Positions 1 to 64,000 of a DNA stretch of 64,000 bases are shown in pieces (positions within the stretch are counted from its first letter, which is position 1; every line of letters begins with the position of its first letter). Both the position numbers and the translations under genes were made by a program. Source of the stretch: Wenzhouxiangella sp. GTDB lineage: Bacteria > Pseudomonadota > Gammaproteobacteria > Xanthomonadales > Wenzhouxiangellaceae. The stretch covers positions 1 to 64,000 of the forward strand of contig SLKT01000099.1 in assembly GCA_007134485.1 (NCBI GenBank), written 5' to 3'. The notes below the pieces were generated by a model. It did not search any database, was not told the origin of the DNA, and saw nothing but the letters and a program-made list of their open reading frames with translations.

Positions 1-846
1 GCCATCTGCAACTGCGGTCAGCAAGCCCTGGGCCTGAACATATTCCATCACCTTGGGGAGATCGATTTTGTCTCTCGGGTCGGCCGCCCGGTTCAGCGCC
101 AGGGCGTCGGCTTCGATGACCCAGGTGCCCTGGCCGCGCAGGTCAACCACCAGCCACTCCATGCCATCCGGGGCCGCCTGTCCGTGCCATTCCGGCTGGA
201 AGCTGGCGCCCATCATGCCAATGGTCATCAGGTCATTGCTTTTTACCGAACCCGACGGTGCAGGCATTGAAGCCGCGTCGCGGTCGCTCTGCCCCATCAG
301 CACGACGACGGCCGGCGCGAACTCGTCATGGTAATAGCGCAGCGACAGCGACTCGATACCCTCTGCCGGAACCGGGTAGACCAGTCGGCCGCCCATACCT
401 TCTCCAATTCGACCAAGTATAAAATTGTCGTCCATGGCACCGTCGTCATCTTCGAACAGTACCCGACGGGTCACCAGTTCCCCGTTGACCAGCAGGTAGA
501 GCTGGCGTCGCACGGACGCGATCAGAATTTCCTCACGGTAGTCCAGATCGAACAGCAGGTCCGCCGGCATGCGGTTTTCAACCCGCGCATCCATGACAAG
601 CCAGTGCTGACCCGGCGGTGGTGCCTGGCCGGCATATCGATCCCGCAGCTCAATGCCGGTCACCCTGAAATGCAGCGCACGGTTACAGCCCTCGGCCGAC
701 AGACTGTGCGAGGAATCAAGCGCCAGATCAACCGCGTTCAGCCGCGCTGGCAGTTCACCAGCCTGGCTGGCGGACAGGCTCAAAATCAGCGCCAGAAGGA
801 TTAAGCCGATGGCATGGCAGTGTCGAAAGGATTGGTTGTTCAGCAT
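1..846 (-). CDS. hypothetical secreted protein (3' end runs off the window)
   Basis: Open minus-strand frame from ATG at 846 to the window edge: MLNNQSFRHCHAIGLILLALILSLSASQAGELPARLNAVDLAL..., with a signal peptide; 12 bp downstream of the transglutaminase-like gene. Missing from the ORF track because it has no stop inside the window. Confidence 0.7.
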   Translation of the reverse strand, partial: MLNNQSFRHCHAIGLILLALILSLSASQAGELPARLNAVDLALDSSHSLSAEGCNRALHFRVTGIELRDRYAGQAPPPGQHWLVMDARVENRMPADLLFDLDYREEILIASVRRQLYLLVNGELVTRRVLFEDDDGAMDDNFILGRIGEGMGGRLVYPVPAEGIESLSLRYYHDEFAPAVVVLMGQSDRDAASMPAPSGSVKSNDLMTIGMMGASFQPEWHGQAAPDGMEWLVVDLRGQGTWVIEADALALNRAADPRDKIDLPKVMEYVQAQGLLTAVADG

Positions 847-857
847 GGATTTATTCC

Positions 858-3230
858 CTAGCATGGATCCGGGGCCAGATCGTTCACCCCCGCGCCACTG
901 AAATGGCCAATGACCTCGCCCAGGGCCAATTGGTAGACCAGAGACTCCGGAAACCAGCCAAGTAGCTCCAGGTACTCTTTGTACAACGCCCCCAGCCCCT
1001 TCTTGACCAACACCTTGGCACCCTCGCGCATGATGCAGCATTGCATGGCCTCGGCAGGCCGGCCCGGCACCAGGCATTTCCAGACTGTGAGGATGAACGA
1101 GACCGCGGAGCGCGCGTTGTTGATCGCCTTCCACTGCGTAATTAAAGTCTCGACCAGGGACTGACCGCGACCGTGAGCACCAATGCCCAGGGTGGTCCCG
1201 GTGGCCGGGTCAATCCGCCACCAGGTCAGGTCCTCGACCCGATGTGGATCAGCCGGCAGCACGATCTGGTTGCCTGCAGCCAGCGCCTGGTTGAGGTAAG
1301 CCGCCGTATTCGGCGACACGGCTTCCAGTTGAACAACATTCAGGGGCTGCCATGGAGTCGTATCCAGGGCCTGGCCGAACGCCAGGCTGGCATTGATCAC
1401 GCGCCCTTCAGTGTCCAGCAACCTGGCTTCCAGGGCCGTGTCGATCACACCCTGGGTCAGCCGGACATGGCGCGCATCGGCACCACTGTCACCGATGACT
1501 TCCACTCGGTTGTCGATGATATCGAAGCCGAGGGTCAACACGGGTCCGTCCGCCGAACCATCCAGGCGTTCGAAGGTGGTAAGCAGATTCAGGCGCGTCA
1601 GGGCGATGCGATCCCCATATGGGCTTAGCGTGTGTCGCAGGGAGACCAGACTGACCAGGTCGGCCGGAGCGGGGTTCAGGGCTTCGATGGCCTTGCCGGT
1701 CAATTCCAGGCTGTCGCGACGCAAGGCATGCACCGCGCCCAGCATGGCACGGCGGTTGGCCAGGATATCGTGCAGGATATGACCCACCGCGTAGGCCGCT
1801 GGCCACCAACTGCTTTGGGCCATGATTTCGGTGGACGAAAACATGCCTAGCGCACGGGCCTCGCGAACAGCATCCGAAAACTCAAAATCCCGAGGCCGTT
1901 CTGCGCGCCGATGCGGACCGACCACGTCCATCAGGCTGCGCTCGAAGGTTTCGGCCTGCCGTCCAGGCGCATTGACAGTCAGGCGCAAAAATACCGCCGT
2001 CAATTCAGGTGTCGGGCGCGCTTCCTCGCCATGGCCCCGGCCCAACTGGCCCAGCAGGCCGCTGGCTTGCTCCATCAATTCAGCTTGCGCCAAGCGTCCG
2101 AGCTGGTCCACCACGCTGCCATCAATTCGGATGGCCTTTTGCACTACCGGCTTGCCGCCAATGGCCAGAAAGGGAACCCATTCATCCTCTTCCAGCAGCA
2201 GCCTGTTCATGCGGTCATGAATGTTGTCATAATCGTTGCCGTCGATCTGGCCCATCAGGGTGGTTTCCTCGGGCAGTCCGGACGGGTGCATTTCCAGCAC
2301 CAGGGGCTGCCCCGGCAAGTCCATTGCGGGCACTTCGTGGCTGAGCGCTGTTCGCTCCCTGAGGCGTCCACGCTCAAGGCGCTCGGCGACGACCTCGAAT
2401 GCCAGCACATGCATAGCCTCTGTCGGAAGATCCTCAGCCCAGAGAGTATCGAAATGCCCCTGGTGAAGGCGATTGTCTGGCTGAAGTGTGGGCAGCGATG
2501 GATCCAGATCGGTCCAGCCATGCCGGGTGCGTAACTGGACCCACCAGTGATCGGCCAGCGCGGCTTGTCGTTGACCGGTTTCTGCCGGGTCCGGCCCGGA
2601 CCAGTCAATCTGGGCGGCCAGTGCCTGGCTCTGTCGTTTGATTTCGCCGGAAAATTGCTCGCGCATGGCCAGAGCCTGCTGCTCCTGGGCCCGGGCGCGA
2701 TCGCCCAGTGTATTGGCATCGGTGCCCATCTGTCGGGCAAGCTCTCGGTAGATATCCTCCTTGTCAGCACTACTGACCGGCCGCGCTGGCGCACTGTCGG
2801 AATGGGGTAACGTCTCAAGTTGCGCAACAGCGTCCTGGTCCAGTGTGGCGTGGGCCAGGCGAACCTGGTGGCCGGCAGTCTCAAGCAGCTTCGCCAGCAG
2901 CAAGGCACGATCCAAATGACTGCCACCCAGTTCCATCAAGGTCCCGCGCGGCCCTTTTAGCGCGCCCTGGTAGGGCAACAATCGGGTCTGGTCACGAACC
3001 CAGGCGAACAGGTCATAGGGATCATCACCAATAAGAGCCTGGCGGGCGGCGACGTTAAACTGCTCGGTCGGCGCCTGATCCAGGGCGAAACTGACGGTGC
3101 GATAGAACTCATGCAGGTCGCGCTCGACGGCCTGGAAGCGATCAGCCGGATCAGCAAAGCAGGCATCAGCCGCGACCTGAAAACTGGCCATCATCAACAG
3201 CACGGCAACGGGTACTCGAAAACTAACCAT
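858..3230 (-). CDS. secreted transglutaminase-like domain protein
   Basis: 790 aa with N-terminal signal peptide (MVSFRVPVAVLLMMASFQVAADA); transglutaminase-core-like segment GGSHLDRALLLAKLLETAGHQVRLAHATLD ... HWWVQLRTRHGWTDLDPSLP. Confidence 0.65.
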   Translation of the reverse strand: MVSFRVPVAVLLMMASFQVAADACFADPADRFQAVERDLHEFYRTVSFALDQAPTEQFNVAARQALIGDDPYDLFAWVRDQTRLLPYQGALKGPRGTLMELGGSHLDRALLLAKLLETAGHQVRLAHATLDQDAVAQLETLPHSDSAPARPVSSADKEDIYRELARQMGTDANTLGDRARAQEQQALAMREQFSGEIKRQSQALAAQIDWSGPDPAETGQRQAALADHWWVQLRTRHGWTDLDPSLPTLQPDNRLHQGHFDTLWAEDLPTEAMHVLAFEVVAERLERGRLRERTALSHEVPAMDLPGQPLVLEMHPSGLPEETTLMGQIDGNDYDNIHDRMNRLLLEEDEWVPFLAIGGKPVVQKAIRIDGSVVDQLGRLAQAELMEQASGLLGQLGRGHGEEARPTPELTAVFLRLTVNAPGRQAETFERSLMDVVGPHRRAERPRDFEFSDAVREARALGMFSSTEIMAQSSWWPAAYAVGHILHDILANRRAMLGAVHALRRDSLELTGKAIEALNPAPADLVSLVSLRHTLSPYGDRIALTRLNLLTTFERLDGSADGPVLTLGFDIIDNRVEVIGDSGADARHVRLTQGVIDTALEARLLDTEGRVINASLAFGQALDTTPWQPLNVVQLEAVSPNTAAYLNQALAAGNQIVLPADPHRVEDLTWWRIDPATGTTLGIGAHGRGQSLVETLITQWKAINNARSAVSFILTVWKCLVPGRPAEAMQCCIMREGAKVLVKKGLGALYKEYLELLGWFPESLVYQLALGEVIGHFSGAGVNDLAPDPC

Positions 3231-3233
3231 GTC

Positions 3234-6200
3234 TCATCTTCCTTGTTGGGACAGCCCGATCTCCAGGACCTGCTCCGGCAGGATACGAATATCGCGACGT
3301 TGGTCACCGACACTGGTCTCGATGATCAGTTCGTAGTTGCCCGGGTCCAGCCTGACCCGCTCATGATCGACCCGACCACGGCCCACTTCGTTACCCGCTG
3401 CATCGACCACACGAAATTCAGCCGCCAGGGCCTGGGCCATTCCTTCAATCAACTGCTCGTCATCCTGACTGTCAAAATAGTATCCGCCGCCGGCTTTGGC
3501 GAAACGCTCGAACTCAGCCTGCAGGCCAATTTCATCGATATGGAAACCGACGATATTGAGGCGAACGTCAATGCCTGTATCAATCAAGTCGGCTACCGCT
3601 TGCTCGACGTCACCATCACAGGTCTCTTCGCCGTCGGTCAGCATGATGACCAGTCGCCGCTGATCCTCGAACCCCTTGAGATCATCGACAACGGCATTGA
3701 GCGAAGCCGCCAGCGGCGTGCGCGCCAGGTTGATTGCCTGGATGGCATCGATGGCACGGTATACATCGGCCTGATTGCCTGCGGCCGGCGCGACCAGCAG
3801 TTCGGTTTCGCAACTGTGCGGCTCGGTGTGACCATATGCCCGCAGCGCGATCGGTACCTGCTCCGGGACGCGCTCATCGAGCACCTCGCGCACGATCCGT
3901 TTGGCCACATCGATTCTGCGGCCGCCGGTCATGCGTCTTAGCATCGACCCGGATGCATCGAAAATGAGATGGACGACTCCAGCACCAATAACAGGCACAT
4001 CACCAGCCGTCACGGCCAGGTAGCCTGGTTTCGGCGGTGATTGCCAGGCGCTTTCGACATCAAGTCCAAAGCGCGTCGGCTGGCGCAGTTCACGCATGGC
4101 GGCTTCGAAACCGCGCACCAGATCAGTGCGTCCGATTGCGTAGCGATAGTTGCCGTTTCCGGCGTTGGCCCAGGATTTCATCAGGTTCTGGTACCAGCGA
4201 TTCTCCTTGATATCAACCCGGTTGCCATGATTGATTTCCAGGGCAAAGATACGTGGTCGGACACGTTCAAGATCGTTCCAGACAGCGAGATCTCTGCCTA
4301 ACACCTCGGCATCAGTAATCAGGAAGATCACATGCTCGCCATCGCGCCGTTCGAGCGCACGGCTGGCAGCAATCATTGCTGGCTCGGAATCGGAGGAGTT
4401 AAAAGCATTGTTGTAAATGGCCAGGGTGGCGGTGATTTCCGCAGGATATTCCGCCCAGTCATGAATCAGCATCGGGCCACCCAGCGGCATCAGGTTGGCC
4501 ACTTCCTTGCCCGGTTGAAGGCCCTGGGCAAAACGCCCAAGCGCCTGGTAAATGGCGGGCTGGTGAGCGGCGACGCTGCCGCTGCCATCCCACAGAAAAG
4601 CAATCGACCGGGGCGGCATTTCAACATCAAGGCGGTACTCGCCCGGTTCCAGGCCGAAGGCACTGGCGACCCGGCGACCATCCTGGCCACTGAACTCCAG
4701 TTCAATGCTGTCTCCGGCAGGCCCGATCAGCCTGGCACGCAGGCGGCCGGCCATGCTCTCGTCCAGGGTAAAGCGCAAGGTGTTGTCGCCTTCGGCCAGT
4801 TCGACGCGGTAGCTGCGCACATCACCCGGCTCGTCAAGTTCGGCTGTTATTCGACTGGACATCGGCATGGACAACGGCCTGGGGCTGTCCGGCGAACTGT
4901 TGCGATCCTCCACCGTGGCAATGGATTGGGCATCGGGCTCCCATGGACCGTGCTGGCCATCCATGCCCCAGTAGGCCAGCGCCGAGTAGCCACTACCCAG
5001 CGGGTCGGCCTCGTAGGCCCGGATATCGGCTGGAATGCGCCATAGGTTAGTGTCACCGGACTCCGGAACGGCGATCACCAGGCGCAGGTAGCGTACTTCC
5101 GGTGGCTGATCGGCAAATTCGAATTCAGCCTGCATCTGCTCACCACGCTCAAGGACCCAGTCGCCGTGATCAAGCCATGGCCCCAGCGGACTCTCGGTGC
5201 TGGTGTAAACCCGTACCTTGTCGATCAACTCGCCGTCATGGTCAGGACTGTCTTGCCAGACCAGCGTGTCCAGCCGCGCAACCCGATGCTGGAGGAAGCC
5301 AAAGGCTACATCGATACTGCGCCCGCGAATTCGCTGCCCACGATGGGCCTGAGTCCCGCCCCATGGAAAATCATCGGCAGTACCGCCTGCAGGGCGAGTG
5401 TATATCCAATGACCACCCAGCGGCTCGGCGAGCAGATTACGTTTTGCATCTGCCAGCGGGCCGGCAGGTTGACCGAGGACGCGAAACAGGCCCGTCCCCG
5501 TGGTCCGCTGTCCGCCCCAGGCGGAACGCGGGCGAACCTGCACGTACTGCGCGTGAACCGGGGTTGGCAGCGCGAAGAACTGTTCACCATCCCCGGCCTC
5601 CAGCGTGATGGTCTTGCCGTGTGGTAGGTCATCGGGTTGATTGCCCCAGCGAATCTCCACTTCGCGCCAGCGGTTGTTTATGTTGTGGCGTGAGCGCTGG
5701 TTAAAGACGAACGCGTGTAATTCGCCGCCCTCGCCGGCCAGTCGCAGCGGCGGTAGTGCCTCACCCATGTCGCGCCAGTCCATCGAACTGCCGCCGGCGG
5801 CCATGCCGTCGTTGAGGAACTGGAGGAAGACCCGCCTACCATCCCGGCCCCAGCGTTCAGCAGCCATTTCCCCGGTCAGCGGGTTCACGAATTGCGCTCC
5901 AAACGCGCCCCAGGCCAGGTCAACCAGGCCATGAAAGGGTTGGGCATTAGTTGAAGCCAACTCTGGACGCACCGGATCAATCCGGGGAACGATGCTCGCT
6001 GACGCGCTGGCCTGGCTATTGGCAGCGGCTGCAAACAGGGTCAGGGGCGCATCATCGGGCAGGTCCGGAGGTGCAACCAGTTCAAAATCAATGACCTTGC
6101 TTTCATCTGCACGAAGCACGACCGTTTCATCCAGGCCTTCCACGGTCCACCCGTGATGGGTGGCATGAACCTGGATAGGCAGTTCCAGCGACTCGTTTTC

Positions 6201-8576
6201 TTCATTGCGAATCTCGAACCGGGCACCGATACGCTGGGCAAGGGGCGTATAGGCGGCTATTCGGTCCGTCAACAGTGTCAGGCTGACCTGGACCGCGGCG
6301 TCGCTGGTGGCAACCAACGCCTCATCGTCAACCCGGAATTCCTGGTCCTGGCGGGCACGCAACTGCAGGTACCACTGGGTGCCACCTGGCAAGGTGGTGG
6401 CATAAGCGTCCTTATCGTCGAGCGCCGCCAGATTCAGGCTACTGCCATGGCCGTCAATGACCTGGTCTTGCCGGAATAAACGACGAGTGATGTGGATAAC
6501 GATGTCTCGATCTTCCTCAGTCACCGGCAAGGCCACGTATTCCAGGCGTGACCCGAGATCGCCCAGGGTCCTTTGATAGACACCATCACCTGGGAAGGGC
6601 AAAGCCAGCCAGGGTCGTGGATTGAACGGATGAGCGTCATGGCCGGACCAAGGGTGATCGAAATCAACCCGAAGTGCGTAATCGTCGCCAGGGTCGGCAC
6701 TGCCGGTCACCTTCAGGCGGTAGTCACCCTCGGGAACCACGCTGGTGAAGCGGGTGCGCTGTTCAATTTCCGGAGTGAGCAGAAGGCGCTGACTGCCCCA
6801 CCTGACTTCAAGTTGTGCACTGCCTCCGGCTGGAGGATCGAGATCAAAGACCAACCGATTGCGGCCTGGCGAGTACAGGTAGAAATGGTCCTCATCGCGT
6901 GGTGAATAGAAACTGCCACGCATGACCTGCCCAATTTGCATTGCATTGGCCGATTCGGGATCATCATTGGGTTCACGTTCCCGGCCGGGCTCAGGCTGGC
7001 CGAGTGCCGTGGTCACCAGACGGTAGCTGCTGTCTTCACCTTCCACGCGAACCCGGTAGTGTCCGGGCAACAGCCATTGACCATCCAGCAGCATCGCCCC
7101 ACTGTCGGTAGATCGCCGGCCGCGGCTGTCACTGGCCACTGCACCGCGCACACCCACCCGGTGCAGTTCCAGCCGGGTGATGTTCTCGCCATCGACTTCA
7201 ACCTGCCACAACTGCGGCTCCCCGCCCAGGTGCCAGTCGAACCAGGCTGAGCGACTGTCGCGCAGCCGGCCCTCAACAGACCGCTCGGAACGCAGTGGTG
7301 CCGCCCAGTGAATGGTGTCGTTCGGTTCAATGGCGCGCTGGTCCGGCAACGCCGGACCGGGGCGAAGGGTAATGCCGACACGGCCCGGTTCGGCCCGGCG
7401 AGCGAGTCCCACCCCCAGGCTATAGCTGCCGACGGGAAGCTGCATGTCGTGAAACAGGCCCTCACCGGTGCCGCTCCGGCAGACATTATCACTGCTGCCA
7501 GTCTCCGCCAGGCAGACCGAGGCGACCGTCGCCGCATCACCTGAAAGGTCGATGTTCAGGCTGCCGGCGGCCAGCGCGTCATCGACTGCAAAGCTCAGCC
7601 AGTGACGCTGGCGTGATTCAAGGGGTACTTCGAAAGCAATGCCCGGTTCAATCCAGGCAGCCTCGTCTCGCGAACCGGCGACATCCTGCTGGTGATCGTC
7701 AGGGATCTCGTCAGTCTCCTGGCCGTCCTGGTCGACCTGAATGCCAAAGCGCCCGATCTTCTGACCGTCTCTGCTGCGAACGCGCAAACGGCTGCCCACG
7801 GTCAAGGACTGGCGTGCCCAGACGTGCTGTAATGGCTGATCCTGGGCCAGGTCACCAAGTGGCTTGCCGTCGGCGTCAACAATCATCGCTTCAACATCAC
7901 TACCTAACTCCGACAGGACGGAAATTCGCCACAATTGACCATCTTCATCCAGGGCGAGATCGAAGTCATGTTCCTCGACATCGAGTTGAAAGAACCACTG
8001 GCGGCCCGGGTTGACCTGCAGCGATTCGTTATCTTCAGGGTTGACATTGCCGCGGATGGCAACGCGGCCGGATTCAGTAAAGCTGAGGCGGTAATCGCCG
8101 GTGCTACTTCGGCGTCCCAGGCGAACCAGGTGTTCGCCCGGTGGCACCAGCAGATCGCGCAGGACCCGCGATGGCCGACGCGAGGTGATTTCAACCGCAA
8201 CCAGCCCGGTCTCCTCACCCCGGGTCTCATCCGCCTGTACACCAAACTCCATGACTGCCGATTCGACCTCTTCAGCCGGCCACAACAGCTCAGCCAAAAT
8301 TTCCGAATCGGTTTCGCCCGTCAATTCGAGCGTCCACAAGCGATCTGACTCGGCATCATCGAGTACCCACAAGAAATGGTCGATATCACCGGGCGGCAGT
8401 TCACCGATCAACCGGGCCTGGCCGCGAAAGCTCTGGGCCTGATCAACCGTATCGTTGGGTTCACGCTCAAACAGGGTGCGCGGATACCCGAAACCGGACT
8501 CGACCAGGGCCAAGAGCAAAACCAAAAGGACCAGTGCGGGAATCTGGGATGCAGAAGCGGATTTTTTATGGCTCAT
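3234..8576 (-). CDS. very large secreted protein with two von Willebrand factor A-like domains
   Basis: About 1780 aa; signal peptide at MSHKKSASASQIPALVLLVLLLALVESGFG; MIDAS-type motif VVHLIFDASGSM...LVIMLTDGEETCDGD near the C terminus and a second VWA-like segment RSIAFLWDGSGSV...VIFLITDAEVLG; several REPNDT/EPND segments typical of PPC-like beta domains. Confidence 0.75.
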   Translation of the reverse strand: MSHKKSASASQIPALVLLVLLLALVESGFGYPRTLFEREPNDTVDQAQSFRGQARLIGELPPGDIDHFLWVLDDAESDRLWTLELTGETDSEILAELLWPAEEVESAVMEFGVQADETRGEETGLVAVEITSRRPSRVLRDLLVPPGEHLVRLGRRSSTGDYRLSFTESGRVAIRGNVNPEDNESLQVNPGRQWFFQLDVEEHDFDLALDEDGQLWRISVLSELGSDVEAMIVDADGKPLGDLAQDQPLQHVWARQSLTVGSRLRVRSRDGQKIGRFGIQVDQDGQETDEIPDDHQQDVAGSRDEAAWIEPGIAFEVPLESRQRHWLSFAVDDALAAGSLNIDLSGDAATVASVCLAETGSSDNVCRSGTGEGLFHDMQLPVGSYSLGVGLARRAEPGRVGITLRPGPALPDQRAIEPNDTIHWAAPLRSERSVEGRLRDSRSAWFDWHLGGEPQLWQVEVDGENITRLELHRVGVRGAVASDSRGRRSTDSGAMLLDGQWLLPGHYRVRVEGEDSSYRLVTTALGQPEPGREREPNDDPESANAMQIGQVMRGSFYSPRDEDHFYLYSPGRNRLVFDLDPPAGGSAQLEVRWGSQRLLLTPEIEQRTRFTSVVPEGDYRLKVTGSADPGDDYALRVDFDHPWSGHDAHPFNPRPWLALPFPGDGVYQRTLGDLGSRLEYVALPVTEEDRDIVIHITRRLFRQDQVIDGHGSSLNLAALDDKDAYATTLPGGTQWYLQLRARQDQEFRVDDEALVATSDAAVQVSLTLLTDRIAAYTPLAQRIGARFEIRNEENESLELPIQVHATHHGWTVEGLDETVVLRADESKVIDFELVAPPDLPDDAPLTLFAAAANSQASASASIVPRIDPVRPELASTNAQPFHGLVDLAWGAFGAQFVNPLTGEMAAERWGRDGRRVFLQFLNDGMAAGGSSMDWRDMGEALPPLRLAGEGGELHAFVFNQRSRHNINNRWREVEIRWGNQPDDLPHGKTITLEAGDGEQFFALPTPVHAQYVQVRPRSAWGGQRTTGTGLFRVLGQPAGPLADAKRNLLAEPLGGHWIYTRPAGGTADDFPWGGTQAHRGQRIRGRSIDVAFGFLQHRVARLDTLVWQDSPDHDGELIDKVRVYTSTESPLGPWLDHGDWVLERGEQMQAEFEFADQPPEVRYLRLVIAVPESGDTNLWRIPADIRAYEADPLGSGYSALAYWGMDGQHGPWEPDAQSIATVEDRNSSPDSPRPLSMPMSSRITAELDEPGDVRSYRVELAEGDNTLRFTLDESMAGRLRARLIGPAGDSIELEFSGQDGRRVASAFGLEPGEYRLDVEMPPRSIAFLWDGSGSVAAHQPAIYQALGRFAQGLQPGKEVANLMPLGGPMLIHDWAEYPAEITATLAIYNNAFNSSDSEPAMIAASRALERRDGEHVIFLITDAEVLGRDLAVWNDLERVRPRIFALEINHGNRVDIKENRWYQNLMKSWANAGNGNYRYAIGRTDLVRGFEAAMRELRQPTRFGLDVESAWQSPPKPGYLAVTAGDVPVIGAGVVHLIFDASGSMLRRMTGGRRIDVAKRIVREVLDERVPEQVPIALRAYGHTEPHSCETELLVAPAAGNQADVYRAIDAIQAINLARTPLAASLNAVVDDLKGFEDQRRLVIMLTDGEETCDGDVEQAVADLIDTGIDVRLNIVGFHIDEIGLQAEFERFAKAGGGYYFDSQDDEQLIEGMAQALAAEFRVVDAAGNEVGRGRVDHERVRLDPGNYELIIETSVGDQRRDIRILPEQVLEIGLSQQGR

Positions 8577-8897
8577 ATTTACCCAAACGTAATCGCGACT
8601 CGAATGAGGACAGTCTCCAATAGAAGCACATACACGGTCGGGCGGAGCCGCTTCAGTCTTACGCAATTGTCAATCCCAACGATACCTCAGAGCTGATACT
8701 GATCCTCACCGCGGTACCGGCAGCAGGTATTGGTTCGAGGTTCTCGATTCCACCATACAGCTCGACATCCGCCTCGGAGACGCACCCGATTCAACCAGAT
8801 GCATCGAGATCGCGGAGCCAAGGACAGGGTGGACCAGTAAGCAGATGTCCTCGGACTCGATCTAATTGCGTAATACTTGGATGAGAGGCAATTTCTG

Positions 8898-9088
8898 CTG
8901 GCCACCACCACAGCCAGTGCCGATACCACTATTACCTACCAGGGCCAGCAACAGAACGACAGGGGCCAGTCGACGACAACGTTGATATGACGTTCGCGCT
9001 GTTCGATGCCGAGACCGGCGGAAGGCAGGTCGGTACGGGTCTGGCCTTTTTGGGGGACAGCGATGGAGACGTCCGTTATGTGCGATAA
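8898..9088 (+). pseudogene. remnant of a secreted YQGQ.../FALFDAETGG-type protein (frameshifted)
   Basis: One frame reads LATTTASADTTITYQGQQQND..., then a frame change gives VDDNVDMTFALFDAETGGRQVGTGLAFLGDSDGDVRYVR*. Together these resemble the N-terminal YQGxL...FxLFDAxxGGxxVG module of secreted or fibre-like proteins, split by a frameshift. Confidence 0.4.
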
Positions 9089-9131
9089 ATTCAGCCCGGT
9101 AGTCAATCAGTCGACATCTGGATAGAGCCTC

Positions 9132-9680
9132 ATGTCAAACCACAACCAGCGTGCATGCTTGCTGTTTTCCCTCAATCGCTTCTTGCGGTTGGTCGTTGTG
9201 TCCATGATGGCACTCGCGATGGCTGGGTGTAGCGGCGAACCTTCGGGAAGCGACAACAGCCAGGCCTCGGAGCAAGGTGCAGCGGCCTTGCCTGATGATG
9301 ATGCGACGGAGACCCCTGTACGTCCGGATAATCTGCCTGAACAAATGCCACTGCCCGACGACTACATTGTCATCGCCAGTCGTTCCTCGGTTGGTGCCAC
9401 TTATGGCAAGGACATCACGCTTGTTTTTGCCTTGCCCGGATCTGTAGACGAATGGGTCGAGGTTTACGAAACAGTGGTGCATTCCGAATTTGAATACATC
9501 GAACGAAGAGAGGATGAAGAAGGGAAACCATGGGCTTTCGCCACGCCGGAGTTTGAGCTTGTCAACTTGTATGTCACCAACAACCATGGACTCTTCGATG
9601 GTGGTGCCGTTCCGGATACGTCTGAGTATCCAGTGTTGCTGACACTTACCATGATTGAGAACGCCAGTACGATTCGCTGA
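9132..9680 (+). CDS. hypothetical lipoprotein
   Basis: 182 aa, lipobox MALAMAGC after a hydrophobic N terminus. Confidence 0.65.
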   Translation: MSNHNQRACLLFSLNRFLRLVVVSMMALAMAGCSGEPSGSDNSQASEQGAAALPDDDATETPVRPDNLPEQMPLPDDYIVIASRSSVGATYGKDITLVFALPGSVDEWVEVYETVVHSEFEYIERREDEEGKPWAFATPEFELVNLYVTNNHGLFDGGAVPDTSEYPVLLTLTMIENASTIR

Positions 9681-9919
9681 GCAGGCCATGGCCTGACAAT
9701 GGGGTCTCATCTACGGCTCTCGCGGATTTCTTGCTGCGCCGCCTTGACCTCTCTCGGCTCCATTCCGAGACCGCGTCCCAACTGCCGTGGGGATTAGGTG
9801 TGCAGTCGCAGTAGGTTGTCCCCACCCAGGCCCAGACGACTGATGGGTGTTTTTCCACCGATGCCACCATGGCGTCGGCGCGCTATAAGGGCGGGTTCCT
9901 CGTGTCAGCGTTGTGCCCG

Positions 9920-10693
9920 TCACGACAATTTCCGCAATCGGGCCAGGACTGGCTCATCCGGCCGCATTTCTTCGACAGGTGGAACCACCAGGGTGGTGGT
10001 TTCACACAAGCCGGCGCCGGGCAGGTCCACAAGCCTGATGCGTTCGGCGCGAAAATCCTCGATCGGCAGCCGTGCCGCCTCATACAGAATGACCTCATGA
10101 TCGGGTTGGTACCAGCGATACAGCTTGTCGACCAGAAGCTGCAAGCGCTCCGGCACGGGATCGAAGCCGATACAATCGAGATTGCCGGTTAGAGCGACCT
10201 GCCAGAGTAGCAACAGTGCGCAAGGGTCAATGGCGCGCTGATTGATCAGAAACTGTGTCGCCTCGCACGACTGCACGCCACGCCGACCTGGATTGAGACC
10301 GAGATCGGCGTACAGGCAAGCATCGGCGGATATTCCGGGTTCCATTCGCGCCGCATAGCCTTCACTGCGGGCGCGTCGCACGACATCATGGGGAACCTGG
10401 GCAAAGATTCCGGGATGACCATAGAACACCGCGCACACCTGCCGACCGGCATGTACGGCCGAAAGTATGGCGTTCTCCATCTCCTGGTAACTCAGGCGCC
10501 GGTCCTTGTTGTCATCGTAGTAGAGACACAGATTCTCGACCTTCGGGTGCTCACTTTCCAACCACTTGAACGCAAAGGGATCGACCAGCGCAAACAGCAT
10601 ATCGGCCATGCGAATCTCGGCCAGGCAGCGTTCGCTCAGGTGTCGACCCCACTCGATGCCGCACCCGACCACGATCAGCCTGCCTGCCTGCAT
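9920..10693 (-). CDS. SonM-like borosin alpha-N-methyltransferase (tetrapyrrole-methylase fold)
   Basis: 257 aa; GRLIVVGCGIE N-terminal SAM-binding strand, LCLYYDDNKDRRLSYQEMENAIL, AVFYGHPGIFAQVPHDVVRRARSEGYAARMEPGISADACLYADLGLNPGRRGVQSCEATQFLI...LLLWQVAL. This closely follows the motif order I recall for Shewanella SonM (YGHPGVFA, MEPGISAEACLWADLG, LLLWQIA). Confidence 0.88.
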   Translation of the reverse strand: MQAGRLIVVGCGIEWGRHLSERCLAEIRMADMLFALVDPFAFKWLESEHPKVENLCLYYDDNKDRRLSYQEMENAILSAVHAGRQVCAVFYGHPGIFAQVPHDVVRRARSEGYAARMEPGISADACLYADLGLNPGRRGVQSCEATQFLINQRAIDPCALLLLWQVALTGNLDCIGFDPVPERLQLLVDKLYRWYQPDHEVILYEAARLPIEDFRAERIRLVDLPGAGLCETTTLVVPPVEEMRPDEPVLARLRKLS

Positions 10694-10698
10694 ACCGG

Positions 10699-12459
10699 TC
10701 AGGCCGGTTGGCTACCGGCCACAATGATGCGGTCGCGGCCTTCGTGCTTGGCCCGGTAAAGCGCTTCATCGGCGCGCTTGCGAAGGCTTTGCAGTTTCTC
10801 GCCCGGCAGCAATTCGGCGATTCCGAAACTCAGGGTGATCGGGTCATCGATTTCGCTCAGGTCACACTCGGTCAGCATCCGGCGCAGCGACTTTACCAGG
10901 GCAAGCGACTGGTCCAGATTCCTGTCCGGCAGACAGGCGGCAAATTCCTCACCGCCGATTCGACCGACCGGGCCATGGTCGATCAATGCATCCCTGAAGC
11001 ATCGTGCAATCTTGCGTAGCACATCGTCACCGACCAGGTGTCCGTAACAGTCATTGACCTCCTTGAAATAGTCGATATCGGCCAACACCAGCGTCAGTGG
11101 CTGGCCCTGTTGACCCGCCTCGTAAACTAGAGGCCTCGCAGCATCAAAAAAACGCGTATGATTGAACAGACCCGTCAGGCTGTCGATCACCGACAACTGA
11201 CGGTAATGATGTCGCTCGCGCAATGCATAGGCCAGCAGCAAAATAAGTAGACCCAGAACGATCACACCGGCGACATAGCCGATATGGCGCATGCGTTGCT
11301 GCTGGCGCCGGCTTTGTTCTTGTAGTTCGGCAAACCGGGCCTGTTCACGCAACAGCGCCAGCTCCTGCTCCTTGACCCGGCTGTCAAAGGCGATCTCCTG
11401 GTATGCCACCTGCAAGGCGCGGTCATGATCGAGAAAACGTTCGCGCGCCTCGTAACGGGCATCCTGATGACTCAGTGCCTGCTGATATTCGCCTTCGCGC
11501 CGGGCTATTCGACTTCGTAGCTCATGGTAATCGGCCAGTAACTCCCAGTTCTCCAATCGGGTCAGGTCAAGCTCCAGGTCCTCAATCAATGCCTTGGCCT
11601 CCTCGATGCGCTCCTGGCTGAAGCGAAGATATGCCCAGAAAAGCCGAGTCTCCGCCAGACCGCCAATATAGTAGTTGTCCTGATGAGCTTGATACGCTTG
11701 ACTAAAATACCGGTCGGCTTCGTCATGTTCCCCCATTCGACGCAAGGTGTCGGCCATTCCATACAGAGAAGCTGCGACAAAGACCGGCTCGCTGGCGTCC
11801 CGGCAAAGCCCTAGCGCTTTTCGATAGGCTGACTCGGCATGCTCGTATTGGCTAGCGGTCTTGTCCACATAGGCCAGGCGATAGGCTGCGGTGCAGTGGG
11901 TGCGCGCATCACCGGCTTCGATCGCCATCTCCTTGGCGCGTTCACCATAAGTTCGCGCTCGATGTAGATCACCGATGCCGGTATGCATGTGGGAAGCTTG
12001 GTTGTACAGGAGCGCAATCCGAAGCGGATCGTCAGCTTCAGGCACCAGGGCGAGACCCTGATTGAGGTAGTCGAAAGCCAGTTCATATTGATGCGACAGC
12101 ATGGCGAGGTTGGCGCCAAGCCCAATCGCGCGCAAACGCCGATTGGCAGCAATATCCAGAGTCAGAATGTCCGGAATTTTGTCAAGCGCCTCTTGCAGAT
12201 CACCTCCCAATCCCCGATTGCGAGAGCGCATGATCAGGTATTGAGCCCGTTGATCGTCGCTTGCCTGATCCAGCCTGGGCTTGATCTGATCAAGCACGGC
12301 ATCGGATTCGCGCCAGGGCTCTGTCACATGCAGCTCTGCAGCCAGGTCGAGCAAGTCCTCCAGGGGCACGGACTCGGCAGCCGCCGCGACCGTAAGCATG
12401 CCACCCAGCAACGAAACCGAACACCAGAAAAACAATATCCGTTTAACGATTGCCGACAC
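10699..12459 (-). CDS. TPR-containing membrane diguanylate cyclase (GGDEF)
   Basis: 586 aa; signal/N-terminal hydrophobic segment, TPR-like repeats, TM helix (YVAGVIVLGLLILLLAYAL), GGDEF domain with intact GGEEF (GRIGGEEFAACLPDRN). GTG start. Confidence 0.85.
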   Translation of the reverse strand: MSAIVKRILFFWCSVSLLGGMLTVAAAAESVPLEDLLDLAAELHVTEPWRESDAVLDQIKPRLDQASDDQRAQYLIMRSRNRGLGGDLQEALDKIPDILTLDIAANRRLRAIGLGANLAMLSHQYELAFDYLNQGLALVPEADDPLRIALLYNQASHMHTGIGDLHRARTYGERAKEMAIEAGDARTHCTAAYRLAYVDKTASQYEHAESAYRKALGLCRDASEPVFVAASLYGMADTLRRMGEHDEADRYFSQAYQAHQDNYYIGGLAETRLFWAYLRFSQERIEEAKALIEDLELDLTRLENWELLADYHELRSRIARREGEYQQALSHQDARYEARERFLDHDRALQVAYQEIAFDSRVKEQELALLREQARFAELQEQSRRQQQRMRHIGYVAGVIVLGLLILLLAYALRERHHYRQLSVIDSLTGLFNHTRFFDAARPLVYEAGQQGQPLTLVLADIDYFKEVNDCYGHLVGDDVLRKIARCFRDALIDHGPVGRIGGEEFAACLPDRNLDQSLALVKSLRRMLTECDLSEIDDPITLSFGIAELLPGEKLQSLRKRADEALYRAKHEGRDRIIVAGSQPA

Positions 12460-12488
12460 CTGCTACGCACCAGCCGGAATAAAGTTGG

Positions 12489-12698
12489 CTATTCATGCCA
12501 CTCAATGACACCATTACTCTTGAGATTGTCCAGTCCCGACAGCTCCTTGAGTTTTTCCAGGTCCTTGTTCAGCATGGCCTGGATTTCCTCATCGTTGAGC
12601 CCGGCGGTCTTCATGGTGCCTTCCGGATCACGCTGGTAGCTTTCAGCCAATTGAGGGTCGCTGCCGAGGTTCTTGAGTAGTTGCGCCAGAGATGACAT
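12489..12698 (-). CDS. SonA-like split-borosin precursor peptide (69 aa)
   Basis: MSSLAQLLKNLGSDPQLAESYQRDPEGTMKTAGLNDEEIQAMLNKDLEKLKELSGLDNLKSNGVIEWHE. The leader has the borosin-binding-domain pattern (x2LGxDxQLxExYxxDPExxMxxxGLxxEEIxAxLxxDxEKLKxLSG) and a short C-terminal tail as putative core. RBS AGGGGAG about 8 nt upstream of the ATG at 12698; the tracked ORF is N-terminally overextended. Confidence 0.85.
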   Translation of the reverse strand: MSSLAQLLKNLGSDPQLAESYQRDPEGTMKTAGLNDEEIQAMLNKDLEKLKELSGLDNLKSNGVIEWHE

Positions 12699-12761
12699 GA
12701 AATTCTCCCCTAATCTGGATTGTGGCCTGTTTTCCCATCTGCATTGTACTGAAAAGGAATC

Positions 12762-12777
12762 CAATCTGGCCTGATTG
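12762..12777. promoter_or_regulatory. candidate operator dyad upstream of the borosin operon
   Basis: CAATCTGGCCTGATTG: CAATC/GATTG arms around a GGCC core, about 64 bp upstream of the precursor start; AATCTGG and GGCCTG elements recur closer to the gene (about 12712-12730). Confidence 0.25.
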
Positions 12778-12951
12778 TACCTGAACCCGCCTTGTTTACC
12801 CACCTGCATACTGCGGCGCCGCCAGAGCACACAGTTCAAAGCTCTGCGGACCTGGCCACGCGGAAGCCGATTCCGGGGCCGCGAGTGCCGCGAGGGAGCC
12901 AGATGCGTGCGGCCGAACGCAGCCTGAAGCCAGCAATAGGCCTTGAGTTGA

Positions 12952-13386
12952 TCAGTCCGGGTGATGCACCATCAAAGTGCCTGTCAGCGGGCCGTCTCTT
13001 CCCATGGGGCCGGACAGGGTAAAGACCAGATTGACGCCGTGGCCTTCGGCGTCCCAACGCGCCCCCTGATGCGGTTTTTCACCGGCCGCATGCTCAGTGT
13101 TCCAGCCGTGGCTGGCAAAACCGGTGTTGAAGAACTCAACACCATCCGGGTAGCTCATAGGAATAGTGAATATGGCCCGGGTGTCGTTTTCGTGCTCAGT
13201 GTTGGTTCTTGCTATCGCCTCGGTCGGTAACGGAAACTTCGATTCGACGCCTGCCGGCAAGACAACACCGTGCGCGTCGGCAGTGGCAGAAACAACGCTG
13301 CCACTGCCGCCGTCCCCTGCACCGCATCCGAGCAGCAAAAACAATACAAGTGTCCCTGCCGGCATCAATGAAGGGATCTTGTACAT
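12952..13386 (-). CDS. hypothetical lipoprotein
   Basis: MYKIPSLMPAGTLVLFLLLGCGAGDGG..., lipobox LLGC; start placed at ATG 13386 because the tracked ORF is overextended. Confidence 0.6.
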   Translation of the reverse strand: MYKIPSLMPAGTLVLFLLLGCGAGDGGSGSVVSATADAHGVVLPAGVESKFPLPTEAIARTNTEHENDTRAIFTIPMSYPDGVEFFNTGFASHGWNTEHAAGEKPHQGARWDAEGHGVNLVFTLSGPMGRDGPLTGTLMVHHPD

Positions 13387-13456
13387 GATTCTTGAGCCTC
13401 TTGTGATGTTGGAAAACAAACCGTCGGCGGGAGGAAAGCCGCCGGCTCGCTTTGGC

Positions 13457-15262
13457 CTACTCGAAGCGATCCTGGAAAACAAAATCAAGGACGGACACAG
13501 CACCCAGATCAAACGGCCCAAACAGGGTCGGCCCGGTCGCCGTGCCGCGCGCATCGAACTTGATGTCCATCTCCATGGCGCCGACAGGCAGACGGTCGCG
13601 GTGGCGCTCGTCGCAAACATTGAGCGCCGGCGAATTGCTGGCCGGAATCTTCAGGGAGGATAGGAGCGGATCGCTGATCAGAACAGCGCTTGCGTCGGGC
13701 AGATCGGTGAGCGTGGAAGACAACAGACAGCCGCCGTGTTCCAGGCTGGCCAGCCCGTCCGGGTTGGTCCACAGGGGGCGATCGTCATTCCAGTAGATGG
13801 TGCCGGTCACGGTCACGTCCGTCGCACCCAGGACGTGAATCCCGGCGACATCGCCCAGCTCGGCAAAGGTGTTGTACATCAGCACTACCTCTTCGGCATT
13901 GTCGGCGGTGAAGAGGAATTCACCCTCCTGACTTGATGGGTCGCTGATGACACTGTTGTGCACGACCAGGCGGGCGCCTTCACTGACATGGGCCACCGCC
14001 GCCGCACCGGCGCTTTGGTTGGACCTCAGGTGCCCTCGCTCGACAATCAACTCAGGCAAGCCGTTGGCGCCTTCGCCCAGATACGCAAAGCCGCCGCCGT
14101 GAGCGTCGGAGTCTGCGTTGGCAGTGTTGCTACGCAGGGAAAGACAGGTGACGCCCGGGACGCCTCCACATGGGAATCGCGGGTCACTGACCTGATGGAT
14201 GCGCGCGCGCACGCCACCGGTCAGAAACAGGGCGCCGCCTACTGCCTCGGCGGTATTGTTGCTCAGAGCGATGTTCGCTAGATCCAGCGTGGCGGGAAGG
14301 TCCGGGTCGCCCGTCATGGCAATGGCGCCGCCCAGCGCCGCACTGTTTGCACTCATTTGAATGTGCCTGAAGGAAAGCGACTGTGTCGCGCTGCTGGTGA
14401 TATCCACCCCATCGCTGTAGATCGCGCCGCCCTGGCCCGCAGCCTCGTTGGAACTGATGCGATGGCGCGGAAAGCTGGGCGAGGGCATCTGGCTGAATTG
14501 CAGGCCCAGGCATCCTTGATCCAGGCCAATCCCGCCGCCGGTGGTCGCCATGTTGTCCCGGATTTCGACACTGCCCAATTCGACATGGCCGCCGGCTGCG
14601 CAGTAGATGGCCCCGCCAACACCGGCGGCCTGGTTTTCGTTGAAACTGGTGGACCGGAGCGCCAGCAGTTCGACGCCCTCGCCGACGAATACGGCCCCAC
14701 CGCCGATGAGCTCGCCTTTGATGCCGGATACTCGTCCGTTAATGGCATTGGCGTCGTGAAATACCAACTCGACGGGTCCAATGGCCTCCACCAGGCCACC
14801 GGTACTGACGAAGTTGTCGTTGTCCTGACCGTTGAGGGTGACACGCTCGAAGGTGATCGTGCGCGATTCGGCTTCGCCGTTCTGGTCAATACGAAAGAGC
14901 CGGTTGTCCGGCTCGAAGGGCAACCGGATCTCGGTGAAATCCCAGCCCGCCGTTTCGCTGGCGCAGTCCTCGAAGCCACCGAACAAGCGCAGATCGCGGG
15001 CCAGATCGTCGATAGTCTGTTCAAGTGAATCGAACCCGCTGGGCACGGCCAGCCGGATGGTGGCCGGCTCGCCCGGACCCATGGCCTGGACCTCATCAAT
15101 GGCCAGCGCCAGATCCTGGTAGGAATAGTCGCAGTCGGCGTCCCCACCATCCATGTCGCCGACGGTAATCACCGGCCCCGCCAGGGCCAATGCCGACACG
15201 GCCATGCCAATGAGACCAAGGAGTGCGGGGATGACCGTTGTCCGAATCGCTGAAAAGACCAT
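13457..15262 (-). CDS. secreted right-handed beta-helix (Pmp/pectate-lyase-like repeat) protein with C-terminal FQDRFE
   Basis: Start at ATG 15262: MVFSAIRTTVIPALLGLIGMAVSALALAG signal peptide; repeated GGAI/GGAL and N-S-A repeats; ends ...VLDFVFQDRFE*. Confidence 0.7.
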   Translation of the reverse strand: MVFSAIRTTVIPALLGLIGMAVSALALAGPVITVGDMDGGDADCDYSYQDLALAIDEVQAMGPGEPATIRLAVPSGFDSLEQTIDDLARDLRLFGGFEDCASETAGWDFTEIRLPFEPDNRLFRIDQNGEAESRTITFERVTLNGQDNDNFVSTGGLVEAIGPVELVFHDANAINGRVSGIKGELIGGGAVFVGEGVELLALRSTSFNENQAAGVGGAIYCAAGGHVELGSVEIRDNMATTGGGIGLDQGCLGLQFSQMPSPSFPRHRISSNEAAGQGGAIYSDGVDITSSATQSLSFRHIQMSANSAALGGAIAMTGDPDLPATLDLANIALSNNTAEAVGGALFLTGGVRARIHQVSDPRFPCGGVPGVTCLSLRSNTANADSDAHGGGFAYLGEGANGLPELIVERGHLRSNQSAGAAAVAHVSEGARLVVHNSVISDPSSQEGEFLFTADNAEEVVLMYNTFAELGDVAGIHVLGATDVTVTGTIYWNDDRPLWTNPDGLASLEHGGCLLSSTLTDLPDASAVLISDPLLSSLKIPASNSPALNVCDERHRDRLPVGAMEMDIKFDARGTATGPTLFGPFDLGAVSVLDFVFQDRFE

Positions 15263-15413
15263 GGCTATTTCGCTCCTTGGGATTTTGTACGGGTCTACTT
15301 CGGCAATACGCTTTACGAGCATGGATGAGGACATGCTCGCCGCGCTCGTGTCTTCGGATTGCACGAAAACGCGTAACCCTCTCAAGACACCCATCAAAAA
15401 AACCGGAGCAACC

Positions 15414-17783
15414 ATGAAATTTCCGATCAAGCCCGCCCGGCCGGCTGGACGGCTGACTTCCTGGCTTTTTGGCCTGCTCATGATTTTGCTGGCTGCCCCG
15501 GCGCTGGCTGAAACCGTGCTGACGATCAATTCGCTTGGCGATGATGGAGCGGCCGATGCCGGAGATGGCACGTGCAATACGGGCAACTCCTGGGGAGGCC
15601 TTTTGGCTGAATGCACCTTCCGCGCCGCGATCGAGGAGGCCAATGCGATTGATGGGCCCTTCCGGCTCGAAATTGCCAGCTCGATCTCGGTGAATGCTTC
15701 CGGATTTTCGGAAATCGAGATCAGCAGCAGTTTGCCGGCCATCACTGATCGGGTCGTTATCGACGGCAGAACCCACCCACACTGGGACCCGGATGCTGAA
15801 CTGGCCCAACCTCGCCTGGTGTTGCGCTGGACCGGACCTCTATCCCCGCAATTCAGCGCCATTCGATTGAACGCCGGATCGGCCGGGTCGCAGGTTTGGG
15901 GCATCGCGATCCGCAGCTTTTCCGCCAGTGGCATTCGCATCGCCGGCGGAGATGGATACGTCATCGCCCAGAACTTCATCGGCGGAGTGTGGGTGCCCGG
16001 CCTTTACCTGGGTGCGGGTAATGAACGCCACGGAATTGACCTGAACGGCGGCTCCAATGTGGACAACCCGTCCGTGATCATTGGCAACATCATTGCCGAA
16101 AATGGCGAGCATGGAATCCGCGTCCGCAATGATTTCGCGCATGGTCTTTTCGCCGAAAACATCATTGGACTGGCGCCTGGCCCGAATGGCGGGCTGGATG
16201 ATTTTCGCTCCTTCGGCGGCAATGGAAGCTACGGAATTCGCGTAGAAGCCAGTGCCGGCGGGCAGAATACAATCAGCCCGTTACTTTCAGGGCTTGGCAA
16301 CGTCATCGCCAATAATGGTGATGGCGGAATTTTTGTCGGTGCCGACAACCAGGACATCCGCGGCAATGTCATCGGCCTGCCGATCAACGGTGTGCCTTTC
16401 GAGTTCGACGAACTTGAAGATTATGGAAATGGCGGGGCCGGTATCCTGATTGTCAGTAATGACAATCTTGTCGGCGGTGACGGAGACGAACGCAATATCA
16501 TTGGCAATGCCGTGACTGCCGGGATTCGACTTGGCGGCACATTGCCTGCCAACAACAATCAGGTGCTGGCCAACCGCATCGGCATCAGCCAGACGGGCGA
16601 CCCGGTCGGACAGGCTGTAGGAGTCGATTTCAGCCACGGATCGGGAAATGTCGTCGAAGGCGCCCGAATTTAATTCAACAACACAGGTATCCGCTTCGAC
16701 AGCGCCGACAATCTGGCCACATCCAACACGCTGCGCAACAACTTTCACGGCGTGGCATTCCTGGAAGACGGTCAGCTCGGATCGGATTCCGCCTTGACGA
16801 CGCCCAATGTCATCGGTGACAACGAGATTGGTGTGCTGGTCGAGGCATCAGGTAACACCTTGGCGGGAGTTCGCATCTTTGGCAACCTGATCGGAACCGA
16901 TTCCGATGAAAGTAATCTGGGCAATGGAACGGGCATTCTGGTGCTGTCCGGCGGGATCGTCCGCATTGGTCAACCCGGCGCGGGCAATATCATTGGCAAC
17001 AGCTCGGGCAGTGGAATCGAAATTACCGAAACGGTCAATGCCGGCTCGGAGTCTCCAGACTACTGGATCCGTTCCAACCGGATCGGGATCAATCCGCAGG
17101 GCGGGCCGCCGGTCCCTTTGCCCAATGCCACTGGCATTCGCATCGGGTCGGCGGGGAATGACTCCTCGGGCGTCCGGATTGGTGCGTCGGTCAGTTTCCC
17201 ACCCGATCTTGTGCCGCCCTCGCCGGCGGTCGGCAATACCATTGCGTACAACGCAGGAGATGGAATTGATCTGTCGCCGGCCGGTGGTTTGGCCGTGCAG
17301 GTCAATAACTCCGCGCGCGGCAACGTCTTTGCGTTCAATGGGGGGCAACCGATCAACCTCGGCCCGGACGGGGACGAAAACGATGCCGATGGCAGTAGTG
17401 TGGGACCCAACAACCTGCAGAACTTTCCGGTCTTCGATCCTGACGAAACCTACCTCGATGTCGGTGCCGAGGTTATCAAGTTTGGCTATTCGATTCCGAT
17501 CCAATCCAGTAATGCCGATTATCCGCTGATTGTTGATTTCCATGCCTCCGACTACCCGGATGGGGACGGGCTCATTTCCTATCTGGGCAGCCATGTGTAT
17601 GAACAGGGTGATGCCAAGACTCTGGTCACCGGAGAAATTGATTTCCAATCCATTGGCAACGTCGCCGGCTTCCTGATGATTGCAACCGCAACTGATTCAG
17701 CCGGCAATACCAGCCAGTTTTCCGACAACGGGGTTCTGATCCAGACACCCGACGATCTGTTCCAGGATCGGTTCGAGCAATAG
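15414..17783 (+). pseudogene. secreted CSLREA/beta-helix repeat protein interrupted by one in-frame TAA (16671-16673)
   Basis: 5' part MKFPIKPARPAGRLTSWLFGLLMILLAAPALAETVLTINSLGDDGAADAGDG...CTFRAAIEEAN (CSLREA-like) runs to TAA at 16671. The same frame continues open as FNNTGIRFDSADNLATSNTLRNNFHGVAFLED... to 17783 and ends DDLFQDRFEQ*. Confidence 0.75.
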
Positions 17784-17793
17784 TCGAATCTAA

Positions 17794-17841
17794 GGAGCCT
17801 CTGAATAACTCTACGCGGGCGCAGAGTTGTTCAGAGGCTCC
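17794..17841. terminator. long palindrome between convergent genes (bidirectional terminator or small palindromic element)
   Basis: GGAGCCTCTGAATAACTCT acgcgggcgc AGAGTTGTTCAGAGGCTCC: near-perfect 19-bp stem with one G-T position, between genes ending at 17783 (+) and 17853 (-). Confidence 0.55.
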
Positions 17842-17852
17842 CTAATGGTCAA

Positions 17853-18458
17853 TCAACCGGCGACATCATCTTCAAAGTCGGCCAGCTCAACCCGGAGCCA
17901 GGCACGGGCTCGGCGCAGATCGCGCACGATGGTGCGGCTGGAGACGCCGAGCATTTCGCCGATCTCCTCCACGGTATATCCGGCATACAACTGGGCGGCG
18001 GCGGCTTCGGCCATCCGCTGGTCCTGGTTCGACAATGACACGAGCCCCTTTTCGATCGCGATGATGCGGTCAATGTCGGCTCCGTCCAGACCGTAGTCGC
18101 TCTCGTTGTAGGTCTCTCGAACCTGGTCGCCGCCCCGCTTCATCCTTGATTGCTTGCGTGCGTAATCCAGGATGAGCTGGCGCATTGCGCAGGCCGCAAG
18201 CCGCTGGAAGTGGAGACGACTTTCGACGGGGCTCCCCATGCTGCCGCGCAGCTTGAGAAAGGCTTCATGAACCAGCGCCGTGGTCTGCAGGGTCGGATTG
18301 CCGCCCATTCTGCGGCGCTGATCACGGGCGATATGGCGCATGTCTTCGTACACCAGCGGCATCAGGCGGTCGAACAGCTCTGGAGTCGACTGGATCTCTT
18401 CCAACAGGCGCGTGACTTCCGATGGCGCCACTTCTTTGTAGGGATTTCTATCTACCAC
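17853..18458 (-). CDS. ECF-type RNA polymerase sigma factor
   Basis: EVTRLLEEIQSTPELFDRLMPLVYEDMRHIARDQRRRMGGNPTLQTTALVHEAFLKLRG... and a C-terminal sigma4 HTH YTVEEIGEMLGVSSRTIVRDLRRARAWLR. GTG start at 18458 overlaps the kinase stop. Confidence 0.8.
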   Translation of the reverse strand: MVDRNPYKEVAPSEVTRLLEEIQSTPELFDRLMPLVYEDMRHIARDQRRRMGGNPTLQTTALVHEAFLKLRGSMGSPVESRLHFQRLAACAMRQLILDYARKQSRMKRGGDQVRETYNESDYGLDGADIDRIIAIEKGLVSLSNQDQRMAEAAAAQLYAGYTVEEIGEMLGVSSRTIVRDLRRARAWLRVELADFEDDVAG

Positions 18459-21277
18459 TGGCCCTGAGGTTCCTGCGGCGCAACCGGGTCTCGCGCCCAT
18501 CGTTTCTGCTCGATATCGTGACCGGCGCCGGGATCGGTCTCGTGCCATGCAGCGTAGAGTCCGTGCAGCTCCAACGCAATGTCCAGGGTGCGATCATGGT
18601 CCTCGCCCAGCTCCTCCCGATAGATTTCATAGGCCTCAAGCATCGGCGTCTCAGCTTCACCATATCGTCCTTGCGCCGCCAGGGCCAGGCCCAGACGGGC
18701 ATGGAACACGCCCTGGTGCCAATGGCCGGATGACAGAACGCGCCGGCCGCGCTCCACGGCTTCGGCAGCCAATTCCTCAGCTTGGCGGTAGCGACCCAGC
18801 GACTGAACCAGCGAACTGGAGTTGTTGATAAAGATCAGTGTACGGTGATGATCATTGCCATACAGGCGCCGGGCACTGTTCATCGCCTCCAGTGAATACG
18901 GCATGGCCTGTTCCGGCCGTTCCATCGCATTGAGCAAAAACCCCATGTTATTGACCGAGACCATGGTCTGGGGATGCTCGTTACCGAGCGCTGTGCGTCG
19001 GCCTTCAAGCGCTTCACGGTAATAAGGCAGGGCTTGGTCCAGATGACCCTTTTGCTGCAGCAGCCAACCCATGTTGCTGATCGAACTCAAGGTTTCCGGA
19101 TGCCGGTCTCCCAATGTCTGACGACGAATGTCCAGGACTTCCCGGTAATACGGTTTGGCTTCGTCGAGGTGTCCCTGACTACTCAGAAAAGACCCCATGT
19201 TGCTCAGCGATGCCAGGGTTTGCTCATGCGTGGCGCCCAGGGCCACTCGACTCCTTTCCAGTGTGTCGGAAAACAGCTGACCGGCCCGTTCCAGATCGCC
19301 GCTGTTGAAGTAGTGGGTACCCAGGCTGCCGGTTACACGAAGGGTCTTCAAATGATCTTCGCCCAGCTTCTCGCGAAAGCCGTTCATCGCTTCTTTGTAA
19401 TAGCGACGCTGAAGTTCGTAGCGCCCCATCTGCCCGTGCAGTGCGCCCATCTCGTAGACCGATTGCAGGGTGTCGGAGTCGAGATCGCCCAGCCATTGAC
19501 GACGAATTTCAAGCGCGCGCGCCTGAGGTATCTCGGTCTGTTCCCTGATGCCCAGTTCGCGCATGGTCGTGGCCGTGACCTGCAACAGCCTGGCCTGCAA
19601 CAGCGGCTGGGCGGTAAATTCCTGATCGATGGTACGCAGGGTGGGCGCAAATATATCGCGATTCATGCTGGCCAGGGCCACGTCAGTGAAATTGACCCCG
19701 CCCAGGGATTCATCCAGCACGTGCAGTTCGTGCTCGATCTGGTCATCGTCGCCAAGCAACCCATCCAGCGCAGACCGACGCTGGTCCAGAATATCCGATC
19801 GCAGCCCGGCGCCCATGGCGGTGGCATCGATTGCGGCCAGTCGTCTGGCCTGAAAATCGACCACCAATTGCAACTCGCCGGCCAGCAGTGCAGCCTGCTG
19901 CTCGGCGGATACCGCGCGCTGGGTTTCCAGTTCAGCCCGGTCACGTTGTTCGGTGGCGTGGTGGGCTTGCCACAGTGCACCGGCAACCGCCATCAACAAT
20001 AGCAGCGCACCGGCCAGCGTTGCTCCAGTAGCCACGCGATGGCGGCGAATGAATTTTGATAGCACATAGGCCCCGGTCTGCTCCCTTGCCTGGACCGGGT
20101 AGCCCCGGCGGCAATGCCGCACGTCTTCGAGCAATTGCGGCACGCCGGCATAACGCTGGTCTGGATCTTCGGCGCAGGCGCGATCAATGATGGCGACGAG
20201 GTCATTTCTGCGCTCCAGGTCAACGGGCAATTCCGGGGCAATGGTATGCCCCGGTTTGGCCTGACGAATACCGCCGCCCAGCAACCATTGCAACAGCACA
20301 CCCAATGACCAGATGTCGGACTGTGTTGAAGCAAGCTCACCATGAAGCTGTTCTGGCGCGCAAAACGCCGGGGTCATGGCAATGGCGCTGCCTTGCTGCT
20401 CAATGTGCTCGTCCTGAATCAGCCTGGCCACGCCAAAATCGACCAGCCGGACCTGGCCCGATATGGTGACTCTCACATTGGCCGGCTTGAGATCACCATG
20501 AACGATCTGGCGCTGGTGCGCGTGGGCGACTGCTTCGACCACCTGCTCGAAAAAGTTCAGGCGGGTTGCAAAATCACAGGGCTGCCGTTCGAGATACTCG
20601 TCGAGGTCGTAGCCCTCAACCCACTCCATGACCAGATAGGTCAGACCGTCACTGGTCATACCACCGTCGATCAGGCGTGCGATATTGCGATGATTCAACC
20701 GCGCCAGCAGGCGCCGCTCGATCTGGAGTCGCTCGTCCAGATTCTTCTTGCCGGAGCGGATCACCTTGATGGCGACCGTCATTTCAAAGGAATCATCGGT
20801 GCGTTCGGCCCGATACACCGAGCCCATGCCCCCATGGCCAATGGCCTCGACCACAGTCCATGCACCCAGGCACGTGCCCGGTTCCAGTACCTTCATGCTT
20901 GCCTGAGCTTGCTCGCAGACAACCTGGCCGGCGCGCCGAAACAGCTCGTACATTCCCCCGCACGTCTCATCGCTGGCATCAAGCAGGGCAGCAACCCAGG
21001 GATAGATTCTCGGAGCGCGCGCCCGAATTTGCTCAAGCTCGCGAGCACGCGTTGGATTATCGGCTTCCAGCAACTGATCGAGTAATGTATCGATCAGCCG
21101 TCGCCGGGCGGGGGTCAGTCTGCCCTTATATGGGCCATCGGGCACTGGGTCACATGCGAATGAGTGGGCTTGGTCTCGCAGTCTACTACACGCAATTGGC
21201 TGGCATTGCGGCGATGGGTGCTGGCGAACGGCGCCAAGTTCAATACCGGCTGTTGACATGATGACCGTGGCGCCCAA
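18452..21277 (-). CDS. serine/threonine protein kinase with C-terminal TPR repeats
   Basis: GHGGMGSVYRAE, VAIKVI, IVHGDLKPANV, LVDFGVARL kinase motifs; TM segment; repeated LGxxHPxTLxSxxNMGxLL TPRs. Confidence 0.88.
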   Translation of the reverse strand: MGATVIMSTAGIELGAVRQHPSPQCQPIACSRLRDQAHSFACDPVPDGPYKGRLTPARRRLIDTLLDQLLEADNPTRARELEQIRARAPRIYPWVAALLDASDETCGGMYELFRRAGQVVCEQAQASMKVLEPGTCLGAWTVVEAIGHGGMGSVYRAERTDDSFEMTVAIKVIRSGKKNLDERLQIERRLLARLNHRNIARLIDGGMTSDGLTYLVMEWVEGYDLDEYLERQPCDFATRLNFFEQVVEAVAHAHQRQIVHGDLKPANVRVTISGQVRLVDFGVARLIQDEHIEQQGSAIAMTPAFCAPEQLHGELASTQSDIWSLGVLLQWLLGGGIRQAKPGHTIAPELPVDLERRNDLVAIIDRACAEDPDQRYAGVPQLLEDVRHCRRGYPVQAREQTGAYVLSKFIRRHRVATGATLAGALLLLMAVAGALWQAHHATEQRDRAELETQRAVSAEQQAALLAGELQLVVDFQARRLAAIDATAMGAGLRSDILDQRRSALDGLLGDDDQIEHELHVLDESLGGVNFTDVALASMNRDIFAPTLRTIDQEFTAQPLLQARLLQVTATTMRELGIREQTEIPQARALEIRRQWLGDLDSDTLQSVYEMGALHGQMGRYELQRRYYKEAMNGFREKLGEDHLKTLRVTGSLGTHYFNSGDLERAGQLFSDTLERSRVALGATHEQTLASLSNMGSFLSSQGHLDEAKPYYREVLDIRRQTLGDRHPETLSSISNMGWLLQQKGHLDQALPYYREALEGRRTALGNEHPQTMVSVNNMGFLLNAMERPEQAMPYSLEAMNSARRLYGNDHHRTLIFINNSSSLVQSLGRYRQAEELAAEAVERGRRVLSSGHWHQGVFHARLGLALAAQGRYGEAETPMLEAYEIYREELGEDHDRTLDIALELHGLYAAWHETDPGAGHDIEQKRWARDPVAPQEPQGQW

Positions 21278-21373
21278 GCAGCACGTTTCAGAGGCTTCTC
21301 GGGCAGTATTGACGGAATTTCACCGGACGTTGCGTTACCCTTCGGCGCCGAAATTCGAATCTCGTAAATATTC

Positions 21374-22972
21374 ATGAATCACACAGTTTTGTTCTTTCCG
21401 CTGCGTGCTGTCCGTTTCCCTGCGGCTTCCTTTTTCTGCCCACTCCGAATGCTTATCGGCGTGGGGCTTTTCTGTTCCGTCCTGGCCGCGACGGGCCTGG
21501 CCCGGGCGGATGACGGCAGCGCTTTCATCACGACCTGGGAGATCACCGAGGCCGGCCAGGAGATCATGATCCCGACCGCCCCGGATACCGACTATGACTT
21601 CACCATCGACTGGGGCGACGGCACGGTCGAGGAGATTTCGGGCACCGACCCGGATCCGACGCATGCTTACGCCGAGCCGGGGGCCTACGAAGTTGCCATC
21701 ACCGGGCAATTCCGGCGCATCCATTTCGATCTCTCGAGAATGGACTTCCAGAGACCTGCAAGGGGAGACATTCACCTCGGGGAGAATGCGCAATAGCTGG
21801 TGGCAGTGGAGCAATGGGGCGCGATCGAGTGGACGAGCATGGAAGGCGCGTTCGCCGGCGCAGCCAATCTGACGCTCAATGCCACTGATGCGCCGGATCT
21901 GTCTGGCGTGCGCTCCCTTAACAGGATGTTTGCGCTGGGCCATTCCTTCAATGGCGATATCGGTCACTGGGATGTCTCCGGCGTCGAGGACATGAGCCAA
22001 ATGTTCGAAGAGACCCGCCAGTTTGATCAGGACATCGGCGGATGGGATGTTTCCAGCGTGAGAGACATGAGCGGGATGTTCACCCTTAATTTCGGGCGAG
22101 AATACGCCTTCAACCAGGATATCGGCGATTGGGATGTCTCCAGCGTGATCGACATGAGCGGGATGTTCCAGCGCGCGAACAACTTCGACCAGGACATCGG
22201 TGGCTGGGATGTCTCCAGCGTCGAGGACATGAGTTATATGTTCGGAGAGGCCAGTTCCTTCAACCAGGATATCGGCGACTGGGACCTGTCGGCGGCCACC
22301 ACCATCCGCGGCATGCTCAGCCGGGCCGAAAACTTCAACCAGGATGTCAGTGGCTGGGACATCTCCAGCGTTCGCGATGTCAGGAGCCTGTTCGGCGGCG
22401 CTGAATCCTTCAACCAGGGCATCAGCGACTGGGACCTGTCCAGCGTGGAAAACATGGAAGGCATGTTCGCCGGCGCCAGCGACTTCAACCAGGACATCAG
22501 CGGCTGGGACGTTTCCGGCTTGACCGACGCGCGCTCCATGTTCAAGGACGCCACCGCCTTCAACCAGGACCTGGACGACTGGGACGTTTCCGCGGTGACC
22601 AACATGAACGGCATGTTCTGGGGCGCGACGGCGTTTGACGGCGCGATCGAGCACTGGGAAGTTTCGAACGTCACCAACATGGCACGGATGTTCTGGAAGG
22701 CTGAATCCTTCAACCGCAACATCGGCGATTGGGATGTATCCGGCGTGAACAACACCTGGCTGATGTTTGCCGAAACCGAATCCTTCAACCAGGACATCAG
22801 CGGCTGGGATGTCTCGAATGTAGTCAATGCCCGCGAGATGTTTCGCGATGCCCGCGCATTCAACCAGGACCTGAGCGCCTGGGCATTCCCCGAGGAAGCC
22901 AATACCGACGACATGTTCGAGGGCGCCGAGGCATTCGAAGATGCAAATGCGCCTGATTCGTCAAGGCTCTGA
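21374..22972 (+). pseudogene. BspA/DUF285-repeat secreted protein interrupted by one in-frame TAG (21794-21796)
   Basis: 5' part has a signal peptide and a PKD-like DWGDGTVEEISGT...HAYAEPGAYEVAITG segment; GENAQ-TAG-LVAVEQWGAIEWTSMEGAFAGA continues in the same frame into 13 DUF285-type repeats. Confidence 0.75.
21947..22933 (+). repeat. 13 tandem 25-aa (about 75 bp) DUF285/BspA-type repeats
   Basis: Repeating FNQDIGxWDVSSVxDMSxMFxxAxx; one unit is 29 aa, and total length fits 13 x 25 + 4 residues. Confidence 0.85.
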
Positions 22973-23195
22973 ATATTAACCCGGCAGGTATCTAGATCGC
23001 ATTCAGCCGTGTCATCGGCGAAATAATCGTACACCTGGCACATATTGGGATGGACCCGCGACGACAGCGCGGGCGATGCCGACATCCAAATCCCCGAGCA
23101 ACAAGGGAAACGACCAACACTTGAATGGCAAGTGGCAATGAATGGGTCACTCTTCAGGCGGTGGTCGTAACAGGGATGTCAATGTTATTCTTTTT

Positions 23196-23227
23196 GCTCC
23201 TGCCTCCGAACCCAGCCCGGCAGGAGC
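23196..23227 (+). promoter_or_regulatory. candidate SD-sequestering hairpin upstream of the sigma factor
   Basis: GCTCCTGCC tccgaacccagccc GGCAGGAGC: perfect 9-bp stem whose 3' arm contains AGGAG, 11 nt before ATG 23238. Confidence 0.45.
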
Positions 23228-23237
23228 GGAAAATGTC

Positions 23238-23786
23238 ATGCCTGGTGAGCTAACCCTGCTGCTTGAAGCGGCCAACAAAGGGGATCAACCCGCCCTGAAC
23301 CGGCTGGTCGCGCTGCTGTACGTCGATCTTCGCAAATTGGCCCATCGCTGTCGCAAAGGCGAGATCCAGGATCTCGACACCACCAGCCTTGTCCACGAAT
23401 GCTATCTGCGTTTTCTCAAGAGCGGACAGCTCGAGGTTCGTGATCGCTCGCATTTTTTCAACCTGGCCGCGCGGGTCATGCGGCAGTTGCTGGTCGATTA
23501 TGCGCGCGAGCGGCTGGCCCGGAAACGCGGTGGTGGAGTGCCTCATGTCGAATTGCGCGACTCGGATGCCGCCGAACAGGCCGAGGCCGAGCACTGCCTG
23601 GATGTCGATCAGGCCCTGGAACGCCTGGCTGAAATCCGACCAATGCAGGCCAGCGTGGTCGAGTGCAGGTTCTTTGCCGGGCTGACCGAGGAGGAAACCG
23701 CCGAGGCGATGGATCGCTCCTTGCGTAGCGTACAGCGTGACTGGCAGGCGGCGCGGGTCTGGCTGGCCGAACACCTGAAACAATGA
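23238..23786 (+). CDS. ECF-type RNA polymerase sigma factor
   Basis: MPGELTLLLEAANKGDQPALNRLVALLYVDLRKLAHRCRKGEIQDLDTTSLVHECYLRFL...GLTEEETAEAMDRSLRSVQRDWQAARVWL. Start chosen after an AGGAG; an upstream start at 23142 is possible. Confidence 0.8.
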   Translation: MPGELTLLLEAANKGDQPALNRLVALLYVDLRKLAHRCRKGEIQDLDTTSLVHECYLRFLKSGQLEVRDRSHFFNLAARVMRQLLVDYARERLARKRGGGVPHVELRDSDAAEQAEAEHCLDVDQALERLAEIRPMQASVVECRFFAGLTEEETAEAMDRSLRSVQRDWQAARVWLAEHLKQ

Positions 23787-26236
23787 GCGACGATCCACTA
23801 CGTCCCGGTCGAATGCTCGAAGGCCCCCTGTTCCGGGGCTTTCTCAAACGGCTGGCCGAGATCCGCGAGCCCGAGCCAAACGATCGGATTGGCGCCTGGC
23901 GGATCGTTCGCGAGCTTGGCCGCGGCGGCAGCGGAGTGGTATTCCTGGCCGAGCGAGCCGATGGCGCCTTCAGTCAGCAAGTGGCGTTGAAATGGCCGCG
24001 TGGCGACCGGCCGGTGCCCGGCGGACGCGAGGCGCTGGCCCGCGAGCGCGAGCTGCTGGCCGGCCTGGATCATCCCAACATCGCGCGTCTGATTGACGGC
24101 GGCCAGACCGAAGATGGCATGTTGTGGTTTGCCATGGATCATGTGCCAGGACAGACCATCGACCGGCATGCCAAGGGCCTTGAGCTACGCCAACGCCTGG
24201 AGCTGATCACCACCCTGTGTCAGGCGGTTCAGCACGCCCATCGCCGTGGCCTGATCCATGGCGATATCAAGCCATCCAATGTACTGGTCGATGGCCGCGG
24301 CCAACCGCGGTTGCTCGACTTCGGAATTTCGCGTTTCACAGCGGGAGCGATCGGCTCGAGCTACGGACTCACCCCCGACTACGCCAGCCCCGAACAACGC
24401 GATGGCGGGCCACTTACCACGGCCTCCGACCTCTGGCAATTGGGTCGCCTGCTCAATGAACTGATCGGCGATGCGCCAGTACCGGTCGACTTGCGCTCCA
24501 TTATCGACTGCGCCACCGCCGAAGAACCGGAAGACCGCTATGCCTCGGCCACCGCCCTGGCGTCCGATCTGCACGCCTGGCTCGGGCACTACCCGGTGCG
24601 AGCCCATCCGGGGCGCTTGGGTTATCGGCTGGCGCGCTGGGCACAGCGCAATACCGCCGTGGCCGTCGTCACTGGCCTGGCGCTGATCATTGTTGCCGGT
24701 GGAGGCGCCTGGATGGGCTGGCAGGTTACGGCCGAGCGTGATCTGGCTCAAGCCGAGGCCGCGCGCGCCGAGGCCGCGCTGTCTGATGCCGAAATCGCCC
24801 TGGCGCGTGCCACTGCCCTGCATGATTTTCTGATCAACCTGTTTCGCGCGACTCAGCCCCAGGACGAATTGCCGACCACCGCCGAGATCCTGGAGCTCGG
24901 GACCCAACAGGCGCTGGATTCCGATTCCGCTCCGGCAGTAGAACGATTCGGCATGCTGGTTGCACTGGGTCAGGTCTATCAGTCGCAGAACCTCTACGAG
25001 CAAGCCTGGCCCCTGGTCGATGCCGCCATGGAGATCCTGCCTGAAACTCCGGCGCTGGGCCCGATCGACCGGGCACGCGTATTGCAACTGAAGTCACGCC
25101 TGACGATCGCCGACGGGGGCAGCCTGGATGATGCCGAAGCCCTGCTCATCGAGGCCGAGTCGTGGCTTATTGATGCGGACAACGGCCACGATCTGTTGGC
25201 GCAAAACAGGATTCAGCGAACCTGGATCGAACGCCATCGTGGCAACCACGAACAGGCATTGAGCCTGGTTGAACCGCTCTATGAAGACCTGTACCGGACC
25301 GGCCTCCTGAGCGACCTGACCGAAGCATCCTTGCTCGATGCCCTGAGCGGGCTGCAAGCCGCCGCCGGTAATCTGGACCAGGCGGCAAACCTGAGGACCG
25401 AGGCCATCGAGGCCTACCGGCAGGCTACCGGAGAAACAGGCCAGGGGCACGTGGTGGCGCTGGCCAACAGTGTTGGTCTCGAACTGGCCCTGGGACGTTT
25501 GGAAGAGGCCAAGCGCCGCGCCCGTCGCGCCATCGAGCTATACGATCGGATTTATCCTGACCCGGTCGATTATCGCGCGGTCTCACGCCGCACACTGGCG
25601 CGCATCCTGCTGACCACCGGCCGGATCGAGAAGGCTTTCGAGACACTACGGCGCGCCAACGACGAACATGCCGAAGCCCTGAACTCGACGCTCGAGCAGT
25701 GGCCGCTGTATTTCAGTCAGCGCGGCAGCTTCAAGGCGCGTCTGGGTCGCATGGACGCCGCGGTCGAAGACCTGGCCCGGGCTCACGCCCTGGCCGAGGA
25801 GCAGGGCGACTGGGATCCGCGCGTGATTGCCTCGCTGGAGATGCTGCATGCCTGGACCCGCTGTCTGGCCGGCAATGGCCGGGGCGGCGAGCAACTGCTC
25901 GAAGACATGCGCCATGCCGAAACCTTGCAGGGCCAACCACGCAACCGGGCCCAGTTGCACGAAGCCAGGGCGGCCTGCCACCAGGCCAATCAACGTCCGC
26001 AGTCCGCACTCGAGGAGATCGAGGCAGCATTGGCCAGCCATGACGTGGACGGCGACGTGCTGGGGTCGCTGGGCCGTCGTTTGATCCAGGCCAAGGCCTT
26101 AAGCGATCTCGACCGCGTCGATGAAGCCCGTGCGGTATTGCACGAGGCCGACCGGCGATTCGAGTCGCTGGGACTCGACGACCACCCGCGGCGTGCGGCC
26201 GTGCGCGAGGCTCTCCAGCAATTTCCTGGCGGTTGA
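23783..26236 (+). CDS. serine/threonine protein kinase with C-terminal TPR-like repeats
   Basis: ELGRGGSGVVFLAERADG, VALKWPRG, LIHGDIKPSNVLVDGRGQPRLLDFGISRF; TM helix; helical repeats; ATGA overlap with the sigma gene. Confidence 0.87.
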   Translation: MSDDPLRPGRMLEGPLFRGFLKRLAEIREPEPNDRIGAWRIVRELGRGGSGVVFLAERADGAFSQQVALKWPRGDRPVPGGREALARERELLAGLDHPNIARLIDGGQTEDGMLWFAMDHVPGQTIDRHAKGLELRQRLELITTLCQAVQHAHRRGLIHGDIKPSNVLVDGRGQPRLLDFGISRFTAGAIGSSYGLTPDYASPEQRDGGPLTTASDLWQLGRLLNELIGDAPVPVDLRSIIDCATAEEPEDRYASATALASDLHAWLGHYPVRAHPGRLGYRLARWAQRNTAVAVVTGLALIIVAGGGAWMGWQVTAERDLAQAEAARAEAALSDAEIALARATALHDFLINLFRATQPQDELPTTAEILELGTQQALDSDSAPAVERFGMLVALGQVYQSQNLYEQAWPLVDAAMEILPETPALGPIDRARVLQLKSRLTIADGGSLDDAEALLIEAESWLIDADNGHDLLAQNRIQRTWIERHRGNHEQALSLVEPLYEDLYRTGLLSDLTEASLLDALSGLQAAAGNLDQAANLRTEAIEAYRQATGETGQGHVVALANSVGLELALGRLEEAKRRARRAIELYDRIYPDPVDYRAVSRRTLARILLTTGRIEKAFETLRRANDEHAEALNSTLEQWPLYFSQRGSFKARLGRMDAAVEDLARAHALAEEQGDWDPRVIASLEMLHAWTRCLAGNGRGGEQLLEDMRHAETLQGQPRNRAQLHEARAACHQANQRPQSALEEIEAALASHDVDGDVLGSLGRRLIQAKALSDLDRVDEARAVLHEADRRFESLGLDDHPRRAAVREALQQFPGG

Positions 26237-26292
26237 ATCGCGCAATCTTCGTGTCTCTCTACAACACCAGCCACAATCTCGGAGAGTACATC

Positions 26293-26748
26293 GTGCACAA
26301 GAAACTTGCATTTACCCTGGCAAGCCTGCTCTTACTGGGTGTTTCACCCCTGGTTACGGCGGAGCAACAAGCCCTTACCTGGTCTGCCGACGATCCCGAG
26401 CTCGAATGGGGCCCGTGTCCGGAATTCATGCCCGAGGACTGCCGTATCGCGGTGTTGCAGGGCAATCCCGCCGGCACGAATGCAGACGTTTTCTTCCGCC
26501 TTCAGCCCGGCACCAAGGCCACCCACCACTGGCACACCTCGGCCGAGCGCATGGTGCTGGTCTCCGGTGAAATGGAAGTCGATTACGATGGTCAGGATCC
26601 CGTCACGCTGACCCCCGGCACCTACGCATACGGCCCTGCCCGTTTGCCACACACCGCGCGCTGCCTGGAAGGCAGCGACCCCTGTGTGCTGTTCATTGCA
26701 TTCGAGGAGCCAGTCGATGCCGTCCCCACAGAGGATGGGAAACGATAG
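26293..26748 (+). CDS. secreted cupin-domain protein
   Basis: Probable GTG start after GGAGAG; signal peptide KKLAFTLASLLLLGVSPLVTA; cupin motifs FFRLQPGTKATHHWHTSAERMVLVSGEMEVDYDG ... LTPGTYAYGPARLPHTARC. Confidence 0.7.
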   Translation: MHKKLAFTLASLLLLGVSPLVTAEQQALTWSADDPELEWGPCPEFMPEDCRIAVLQGNPAGTNADVFFRLQPGTKATHHWHTSAERMVLVSGEMEVDYDGQDPVTLTPGTYAYGPARLPHTARCLEGSDPCVLFIAFEEPVDAVPTEDGKR

Positions 26749-26757
26749 GAGGTTTTC

Positions 26758-28443
26758 ATGACATCGAATCAAGCCACCTGGAAACTGGTCGTGGGTTTGA
26801 TCGCCGCACTGGCCATTGCAATCCATGTCCATGCCGATTGCACTCACAATAGTGATCACAATGGCGATCACGAGCACAACGATCATGCCCACATGCACGA
26901 CGATGCACTGGTGCATGACGATGAAACCATCGGCACGGTCGACTTCGGCGCTGACTGCAATGAATCGGTGCGCGCGGATTTCGATCGTGCGCTCGGGCTG
27001 ATGCATCACATGATGTATGTGCAGTCACGCGGTGAGTACGAATCCATCGCCGAGACCGATCCCGACTGCGCAATGGCGCACTGGGGCGTGGCCACGACCC
27101 TGTTCCAGCCGCTATGGGGCACCACCCCTTCGGACGAGGACTTCGAAAGGGCCGAGGTCGCCATCGACCGTGCGCGCGCCAGCGTCGAAAGCGAGCGCGA
27201 GCGGCTGCTGATCGAGGCCACGGCAGCATTTTTCGAGGCCGATACCGAACACCTCGGCGTTCGCCTCAATGCCTGGGCCGATGGCATGGATGCGGCCTAT
27301 CAGGCCTACCCCGAAGATCATGACGTGGCCGCGCTGTACAGTCTGGGGTTGCTGACCCGGGCCTTGAGCGCCGATGACCACCATGCCCTGCATGCCGAGG
27401 CCGAAGAGATTCTCCAGAAGATATTCGATGCCGAGCCGACCCATCCGGGATCGATTCACTATGCCATTCATGCCACCGATGCCGAAGGCCGGGCCGAAAA
27501 CATGTTGCACATGGTCGAGGCTTACGGCGAAATTGCGCCGACCGTGCCGCATGCCCTGCACATGCCCTCGCACATATACGTGCGCCTGGGCGACTGGCCC
27601 GAGGTCATCGACTGGAATGAGCGGTCATCCGAAGCGGCACTGGAACATGATGTCAATGGCGCCGTCTCTTATCACTACATCCACGCCATCGACTACCTGG
27701 TTTATGGTCATTTGCAGCGCGGTGAGGACTCTGTTGCAGAGAACGTATGGAAAACGGCTCAGGACAAGGGTCGTCACCAGGGTGGTTTTGTCGGCGCCTT
27801 TCACCTGGCTGCCATTCCCGCGCGCCTGGCCGTTGAACAGCGTGACTGGGAACGCGCCGCCCAACTTGACTCGCACACACCCGACTACATCGAATGGGAA
27901 AGCTTCGAGTGGCCAGAAGGCCTGAACTGGTACGCGCGCGGGCTCGGCGCGGTGCACACCGATGACCTGGAAGGCGCGCGCAAAGCGGCAGCAAGCCTGG
28001 AAGCACTCAGCGACCAGGCCAGGGCTGCCGCCGACGAGCGATTCACCGTGTATATCGACGTTGACCGCTACATTCTCGAGGGCTGGATTGCGCATGCCGA
28101 AGGGGATGCCGAGCGCGCCGTGAAATCCATGCGCAAGGCCGTGGATCTCGAATCATCGGTGGAAAAACATCCGGTCACCCCCGGCGCACTGTTGCCTCCG
28201 GGCGAGGCACTTGGTGATCTGCTGCGCACCCTCGAGCGGCCGGCCGCGGCTCTGGATGCCTATTCCGAGGCCGACAAGATCTGGCCGGGTCGCTACAACA
28301 CCCTCTTCGGAGCCATGATCGCCGCCGAACAGGCCGGAGACGACCAGGCAGCCTCCCAGTGGGCCGAACGCCTGCTGTCGGTCGCACCACAAGCCGAACG
28401 TCCCAATATCGAGCGAGCGCGTGTGACAGTCCTGCACGATTGA
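26758..28443 (+). CDS. secreted TPR protein with His/Asp-rich N-terminal segment
   Basis: 561 aa; signal peptide then HADCTHNSDHNGDHEHNDHAHMHDDALVHDDE; TPR-like helical repeats including CAMAHWGVA. Confidence 0.7.
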   Translation: MTSNQATWKLVVGLIAALAIAIHVHADCTHNSDHNGDHEHNDHAHMHDDALVHDDETIGTVDFGADCNESVRADFDRALGLMHHMMYVQSRGEYESIAETDPDCAMAHWGVATTLFQPLWGTTPSDEDFERAEVAIDRARASVESERERLLIEATAAFFEADTEHLGVRLNAWADGMDAAYQAYPEDHDVAALYSLGLLTRALSADDHHALHAEAEEILQKIFDAEPTHPGSIHYAIHATDAEGRAENMLHMVEAYGEIAPTVPHALHMPSHIYVRLGDWPEVIDWNERSSEAALEHDVNGAVSYHYIHAIDYLVYGHLQRGEDSVAENVWKTAQDKGRHQGGFVGAFHLAAIPARLAVEQRDWERAAQLDSHTPDYIEWESFEWPEGLNWYARGLGAVHTDDLEGARKAAASLEALSDQARAAADERFTVYIDVDRYILEGWIAHAEGDAERAVKSMRKAVDLESSVEKHPVTPGALLPPGEALGDLLRTLERPAAALDAYSEADKIWPGRYNTLFGAMIAAEQAGDDQAASQWAERLLSVAPQAERPNIERARVTVLHD

Positions 28444-28537
28444 GTTGACAGCTCGCTCCGAGGTCCAGGACGTTCAGAGCAGGCATGAACCCCTGACGAA
28501 GCGAAAGCGGGTATCGCCTCGAGGTGTAAACGTCCAG

Positions 28538-28906
28538 TCAGTGCGCGGTATTGGCGGCGTGAGCACGTAGCTGATCCAGGGTGACATACTCCAATGTCGC
28601 CTCGTGGGTGGCTTCCAGAATCACCCGCGGCGCGATGCCGGCCATCAGCGCCTCGCGCCAGCGATCAGCGCAAAGACACCACTGGTCACCCGGCTTGAGG
28701 CCCGGAAAACCCCAGGCCGGTCGCGGAGTGGAAAGATCATTGCCGCGCTCGGCCGAAAACTCCAGGAACTCCTCGGTCATCACCGCACAGACGCTGTGAC
28801 AGCCGACATCGTCATCCCCGGTACGGCAACTACCATCGCGATAAAAGCCGGTCAAAGGATCGTGCGAACAAGGGACAAGGGGCTCGCCCAGTACGTTGCG
28901 TGTCAT
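28538..28906 (-). CDS. DUF2237 family protein
   Basis: 122 aa, NVLGEPLVPCSHDPLTGFYRDGSCRTGDDDVGCHSVCAVMTEEFLEFSAERGNDLSTPRPAWGFPGLKPGDQWCLCADRW pattern. Confidence 0.8.
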   Translation of the reverse strand: MTRNVLGEPLVPCSHDPLTGFYRDGSCRTGDDDVGCHSVCAVMTEEFLEFSAERGNDLSTPRPAWGFPGLKPGDQWCLCADRWREALMAGIAPRVILEATHEATLEYVTLDQLRAHAANTAH

Positions 28907-29189
28907 TTGAAACCTCTATTGTGATCAGTTGACCGCCAGCCCGGACTCGGTTTCGGCCTGAATTGGAATCGAGACCTGCCCTTTCAGCACTGAGGCGGGC
29001 GTTCGAAACTGATGGTCTGGGAGGCTTGCGAACTTCCAGCGAGGGCGTAGCCTAACCTTCCCAACCGAGCTGATCAATGGTTGCAACAACCTTATATTAA
29101 CCCGGCATCGATCGGTGACTGTCAAAGGCCGTTAAGCACAGAATGCGGTTTACACTAGATTATCCTTGATAGGAGGGCCTTTCGGTGCC

Positions 29190-31745
29190 ATGACATTTTT
29201 CAGACATGATCGATTACTACTGCTGATTGCACTCTCCATGATGATTCTGCCCTCGTGCGAACGACAACATCCATTGACCGTGGAACCGGGTGTTTCATTA
29301 CAGCTTGCCGAATATCGCAAATCAGTACTGAGTGACATCCGCTACCGGCTGCATTTCATCATCCCCGAACAGCGAGAGGCAGCAATTGACGGGGCGCTTC
29401 AGCTTACTTTCAATTTGTCCGGCACCCGCCTGCCGCTGCAGCTCGATTTTCGAGCACCGGAGGAAAACCTGATTTCGGTAAAGGCGAATGGTCAAGCATC
29501 CGAATATCGTTTCAAGCATGAGCATATCGTGATTCCGGCCGAAGAGCTGATACCCGGAGAAAACGAGATTTCAATCGAGTTCATTGCCGGCGAGGACGCG
29601 CTGAACCGAAACCCGGAGTATCTCTACACGCTCTTCGTACCCGACCGGGCAAGGACGGCGTTTCCGGTATTCGATCAGCCCGATCTGAAGTCGGTCTACG
29701 AACTCACGCTAACCCTTCCTGAGGGCTGGGAAGCCCTGGCCAATGGCGTGCTGCTCGAAGAGCAACCGGATGGTGATGGCCGCAAACTCAGGTTCGCGGA
29801 GTCCGACCTGATCCCTTCCTATCTTTTCTCTTTCGTGGCCGGAAAATTCGAGCGCGTCACGCGGTCTGTTAACGGGCGCGACATGACCCTGATTCACCGG
29901 GAAACCGATATCGAAAAAGTCAACCGCAACCTGGATGACATCTTTCGCCTGCATGGCAACGCGCTTGAATGGCTCGAGGCCTACACCGGCATCCCCCATC
30001 CCTATCAGAAGTTCGACTTTGCCCTGATTCCCGGTTTCCAATACAACGGCATGGAGCATGTCGGCGCCATCCTCTACCGTTCCGACAGCCTGTTTCTGGA
30101 TGAAGATCCCTCGCAGTCGGCCCTGCTTGGCCGTGCCAGCCTGATCGCCCACGAAACGGCGCATATGTGGTTCGGCAACCTGGTGACCATGAAGTGGTTC
30201 AACGATGTATGGACCAAGGAGGTGTATGCCAATTTCATGGCGGCCAAGATTGTGAACCCGGAATTCCCGGAGGTGGATCATGATCTGAATTTCCTGGTGC
30301 GCCATTACCCGGCAGCCTACAGCGTGGACAGGACACAGGGCGCCAATCCCATTCGTCAGCATCTTGAAAATCTCAACATGGCCGGACAGATGTACGGCCC
30401 CATCATTTATCAGAAGGCGCCCATCATGATGCGCCAACTCGAAACCCTGCTGGGTGAGACGCTGTTCCGGACAGGCATCCCGGAATACCTGGAGCGCTTC
30501 AGCCACGACAATGCCACATGGCCGGAGCTGGTCGCCATTTTTGATCGCCTCATTGATCAGGATCTTGAACGCTGGAGCGATGTATGGGTGCACACCGCAG
30601 GCAGGCCTCATATTGGCGTTGAATCGGTCAGCCCGCTGAAGATCCGCCAGCATGATCCATCCGGCAAAAGCCGGATCTGGACTCAGGCGTTCGAGGCATT
30701 GATCTTTTCCGGAGATCAACGATGTGCAGTCAACGTAACGTCCGATGCGCCGGTGGTCGAGATTGCGTTGCCGCAGGAATGCTCTGATCCGGATCAGGTT
30801 TTGCTCAACTCCGACGGCATGGGCTACGGGCTTTTCGAAGCCGATCAAGAACTGCTGAATCAATGGCCGAACTTGAGTGATCTTCAAACGGGCGTACTGC
30901 TGATCGACTTGTATGAAAACATGCTTGAGCAGCGCGAGATCGACCCGCTGGAGATGGTGCAATCGCTGATCAAGTTGATTCCCGAAGCGCACAACCAGCT
31001 CATTCTTGAGTTAGCCCTGGACAAGCTCGGTACGATCCAATGGTCGTTTCTGACAGATGAACAACGATCCGACATGCAAGCTGACATTGAACGGATGCTG
31101 TGGGACGGCGTGCAAGACCCTGATCATGACGGCAGCCTGAAGCGGGTCTTTTTCAACAGCTACCGGAATGCGGCGATGAGCGATGAGGCGCTGGACAGGC
31201 TGTATGAGATCTGGTCGGGAAGGGTTCAGGTGGCCGGACTTTCACTTTCGGAGACGGACTTGATCAGCCTGGCATCCGAGCTTTCGATCAAGATGCCCGA
31301 CCGATTCGAGCACATTGCCGCAACCCAACTGGACCAGATCGAAAATCCCGACCGCAGGAGGGAGTTCGAATTCATCATGCCGGCCCTTTCCAATGACCGG
31401 GAAACGCGTGATCGGTTCTTTGACTCCCTGATGGGTGCGGACAACAGAAGGGTCGAGTCATGGGTGCGAACGGCGCTCGGATACCTGCACCATCCGCTCA
31501 GGGTGGATGAGTCGGAGCAATACCTCCGGGCATCACTTGAAATTCTCGAAGAGCTGCAAGTGACCGGTGACATCTTTTTTCCCAGCCAGTGGCTGAACCT
31601 TACCTTCAAGCATCACTGGTCCGACAGCGCGGTGGAGACCGTTCGCGCATTCCTCGAAGAGCGACCGGACTACAACGAGCAACTCAGGATGAGGATCCTG
31701 CAGGCGGCCGATGATCTGTTCCGCGCCAATCAATTGCGGAAGTGA
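29190..31745 (+). CDS. M1-family zinc metallopeptidase (lipoprotein-like)
   Basis: HETAHMWFGNLVTMKWFNDVWTKEVYANFMA zinc site; N-terminal ...MMILPSCERQ lipobox-like; RBS AGGAGG upstream of ATG 29190. Confidence 0.85.
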   Translation: MTFFRHDRLLLLIALSMMILPSCERQHPLTVEPGVSLQLAEYRKSVLSDIRYRLHFIIPEQREAAIDGALQLTFNLSGTRLPLQLDFRAPEENLISVKANGQASEYRFKHEHIVIPAEELIPGENEISIEFIAGEDALNRNPEYLYTLFVPDRARTAFPVFDQPDLKSVYELTLTLPEGWEALANGVLLEEQPDGDGRKLRFAESDLIPSYLFSFVAGKFERVTRSVNGRDMTLIHRETDIEKVNRNLDDIFRLHGNALEWLEAYTGIPHPYQKFDFALIPGFQYNGMEHVGAILYRSDSLFLDEDPSQSALLGRASLIAHETAHMWFGNLVTMKWFNDVWTKEVYANFMAAKIVNPEFPEVDHDLNFLVRHYPAAYSVDRTQGANPIRQHLENLNMAGQMYGPIIYQKAPIMMRQLETLLGETLFRTGIPEYLERFSHDNATWPELVAIFDRLIDQDLERWSDVWVHTAGRPHIGVESVSPLKIRQHDPSGKSRIWTQAFEALIFSGDQRCAVNVTSDAPVVEIALPQECSDPDQVLLNSDGMGYGLFEADQELLNQWPNLSDLQTGVLLIDLYENMLEQREIDPLEMVQSLIKLIPEAHNQLILELALDKLGTIQWSFLTDEQRSDMQADIERMLWDGVQDPDHDGSLKRVFFNSYRNAAMSDEALDRLYEIWSGRVQVAGLSLSETDLISLASELSIKMPDRFEHIAATQLDQIENPDRRREFEFIMPALSNDRETRDRFFDSLMGADNRRVESWVRTALGYLHHPLRVDESEQYLRASLEILEELQVTGDIFFPSQWLNLTFKHHWSDSAVETVRAFLEERPDYNEQLRMRILQAADDLFRANQLRK

Positions 31746-31787
31746 CGCCCGGGCCGAACTGCCAGCGATCAATTGTTACGCGCTGGC

Positions 31788-32288
31788 TCACTTGCGCTTG
31801 AGCCTGAGAAATACCAGGCGATGGGCATTGGCTTCATCGCACGGGCGGGCTTGCATGTGCTCGACAGTCCACTGCGCCAGGTTGTAGTCGGGAAAGACGG
31901 TATCGCCATCGGGTTCGGCATCGACCAGGGTCAGCTCCAACCGGTTGGCCAGCGGCAGGGCCTGGCGATAGATTTCACCGCCGCCGATGATCATGACGCG
32001 CTGGGCATCGACACACCTTGACAGGGCCGTATCCAGGCTGTCGGCCAGTTCCACGCGCTCGGGCAGACGCGGCCGGGAACGGCTGATCACGATATTGCGT
32101 CGACCAGGCAGGGGCTTGCCGATCGACTCGAAGGTCTTGCGGCCCATGATGACCGGGTGTCCGAGCGTGACCTGCTTGAAGTGGGCCAGGTCGGCCGGCA
32201 GGCGCCACGGCATGTCGCCCTGGTTGCCGATCACGCGATTGCGGGCCATGGCCGCAACCAGCACCAGTTCGCCGGAGAAGGAATTCAT
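31788..32288 (-). CDS. folA: dihydrofolate reductase
   Basis: LVAAMARNRVIGNQGDMPWRLPADLAHFKQVTLGHPVIMGRKTFESIGKPLPGRRNIVISR. Confidence 0.93.
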   Translation of the reverse strand: MNSFSGELVLVAAMARNRVIGNQGDMPWRLPADLAHFKQVTLGHPVIMGRKTFESIGKPLPGRRNIVISRSRPRLPERVELADSLDTALSRCVDAQRVMIIGGGEIYRQALPLANRLELTLVDAEPDGDTVFPDYNLAQWTVEHMQARPCDEANAHRLVFLRLKRK

Positions 32289-32442
32289 TGTCTGCATCCA
32301 GGATCTTGGTCTGTTAGCCAGCGACTACCGGCCGGCACTCGCCCAGAATCATAGAGCATCGTGCCAGTCGATGAGCATCCATTGTCCGCGAGAGTGGTAA
32401 GCTTGCGCTCTGACCCGTGAATCTCCGACCGTGATTGGCCTC

Positions 32443-33027
32443 ATGGCAAAGCCTGACGAAGACCCGATCACCTTGTTGCTCGAGCAACTGCGATCCTCGC
32501 CGGAATCGCTCGAGCAACTGACCGAAATCGTGTACGACGACATTCGCCGGCTAGCCCGCCACCAGCGCGCCCGCATGGGAACCGGCGAAACCCTGCGCAC
32601 CACCGCACTGGTTCACGAGGCTTACATGAAGCTGTTTCGCGACACCGGGGTTGCGATCACCAATCGTCAGCATCTCAACCGCCTGATGGTGCGCACCATT
32701 CGTCAGATCATCGTGGATCACGCGCGCAGCCAGCTTGCCAGCAAACGGGGTGGAAGCGCGGCTCACTTGCCGCTGGAAGAAGGCCTGGTGGCCGCCGACG
32801 AACACGACATGGCCTGGGTACTGGACATGAATGCCGCCATCAATCGCCTGGCCGATCTGGACGGCGAACTGGCCGATATCGTCACGGCCCGTTACTTTGC
32901 CGGAAATACCACCGAGGAGATTGCCGACATGGCTGATGTGTCACGCCGCACCGTACAGCGCCAGCTCAAACGCGCCAATGCCTGGCTGCGCATGGAACTC
33001 GGTATCGGCAAGGAAGCCTCTGGATGA
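32443..33027 (+). CDS. ECF-type RNA polymerase sigma factor (no adjacent kinase)
   Basis: ITLLLEQLRSSPESLEQLTEIVYDDIRRLARHQRARMGTGETLRTTALVHEAYMKLF...NTTEEIADMADVSRRTVQRQLKRANAWLR; same subfamily as the other two. Confidence 0.8.
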   Translation: MAKPDEDPITLLLEQLRSSPESLEQLTEIVYDDIRRLARHQRARMGTGETLRTTALVHEAYMKLFRDTGVAITNRQHLNRLMVRTIRQIIVDHARSQLASKRGGSAAHLPLEEGLVAADEHDMAWVLDMNAAINRLADLDGELADIVTARYFAGNTTEEIADMADVSRRTVQRQLKRANAWLRMELGIGKEASG

Positions 33028-33046
33028 CTCTGCCGACTGAACCGGA

Positions 33047-34183
33047 TCAGGCAGACGGCTCCTCGGCGGGCCGTCCGGGATCGCGTACCCACAGATCGCG
33101 CTGCGGGAAGGGGATCTCGATACCGGCCTTGCCAAGCTCCTTGTAGATTTTCATGTACAGCTCGTGGGTGACCACGCCGCGCTCGGAAGGGTGATCGACC
33201 CAGCAAAGCAGTTCGAAATCCAGGCTGGAATCACCGAAACCGCGCATTCGCACCCGCGGTGAGGGATCGCGACAGACGGTTCCATGGTTGGCCGCGACCT
33301 GTTCAAGCAATTCGACCACCGCGTCGACATCCGAGCCGTAAGCCACGCCCACCTTCAGGCGAATGCGGAATTTGACCCAGCGCCCGCCGGATTCGTTGAA
33401 GATCTTGGCGTTGGCCATCTCCGAGTTGGGGACGATGATCTCGACATCGTCGCGGGTCAGCAGGCGGGTAGAACGAATGCCGACCTTGGTGATCTCGCCG
33501 CGATCACCGGAATCAAGCACGATGTAGTCGCCCAGCTTATACGGCGAATCGGCAATGATAAAAAACCCGGCGAACAGATTGGCCAGCGTATCGCGCGCGG
33601 CAAATCCCACCGCGATGCCGATCACGCCGGCCGAGGCCAGCCAGGCGGTCGGATTGATGTCCCAGACCATCAGCAGCGCATAAGCCGCCGCGCCGATGAT
33701 CAGGATCGTCATGACCAGATCAAACAGCGGAATGGTGCGCTCCTCGACGATGGCGTAGCGATCGCGCACCCGGCCAAGGATTTCCAGGCCGACATGCGAG
33801 GCGCGCATGGCCGACTTGATCAACCTGAGAATCAGCAGGCTGAGCAGAATGCGGATGATGACCTGTTCGACCCGCTCGCTGAATCCCATAACTTGAACCG
33901 CGACCACCAGGGCGATATAGGCCACGATCAGGGCGGCGACATTGGCCAGAATGCGCAAGAACTTCGCGCCCAGATCCGGGCTGGTACGAGAGACCAGCTT
34001 GGTGCCCCAATGCAGCACGAAGGCTCGACCCAGTACCGCCAGCGCGATGCCGACGACCATCACGACCAGGGCCAGCACGGGCGGGTAATTGGCCAGGAAA
34101 TGCCAGGAGGCCTCCAGCACCTCCGGCAGCCAGGCCGGCGGCTCGGCTCTCAGTTGGGGATTGGTTCCGGACTGCGCACTCAT
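33047..34183 (-). CDS. MscS-family mechanosensitive channel
   Basis: WLASAGVIGIAVGFAARDTLANLFAGFFIIADSPYKLGDYIVLDSGDRGEITKVGIRSTRL. Confidence 0.88.
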   Translation of the reverse strand: MSAQSGTNPQLRAEPPAWLPEVLEASWHFLANYPPVLALVVMVVGIALAVLGRAFVLHWGTKLVSRTSPDLGAKFLRILANVAALIVAYIALVVAVQVMGFSERVEQVIIRILLSLLILRLIKSAMRASHVGLEILGRVRDRYAIVEERTIPLFDLVMTILIIGAAAYALLMVWDINPTAWLASAGVIGIAVGFAARDTLANLFAGFFIIADSPYKLGDYIVLDSGDRGEITKVGIRSTRLLTRDDVEIIVPNSEMANAKIFNESGGRWVKFRIRLKVGVAYGSDVDAVVELLEQVAANHGTVCRDPSPRVRMRGFGDSSLDFELLCWVDHPSERGVVTHELYMKIYKELGKAGIEIPFPQRDLWVRDPGRPAEEPSA

Positions 34184-35127
34184 TGGCTGATCTCCTGATT
34201 GGAATCAGCAGCATGATCATTTTGAGCCTGCGGGCCAAGATGCTGGTCACCACGCCTGCGGGCCAGGGCGATCTGGCGCACACGCTCGCGTATGCCGGCC
34301 AGGCGTCCCGGGGAAAACGCTTCGCCGCAAGCCCGGCATTGCCCATTTTCATCGACCGGCGGCATACCCTCGGCGCTGAGTCCCTCAGCCGGCTTGCGGC
34401 ATCCGGCGCACACCGCCCGCCCCGTCGGTTGCAGGGCGTGATTCACGCTGACCCGGTCATCGAACACAAAACACTCACCGTGCCAGCGGCTGTGCTCGAC
34501 CGGGATTGTCTCCAGGTATTGCAGAATCCCGCCATGCAACTGGTAGACCTGGTCATAGCCCTGCTCCAGTAACCAGGCGCTGGCCTTTTCGCAACGCACC
34601 CCCCCGGTGCAGAACATCGCCACCGGACGTTCCGGGTCAAGGTGCTCGGTCGCCCAATCACGAAACTCAGAGAAACGCTCGATTTGTGGGTTGATGGCCC
34701 CGGAAAAGCTGCCGATGTTGTATTCATACTGGTTGCGCGTGTCGACCAGTTGCACATCCTCCTGTTGAAGCAAACGCTGCCATTTCTCCGGTGAAAGCGA
34801 TTGACCGGTCGCCGTTTCCCCAGGCTTGAGGTTCGGTTCGAAGGTAATGATTTCAGGGCGGATGCGGACCTTGAGTCGCAGGAAGGGCACTGAACCAACC
34901 GTTGACCGATTGCAGACGAGATCAGCAACGCCATAGTGCTGGTTCAGCCAGTCCAGCCAATGATCCAGGGCGCTCGCATCGCCGCCCAGGCTGAAATTGA
35001 TGCCTTCGTCAGCCAGCAACACCGTACCCTTGAGTCCCAGTTCAAGCGTTCTGGCCCGGACCCGCGCACGCATCAGGGGCAATTCCTTCAGGTCGACGAA
35101 TTGGTAGGCGCTCAATAACTGGGGCAT
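34180..35127 (-). CDS. trhO: rhodanese-domain tRNA uridine hydroxylase-like protein (TrhO/YceA family)
   Basis: LKGTVLLADEGINFSLGG...NQYEYNIGSFSGAINPQIERFSEFRDW...PVAMFCTGGVRCEKASAWLLEQGYDQVYQLHGGILQYLE; start at ATG 35127. Confidence 0.85.
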   Translation of the reverse strand: MPQLLSAYQFVDLKELPLMRARVRARTLELGLKGTVLLADEGINFSLGGDASALDHWLDWLNQHYGVADLVCNRSTVGSVPFLRLKVRIRPEIITFEPNLKPGETATGQSLSPEKWQRLLQQEDVQLVDTRNQYEYNIGSFSGAINPQIERFSEFRDWATEHLDPERPVAMFCTGGVRCEKASAWLLEQGYDQVYQLHGGILQYLETIPVEHSRWHGECFVFDDRVSVNHALQPTGRAVCAGCRKPAEGLSAEGMPPVDENGQCRACGEAFSPGRLAGIRERVRQIALARRRGDQHLGPQAQNDHAADSNQEISQ

Positions 35128-35331
35128 GGCAGGAACTTCTGATCCTCGGGCATGGCGTGAATGTCCATTGTATGTCAGCGCAGACCCATGGAAAAAGCAC
35201 GAAACTATTGAAACAGGTAAGGCAAATGCTGTATGCTTGATGGGATTTGTTGGCCAATGATGGCCGGCAAAGACCATTACACACGCTGATTGGCAAGTGC
35301 TGCGGGGTTGCCCGTGTTCTTGATCATCGAA

Positions 35332-35351
35332 TCGATGTCGGCAGACATCGA
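35332..35351 (+). promoter_or_regulatory. candidate leader hairpin upstream of rpsB
   Basis: TCGATGTC-GGCA-GACATCGA perfect 8-bp stem, about 140 nt upstream of the rpsB start. Confidence 0.3.
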
Positions 35352-35493
35352 GAGCATGGTCTAAGAACCTGAGGTTCGCAGGCACGGGATCAGCGGAGGC
35401 CCAAACCCCGGACAATGCGTTGAAACTGAACGGAATTCAGGCACTGGAATGCCACCGTTGCGCGATGTCCAATTGAAAGTGAAGGAAATTTCA

Positions 35494-36630
35494 ATGCCCA
35501 ACGTCAATATGCGCCAGATGCTTGAAGCCGGCGTGCACTTCGGACACCAGACCCGTTACTGGAACCCGAAGATGGAACCCTACATCTTCGGCGCTCGTGG
35601 CAAGATCCACATCATCAACCTCGAAAAGACCCTGCCGCTGCTCAAGGAATCACTGGATTTCCTGAGCCGCATGGCCAGCCGTCGCGGCAACATCATGTTC
35701 GTCGGCACCAAGCGCGCCGCCAGCCAGTCCATCGCCGAGGAAGCCCAGCGCTGCAACAGTCCGTATGTTTCGCACCGCTGGCTGGGCGGCATGCTGACCA
35801 ATTTCCGTACCGTGCGCCAGTCCATCAACCGCCTGAAGGAACTCGAGCAGATGGCCGAGGACGGCAGTTTCGAGCGCCTGGTCAAGAAGGAAGTCCTGCA
35901 ACTGACCCGCGAGCGCGACAAACTCGAGCGCAGCCTGGGCGGCATCAAGGACATGAACGCCCTGCCCGACGCGATTTTCGTGGTCGATGTCGGACACGAA
36001 TCGATTGCCGTGGCCGAGGCGCGCAAGCTCAAGATCCCGGTCGTGGCGGTGGTCGACACCAATCATTCGCCGGAAAACATCGACTACGTCATTCCGGGCA
36101 ATGACGATGCCATCCGCTCGATTCGACTGTATGCCCAGCTGGCGGCCGACGCCATTCTGGAAGGCCGTGCTTCGGTACCCACTGTGGGTGGCGAGGATGA
36201 CGATGAATTCGTTGAACTCGATGCCGAAGGCAACCCGGTTGAAAAACCCGCCGAGAAGTCCGATGGCGCCGCCCGCAAGACGGCCAAGAAAAAGACCACG
36301 GCCCGCGTGACCAAGAAGACGGCCAAGAAGAAGGTTGCCGCCAAGGCGGACGATGCCGGAACCGACAAGCCCGACCCGGCCGATTCGGACAAGGCGGAAA
36401 CCAACGCGCCCGCGGCCAAGGCCGACGATGCCAAGGAAGTGGAAACCGCCAAAGCCGAAGAGGTCGAAGCCGCAAAGCCGGACGAGGCCGAAGCCGCCAA
36501 GGCCGACGAGGCCGCGACCAAGCCGGCAAAGAAGGCTGCAACCAAGAAGGCAACCAAAAAGAAAACGGCCAAGAAGAAGGCCACCAAGAAAAAGGCGGCC
36601 AAGAAGACCGCGGCCAAGCCCGATGATTGA
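35494..36630 (+). CDS. rpsB: 30S ribosomal protein S2 with long Lys/Ala/Glu-rich C-terminal extension
   Basis: [50 protein letters not shown]...; about 120-140 aa [14 protein letters not shown] tail. Confidence 0.97.
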
Positions 36631-36721
36631 TGGGGCGGGCGCCGTTCACAACTGCGATCGGCGCCCGATTCCTGAAAGATGATGCAACCCCGAGTCTGTA
36701 TTTTTGAGGAATTCTGATCCA

Positions 36722-37591
36722 ATGAGCATTACCGCAGCACAAGTCAAGGAACTTCGCGAACGCACCGGCGCCGGCATGATGGAGTGCAAGAAAGCCCTCG
36801 TCGAAACCGGAGGCGACATGGACGCCGCACTGGAACACCTGCGCAAGTCCGGCCTGGCCAAGGCGGACAAGAAGGCCGGCCGGGTGGCCGCCGAAGGCGC
36901 CATCGTGCATGCCAGCGAAGGCGCACGTGCCGTCCTGGTCGAGGTCAACTGCGAAACCGATTTCGTGGCCAAGGACGAAAACTTTCGCAAGTTCGCCGAG
37001 GAAGTCGCCCAGCTGGCACTGCAGGCCGACGACATCGAAGCGCTTCGCAACATGTCGATGTCAGGCGGCGAAAGCGTCGAGGACACCCGCCAGCAACTGG
37101 TCGCCAAGATTGGCGAAAACGTCCAGGTCCGCCGCATGGAAAGCCTGGATGCCGGTGACGGGGCGATCGGCAGCTACATTCACGGTGGAAGAATCGGCGT
37201 GATGGTCGCTGTCAGTGGTGGCGATGAAGAACTGGCGCGGGATATCGCCATGCACGTGGCGGCGCTGAATCCCGGATATCGCGATGCCCAGGATGTGCCC
37301 GAAGAGGTCCTGGCCAAGGAGCGCGAGATTCTCATTGCCCAGGCCAAGGACAGCGGCAAGCCGGCCGACATCATCGAAAAGATGGTCACCGGGCGCCTCA
37401 ACAAGCACCTGGCGGAGATCACCCTGACCGGTCAGCCGTTCGTGAAGGATGGCGATGTCACGGTCGGCAAGCTGCTCAAGCAAAAGGGCGCCAGTGTGGT
37501 TGACTATGTCCGCCTGGAAGTCGGCGAGGGCATCGAAAAGGAAGAAAGCGATTTCGCCTCCGAAGTCATGCAGCAGGCTCGCGGCGGCTGA
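36722..37591 (+). CDS. tsf: elongation factor Ts
   Basis: [54 protein letters not shown]. Confidence 0.97.
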
Positions 37592-37631
37592 CTTTAAGCC
37601 ATCCTGAAACGATCCGCAGGGAGCCAGATCA

Positions 37632-38345
37632 ATGACCGAAGCGGCCTACCAACGGATACTGCTCAAGATCAGCGGCGAAGCGCTGCTTGGGGAGATGGAT
37701 TACGGCATCGACCCCAAGGTCAGTTCGCGGATCGCCCGCGAGGTTGCCGGGGTGGTCGACCGAGGTGTGCAAATCGGCATTGTCATCGGCGGTGGCAACA
37801 TCTTTCGCGGTGCGGGCCTGGCGGCCTCCGGTATCGATCGGGTCACCGGCGATCACATGGGCATGCTGGCCACGGTCATGAATGCGCTGGCCCTGCAGGA
37901 TGCCCTGGAGCGGGCCGGCGTCACCACGCGGGTCATGTCAGCAGTGTCGGTTCGCGAAGTCTGCGAAGACTACATTCGCCGCCGCGCCATTCGCCACCTG
38001 GAAAAAGGGCGTGCGGTCATCTTTGCCGCCGGTACCGGCAATCCGTTCTTCACCACGGACTCGGCGGCCAGCCTGCGGGCCATCGAAATCGGCGCCGACC
38101 TGATGATCAAGGCCACCAAGGTCGACGGCATCTACTCGGCCGACCCGAAGATCGACCACTCGGCCAAGCGCTACAGCCACATCGGTTACGATGAAGTCAT
38201 CGAAAAAAAGCTGGCCGTCATGGATACCAATGCGATCGTTCTGTGCCGGGATCAATCCATGCCGATCCGGATCATCGATCTGAACCAGGCCGGTGACCTA
38301 TCACGATTGATCAGTGGCGAGGAGATCGGAACACTGGTCAGTTGA
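37632..38345 (+). CDS. pyrH: UMP kinase
   Basis: [23 protein letters not shown]...[46 protein letters not shown]. Confidence 0.97.
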
Positions 38346-38456
38346 TCGCGTATCCGGGCACGACACGGGTGAGTGCACCCGCTAGCCGGTAACGCTACAA
38401 TCCGCGGCCAGGGGTTCCGAGAGGAATCAAACAGGCGATCAACAACGAGGTGGCTC

Positions 38457-39014
38457 ATGCTCAACGAAGTCAAGAAAGACGCCGACAGCCGGATGCAAAA
38501 GAGCATCGCCGCGCTGCAGGGTGAACTGGCAAAAATTCGAACCGGGCGAGCGCATCCCAGCCTGCTCGAGCACATCACCGTGGATTACTACGGCACCGAG
38601 GTGCCATTGAACCAGGCGGCCAACATCAATGCCGAGGATGCTCGCACGCTCAGCGTGGTCCCGTTCGACAAGTCCATGGTGGGCAAGATCGAAAAAGCCA
38701 TCATGACCTCCGACCTGGGGCTCAATCCGGCCACCGCCGGAGTCAACATTCGTGTCCCGCTTCCAGCCCTGACCGAGGAACGCCGGGCCGAGCTGGCCAA
38801 GGTCGTCCACAGTGAGGGCGAACAGGCCAAGGTGGCCATTCGCAATATCCGGCGTGATGCCAACCACCAGCTCAAGGAACTGCAAAAGGACAAGGAGCTG
38901 ACCGAAGATGACCTGCGCCGTGGCGAAACACTGATTCAGGATCTGACCGACCGGCACGTCAGCAAGGTCGATGAATTGGTGACCGCCAAGGAGCAGGAGT
39001 TGATGGAAATCTGA
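38457..39014 (+). CDS. frr: ribosome recycling factor
   Basis: [50 protein letters not shown]. Confidence 0.97.
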
Positions 39015-39019
39015 CGCGG

Positions 39020-39748
39020 GTGAGCTCGATTTCTCCGTTACCCCAACACGTGGCCATCGTCATGGATGGCAATGGCCGCTGGGCACAGCGGCAAGGCAAG
39101 CCGCGATCGCACGGGCACCAGGCCGGCAGTGACGCGCTCAAGCGCACGGTCGAAAGCGTGATGTCACATGGCATCGGACATCTTACGGTGTACGCCTTTT
39201 CGAGCGAGAACTGGAGCCGGCCGAACATTGAGGTCAAGCAACTGCTTGATCTGTTCATGAGAGCCCTGAATCGCGAGGTCCGCGAACTCAACGAACACGG
39301 CGTATGCATTCGTTTCATCGGTGATCGCTCCGCGTTCAGCCGTCCGTTGCGCGACGGCATGAAACGAGCGGAAAACAGAACCCGGGACAATCGCAAGCTG
39401 ATTCTCAATGTGGCCGTCAATTACGGCGGGCGGGCGGACATCGTTCAGGCCACTCGGCAACTGGCCCAGGCCGTTGAGCGCGGTGAAATCAGCCCCGAAG
39501 ACATCGAGGAATCCATGGTTGCCCGCAATCTCAGCCTGCATGACGGTCCGCCACCGGATCTGCTCATTCGCACCGGGGGCGAAAAACGGCTGTCCAACTT
39601 TCTGCTCTGGCAACTGGCTTACACCGAACTGCATTTTTCCGACGTGCTGTGGCCGGATTTCGATGGTGAGCATGTCGAAATCGCACTGCACGATTTCGCC
39701 AGTCGCGAACGACGCTTTGGAGGTCTGAGCAAGGTGCAAAGTGCTTAG
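39020..39748 (+). CDS. uppS: undecaprenyl diphosphate synthase
   Basis: HVAIVMDGNGRWAQRQGKPRSHGHQAGSDALK...TVYAFSSENWSRP. Confidence 0.97.
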   Translation: MSSISPLPQHVAIVMDGNGRWAQRQGKPRSHGHQAGSDALKRTVESVMSHGIGHLTVYAFSSENWSRPNIEVKQLLDLFMRALNREVRELNEHGVCIRFIGDRSAFSRPLRDGMKRAENRTRDNRKLILNVAVNYGGRADIVQATRQLAQAVERGEISPEDIEESMVARNLSLHDGPPPDLLIRTGGEKRLSNFLLWQLAYTELHFSDVLWPDFDGEHVEIALHDFASRERRFGGLSKVQSA

Positions 39749-40553
39749 AACACGGGTCCTGACCGCACTGATCATCACCCTGATTGGCGTCTCGGCCCTG
39801 TTCGGTCTTCCGCCACTCGGATTTGCCTTGTTTGCCGTGGTCGTGCTGCTGGTCCTGGGTGGCTGGGAAGCGTCCCGACTGGCCGGGTTCGACGCGATTT
39901 TCATGCGCATCGTGCTGACTGCCGGACTGGCCGCAATGGGTGCCGTCATTCTTGTGATCGACCCCGAAGACCACATCACGATGTGGTTGCTGCCGGTGTG
40001 TGGATTGTGGCTGGTGCTTTTCGCCTGGCTGAGATGGCCAGGAGCCGGCGCATACCGCAACGGATTGATTCGGGCTGTCAAGTGGACCGTCCTGGCTGTC
40101 GTCCTGCTGGGCGCCTGGCTGGCGGCCACCTGGTTGCAGGCAAGCTCTCCCTGGTACGTGCTGTTGCTGTTGGTCATCATCGCCGCTGCCGACGTGGGCG
40201 CCTTTTTCTGTGGACGTCACTTCGGCGGCGCCAAGCTGGCGCCGCGCATCAGCCCGGGCAAAACCCGCTCTGGCGCCTTCGGCGGACTGATCAGCGCCGG
40301 TCTTTTGACGGCGCTGGCCGCAGCGCTGATTCCGGCCAGCCCGTTCTCACCCGCATTGGCCGGTCTACTGGCCCTGGCGCTGGCCCTGACCTCGATCGGT
40401 GGTGATCTGTTTATCAGCCTGCTCAAGCGCCAGGCCGATATCAAGGATTCCTCCAATCTGCTGCCCGGTCATGGCGGCATCCTCGACCGGATCGACAGTC
40501 TCGGCTCCGGATTACCTTTTTTTGCCCTGGCCGTCGCCCTTTGGGCGCAGTGA
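39741..40553 (+). CDS. cdsA: phosphatidate cytidylyltransferase
   Basis: GAFFCGRHFGGAKLAPRISPGKTRSGAFGGL...SIGGDLFISLLKRQADIKDSSNLLPGHGGILDRIDSL. Confidence 0.95.
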   Translation: MLRTRVLTALIITLIGVSALFGLPPLGFALFAVVVLLVLGGWEASRLAGFDAIFMRIVLTAGLAAMGAVILVIDPEDHITMWLLPVCGLWLVLFAWLRWPGAGAYRNGLIRAVKWTVLAVVLLGAWLAATWLQASSPWYVLLLLVIIAAADVGAFFCGRHFGGAKLAPRISPGKTRSGAFGGLISAGLLTALAAALIPASPFSPALAGLLALALALTSIGGDLFISLLKRQADIKDSSNLLPGHGGILDRIDSLGSGLPFFALAVALWAQ

Positions 40554-40644
40554 TCGAACCAAACGCCGGTTTCGTTGCCGATACAATACGCCCGTATTGA
40601 GGGCCCGTCTGATCGGGCCGTCTGACCAAACCCGAACTCGAACG

Positions 40645-42015
40645 ATGATGGAATTCCTGGGTCCCGTAATCTGGCTGATCGTCGCCCTCGGGCTGCTGAT
40701 CACCTTCCACGAGTTTGGCCACTTCTGGGTGGCCCGGCGTTGCAATGTCCGCGTGTTGCGCTTCTCGGTCGGGTTCGGTCGTGCCCTGTGGTCCCGCCGG
40801 GGCGCCGACGGTACCGAATACCGAATCGCCGCCATCCCCCTGGGCGGCTACGTGAAAATGCTCGACGAGCGCGAGGCGCCGGTCGCACCGGAACAACGCG
40901 AGCAGGCCTTCAATCGCAAACCGGTCGGCCAGCGTATTGCCATTGTCGCTGCCGGACCGATCTTCAACCTGATATTTGCCGTGGCCGCATTCTGGCTGAT
41001 GTTCGTGGTCGGTATCCCCGAAACACGTCCCGTGGTGGGCCAGACCACGGGCATCGCGGCCGAGGCCGGCCTGGAGGAAAAAGACCTGATCGTGCGCGTC
41101 GATCAACGCCGGACCGAGTCCTGGACCCATGCCGTGCTTGGACTGATCCCCCCGGCGCTGGATCGGCGCGAGGCCGTGCTCGAGGTCGAGGACCCGTTCG
41201 GCATGCGTCGCGAGCTGACCCTGCCCCTGGACCAACTGGGCCCGGAATTTCGTGAGGAAAGCATCCTGGAATTCATCGGTATCGAACTCTGGCGCCCGGA
41301 CTTGCCAGCCAGCATTGGTGAGGTGGCCGAGGGCTCACCGGCCGATGAGGCCGGATTGCAGACCGATGACCGGGTGATCGCCATCAATGACCAGCCCATC
41401 GAAGGGTGGCAAGACATCGCCCGAGTCATTCCGGAACAGGCCATGGCCAACGACTCGCTGGCCATGCTTGAAGTGGATATCGAGCGCGATGGTCAGCAGT
41501 TGACCTTCACGCTTGAGCCGCGCCTGGAGCAGGGACGTCCGGTGATCGGCATCCAGGCACCCCCCCCGGGGCCCGAGCTTCAGGCCGAGTTCGATCGGAT
41601 GTTCACCATCATTCGCTTCGGCCCGGTGGAAGCCGTGGGTCAGGCGACCAGTGAAACTTGGCGCTTGACCACTGCCACCCTGGGCATAATCGGTCGCATG
41701 ATCACCGGCAAGGCCTCGCTGAGCAACCTGTCCGGGCCCATCACCATTGCCCAGATGGCACACTCCTCGGCACGCCTTGGATTGTCCAGGTTTCTGTTTT
41801 TCCTGGGATTGATCAGTCTGTCGCTGGCCATCATCAACCTGCTGCCAATCCCCATGCTGGACGGCGGCCACCTGATGTACTTTCTTGCCGAGATCATCAA
41901 GGGCTCACCGGTGTCGGAAAAAACCCAGATCATTGGGCAATACATCGGGCTTCTGATGGTGATCGCGCTGATGAGTCTGGCCATATTTAACGATATATTA
42001 CGCCTGATCCCCTAA
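40645..42015 (+). CDS. rseP: RIP zinc metalloprotease RseP
   Basis: LLITFHEFGHFWVARRCNVRVLRFSVGFG...INLLPIPMLDGGHLMYF; PDZ region. Confidence 0.95.
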   Translation: MMEFLGPVIWLIVALGLLITFHEFGHFWVARRCNVRVLRFSVGFGRALWSRRGADGTEYRIAAIPLGGYVKMLDEREAPVAPEQREQAFNRKPVGQRIAIVAAGPIFNLIFAVAAFWLMFVVGIPETRPVVGQTTGIAAEAGLEEKDLIVRVDQRRTESWTHAVLGLIPPALDRREAVLEVEDPFGMRRELTLPLDQLGPEFREESILEFIGIELWRPDLPASIGEVAEGSPADEAGLQTDDRVIAINDQPIEGWQDIARVIPEQAMANDSLAMLEVDIERDGQQLTFTLEPRLEQGRPVIGIQAPPPGPELQAEFDRMFTIIRFGPVEAVGQATSETWRLTTATLGIIGRMITGKASLSNLSGPITIAQMAHSSARLGLSRFLFFLGLISLSLAIINLLPIPMLDGGHLMYFLAEIIKGSPVSEKTQIIGQYIGLLMVIALMSLAIFNDILRLIP

Positions 42016-42070
42016 AATTCGTCGGCTGGCTACGTGCCAACGCCGCCTAGAACGCATACCAAGGTTTTTC

Positions 42071-44515
42071 ATGAAAAAGTACCTAGCGCTGCTCCTGCTT
42101 CTGCTCGCCTCCGGCGCGACCGTGGCCGAGACATTCCAGATCAACGATATCCGGGTCGATGGTCTGCAGCGAATTTCCGAAGGCACGGTATTCAGCTTCA
42201 TACCGGTCGAACCGGGTGACACCATGAGTCCGACGCTGGCCCGCAGCACCATTCGTGACCTCTACCGCAGCGGTTTTTTCAGCGATATTTCACTCTCGCG
42301 AGAAAACAATGTGCTGGTGATCTCGGTGACCGAGCGCGCGGCGATCTCGGCCATTTCGATCTCCGGCAATCGCCAGATCCCCACCGATGACCTGTTGCCG
42401 GCGCTGGCCAATATCGGGATCGCCGAAGGCGAGATCTTCAACCAGATGGCGCTCGACAGGGTCCGCCAGGAACTGATTCGGCAGTACTTTGGCCGGGGTC
42501 ATTACGATGTCAATATTGAAACCCGGGTCAGCGAACTGGCTCGCAACCGGGTCAATCTGTCGATCGACATCTCGGAGGGGCGACAAGCGCGGATTCGCCA
42601 TATCAATATCGTCGGTAACGAAACCTTCAGCGAGCGTGAGCTGCGCTCCGACTTCGAGTCATCCGACCGGCGCGGTCTGGCCTTCTGGCGTGGCAGGACG
42701 CAATACACTCGCGAGAAACTCTCGGGCGATCTGGAACAATTACGTTCGTTCTATCTTGATCGAGGCTATGTCGATTTCTCGATCGAATCCACCCAGGTTT
42801 CAATCAGCCCCGACAAGCAGGATATTTTCATCACCGCCAACATTCGCGAGGGCGAGGTCTACACCGTCAGTGATGTCATCCTGACCGGTGATCTGATCCT
42901 GCCGGAAGAAACCCTGCGCGAGATTCTCCAGATCGAAGCCGGCGATACTTTTTCGCGGCGCGATCTCGAACAGAGCATGGAAAACATTGCCGCAATCCTG
43001 TCGAATATCGGTTATGCGTTCGCCAACGTCAATCCGATGCCACGCATCGACCGGGAAACCAACGAAGTCGAAATCAATTTTTTCGTCGAACCCGGACACC
43101 GGGTCTACGTTCGACGGATCCATTTTCGCGGCAATGAACAAACCAAGGACGAGGTCCTGAGGCGCGAAATGCGCCTTTTCGAAGGCGCATGGTTCTCGCA
43201 GGTCGCCCTGGATCGCTCACGCGCGCGGATTCAGCGACTGGGTTTTTTCGACAACGTCAATATCGAAACCGAGCAGGTCGAAGGAACCGAAGACCAGGTC
43301 GACATCATTGTCAGCGTTGACGAACAACCCTCGGGCAGCTTCCAGATCGGCATGGGTTACTCGCAATTCCAGGGACTGATCGCTTCGATCTCGGTTGATC
43401 AGGACAACTTCCTGGGCACCGGCCGCCGGGTGGCTTTTGCTGTCCAGCGCAGCCGCCTGGCCACCCAGGCATCGATCAACTACACCAATCCGTACTGGAC
43501 ACCTGATGGTGTTTCGCGCGGGTTTTTCCTGCGCTACACCGAGTTCGACACACGCGGGCGCAGCAGCAACCGGGCGAGGTTCTCCACCAGTCAGGCTGCC
43601 GGCGGCGTCAATATCGGCTTTCCGGTCACCGAGCTGAATTTCCTGCGTCTGGGCGCCTCGGCGCACCAGGTCGACATCAACCTTCCGGGAGAATTCGTTC
43701 CCCCGCCAGACGACCCGGATGCCCCGTTCGAGGACTTCCAGTTCCTGATTCCAGCCAGTCGTCCACTGGGTATCAGCCTGGATGAGGATGGTGATGGTTT
43801 CCTGTCTCGCAGCGAGCGACGCGTCATTACCTACCGACTTGACGCAACCTGGTCACGCGACAGTCGAAATCACTTTCTCAATCCGACGCGGGGATCGCTG
43901 AATCGTCTGACCGCCGAGGTCTCGCTGCCCGGCAGCACACGGGAATTTTACAAGCTCAATTACCGCTTCAGAAAATACTGGCCGATCGGAAGCCAAGGTA
44001 TGGCCTTTGGTGTGCGCGGCGATATCGCATATGGTGATGCCTACGATGACTGGGATGATCGCCTGGCGATCGAATCGATCGAACCGGAAATTCAGCAGGG
44101 CCAGTGCGACATCAACGAGGTAGTCACCAAGGATACCGGGTTGCCGTTCTACGAGCACTTCTTTGCCGGTGGCGTTCAGGATGTCCGAGGCTTTGACGAT
44201 TTCTCGCTCGGACCCAAGGACCAGTTCTGCCGCTCGGTGGGTGGAGACTTCAAGGTGACCGGTGGCGTCGAGCTGGCTTTTCCGATGCCATTCATCCAGG
44301 CTGGCGGAACTCGACTGGCCCTGTTCGTGGACTTCGGTAACGTCTACCGCGACTTCGATGACTTCGATGTCGACCGGCTACGCGCTGCTGGTGGCATCTC
44401 GCTGACTTGGCAAGCACCGGTCGGCCCGATTATCATCAGTCTGTCTCAGCCTTTGCGGACACGCCCGGGCGACAACACTCAGGCGCTGCAATTTACGTTC
44501 GGTCAGGCTTTTTAG
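42071..44515 (+). CDS. bamA: outer membrane protein assembly factor BamA
   Basis: Signal peptide, POTRA repeats, Omp85 barrel, VRGFDD...; C terminus ALQFTFGQAF. Confidence 0.95.
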   Translation: MKKYLALLLLLLASGATVAETFQINDIRVDGLQRISEGTVFSFIPVEPGDTMSPTLARSTIRDLYRSGFFSDISLSRENNVLVISVTERAAISAISISGNRQIPTDDLLPALANIGIAEGEIFNQMALDRVRQELIRQYFGRGHYDVNIETRVSELARNRVNLSIDISEGRQARIRHINIVGNETFSERELRSDFESSDRRGLAFWRGRTQYTREKLSGDLEQLRSFYLDRGYVDFSIESTQVSISPDKQDIFITANIREGEVYTVSDVILTGDLILPEETLREILQIEAGDTFSRRDLEQSMENIAAILSNIGYAFANVNPMPRIDRETNEVEINFFVEPGHRVYVRRIHFRGNEQTKDEVLRREMRLFEGAWFSQVALDRSRARIQRLGFFDNVNIETEQVEGTEDQVDIIVSVDEQPSGSFQIGMGYSQFQGLIASISVDQDNFLGTGRRVAFAVQRSRLATQASINYTNPYWTPDGVSRGFFLRYTEFDTRGRSSNRARFSTSQAAGGVNIGFPVTELNFLRLGASAHQVDINLPGEFVPPPDDPDAPFEDFQFLIPASRPLGISLDEDGDGFLSRSERRVITYRLDATWSRDSRNHFLNPTRGSLNRLTAEVSLPGSTREFYKLNYRFRKYWPIGSQGMAFGVRGDIAYGDAYDDWDDRLAIESIEPEIQQGQCDINEVVTKDTGLPFYEHFFAGGVQDVRGFDDFSLGPKDQFCRSVGGDFKVTGGVELAFPMPFIQAGGTRLALFVDFGNVYRDFDDFDVDRLRAAGGISLTWQAPVGPIIISLSQPLRTRPGDNTQALQFTFGQAF

Positions 44516-44539
44516 AACGAACCTCGAACAAGGTCGTGC

Positions 44540-45127
44540 ATGCTGAAACCGGCTTCGACGAAGCACATCGGGTATCCGGCCCGGGCCATGACCAGCCCGA
44601 AGCGCGGCATGCTCGCCTTGTTGGCGATCGTCTTTTTCTGGTTGACGCCCGCAGCCGCGCAGGACGGCGTCCAGATCGGCTACGTGGACATGGAACGCTT
44701 GTTCGACAATGCCCCGCAGGTCGTCGCTGCGCGCGAAGCACTTGATCAGGACTTTCGGCCACGCAATGAATCCCTGCTGGTCGACGAGGCCCGCCTGGAA
44801 CGCATGCGTCAACGCCTGGCCGAAGCTGAGGATCTGGATGCGGAAGCTCGCTTCGACATGGAGCGCGAGATTCGCAACCTGAGCCGCTCCATCGATCGCC
44901 GACGCGAAGACCTCAGCGAAGAACTGCGTTTTCGCACCAATGCAGAGAAGAAAGCGCTCGAGGAAACCATCGAACTGGCCATCAAGGAAGTGGCCAACGA
45001 TGGTGATTTCGACCTGATTCTGACCAGCCCGGTGGCATTTGCCTCGCCCACCATCGACATCACCGAACGGGTCCTGGAATGGCTCCGGGATGATTTTCCC
45101 GACAGCAATCACCGGAATCCGCATTGA
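44540..45127 (+). CDS. skp: periplasmic chaperone Skp/OmpH family
   Basis: QIGYVDMERLFDNAPQVVAAREALDQDF... coiled coil, bamA-lpxD context; start could be the ATG at 44588. Confidence 0.85.
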   Translation: MLKPASTKHIGYPARAMTSPKRGMLALLAIVFFWLTPAAAQDGVQIGYVDMERLFDNAPQVVAAREALDQDFRPRNESLLVDEARLERMRQRLAEAEDLDAEARFDMEREIRNLSRSIDRRREDLSEELRFRTNAEKKALEETIELAIKEVANDGDFDLILTSPVAFASPTIDITERVLEWLRDDFPDSNHRNPH

Positions 45128-46152
45128 CTCACTCGTTTCGACTGCACGACATTGCCGAGCACATCGGGGCCGAGCTGCGGGGAGATCCCGAAGCCGAGAT
45201 CACCGGGCTGGCGACCCTGTCTAGGGCCGGTCCGGGCGATATCAGTTTCCTGGCCAATCCCGCTTATCTGGAAGATCTCGACCAGACCGAAGCCGGTGCA
45301 GTCATCCTGTCCAAACAGCACGCCGACCGCACCGGCACCAACTGCCTGATCATTCAGCAACCTTATGTTGGATGGGCCAGGGTCGCCAGTCTTGTTCATC
45401 CCCGCCCCCGCATCAAACCGGGCATCCATGCCAGCGCAGTCGTCGACTCGAGCAGCACCGTGGCCGAGTCCGCCAGCATCGGAGCGCAGGTCAGTATCGG
45501 GCCCGGGTGTCGGATCGGAGAACATGTTGTCATCGGACCGGGCAGTGTCATCGAGGATGATGTGGATATCGGCTCCGACAGCCGGCTGATCGCCCGGGTC
45601 TTTATCGGCCGGGGCACCCGGATGGGTCAGCGCGTGATCGTTCACCCCGGCGCGATCATCGGGGCCGATGGATTTGGCCTGGCATTCGATCGTGACCACT
45701 GGATCAAGGTGCCGCAAATCGGTGCCGTGGAAATCGGCGACGACTGCGAAATCGGTGCCAATACCACCATTGATCGCGGCGCCATCGAGAATACCGTCCT
45801 GGAAGAGGACGTTCGCCTGGACAACCAGGTGCAAATCGCCCATAACGTTCGCATTGGTGCTCACACCGCAATTGCCGGATGTGTCGGGGTCGCCGGCTCC
45901 ACCTCGATTGGCCGGTATTGTATGATCGCGGGCGCATCCGGCATCGGCGGGCACCTGCGCATCTGCGACAAGGTGGTCATCACGGCCATGAGCACGGTAC
46001 TGGACTCCATCGATGAGCCCGGCCAGTATGGTTCGGGCATTCCCTCGCGACCGCATGGGAGCTGGAAACGCACCCTGGTGCGACTTGGGCAACTGGATGA
46101 CTGGGCCAGACGGCTGGCCCGGCTGGAAAAGAACAAACAGAAACCGGAATGA
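45124..46152 (+). CDS. lpxD: UDP-3-O-acylglucosamine N-acyltransferase
   Basis: [41 protein letters not shown] plus hexapeptide repeats; TTG start overlapping the skp stop. Confidence 0.95.
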
Positions 46153-46159
46153 TGAATTC

Positions 46160-46627
46160 ATGAGTGAACCGACGACCGTCAACATCGAAGAGATTCTCGA
46201 ACTGCTTCCGCACCGCTATCCGTTCCTGCTGGTCGATCGGGTCCTGGAGTACCAGCTCGAAAGCCCGCCACGAATCCGCGCCCTGAAAAACGTCACCATG
46301 AACGAACCATTCTTTCAGGGACACTTTCCGGGTCACCCGGTCATGCCCGGAGTGCTGATTCTGGAGGCCATGGCCCAGGCCGCCGGTTGCCTGGCCCACC
46401 TGGCCCGCAAGGCCGAAGGTGCCGACAACCAGCTTTACTACCTGGTCAAGATCGACAAGGCACGATTCAGTCGTGTGGTCGTTCCGGGCGATCAGCTGAT
46501 TTTCGAGGTCAGCCAGAAACGCCTGGTGCGCGGCATGGGTCTGTACGAAGCCACCACCCTGGTCGAAGACAGGCGGGTGGCCAGCGCCGAGCTGCTATGC
46601 GCGGCCCGACCCAATCCAGCGGCATGA
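46160..46627 (+). CDS. fabZ: 3-hydroxyacyl-[ACP] dehydratase FabZ
   Basis: [21 protein letters not shown]...[29 protein letters not shown]. Confidence 0.97.
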
Positions 46628-47394
46628 TCGATCCACGCGCCATCGTCGCCGAAGGCGCACAGATCGCCGACGATGTCAGCATCGGCCCGTTCTGCGTGAT
46701 CGGCGACCAGGTTGTGATCGAATCCGGTTGCCGGATCAGCTCGCATGTCGTGATCACCGGTCAAACCCGACTGGGACGCAACAATCGGGTGTTCCAGTTC
46801 GCATCCATTGGCGATGAACCGCAGGACAAGAAGTACGCCGGCGAGGACTCGGCCCTGGAAATCGGCAACGACAATACGATTCGCGAGTATGTCACCATCA
46901 ATCGCGGCACGGTCGACGGTGGAGGCGTCACTCGCCTGGGTGATCGAAACTGGCTGATGGCCTACTGTCACGTCGCCCATGACTGTCAACTGGGCTCGGA
47001 CATCATCATGGCCAACGGCGCCACACTGGCCGGCCATGTCACCGTTGGCGATCATGTCATTTTCGCGGGATACTCGGGTGCTCACCAGTTCTGCCGCATC
47101 GGCGACCATGCATTCCTGGGCATGTATGGCGGCGTCAGCCAGGATGTGCCGGCTTACGTGATGGTGTCCGGCCAGCCGCCGCGCCCGCGCGGCGTCAACA
47201 GCGAAGGATTGAAGCGCCGCGGTTTCTCATCCGACCAGATCCGCAACATCCGCGAGGCCTACCGAACGATTTATCGCAGCGGTCTCAAGCGTGACGAAGC
47301 ACTGGCCGAACTGCGAGCACGCCTGACCGATCAGCCGGAACTCGGGCCCATGATCGACTCGGCCGCGGCCAGCGAGCGCGGCCTGCTGCGCTGA
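46624..47394 (+). CDS. lpxA: UDP-N-acetylglucosamine acyltransferase
   Basis: [32 protein letters not shown]...[13 protein letters not shown]; hexapeptide repeats. Confidence 0.96.
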
Positions 47395-47410
47395 CCGGCC
47401 GGACGAACAC

Positions 47411-48553
47411 ATGCGCCTGGTCCTGAGCGCGGGGGAAGCATCCGGAGATCATATCGGCGCCAACCTCGCCCGGGCGCTGCTCGAACAGCGACCGGACATC
47501 GACCTGGTCGGACTGGCTGGGCCCCGGATGCAGGCGGCTGGCGTTCAACCCTGGCATGCAATCGACGAACTCAATGTCATGGGCCTGTTCGAGGTTCTGG
47601 CTCACCTGCCCCGGCTGGTTCGACTGCGTCGGCAATTCCGGCAACGAATCGTCACAGGCTCCGCTGATGCCTTCATCGGCATCGATGCGCCCGACTTCAA
47701 CCTCGGCCTGGCCCGTCAGGTCAGAAACCGGGGCATCACGGCCATGCATTATGTCTCGCCATCGGTGTGGGCCTGGCGCAGCCATCGCATCCGAAAGATC
47801 TCGCGCTCGCTGGATCTGTTGCTGACCCTGTTCCCCTTCGAACCCGAGTTATATCACCCGCATGGACTGGATGCCCGCTTCGTCGGGCATCCGCTGGCCG
47901 ACGAGCTTGACGCCGCACGCGATCCCGGCCCGGCGCGAACCGAGCTGGAGATCACGAACGAGCAACCGGTCATCGCCTTGCTGCCCGGCAGTCGCAACGG
48001 AGAAATCGACCGCCACGCCCAACTTCTGGGCGAAGTCGCCCTCGGTCTGCGGGAACGGCTGCCGAATGCCGCCCTCATCGTGCTGCTCGCCGCCACCGAT
48101 CAGGAAGAACGCTTGCGCGCTCGTGCCGGTCATCGATTCGAGCGCGCCCGGGCCAGGGTGGTGGCCGGCCAGACCCGGCAGGGCCTGGTGGCCGCGGATC
48201 TGGCCATGGCGGCCTCCGGCACCGTGACCCTGGAGGCTTTTCTGCTGGGCTGTCCACAAGTGGTTTTCTATCGCCTGGCCCGTTCCACGTACTGGCTGGC
48301 CCGCGGCCTGAACCTGGTCAGGTCCCGCCATGTCTCCCTGCCCAACATTCTTTGCGACGAGCCACTGGTGCCCGAGCGCCTTCAGCACGAAGCCACCCCA
48401 GAATGCCTGGTCCGCGATTGTCTGGACTGGCTGGATCACCCTGAACGCATGGACGCTTATCGACAAACCGCAACACACTGGAAAGAGCGACTGGCCATCG
48501 ACTCCGGCCGCACCGCAGCCCAGGCCATTCTCGAAAAACTCGATCGTGGCTGA
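47411..48553 (+). CDS. lpxB: lipid-A-disaccharide synthase
   Basis: [47 protein letters not shown]...[17 protein letters not shown]. Confidence 0.96.
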
Positions 48554-49133
48554 TCATCAGGGAGTGATCGCCGGGGTCGACGAGGCCGGTCGCGGCCCGC
48601 TGGCCGGGCCGGTGGTGGCGGCGGCGGTCATCCTGGACCCGGAACGTCCAATCACGGGACTGGACGACTCCAAGACACTCGCCCCGGCCAAGCGGGAGCG
48701 GCTGGCGATTGAAATCCTCGAGCGTGCCGTTGGTGTCGAAGTGGCCATTATCGGACCGGCCGAAATCGACCGGATCAACATCCTGCAAGCCACCCTGGAG
48801 GCCATGCGCCGGGCCATTGTTCAGCTCGCACCGGCCCCTGCTCTGGTCCGGGTCGACGGCAACAAGTCACCGCATATCGACATCCCGGTTGAAACGCTGG
48901 TCGGCGGCGATGCGCTGGACCCGGCCATCAGCGCAGCCAGCATCATCGCCAAGACCCGCCGAGATGACCTGATGCTCGAACTGCACCAGCACTATCCGGA
49001 CTACGGCTTCGACCGCCACAAGGGCTACCCCACCCGCGAACACCTGGCGGCACTGGAACGGCTGGGCCCCTGTCCAGCCCACCGTCGCAGCTTTCGCCCG
49101 CTCCGACAGCTCGGACTCTTCCCTGACCTCTAA
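48546..49133 (+). CDS. rnhB: ribonuclease HII
   Basis: [24 protein letters not shown]...[16 protein letters not shown]...[15 protein letters not shown] start. Confidence 0.95.
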
Positions 49134-49140
49134 GTGCTCG

Positions 49141-49161
49141 GTTTACGGTTTACGCTTTACG
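49141..49161. repeat. three tandem heptamers GTTTACG GTTTACG CTTTACG
   Basis: Direct reading in the rnhB-lipase intergenic region. Confidence 0.7.
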
Positions 49162-49206
49162 GGAAAAGTCTCAAGGTGCAAGGAAAACCATGCAGCCCGA
49201 AACGCT

Positions 49207-49290
49207 GTCTTCCGCCTTTCGTCCTCAGTCCTCAGTCCTCCGACCTCGGACCTCCGTCTCCCGTCTCCCCTCTCCCCCTCTCCCCCTTCC
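49207..49290. repeat. degenerate heptanucleotide tandem array (12 units)
   Basis: GTCTTCC GCCTTTC GTCCTCA GTCCTCA GTCCTCC GACCTCG GACCTCC GTCTCCC GTCTCCC CTCTCCC CCTCTCC CCCTTCC. Confidence 0.7.
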
Positions 49291-49418
49291 CAACCCCTGA
49301 CCCCAGTCCCGCCCCTATCAAAAAAGTCAAGCTGAAATTTGCGCTTCATCACATTTTGTTCTATAGTGCGCCACCAGTGGGGCTGTAATCGCTCAAAAAA
49401 GAGAGGAGATTTTCACCA

Positions 49419-50279
49419 ATGTTAAGACTCGCCAAGGCGACCTGCCTTCTTGTTTTGCTACTAACATTCGGTAGCGTATGGAGTGCCACGGGCGTGGCCT
49501 TCGTCCACGGAACCGGCAAGCAGACCGATGCCCTGAACGACTACTGGACCACCTCGATGGTCAATTCAGTGCGCCAGGGACTGTCCGATTCCAACAACTA
49601 CGTGGTCATCAATTGTGACTTCGAACAGTACATGTGGGATGCACAGGCAGCAGGCTGTCTGGCCGGCCAGTTGCATACCTTCATCAATCAGCGAGGTATC
49701 AACGACCTGGTGGTGCTGACCCACTCCAACGGCGGCAATGTCATGCGCTGGATCATGTCCAATCCGACCTGGGACAGTCGCTATCCGCAAATCATAGACC
49801 GCCTGCGCTGGGTCAACGCCCTGGCCCCGTCCAGCCTGGGCACACCGCTGGCTGATGCAGTCATGGCCGGAAACGTGTTCGAAGCCTCGCTTGGATGGCT
49901 GCTCGGCTACCAGAACGATGCTGTACGCATGCAGCAAACGAGCTGGATGGCCCATTACAACAGCAACTGGCTGCTTGGCACGGCGGGTCGGCCGAATCTG
50001 CCGAAGCCGTTCTGGAACGTGGTCGGCAGTGATGTCCATGCCGCGCTCTGGAACAGCGCATCGTATTGTGGCGGCTACCAGTACCAGGTCGGCCTGGCGG
50101 TCACCCAGTGGTGGCTGAATTCATGCTCGGATGGATTCCTCGAGTGCTCCAGTCAGAATGGCGCCGGATCATTGTGGTTCTACGATCACTGGGTTACTCA
50201 GAGTGGTCGCAAACTTTCGCATCATCAAAGCCGGCGCGACTGCTTCGGCCTCGATGTCATTCTGCGCAACGATCTGTAA
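49419..50279 (+). CDS. secreted alpha/beta-hydrolase (lipase-like)
   Basis: Signal peptide LAKATCLLVLLLTFGSVWSA; VAFVHGTGKQTDALNDYW oxyanion-type motif; nucleophile elbow VVLTHSNGGNVMRW. Confidence 0.7.
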   Translation: MLRLAKATCLLVLLLTFGSVWSATGVAFVHGTGKQTDALNDYWTTSMVNSVRQGLSDSNNYVVINCDFEQYMWDAQAAGCLAGQLHTFINQRGINDLVVLTHSNGGNVMRWIMSNPTWDSRYPQIIDRLRWVNALAPSSLGTPLADAVMAGNVFEASLGWLLGYQNDAVRMQQTSWMAHYNSNWLLGTAGRPNLPKPFWNVVGSDVHAALWNSASYCGGYQYQVGLAVTQWWLNSCSDGFLECSSQNGAGSLWFYDHWVTQSGRKLSHHQSRRDCFGLDVILRNDL

Positions 50280-50293
50280 TCGGGAGAGCCATC

Positions 50294-51559
50294 ATGAAAA
50301 CCACGAATATTCTCATTGCGCTCGCCCTGATGTCCGGCAGCGCTTTCGCCAGCAACAATATCGAATGGATGCCCGGCAGTGAAAGCGACCTGGTCGCCGG
50401 CCGGCTGGTCTCCGAAACCGCCGCCATTCCGGCCAGCCAGCATGCCGAATCCGCGCCGCTGAGCTATACCTGGGCCGCCGGCGAGCGTTCGGCGACCGAG
50501 CCGGCCGCGCAAGGCGTTGTGGTCGAGTCCCGGCAATACTGGGTCGATGTCAGTGCCCGATCCCTGGACACCGGGGTCAAGTTGCCGATCAGCGCCCCCG
50601 GCGCCGTTGTCCGGATTTCAGCACTGGACAGCGGGACCCGCCTGCAACTGGACCCGGGTCACCTGGAACTGTCGATCAACGGGCAATCCCTGGATCGCAG
50701 CGCGCTGGAGATGAGCACGGGTACTGAAATGCGCCAGGAAGGCATGCAGGTGCCACAGGACTCGCTCGCATTTCGCCTGCCCGGCGATAGCGAAGCGGGA
50801 ACCCTGCATTTGCAAATGGCGACCGGCGCCGATGAAGTGCCGATGGTCATCCACGTCCATGAGCCTGAAAGCCCATGGGTGGCGCGCATGAGCACGACCC
50901 GCAGCACATTCCTCAGCGATCAGTCGATCGAGTTCGATGTACTGCTCGACGATGGCGATCGAGTCTTCGAGGTCGATCAGGTGCGCGCCATGCTGGTCAG
51001 TCCGGATGCCGACCAGATGATGGACCTGTCTCGCCAGACCAACGGCAAGGTGCTCGAGGGCGTGGTACCGGTCAGTGCCATTTCAGCCGCTCCCGGCCTG
51101 CATGAAGTCCATGCCTACGTCGAGCACAACATCGGCGGCGCCACGGTCAAGCGTGATCTGAAACTGGCCATCGGTGTCGCACCGGCCTCGGGACGGTTCA
51201 GCGGAGACATCGACATGCTGCCGGCGCTGGGTCTGAGTCTTGATCTCGGCGTCGAGGTGGCCATCGAAGGCCGCTACCAGGTCAATGCCGAAATTTTCGG
51301 CACCAATGCCGAGGGCGAGATGGAAGCCATGGCATTCACCCAGTCGGCAGCGGTGCTCGAGGCCGGCAAAAACAGCATCGGCATCGAAATCGATGCCCAA
51401 ATGCTGCTCGACAGCGGCCTGAGTGCACCGTTCGAGGTGCGCCATCTGCAACTTCTGGATCAGGGCCGCATGTTCGTTCTGGAACACCGCGACCAGGCGC
51501 TGCGAATCGGCCCTCCCGCACGGGACATTCGCGGGCGTTCCGATGAGATGATCCGCTAG
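50294..51559 (+). CDS. secreted DUF4785-like beta-domain protein
   Basis: MKTTNILIALALMSGSAFASNNIEWMPGSESDLVAGRL... Ig-like/beta-rich; 15 bp after the lipase-like gene. Confidence 0.55.
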   Translation: MKTTNILIALALMSGSAFASNNIEWMPGSESDLVAGRLVSETAAIPASQHAESAPLSYTWAAGERSATEPAAQGVVVESRQYWVDVSARSLDTGVKLPISAPGAVVRISALDSGTRLQLDPGHLELSINGQSLDRSALEMSTGTEMRQEGMQVPQDSLAFRLPGDSEAGTLHLQMATGADEVPMVIHVHEPESPWVARMSTTRSTFLSDQSIEFDVLLDDGDRVFEVDQVRAMLVSPDADQMMDLSRQTNGKVLEGVVPVSAISAAPGLHEVHAYVEHNIGGATVKRDLKLAIGVAPASGRFSGDIDMLPALGLSLDLGVEVAIEGRYQVNAEIFGTNAEGEMEAMAFTQSAAVLEAGKNSIGIEIDAQMLLDSGLSAPFEVRHLQLLDQGRMFVLEHRDQALRIGPPARDIRGRSDEMIR

Positions 51560-51609
51560 AAATGCTTCCCACCCGGGGCCGAACACGGCCCCGGGTTCAT
51601 CCCGGGCAC

Positions 51610-51885
51610 TCAGCCCGTGACAAACCGCTCCCCTGTGGGTTCATTGGCGCCGACATCGATCGGGGTCACCTGGTCAACCCGCGCGGCCGGTGGGCCTTGA
51701 TGCAACCAGCGCTCGAGCTGCTCGACTGCCTGCTCATCGCCGCGAGCCAGCACTTCGACCCGGCCATCGCTGAGATTGATGGCGTGTCCGGCCAGGCCCA
51801 GGGGCTCGGCCTGGCGTCGCGTGGACTCGCGAAAGAAAACGCCCTGGACACGCCCGGAAATCAGCCAACGTCGGGTCTCAGCCAT
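51610..51885 (-). CDS. acyP: acylphosphatase
   Basis: RRWLISGRVQGVFFRESTRRQAEPLGLAGHAINLSDGRVEVLARGD. Confidence 0.93.
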   Translation of the reverse strand: MAETRRWLISGRVQGVFFRESTRRQAEPLGLAGHAINLSDGRVEVLARGDEQAVEQLERWLHQGPPAARVDQVTPIDVGANEPTGERFVTG

Positions 51886-52333
51886 GCTGCTCGATCCATT
51901 CGGTAATCATGCCGCTGGTCACCGGACCAATCCAGGTGTTGACCTTCTCGCCGCTGGCATCGACCAGAAACGTGGTTGGCAGGGCGCGCGGCGCTCCGAG
52001 TGCTTCGGGTGGGTCGTAGACATCGACCAGCAGAATCGGGTAGCTGGCCGGGAACTGCTCCAGGAACCGCTCGAATTCCTCGACCGAGGTATCCTCGAAG
52101 GCCAGTCCGAGCACGGTGATGTCGGAGCGCGAATCGTGCAATTGCGACAGGTCGGGGATTTCCTTGCGGCAGGGCGCGCACCAGGTTGCCCAGTAGTTGA
52201 CAACCACCCAGTCACCACGATAGTCCGCCAGCCGGTAAGGCTCGCCATCAAGGCCGTCCAGTTCGAAGTCGATCTCGGCCATGGCCGGGGCGCCAATCCA
52301 CATCAGCGCAATCAGGATCCAGATTGATTTCAT
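51878..52333 (-). CDS. TlpA-family thioredoxin-like protein
   Basis: DYRGDWVVVNYWATWCAPCRKEIPDLSQL, signal peptide. Confidence 0.88.
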   Translation of the reverse strand: MKSIWILIALMWIGAPAMAEIDFELDGLDGEPYRLADYRGDWVVVNYWATWCAPCRKEIPDLSQLHDSRSDITVLGLAFEDTSVEEFERFLEQFPASYPILLVDVYDPPEALGAPRALPTTFLVDASGEKVNTWIGPVTSGMITEWIEQHG

Positions 52334-53687
52334 CTATTGGTCTCCTTGCTCGTCGAGCGTTTCATCCCCGGGCCTGAACTGCAGAAGCGACTTGATCGAT
52401 CGATTCATGAACGCATCGGCCTTTTCATTCATGGGCTTGAGCCCTTCGATCAGGGCGCGATCCCAGTGACTGTCCACGGGCATGTCGTCGAGCTCGCCCA
52501 CAGGCAGTATGAACGATCCGCTGCGGTAGAGTTCCGCGACACGGACCTCGTCGAGGTCGGCCGACAACAACCAGTCACCATCATCATCGCGATGAATCAA
52601 CCCGGCATCGTGGAAATATCCCAGCAAACGCTGAAGTTGCACGTCACTGGCGGCCGACTCGCGCCGAAGTAACTCGCCATTGGACAGCGCCAGACCCCTT
52701 CGCTGGGCCTGCCAGAAGTGTCCGAGCAAACGAATGGCCAGGGCCAGCTCATGGCGCGACGGCCAGACCCAGTCCGCGCGATGATAATTGAAGGTCGTCA
52801 AGGCCGCCGCCACACTGGCGCCGAGCAATACCACCACCCAGGAGACATAAATCCAGACCAGGAAGATCGGTACCGTGGCCAGCGCGCCGTAGAGGCGTTC
52901 GTAGGTCGGGAAATTGGTGACATACCAGACAAATCCGCCCTTGGCCCCCTCGAACAATAGCGCCGACAGCAAGGCCCCGGCCAGGGCGTGACGCCACAGC
53001 ACCCGCCGGTTGGGGACGATGATGAATATCAGCGCAAAGCTCACCAGTGCCACGAAAAACGGGGTCATGCTGAGCACCGCCCCCTGGAGCACGCCGCGCA
53101 CCGCCTCGGGCGCGAGCAACGGCAGCGCCGCCAGGTACGATGTCATCGCCAGGCTGGCGCCCATCAGCAATGGGCCCAGGGTCAGCACCGCCCAGTAGGT
53201 CACCAGCCGGCTGGCCAGTCGGCGCTGGGCGCGCACCCGCCAGATCCGGTTGAGACTTTTCTCGATCGTGGCCATCAACAGGATGGCGGTAAAGATCAGA
53301 AAGACCGTGCCCGCGCCGGTCAGACCGGCGGTCCGGCCAACGAATTCCTGGAGATACTCGCGCACCTGGTCTCCGGCTGCCGGAACAAAGTTGGCAAAGA
53401 TATAGGCCTCGAGTTCGTCAGCCCAGCGATCAAACACCGGGAATGCCGAAATGACGCCAAACATCACGGCCATCAACGGCACCAGTGCCAGCAAGCTGGT
53501 ATAACTGAGGGCGCCGGCAGCTTCCAGGCTGCGATCCTCGCGAAAATGCTGCCAGAGGTGATGCCCGAACGCCTTGAGCCAGCGTGGGTCGACCAGCGCT
53601 TGCAAGGGTGTCGGAGTCCGAACGGCCGGTCCGGAGGCGTTAGACTGTTCCTCCGAATCCCGTTTCTTTGATTGTCCGGAATCATTC

Positions 53688-53689
<2 letters not shown>
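52334..53689 (-). CDS. YihY/BrkB-family membrane protein
   Basis: AAGALSYTSLLALVPLMAVMFGVISAFPVF...ANFVPAAGDQVREYLQEFVGRTAGLTGAGTVFLIFTAILLMATIEKSLNRIWRV. Confidence 0.88.
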
Positions 53690-54963
<1,274 letters not shown>

Positions 54964-57647
54964 GCCACTTGAGTAAGTCGAGTTTTTCCTGGGCATAGTC
55001 GAATTCCGGCGCCGCGTGCCCGGCCTCGCGAAGCGGAGCGGGCAAGGCCACCCAGTGCTCACGTAGCTGCTCCATGCGTTCACGGCCCAGCAACGGCACG
55101 CTCGCCATGGGCTGGCCGGCATCACGCAACTGGCGCACGCGCTCGCGCGTCAGCATTCCGCCATCTCCACTGAGCGCGGCCCGGACGCCATCGTGGTGGC
55201 GCAACAATCGCGGATAATGCAGCTCGACCACGCGCCTGAGCAGGGTGGTGTTGTCACTGACCTCGGTCATGGCCAGTGTGAGCGGATCGGTGGCGTCGGG
55301 GCCCGGCGGGTTGAGCAATCCAGCCGACAACTGGCGCTCCCGGCGGGTGGTCAGATCGGAAAGGTGAGCACGCACCTCCACGGCCAACTGCTCTCCCTCA
55401 TCCTCACTTTCAAGCAGGGTTTCGACCTGTCTGCCGGTCACGAACCAGTCACGCCATTCACTGCCGCGATCCCAGTTTGCACTCAACTGGGATTCCGCCG
55501 TGGTCGGCAGATTGACGAAATAGGTCAGTCGATCCGGCACCAGGCCCAGGCGGCGCTCGTGCAGATGACTCGCGATGGATTCTCCAGTCAATTCGGTGGG
55601 ACAGTCCATTTCAAGGATGGATTCTTCGGCAGCAGCGAACAGATAGTGACGCCTGTCCGCTGAAGTCAGACGCTGACTGAAGACCACTTCCTCCTCGTCA
55701 TCACTGACGAAAGAGCCGGTCAATTCGAAACTCAATCGTCCATGGTAATTGGCCACGCGATCATCCCGACCACGCGCTGAGCGTTTTTCCCGATCCACCC
55801 ACCGTACATTGCCGTAGCACAGTTGCAATTCGCCAAGACCGACCTGGTCGGCCAGCAGATAAGCGTTGGGAAACAGGCCAAGCAAAGCGCGGCTGGCCGG
55901 CAATTCGATGCGCGCATCACAGGTGGCAGCCTCCTCGCATGGTCTGACCATCAGGCCCTCGGGTCGATACGCGGTCACCTGATCGGTTCCGGCATCGAGA
56001 TCGATATCGGCGCCGGTGCGCGTGACCGACTCGTAGAACTGACTGACGGCATCCTGCACGGCGCCGGCAAGATTGGCCTGGGCGCGCTCATGGCGCTCCA
56101 GAAGGCGTTGCACCGGATCCGTGCGCACGCTGCCCAGGCCCGTCATGCAATCGACCCATCCGGCTCGCCCGTGCTCGAGGTCCCTGCCTCTGTCGGAGAT
56201 CGCATCAACGGCCTCCCGCCAGCGCGGTGTTCCGAAAAACACCGGCCGTTGCGGCACCCAGTACACCAGGTACTGCATCAGGACCGACCACTCCAGCACA
56301 TTGACCCACGCGATTGGCTCACAGGCGGCACTCAGGTGCCAGTTGAGGTGTCCGTCCAGGTAGCTGGCCCGTTGCCAACTCACCAGGCCCATTTCGCGGC
56401 GCAGAAACGAGGCCGCGAAAGGACCACCTCCATCCCCGGTCAGCTCCTCGCGATCCAGCTCATCGGTCAGTAACCCGGTCAACTCGTTCAGGCACGCGTC
56501 AAACACTTCACGTGGCAGGGGTCCAACGAGCAACGGGTCCGGATTGCACTGGCTGATGGCCTGTCGAATATCCTCGCGGACCGGCTGATCCAGATAGAAC
56601 GCCGCATCGGTGGCAAACAGGGCCAGGCGAGCGTAGGCATCGGCCAGTTCGGAAATCGCCGCAAGCTGCCCGGGTTCCGACTCGGCCAGATAGGCCGCGG
56701 CATCCTGCATCAGGGCCAGAATGACCGGAAGCCCGGTGTCCACATCTCGCCAGCGCGAAGGGTCCTGTCCAGCCAGGTCATCGAGAAAGGTTTCATACTC
56801 GTCGGCCTGGCCCTGGTCCGAGGCGGCATCGGAGAGCAGGATCAGCCCCTCCATCAGGGTCCAGACCATGGACAGAACCTGCCCTCGATGTTCATGCATC
56901 CGCGCCTCGTCAAGCAGCAATTCGGCGATCACCAGCCGTCGCTCGGGATGCTGGTCCAGTCCGGTCATCTGCGTGACTCGATCGGCCTGGCGCATGGCAT
57001 GATCGCGATCCTCGGATTCGCTCTCATGCAAGCGATCCAGCAACGGCTGCCAGTACTCAACGATGCGCACTTCAGCCGACCGCTCATCCGATGGGTCAGC
57101 GTCCTGCTCATCAGATATTGCGTTTTCAAGGTGGCCCAGAAGTGACGTCCACAATTCCGCGGACCGATAGGCGGCCTCCGGATAAAGTCGGGCCAGGCGT
57201 CCAGCGGCATCTTCGCGGCGCAACAACTCGGAGACCCGATGAAGGCGCGGCATCATCGAGCCGGTCACACTGGCCGGCATGTTCTGATCGCGGGCATGGA
57301 CCAGCCAGGCAAACATGCCATCGGATGTCACCGCCCATTTCGGGTCGACCCACTGGGCCCGTCGTTCCAGGGTCAGCGTATGCGACTCGACCTGTTCCTG
57401 CCACCGCTCGGCATCAACCGCCCCATCGCCCAGCCAGGCCGCCAGGGCCAGGCTGCGCGCACGTGCCTCGACAGCGGTTTCCGGATGAAAGTGCAAGGCA
57501 GCAATTTCGTTGACCGGCAACTGCGCATGCCCCGTGCCGGCCCAGCCGCCCGCCAGCAGAATCAGCCCAGTGACCAGGATGGATTGCGATTTCATGGCCG
57601 CTATACTACCTGCAACCCTACCCGTTCGAAACGATACAGGCACGAAA

Positions 57648-58133
57648 TTGAACAAGCTCAATATCCTGGCCACCGGTGGCACGATCGACAAGATCTACTA
57701 CGATGACAAGTCCGATTACCAGATCGGCGAACCGGAAATCGGGCGCATTCTGCGTGCCATGAATGTCGCTTTCGACTTCGAGATCAGGGCCCTGATGCGC
57801 AAGGACTCCTTGCACCTGGATCAGGCCGACCGCGAACTCATCCGCCAGGCCATCCAGACCAGCCCGGACCGGTATTTCCTGATCACTCACGGCACCGACA
57901 CCATGACCGACACCGCTGCGGCACTCGGCGATGTAGGTGAGCGGGTGATCGTCATGACCGGCGCACTCAACCCGGCCCGGTTCATCGACTCGGACGCGGT
58001 GTTCAACATCGGCTGCGCGGTCGGCGCCGTCCAGTCCCTGCCCCCCGGCATCTGGATTGCCATGAACGGCTGCATCTGGGACCCGGCCAAGGTCCGCAAG
58101 AACCGCCGCGCCAACCGCTTCGAGGCGGTCTAG
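57648..58133 (+). CDS. asparaginase-type N-terminal-domain-only protein
   Basis: LNILATGGTIDKIYYDDKSDYQIGEPEIGRIL...YFLITHGTDTMTDTAAALGD...VIVMTGALNPARFIDSDA; 161 aa, TTG start. Confidence 0.75.
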   Translation: MNKLNILATGGTIDKIYYDDKSDYQIGEPEIGRILRAMNVAFDFEIRALMRKDSLHLDQADRELIRQAIQTSPDRYFLITHGTDTMTDTAAALGDVGERVIVMTGALNPARFIDSDAVFNIGCAVGAVQSLPPGIWIAMNGCIWDPAKVRKNRRANRFEAV

Positions 58134-58153
58134 GGTTTTAGGGGGTAAGCATC

Positions 58154-58549
58154 GGGTGGTATCCGACCGCTCATGGACTGACCGGTCAAATACCACCCAC
58201 TGCGACAGGTTGGAGGAGATTGAAAGTCTGGTGGTGGCCGAGTCCGGACTCCCGTATCAATCTACTCCCACCCGACAAGCGACGAGTGGGCTTGACCGGG
58301 GCCGGGCTCGAGGTGACGGAAGCGACCAGAGCCTTTCCGCAATTGGAGCACCCGAAAGGCCTGCTAGGGGCAAACCCCTACCCATTGGAACAACCGAAAT
58401 TCGGTCGGCACCAAAACGCCACTGAAGCAAAACTTTCGATCCGGTCGTGCACCTCGAGCCCGGCCCCGGGCAAGACCACTCGTCGCCCCGCCCCCCCATA
58501 CTCACAAGTCCCGGGGGTTCTCCGAGCCGGTTCAGGTCGCTGGACTTGT
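58154..58549. other. multi-stem inverted-repeat element (candidate structured RNA or fold-back element)
   Basis: GGGTGGTAT(58154)/ATACCACCC(58190); 36-nt arms 58280-58315 and 58450-58485 complementary at 34/36; internal TAGGGG-CAAA-CCCCTA hairpin (58365-58380); ACAAGTCC(58504)/GGACTTGT(58542). Confidence 0.6.
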
Positions 58550-58605
58550 CTCCGACGCTATTCGTGCCCATGATTAAGGTCTGATTCCCCAAAAAAAGAA
58601 ATCTG

Positions 58606-59679
58606 ATGCCCAATCGCACCGCGCTTTACGATGCCCATGTCGCCGCCAGCGGCAAGATGGTGGACTTTGCCGGCTGGTCGTTGCCGATCAACTACGGTTC
58701 GCAGCTCGACGAGCACCATGCCGTCCGCAACAGCGCGGGCATGTTCGATGTTTCGCACATGACTGTCGTCGACATTCGTGGCCCGGAGGCCGGACCGTTT
58801 CTGCGCCGACTGCTGGCCAACGATGTCGCCAGGCTCAAGGATTCCGGCCAGGCCTTGTACGGCTGCATGCTCAATGATGAAGGCGGCGTCATCGACGACC
58901 TGATCACCTATTTTCTCGATGAGACGTTTTATCGGACCGTGGTCAACGCTGCGACCCGGGAGGCCGATCTGGACTGGATCCGCCGTCAGGCCGGCGATTT
59001 CGATGTCGAAATCGAAGAGCGCGAAGACCTGGCCATGATTGCTGTTCAAGGGCCAAAGGCCCGGCAGATCGTCATCGATCTGCTCAAGGCCCCGGCCCTT
59101 GAGGAGCTCAAACCTTTTCGATCCTCAAGCCACGGTGACTATTTCATCGCCCGAACCGGCTACACCGGCGAGGATGGCTTCGAGGTGCTGCTGCCGACCA
59201 GCCTGGCCGAGTCCTTCTGGAAGGGATTGGCCGATGCCGGCGTCGTCCCCTGCGGACTGGGCGCGCGCGACAGCCTGAGACTGGAGGCCGGGTTGAATTT
59301 GTATGGTCAGGACATGGACACCAGCACCTCGCCGCTGGAGTCGAACCTGGGCTGGACCGTGGCCTTTGATCCCGAGGATCGTGATTTCATCGGCCGCCGG
59401 GCCCTGGAGCAACAGCAATCCGAAGGCGTGAACCATCAACTGGTGGGTCTGGTGCTCGATCGCGGCGCCATTCCCCGCACCGGTGCGAAAGTCCACGCCG
59501 GCGACGGCCAGGGTCAGGTTACCAGCGGCAGTTTCGGCCCCACCATCGAACGCCCCATCGCCCTGGCCCGCATCCCGACCGGTTCATTCGAGACCGTCGA
59601 AGTCGAATTGCGCGGCAAACGCCTGCCCGGCCGCGTCGTCAAACCACCCTTCGTGCGCGCCGGCAAAGTCAGAGTCTGA
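58606..59679 (+). CDS. gcvT: glycine cleavage system aminomethyltransferase
   Basis: TALYDAHVAASGKMVDFAGWSLPINYGSQLDEHHAVRNSAGMFDVSHM...ARTGYTGEDGFEVLLP. Confidence 0.95.
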   Translation: MPNRTALYDAHVAASGKMVDFAGWSLPINYGSQLDEHHAVRNSAGMFDVSHMTVVDIRGPEAGPFLRRLLANDVARLKDSGQALYGCMLNDEGGVIDDLITYFLDETFYRTVVNAATREADLDWIRRQAGDFDVEIEEREDLAMIAVQGPKARQIVIDLLKAPALEELKPFRSSSHGDYFIARTGYTGEDGFEVLLPTSLAESFWKGLADAGVVPCGLGARDSLRLEAGLNLYGQDMDTSTSPLESNLGWTVAFDPEDRDFIGRRALEQQQSEGVNHQLVGLVLDRGAIPRTGAKVHAGDGQGQVTSGSFGPTIERPIALARIPTGSFETVEVELRGKRLPGRVVKPPFVRAGKVRV

Positions 59680-59730
59680 TTAAGAAGATTCACAATATTG
59701 TTCTAAAAACATTAGAAACAAAACCTTGAA

Positions 59731-59801
59731 AACGCAAAGACGCGAAGACGCTAAGGTTTTATTAGATATTATTAAACTTTGCGTCTTCGCGTCTTTGCGT
59801 T
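59731..59801. terminator. large AT-looped palindrome between convergent genes
   Basis: AACGCAAAGACGCGAAGACGC (59731-59751) and exact reverse complement GCGTCTTCGCGTCTTTGCGTT (59781-59801); imperfect pairing extends outward (AAAACCT...AGGTTTT). Confidence 0.6.
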
Positions 59802-59860
59802 TCTCAGGTTTTCGTGTTTTTGGTGTAATAACCTCGGAGACTCTCTGGTGAAACTCGGCC

Positions 59861-61465
59861 TTATCGAATCAAGGTAGCGCGGCGGATCAGGACGAAGACC
59901 GGGATGGCGCCGAGGATGACCAGGACCAGGGCCGGGGTGGCGGCCATTTGCCACTGGCCCTCGGTGGTCAGCTCGTAAATGCGAATCGCCAGGGTGTCCC
60001 AGCCGAAGGGTCTGAGCATCAGGGTGGCCGGCATTTCCTTGGCAATCTCGACCAGGGCCAGCAGAAAGGCAGTAACCAGCCCCGGCCACAACAGCGGCAG
60101 GTTGACCCGCCACAGTCGGTAACTGCGCGATACCCCGAGGCTGCGGGCCACCTCCACGTATTCCGGTCGAATGCGTCCGGCCACCCCGTCCAGCGGACCC
60201 CAGGCCACGCGCACGAAGCGAATCAGGTAAGCCAGTATCAAGGCCGCCAGCCCACCGGCCAGCACGGTCCCGGCAAACTGGTCAAATCGTATGAAGGCCA
60301 GCATGATCGCCACGGCCAGCACGGTGCCGGGAATGGCATAGCCCAGGGCCGCCAATTCGCCCAGCATGACCACCCGTCGACGGGCCCGATGAGTGGCAAT
60401 CAGCATCATGACCCCGCCGACCAGCACGGTGATGGCCCCGACCAGACCGAGCAGCATGGTATTGCCGATCACGCGCGGCATGGTGCCCGAGAACACATCG
60501 CCGAGATTGGGCCAGGCCCAGATCAGCAATTGAACCAGCGGTGCCACCACCGCAACCAGGATCACGGCCAATTGCACACCGGTGGCGGCCCAGGCGCGGG
60601 CGCCGGACAAGCGAATGCGATGGGCGCTGGGACGACGGTCGGAAAGCTGGGCCCGATGGCCGCGCGAAAAACGCTCGGCCAGCAACAGCACCAGCATGAA
60701 CAGCATCAGAATGGAAGCCAGTTGCACGGCGGCGGTCAGGTTGAACAGGCCGAACCAGGTGCGGTAGACAGCCGTGGTAAAGGTCTCGAACCCGTAAATG
60801 GCCACCGCACCGAAATCGGCCAGGGTCTCCATCAACGCCAGCGCCAGCCCGGCCACGATGGCGGGGCGGGCAATCGGCAAGACAACCCGCAAAAAGGTTT
60901 CCAGGGGCCCGACGCCGAGACTGCGTCCGGCCTCGAAGGCGGCCAGTCCGCCACTGATGAACGAAGCCCGGGCCAGCAGGTAGACATAGGGATAGAACGC
61001 CAGCACCAGAATCAACAAGACCCCACCCGGTTGACTCAGCGCGGCCAGCAGGGCCGGCGAGGTGCCGAACATGTCCCGCCACAGGGTTTGCAGAGGGCCG
61101 GCATAGTCGAGCACGCCGAGATAAATGAAGGCCAGCACGTAGGTCGGGAAGGCCAGCGGCAGGACCAGCAAGGGATCCAGCCAGCGTCTCAATGGATACT
61201 CGCAACAAGCCGACAACCAGGCAAGCCCCACCCCGAGAACCGTCACCCCGACCCCGACAACCACCACCAGCAGCAGGGTATGACGCACCAGTAGCGGCAT
61301 CATGTGGCGGCGCAAGTGTTCCCAGGTGTCGGCCTGCGGGTCCAGCCAGCTCAGGGCCAGCATCATCAATGGCAGGCCGACCAGCAACAGCAACGGCAAC
61401 AACGCCCAGTGTCGCCCCGGGCGCCTGATAAGTCGCTGTTTAAGCGCCTCAGCGGTAGCGGACAC
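59861..61465 (-). CDS. iron(III) ABC transporter permease (fused double permease)
   Basis: 534 aa with two permease halves; EAA-loop-like segments EAGRSLGVGPLETFLRVVLPIARPAI and EVARSLGVSRSYRLWRVNLPLLWPGL. Confidence 0.85.
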   Translation of the reverse strand: MSATAEALKQRLIRRPGRHWALLPLLLLVGLPLMMLALSWLDPQADTWEHLRRHMMPLLVRHTLLLVVVVGVGVTVLGVGLAWLSACCEYPLRRWLDPLLVLPLAFPTYVLAFIYLGVLDYAGPLQTLWRDMFGTSPALLAALSQPGGVLLILVLAFYPYVYLLARASFISGGLAAFEAGRSLGVGPLETFLRVVLPIARPAIVAGLALALMETLADFGAVAIYGFETFTTAVYRTWFGLFNLTAAVQLASILMLFMLVLLLAERFSRGHRAQLSDRRPSAHRIRLSGARAWAATGVQLAVILVAVVAPLVQLLIWAWPNLGDVFSGTMPRVIGNTMLLGLVGAITVLVGGVMMLIATHRARRRVVMLGELAALGYAIPGTVLAVAIMLAFIRFDQFAGTVLAGGLAALILAYLIRFVRVAWGPLDGVAGRIRPEYVEVARSLGVSRSYRLWRVNLPLLWPGLVTAFLLALVEIAKEMPATLMLRPFGWDTLAIRIYELTTEGQWQMAATPALVLVILGAIPVFVLIRRATLIR

Positions 61466-62474
61466 GGTCCATGAGGCGTACCGCCTCGGCCTGGCGCTGC
61501 CCGGCCACCGTCAGCGGTGTCTCGTCGGCCTCGAACTCGCCCCAGTCCACGACCAGCCCCTCGGCGGGGATTGCCGGGTTGGCCGGAAACTCCAGGTTGC
61601 GCTCGGCAAATTCGGCCTGGGCCTGGTCGGAGGCCAGCCACTCGATCAGAGCTTGAGCCTGGGCCGGACGGGGTGCATGCCGAGTGACCCCGGCGCCGGA
61701 GATATTGACGTGAACGCCGGTGGTGTCCTGGTTGGCCCAGAACAGTTGCACCGGGTAGTCGGGATCTTCGGCCACCAGTCGGCCCAGGTAATAGCTGTTG
61801 ACGATGCCGACATCGCACTGGCCGGCGGCAATCGCCTCGATGACCTGGGTGTCCGAGGAGTACGGGTTGGTGGCCAGGTTCTCGACCCAGCCCGAGACTA
61901 TCTCGGCAACGCGGTCCTGACCGTGATGCTCGATCATCATCGCCACCAGTGACTGGTTGTAGACCTTGCGAGAGGTCCGCAGGCACACTCGTCCGGCCCA
62001 GCGTTCATCGGCCAGGTCTTCGTAGCTTGACAGCTCGTCGGTCTCGACCCGATCGGGGTGATAGACGATCACCCGCGCGCGCAGCGACAGGCCGAACCAA
62101 CGCCCCCGGTCATCACGCAGGGCGGCAGGAATGGCTTCCTCGAGCGACGGGCTTTCGATCTCGGCCAGCAAATCCCGTTCGGTGGCCTGCCACAGGTTGC
62201 CGGCATCAACGGTCATGAACACGTCCGCCCGTGTCCGCCGACCTTCCGCAGCCAGCCGCTCGATCAACGAGGCTTCCGTGTCACTGGTGAAATCGACCTG
62301 GACGCCGGTGGCAGCCGTGTAGCGCTCGAACAATGGTTCGATCAGGTAAGGCTGGCGGGAGGTGTAGACCACTACTCTGGCCTGTTCCTCGGCTGCTTCA
62401 TCAGTCGGCTGCGGCGCCTGCTCGGCGCACGCGGTCAGAACCAGGACAACAAAGGCAATGATGACGGTTCGCAT
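61449..62474 (-). CDS. iron(III) ABC transporter substrate-binding lipoprotein (FbpA/FutA-like)
   Basis: MRTVIIAFVVLVLTACAEQAP lipobox; VVVYTSRQPYLIEPLFERYTAATGVQVDF...LVAMMIEHHG...VGIVNSYYLGRL. Confidence 0.88.
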   Translation of the reverse strand: MRTVIIAFVVLVLTACAEQAPQPTDEAAEEQARVVVYTSRQPYLIEPLFERYTAATGVQVDFTSDTEASLIERLAAEGRRTRADVFMTVDAGNLWQATERDLLAEIESPSLEEAIPAALRDDRGRWFGLSLRARVIVYHPDRVETDELSSYEDLADERWAGRVCLRTSRKVYNQSLVAMMIEHHGQDRVAEIVSGWVENLATNPYSSDTQVIEAIAAGQCDVGIVNSYYLGRLVAEDPDYPVQLFWANQDTTGVHVNISGAGVTRHAPRPAQAQALIEWLASDQAQAEFAERNLEFPANPAIPAEGLVVDWGEFEADETPLTVAGQRQAEAVRLMDRVRYR

Positions 62475-62512
62475 GGATGGTCTCTCGTGGGCTCCTGAAT
62501 GCATATTGTAAC

Positions 62513-62531
62513 GCGAATGATTTGCATTTAG
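62513..62531. promoter_or_regulatory. candidate Fur-box-like dyad upstream of the iron-binding protein gene
   Basis: GCGAATGATTTGCATTTAG, AATG...CATT dyad about 40 bp upstream of ATG 62474. Confidence 0.3.
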
Positions 62532-62540
62532 GGATTTATC

Positions 62541-62561
62541 GGAAGACGGAAGACGGGAGAC
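62541..62561. repeat. heptamer tandem repeat GGAAGAC GGAAGAC GGGAGAC
   Basis: Reverse complement GTCTCCC GTCTTCC GTCTTCC matches units of the 49207-49290 array. Confidence 0.65.
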
Positions 62562-62565
62562 GGGA

Positions 62566-64000
62566 CTACTCGAAGCGGTCGGCGAAAATGGAGGGGGACG
62601 GGGCCAGTGAGGACAAGCCGACGAATTCGTTTTCCTCTCCCCCGAACTTGAGCTTCAACTCCGATTGCACGGGAGGGTGGTCCGCCACCAGGGTAAATCG
62701 ATACATCATGCCCCAGTCCAGGGGCGTATCACCGGGATCGGTCCAGCGGACATGATCGGATTCGCGCGCCATGGTCCAGTCCTGGCCGTTGAGACGGTCG
62801 GCACGGGCGAAATCAAGTCCATCGACTTCGACGCTGCTGAATGCCGGAACCTGCAGCCCGATCAGGCCGCGATTGGAGGTGACTTGCAGATCCGGGGCAC
62901 TGCCCTCGATGGTCGCGATCATGAAGTCGTAATTGAACACTGCGTAGTCATAGCGCCATGAGTCATCCCCCAGATCGGTGGTCTGTACCGCCACGACAAT
63001 GATGCCGTTGTCGGTCTCCACAACGCTTCGCGAGGTCCCGTCCTGCTCGCCAGTCACCCAGGCATCGAGCACCGAGCCCTGGTTCATTGCGGTGTCGGGC
63101 GAAATCGGGAATGACCAGGTAGAGCCATCCCAGGCCGGGCTGATCTCCAGCCACGCCATGGCGTTGAAGATATTGGTCTCGTCGCGGGTTACATACCAGG
63201 CATCGAGAAAGTAGCGAGCGTCGGGATGAGCGTCCGGGTCAAGCTCCGATTCCATGACCAGCAGCCGATTCTCGTAGCCGCTACCACTGTCCTGGCTTTG
63301 GCTGCCGTCACACTCGGGATCGAAAAAGGACTGGCATCGCCCCCACAGCCCCTGGTCAGGCACAACCTCATTGCGGGGGGCAAGATAGGTGCCGATGTCA
63401 TTGGAATTGACGGCATAGATATCAACACATCCAGACCACAGGATATTGCCACCGGGGCACGGACATTGAAGCCCGATATTGATGGTATAAAAGGTATGTT
63501 TGAGCCCGGACACTGCAATCATCTCGAATTGCCCGTCGGCCGACAGGCGATACAAGCTCCAGATCAGGTAAGGGTGCTGGTCATTGTCATATGGCGGGAA
63601 CGGTCCCGTGAATTGCAACCACCAGGGCACATCGGCACTTCCCTCATTGGTCAAGGTCGCACTCGGAATGATGACCATCGGCCCACCATCAGCTCCGTCG
63701 CAATCCTGGCAGCGACCGAATTCCGGCGTACCCATTGCGGTCATGGCGATATCGGCATCAAAACCTTCGTCGGTCGGCCAGTTGGCATGCTCGATCTTGC
63801 AACTGTCCAGGGGCTCGAGTCCGTCGGCCCTGTCGACGATGGGAGAGGATGCGAAAACGCCGCCGATGGCCCTGCCTGCCAGTTGCGGGATGCCCAGAGC
63901 AACCGCCAGTGCAGGCGCGACTCGAATATCCATGTAGCGCAACGATAGCCAGTCGGCCTCGTCCATCAACTCGAAATGAACGTGATCCAGGGTCAGCCAG
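62566..64000 (-). CDS. secreted protein with C-terminal FADRFE (5' end beyond window)
   Basis: Frame stays open upstream of the tracked start (WLTLDHVHFELMDEADWLSLRYMDIRVAPALAVALGIPQLAGRAIGGVFASS...); ends ...SSLAPSPSIFADRFE*. Confidence 0.65.
   Translation of the reverse strand, partial: WLTLDHVHFELMDEADWLSLRYMDIRVAPALAVALGIPQLAGRAIGGVFASSPIVDRADGLEPLDSCKIEHANWPTDEGFDADIAMTAMGTPEFGRCQDCDGADGGPMVIIPSATLTNEGSADVPWWLQFTGPFPPYDNDQHPYLIWSLYRLSADGQFEMIAVSGLKHTFYTINIGLQCPCPGGNILWSGCVDIYAVNSNDIGTYLAPRNEVVPDQGLWGRCQSFFDPECDGSQSQDSGSGYENRLLVMESELDPDAHPDARYFLDAWYVTRDETNIFNAMAWLEISPAWDGSTWSFPISPDTAMNQGSVLDAWVTGEQDGTSRSVVETDNGIIVVAVQTTDLGDDSWRYDYAVFNYDFMIATIEGSAPDLQVTSNRGLIGLQVPAFSSVEVDGLDFARADRLNGQDWTMARESDHVRWTDPGDTPLDWGMMYRFTLVADHPPVQSELKLKFGGEENEFVGLSSLAPSPSIFADRFE

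Follow-up and report, generated by a model that had tools for sequence, protein, structure and literature searches.

The locus considered here raises two linked questions: what kind of peptide is encoded by a short minus-strand frame in Wenzhouxiangella sp., and what such a peptide might do beside the membrane-bound diguanylate cyclase gene that follows it. The window, meaning the whole stretch of 64,000 nucleotides that was analysed, holds the frame at 12489-12698, whose product is MSSLAQLLKNLGSDPQLAESYQRDPEGTMKTAGLNDEEIQAMLNKDLEKLKELSGLDNLKSNGVIEWHE. This product is a further member of a known borosin family and is ordinary as such; the features on which the argument draws, in the window and in related loci, are collected in Table 1.

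Table 1. Positions of the borosin genes and their parts in the window, and of fused or exchanged sensor genes in related loci (coordinates preceded by an L number refer to that locus).
Feature	Coordinates	Strand	Basis or remark
Split-borosin precursor	12489..12698	(-)	69 aa + stop; SonA match, relatives
Leader, residues 1-55, SonA-like borosin-binding domain	12534..12698	(-)	SonA alignment, conservation; helix-5 boundary approximate
C-terminal segment, residues 61-69 (SNGVIEWHE), presumed core	12492..12518	(-)	SonA register, conservation
Shine-Dalgarno AGGGGAG	12705..12711	(-)	six bases ahead of ATG 12698
Membrane TPR-GGDEF diguanylate cyclase, 586 aa	10699..12459	(-)	between precursor and methyltransferase
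SonM-like peptide backbone alpha-N-methyltransferase, 257 aa	9920..10693	(-)	SonM match, active-site residues
TPR-GGDEF-methyltransferase fusion	L139 5103-7745	(-)	
TPR-GGDEF-methyltransferase fusion	L140 3167-5704	(+)	
TPR-GGDEF-methyltransferase fusion	L141 5054-7600	(-)	
TPR-GGDEF-methyltransferase fusion	L142 3354-5924	(+)	
TPR-GGDEF-methyltransferase fusion	L143 3276-5864	(+)	
TPR-hybrid-histidine-kinase adjoining borosin genes	L103 6871-10128		
TPR-hybrid-histidine-kinase adjoining borosin genes	L237 6025-8916		
TPR-histidine-kinase adjoining borosin genes	L238 5889-7868		
TPR-hybrid-histidine-kinase, locus also with TPR-GGDEF	L101 6477-9446		

Precursor identity and translation start

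Residues 1-65 of the precursor align without gaps to SonA in the PDB (E 2.7e-12 for the best chain), the SonM/SonA pair of Shewanella oneidensis being a type IV split borosin (PDB 7LTC and others; PMC8429565) with a likewise separate methyltransferase of about 260 aa. SonA and the window precursor share a length of about 70 aa, a borosin-binding leader and an ungapped register to Ile65. The methyltransferase of the same operon matches SonM at E 8.7e-68 and members of the fungal OphMA family with E-values of about 4e-42 to 3e-38, and it keeps all eight SonM residues described as important (Y58, R67, Y71, Y93, F99, E146, W166, Q167; PMC8429565), so that the two enzymes have the same active-site residues. 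R67, whose exchange for alanine inactivates SonM, corresponds to R65 of the window enzyme. The fused fungal borosin OphMA (omphalotin) has a homologous methyltransferase domain (E about 3e-38) and carries its core on the enzyme itself, whereas the window core lies on a separate gene. The operon thus combines the sequence features that define the type IV split class, namely a short, separate precursor with a borosin-binding-domain leader and a C-terminal core, a separately encoded SonM-homologous alpha-N-methyltransferase with its active-site residues, and the placement of both genes on the same strand with one gene between them.

Judged from these comparisons, the operon is very probably that of a type IV split borosin, and the SonA match together with a SonM-like methyltransferase in the same operon bears out the borosin identity proposed in the first-pass annotation. 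Two points count against this assignment: a glycine, G63, stands at the position of SonA L63 although most known core residues are hydrophobic, and no protease or exporter that could account for the release of a mature peptide is conserved in the loci. That the frame instead encodes a LigA-like dioxygenase subunit or an NHLP/Nif11-type RiPP precursor is very improbable, since the LigA match (24.0 bits) lies under the Pfam gathering cut-off of 25.3 and the NHLP-clan matches (21.2 and 14.6 bits) under the NCBIfam curated cut-offs of 40 and 34, the operon has no gene for a dioxygenase or for another RiPP enzyme, and the LigA label follows from the borosin relationship itself, SonA being named a LigA-domain protein in the PDB.

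The automatic frame is longer, running to 116 aa from TTG 12839. Anti-Shine-Dalgarno pairing at ATG 12698 reaches -8.3 kcal/mol, all other in-frame starts giving -4.8 or weaker. The AGGGGAG motif, which had been called strong, is indeed present and is the best among the in-frame starts, but random window positions place -8.3 kcal/mol between the 1st and the 5th percentile, so that the motif alone is no more than moderately strong evidence. Comparison is decisive: among 26 relatives, conservation starts at M1, except for R/G/E letters encoded by the Shine-Dalgarno sequence itself, and six homologues (L039, L144, L041, L040, L047, L055) have an in-frame stop 1-6 codons upstream. The start at ATG 12698 follows from these two observations, and the extension to TTG 12839 is, on such sequence comparison, an artefact, as the first-pass annotation had maintained in calling the automatic frame overextended and in asking whether leader conservation begins at M1. 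Nor is 12489-12698 a chance open reading frame, given the SonA match, a paralogous operon in the same genome and homologues in the family.

Upstream of the precursor, two 17-base direct copies that share 88% identity and lie 65 bases from each other (window 12728-12744 and 12793-12809) are a possible operator. A search for a cyclic-di-GMP riboswitch or other Rfam element upstream of the precursor gave a single match far below threshold, and sigma-70 promoters and intrinsic terminators were no commoner than in shuffled sequence.

Operon layout and the conserved tail

The three genes follow one another in the order precursor, TPR-GGDEF, methyltransferase, and are separated by 29 and 5 bases. Contig C44 of this genome carries another complete operon in that order, its precursor being 34-36%, its TPR-GGDEF 36% and its methyltransferase 57% identical to those of the window; the TonB-dependent receptor upstream of it is not general to the loci. 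SonM-type loci differ in having the order methyltransferase, precursor, TPR-GGDEF, and the enzymes belong to different clades as well: the window methyltransferase is one of 28 members of a clade (support 100/98) comprising the precursor/TPR-GGDEF/methyltransferase operons and the fusions, and SonM lies outside it, near the enzymes of L152 and L103.

Within the order, 144 of 299 genomes have the methyltransferase gene, but a sample from across the class gave it in only 10 of 369 genomes; precursor homologues occur in 20 of the 43 genomes of the family. A decayed precursor (L037 5206-5478, minus strand), 65% identical to the window leader and with its core lost, has neither a methyltransferase nor a sensor gene nearby. 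One genome (G030) carries the same borosin locus on two contigs (L043 and L044), which is either a real duplication or an assembly artefact.

By homology, and with high confidence, the leader is expected to fold as a borosin-binding domain that docks on the methyltransferase, which would use SAM for backbone-amide methylation of the C-terminal segment. SonM methylates SonA at L63 and I65 (PMC8429565), and in the shared register I65 corresponds to the methylated Ile65 and G63 to L63; position 65 is I or V in all 26 relatives. The most likely methylation site in the otherwise polar window core would accordingly be I65 in register terms, with G63 perhaps a further one.

The core had been described as unusual and the tail expected to vary, a tail as conserved as the leader being named as an outcome that would speak against the proposal. 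Among the 26 relatives, the information content of residues 61-69 is 2.69 bits per column, as high as that of the leader (2.73) and above that of the linker (2.29), so the expectation of a variable tail fails. Nor does the core stand apart, since it fits the family pattern T/S-N-S/G-x-I/V-x-A-Y/H-D/E; V64 and W67, both singled out in the first-pass annotation, are the residues that depart from the usual T and A, W67 being a mere oddity. The borosin assignment survives the conserved tail because neither the methyltransferase nor the borosin-binding leader can be mistaken for anything else. Such conservation would point to a single shared molecular target rather than to a diversifying product, and it predicts which residues matter.

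The TPR-GGDEF neighbour and its variants

The protein encoded between precursor and methyltransferase combines a signal peptide with a TPR superhelix, one transmembrane helix (about 391-418) and a GGDEF domain (E 1.9e-36) whose GGEEF motif is intact, as expected of a diguanylate cyclase; hydrophobicity, from which this topology is read, would place the TPR part in the periplasm. By fold, the TPR part matches Rap pheromone receptors, a match that is generic for TPR folds. The TPR-GGDEF diguanylate cyclase RcbB of Vibrio vulnificus (PMC12282931) is alike in that a TPR domain controls the cyclase; it differs in being predicted cytoplasmic and in having another TPR protein as its partner, and that report mentions no methyltransferase.

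Of 75 methyltransferase loci, 58 have a TPR-GGDEF gene on the same strand and no more than 2.5 kb away. The other 17 comprise loci lying at the end of a contig (L024, L059, L146, L176), L169, in which the neighbouring protein fell short of the full-length criterion, the clade whose cores are short and hydrophobic, and distant members of the class. In another order, 16 of 20 loci have a full-length TPR-GGDEF gene, often directly after the precursor; among these loci is one whose SonM has 98% identity to the solved protein, and close SonM relatives share the adjoining gene with the window operon. Since a genome holds only about two such genes (73 TPR-GGDEF matches in 43 genomes), chance falls far short of explaining the association. 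Distance matrices of the methyltransferase and the TPR-GGDEF protein are correlated (Mantel r 0.61, a value reached in none of 5000 permutations), which is what joint inheritance of the two genes would produce. TPR-GGDEF genes nevertheless also occur away from methyltransferase genes, for example a third one in the same genome on contig C127, which counts against an exclusive coupling of sensor and borosin and shows the sensor family to be broader than its borosin use.

In five genomes, TPR, transmembrane helix, GGDEF and methyltransferase are joined in a single uninterrupted frame of 846-881 aa that directly follows the borosin precursor. Four loci have a TPR-histidine-kinase in place of, or beside, the TPR-GGDEF protein, and L229 has TPR-only proteins at its borosin locus. 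Instead of TPR-GGDEF, the hydrophobic-core clade encodes a 7TMR-DISM-GGDEF protein about 1.5 kb away. Common to the loci is a sensor in the membrane that is joined to a signalling output. Besides precursor, methyltransferase and sensor, no conserved protease or exporter was found in the loci, and the remaining shared frames look like shadow frames of the borosin and sensor genes or like syntenic neighbours.

The hydrophobic-core clade (L050, L051, L056, L058-L061) is a borosin clade of its own within the same bacterial family, and its cores end in FIIF, FIII, LIIL and similar; a 518-aa protein with a putative flavoprotein-like N-terminus is encoded nearby.

Possible roles of the presumably methylated peptide

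Recurrent association with a sensor, fusions and exchange of outputs make bacterial borosins look coupled to signal transduction, a role for the sensor in this coupling being suggested by the same gene arrangements. For the window operon, coupling of the borosin peptide to the TPR-GGDEF diguanylate cyclase is the slightly favoured reading: the membrane protein would most likely tie the peptide to cyclic-di-GMP signalling, the peptide then acting together with the TPR sensor, be it as a ligand after export or as a regulator within the cytoplasm. It may further be proposed, tentatively and at somewhat less than an even chance, that type IV borosins in general are not classical secreted antibiotics and that their backbone-methylated peptide is part of a signalling module, in which it would act on, or be read by, a dedicated membrane TPR sensor, and of which the output would be cyclic-di-GMP or histidine-kinase signalling, methyltransferase and cyclase being fused in some lineages. 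According to the 2021 paper in which type IV split borosins were discovered, none of their pathways had been linked to an end product (PMC8429565). With a conserved membrane sensor next to the methyltransferase, or fused to it, in several orders, a role of these peptides in cyclic-di-GMP or two-component signalling becomes concrete enough to test.

Such an association is at least partly on record already, the GGDEF domain being named in a figure legend on borosin architectures in a 2024 paper (PMC11395268), where, as in the window, it belongs to a gene cluster or protein architecture; the legend itself gives no sequence, taxon or function by which it could be matched to the window operon or the fusions. 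Beyond this one legend, a literature search that covered part of the key borosin papers found no link between borosins and cyclic-di-GMP signalling.

How the peptide would reach the sensor can be pictured in more than one way. A somewhat unlikely version has the methylated peptide leave the cytoplasm as a secreted signal, to be sensed by the periplasmic TPR part and so to switch the diguanylate cyclase or histidine kinase. The predicted topology, the resemblance to Rap receptors, the retention of the sensor part while the output swaps between GGDEF and histidine kinase, and a tail conserved as for the ligand of a fixed receptor all agree with it; the loci, however, encode neither exporter nor protease, fold matches among TPR superhelices are generic, and binding of the peptide to the TPR part is putative.

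Doubtful to a similar degree is the reading that the peptide is an ordinary secreted natural product and that the TPR-GGDEF protein merely regulates its production or is a neighbour with no function in the pathway. Most RiPP operons do make products, cluster regulators are common, and TPR-GGDEF genes do occur elsewhere; yet an association far above chance in several orders, fusions in five genomes, a tail conserved instead of diversified and loci devoid of a transporter speak against it.

Less probable still, precursor and methyltransferase may stay inside the cell and act directly on the diguanylate cyclase, the methylated precursor being the regulator and no product being released. The position of the fused methyltransferase directly behind GGDEF, on the cytoplasmic side, would suit this arrangement, as would the want of exporter and protease and the conservation of a polar tail, but fusions are a minority, and the conserved periplasmic TPR sensor and the exchange of output domains would be left unexplained.

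Elsewhere in the window, judging by their translations, two pairs of genes resemble an ECF-type sigma factor with a serine/threonine kinase carrying TPR, one at 17853-18548 and 18452-21277 on the minus strand and the other at 23142-23786 and 23783-26236 on the plus strand. Between them, the translation of 21800-22972 (plus strand) is that of a WDVSSV-type repeat protein, BspA/DUF285-like in appearance, with long antisense open frames over it.
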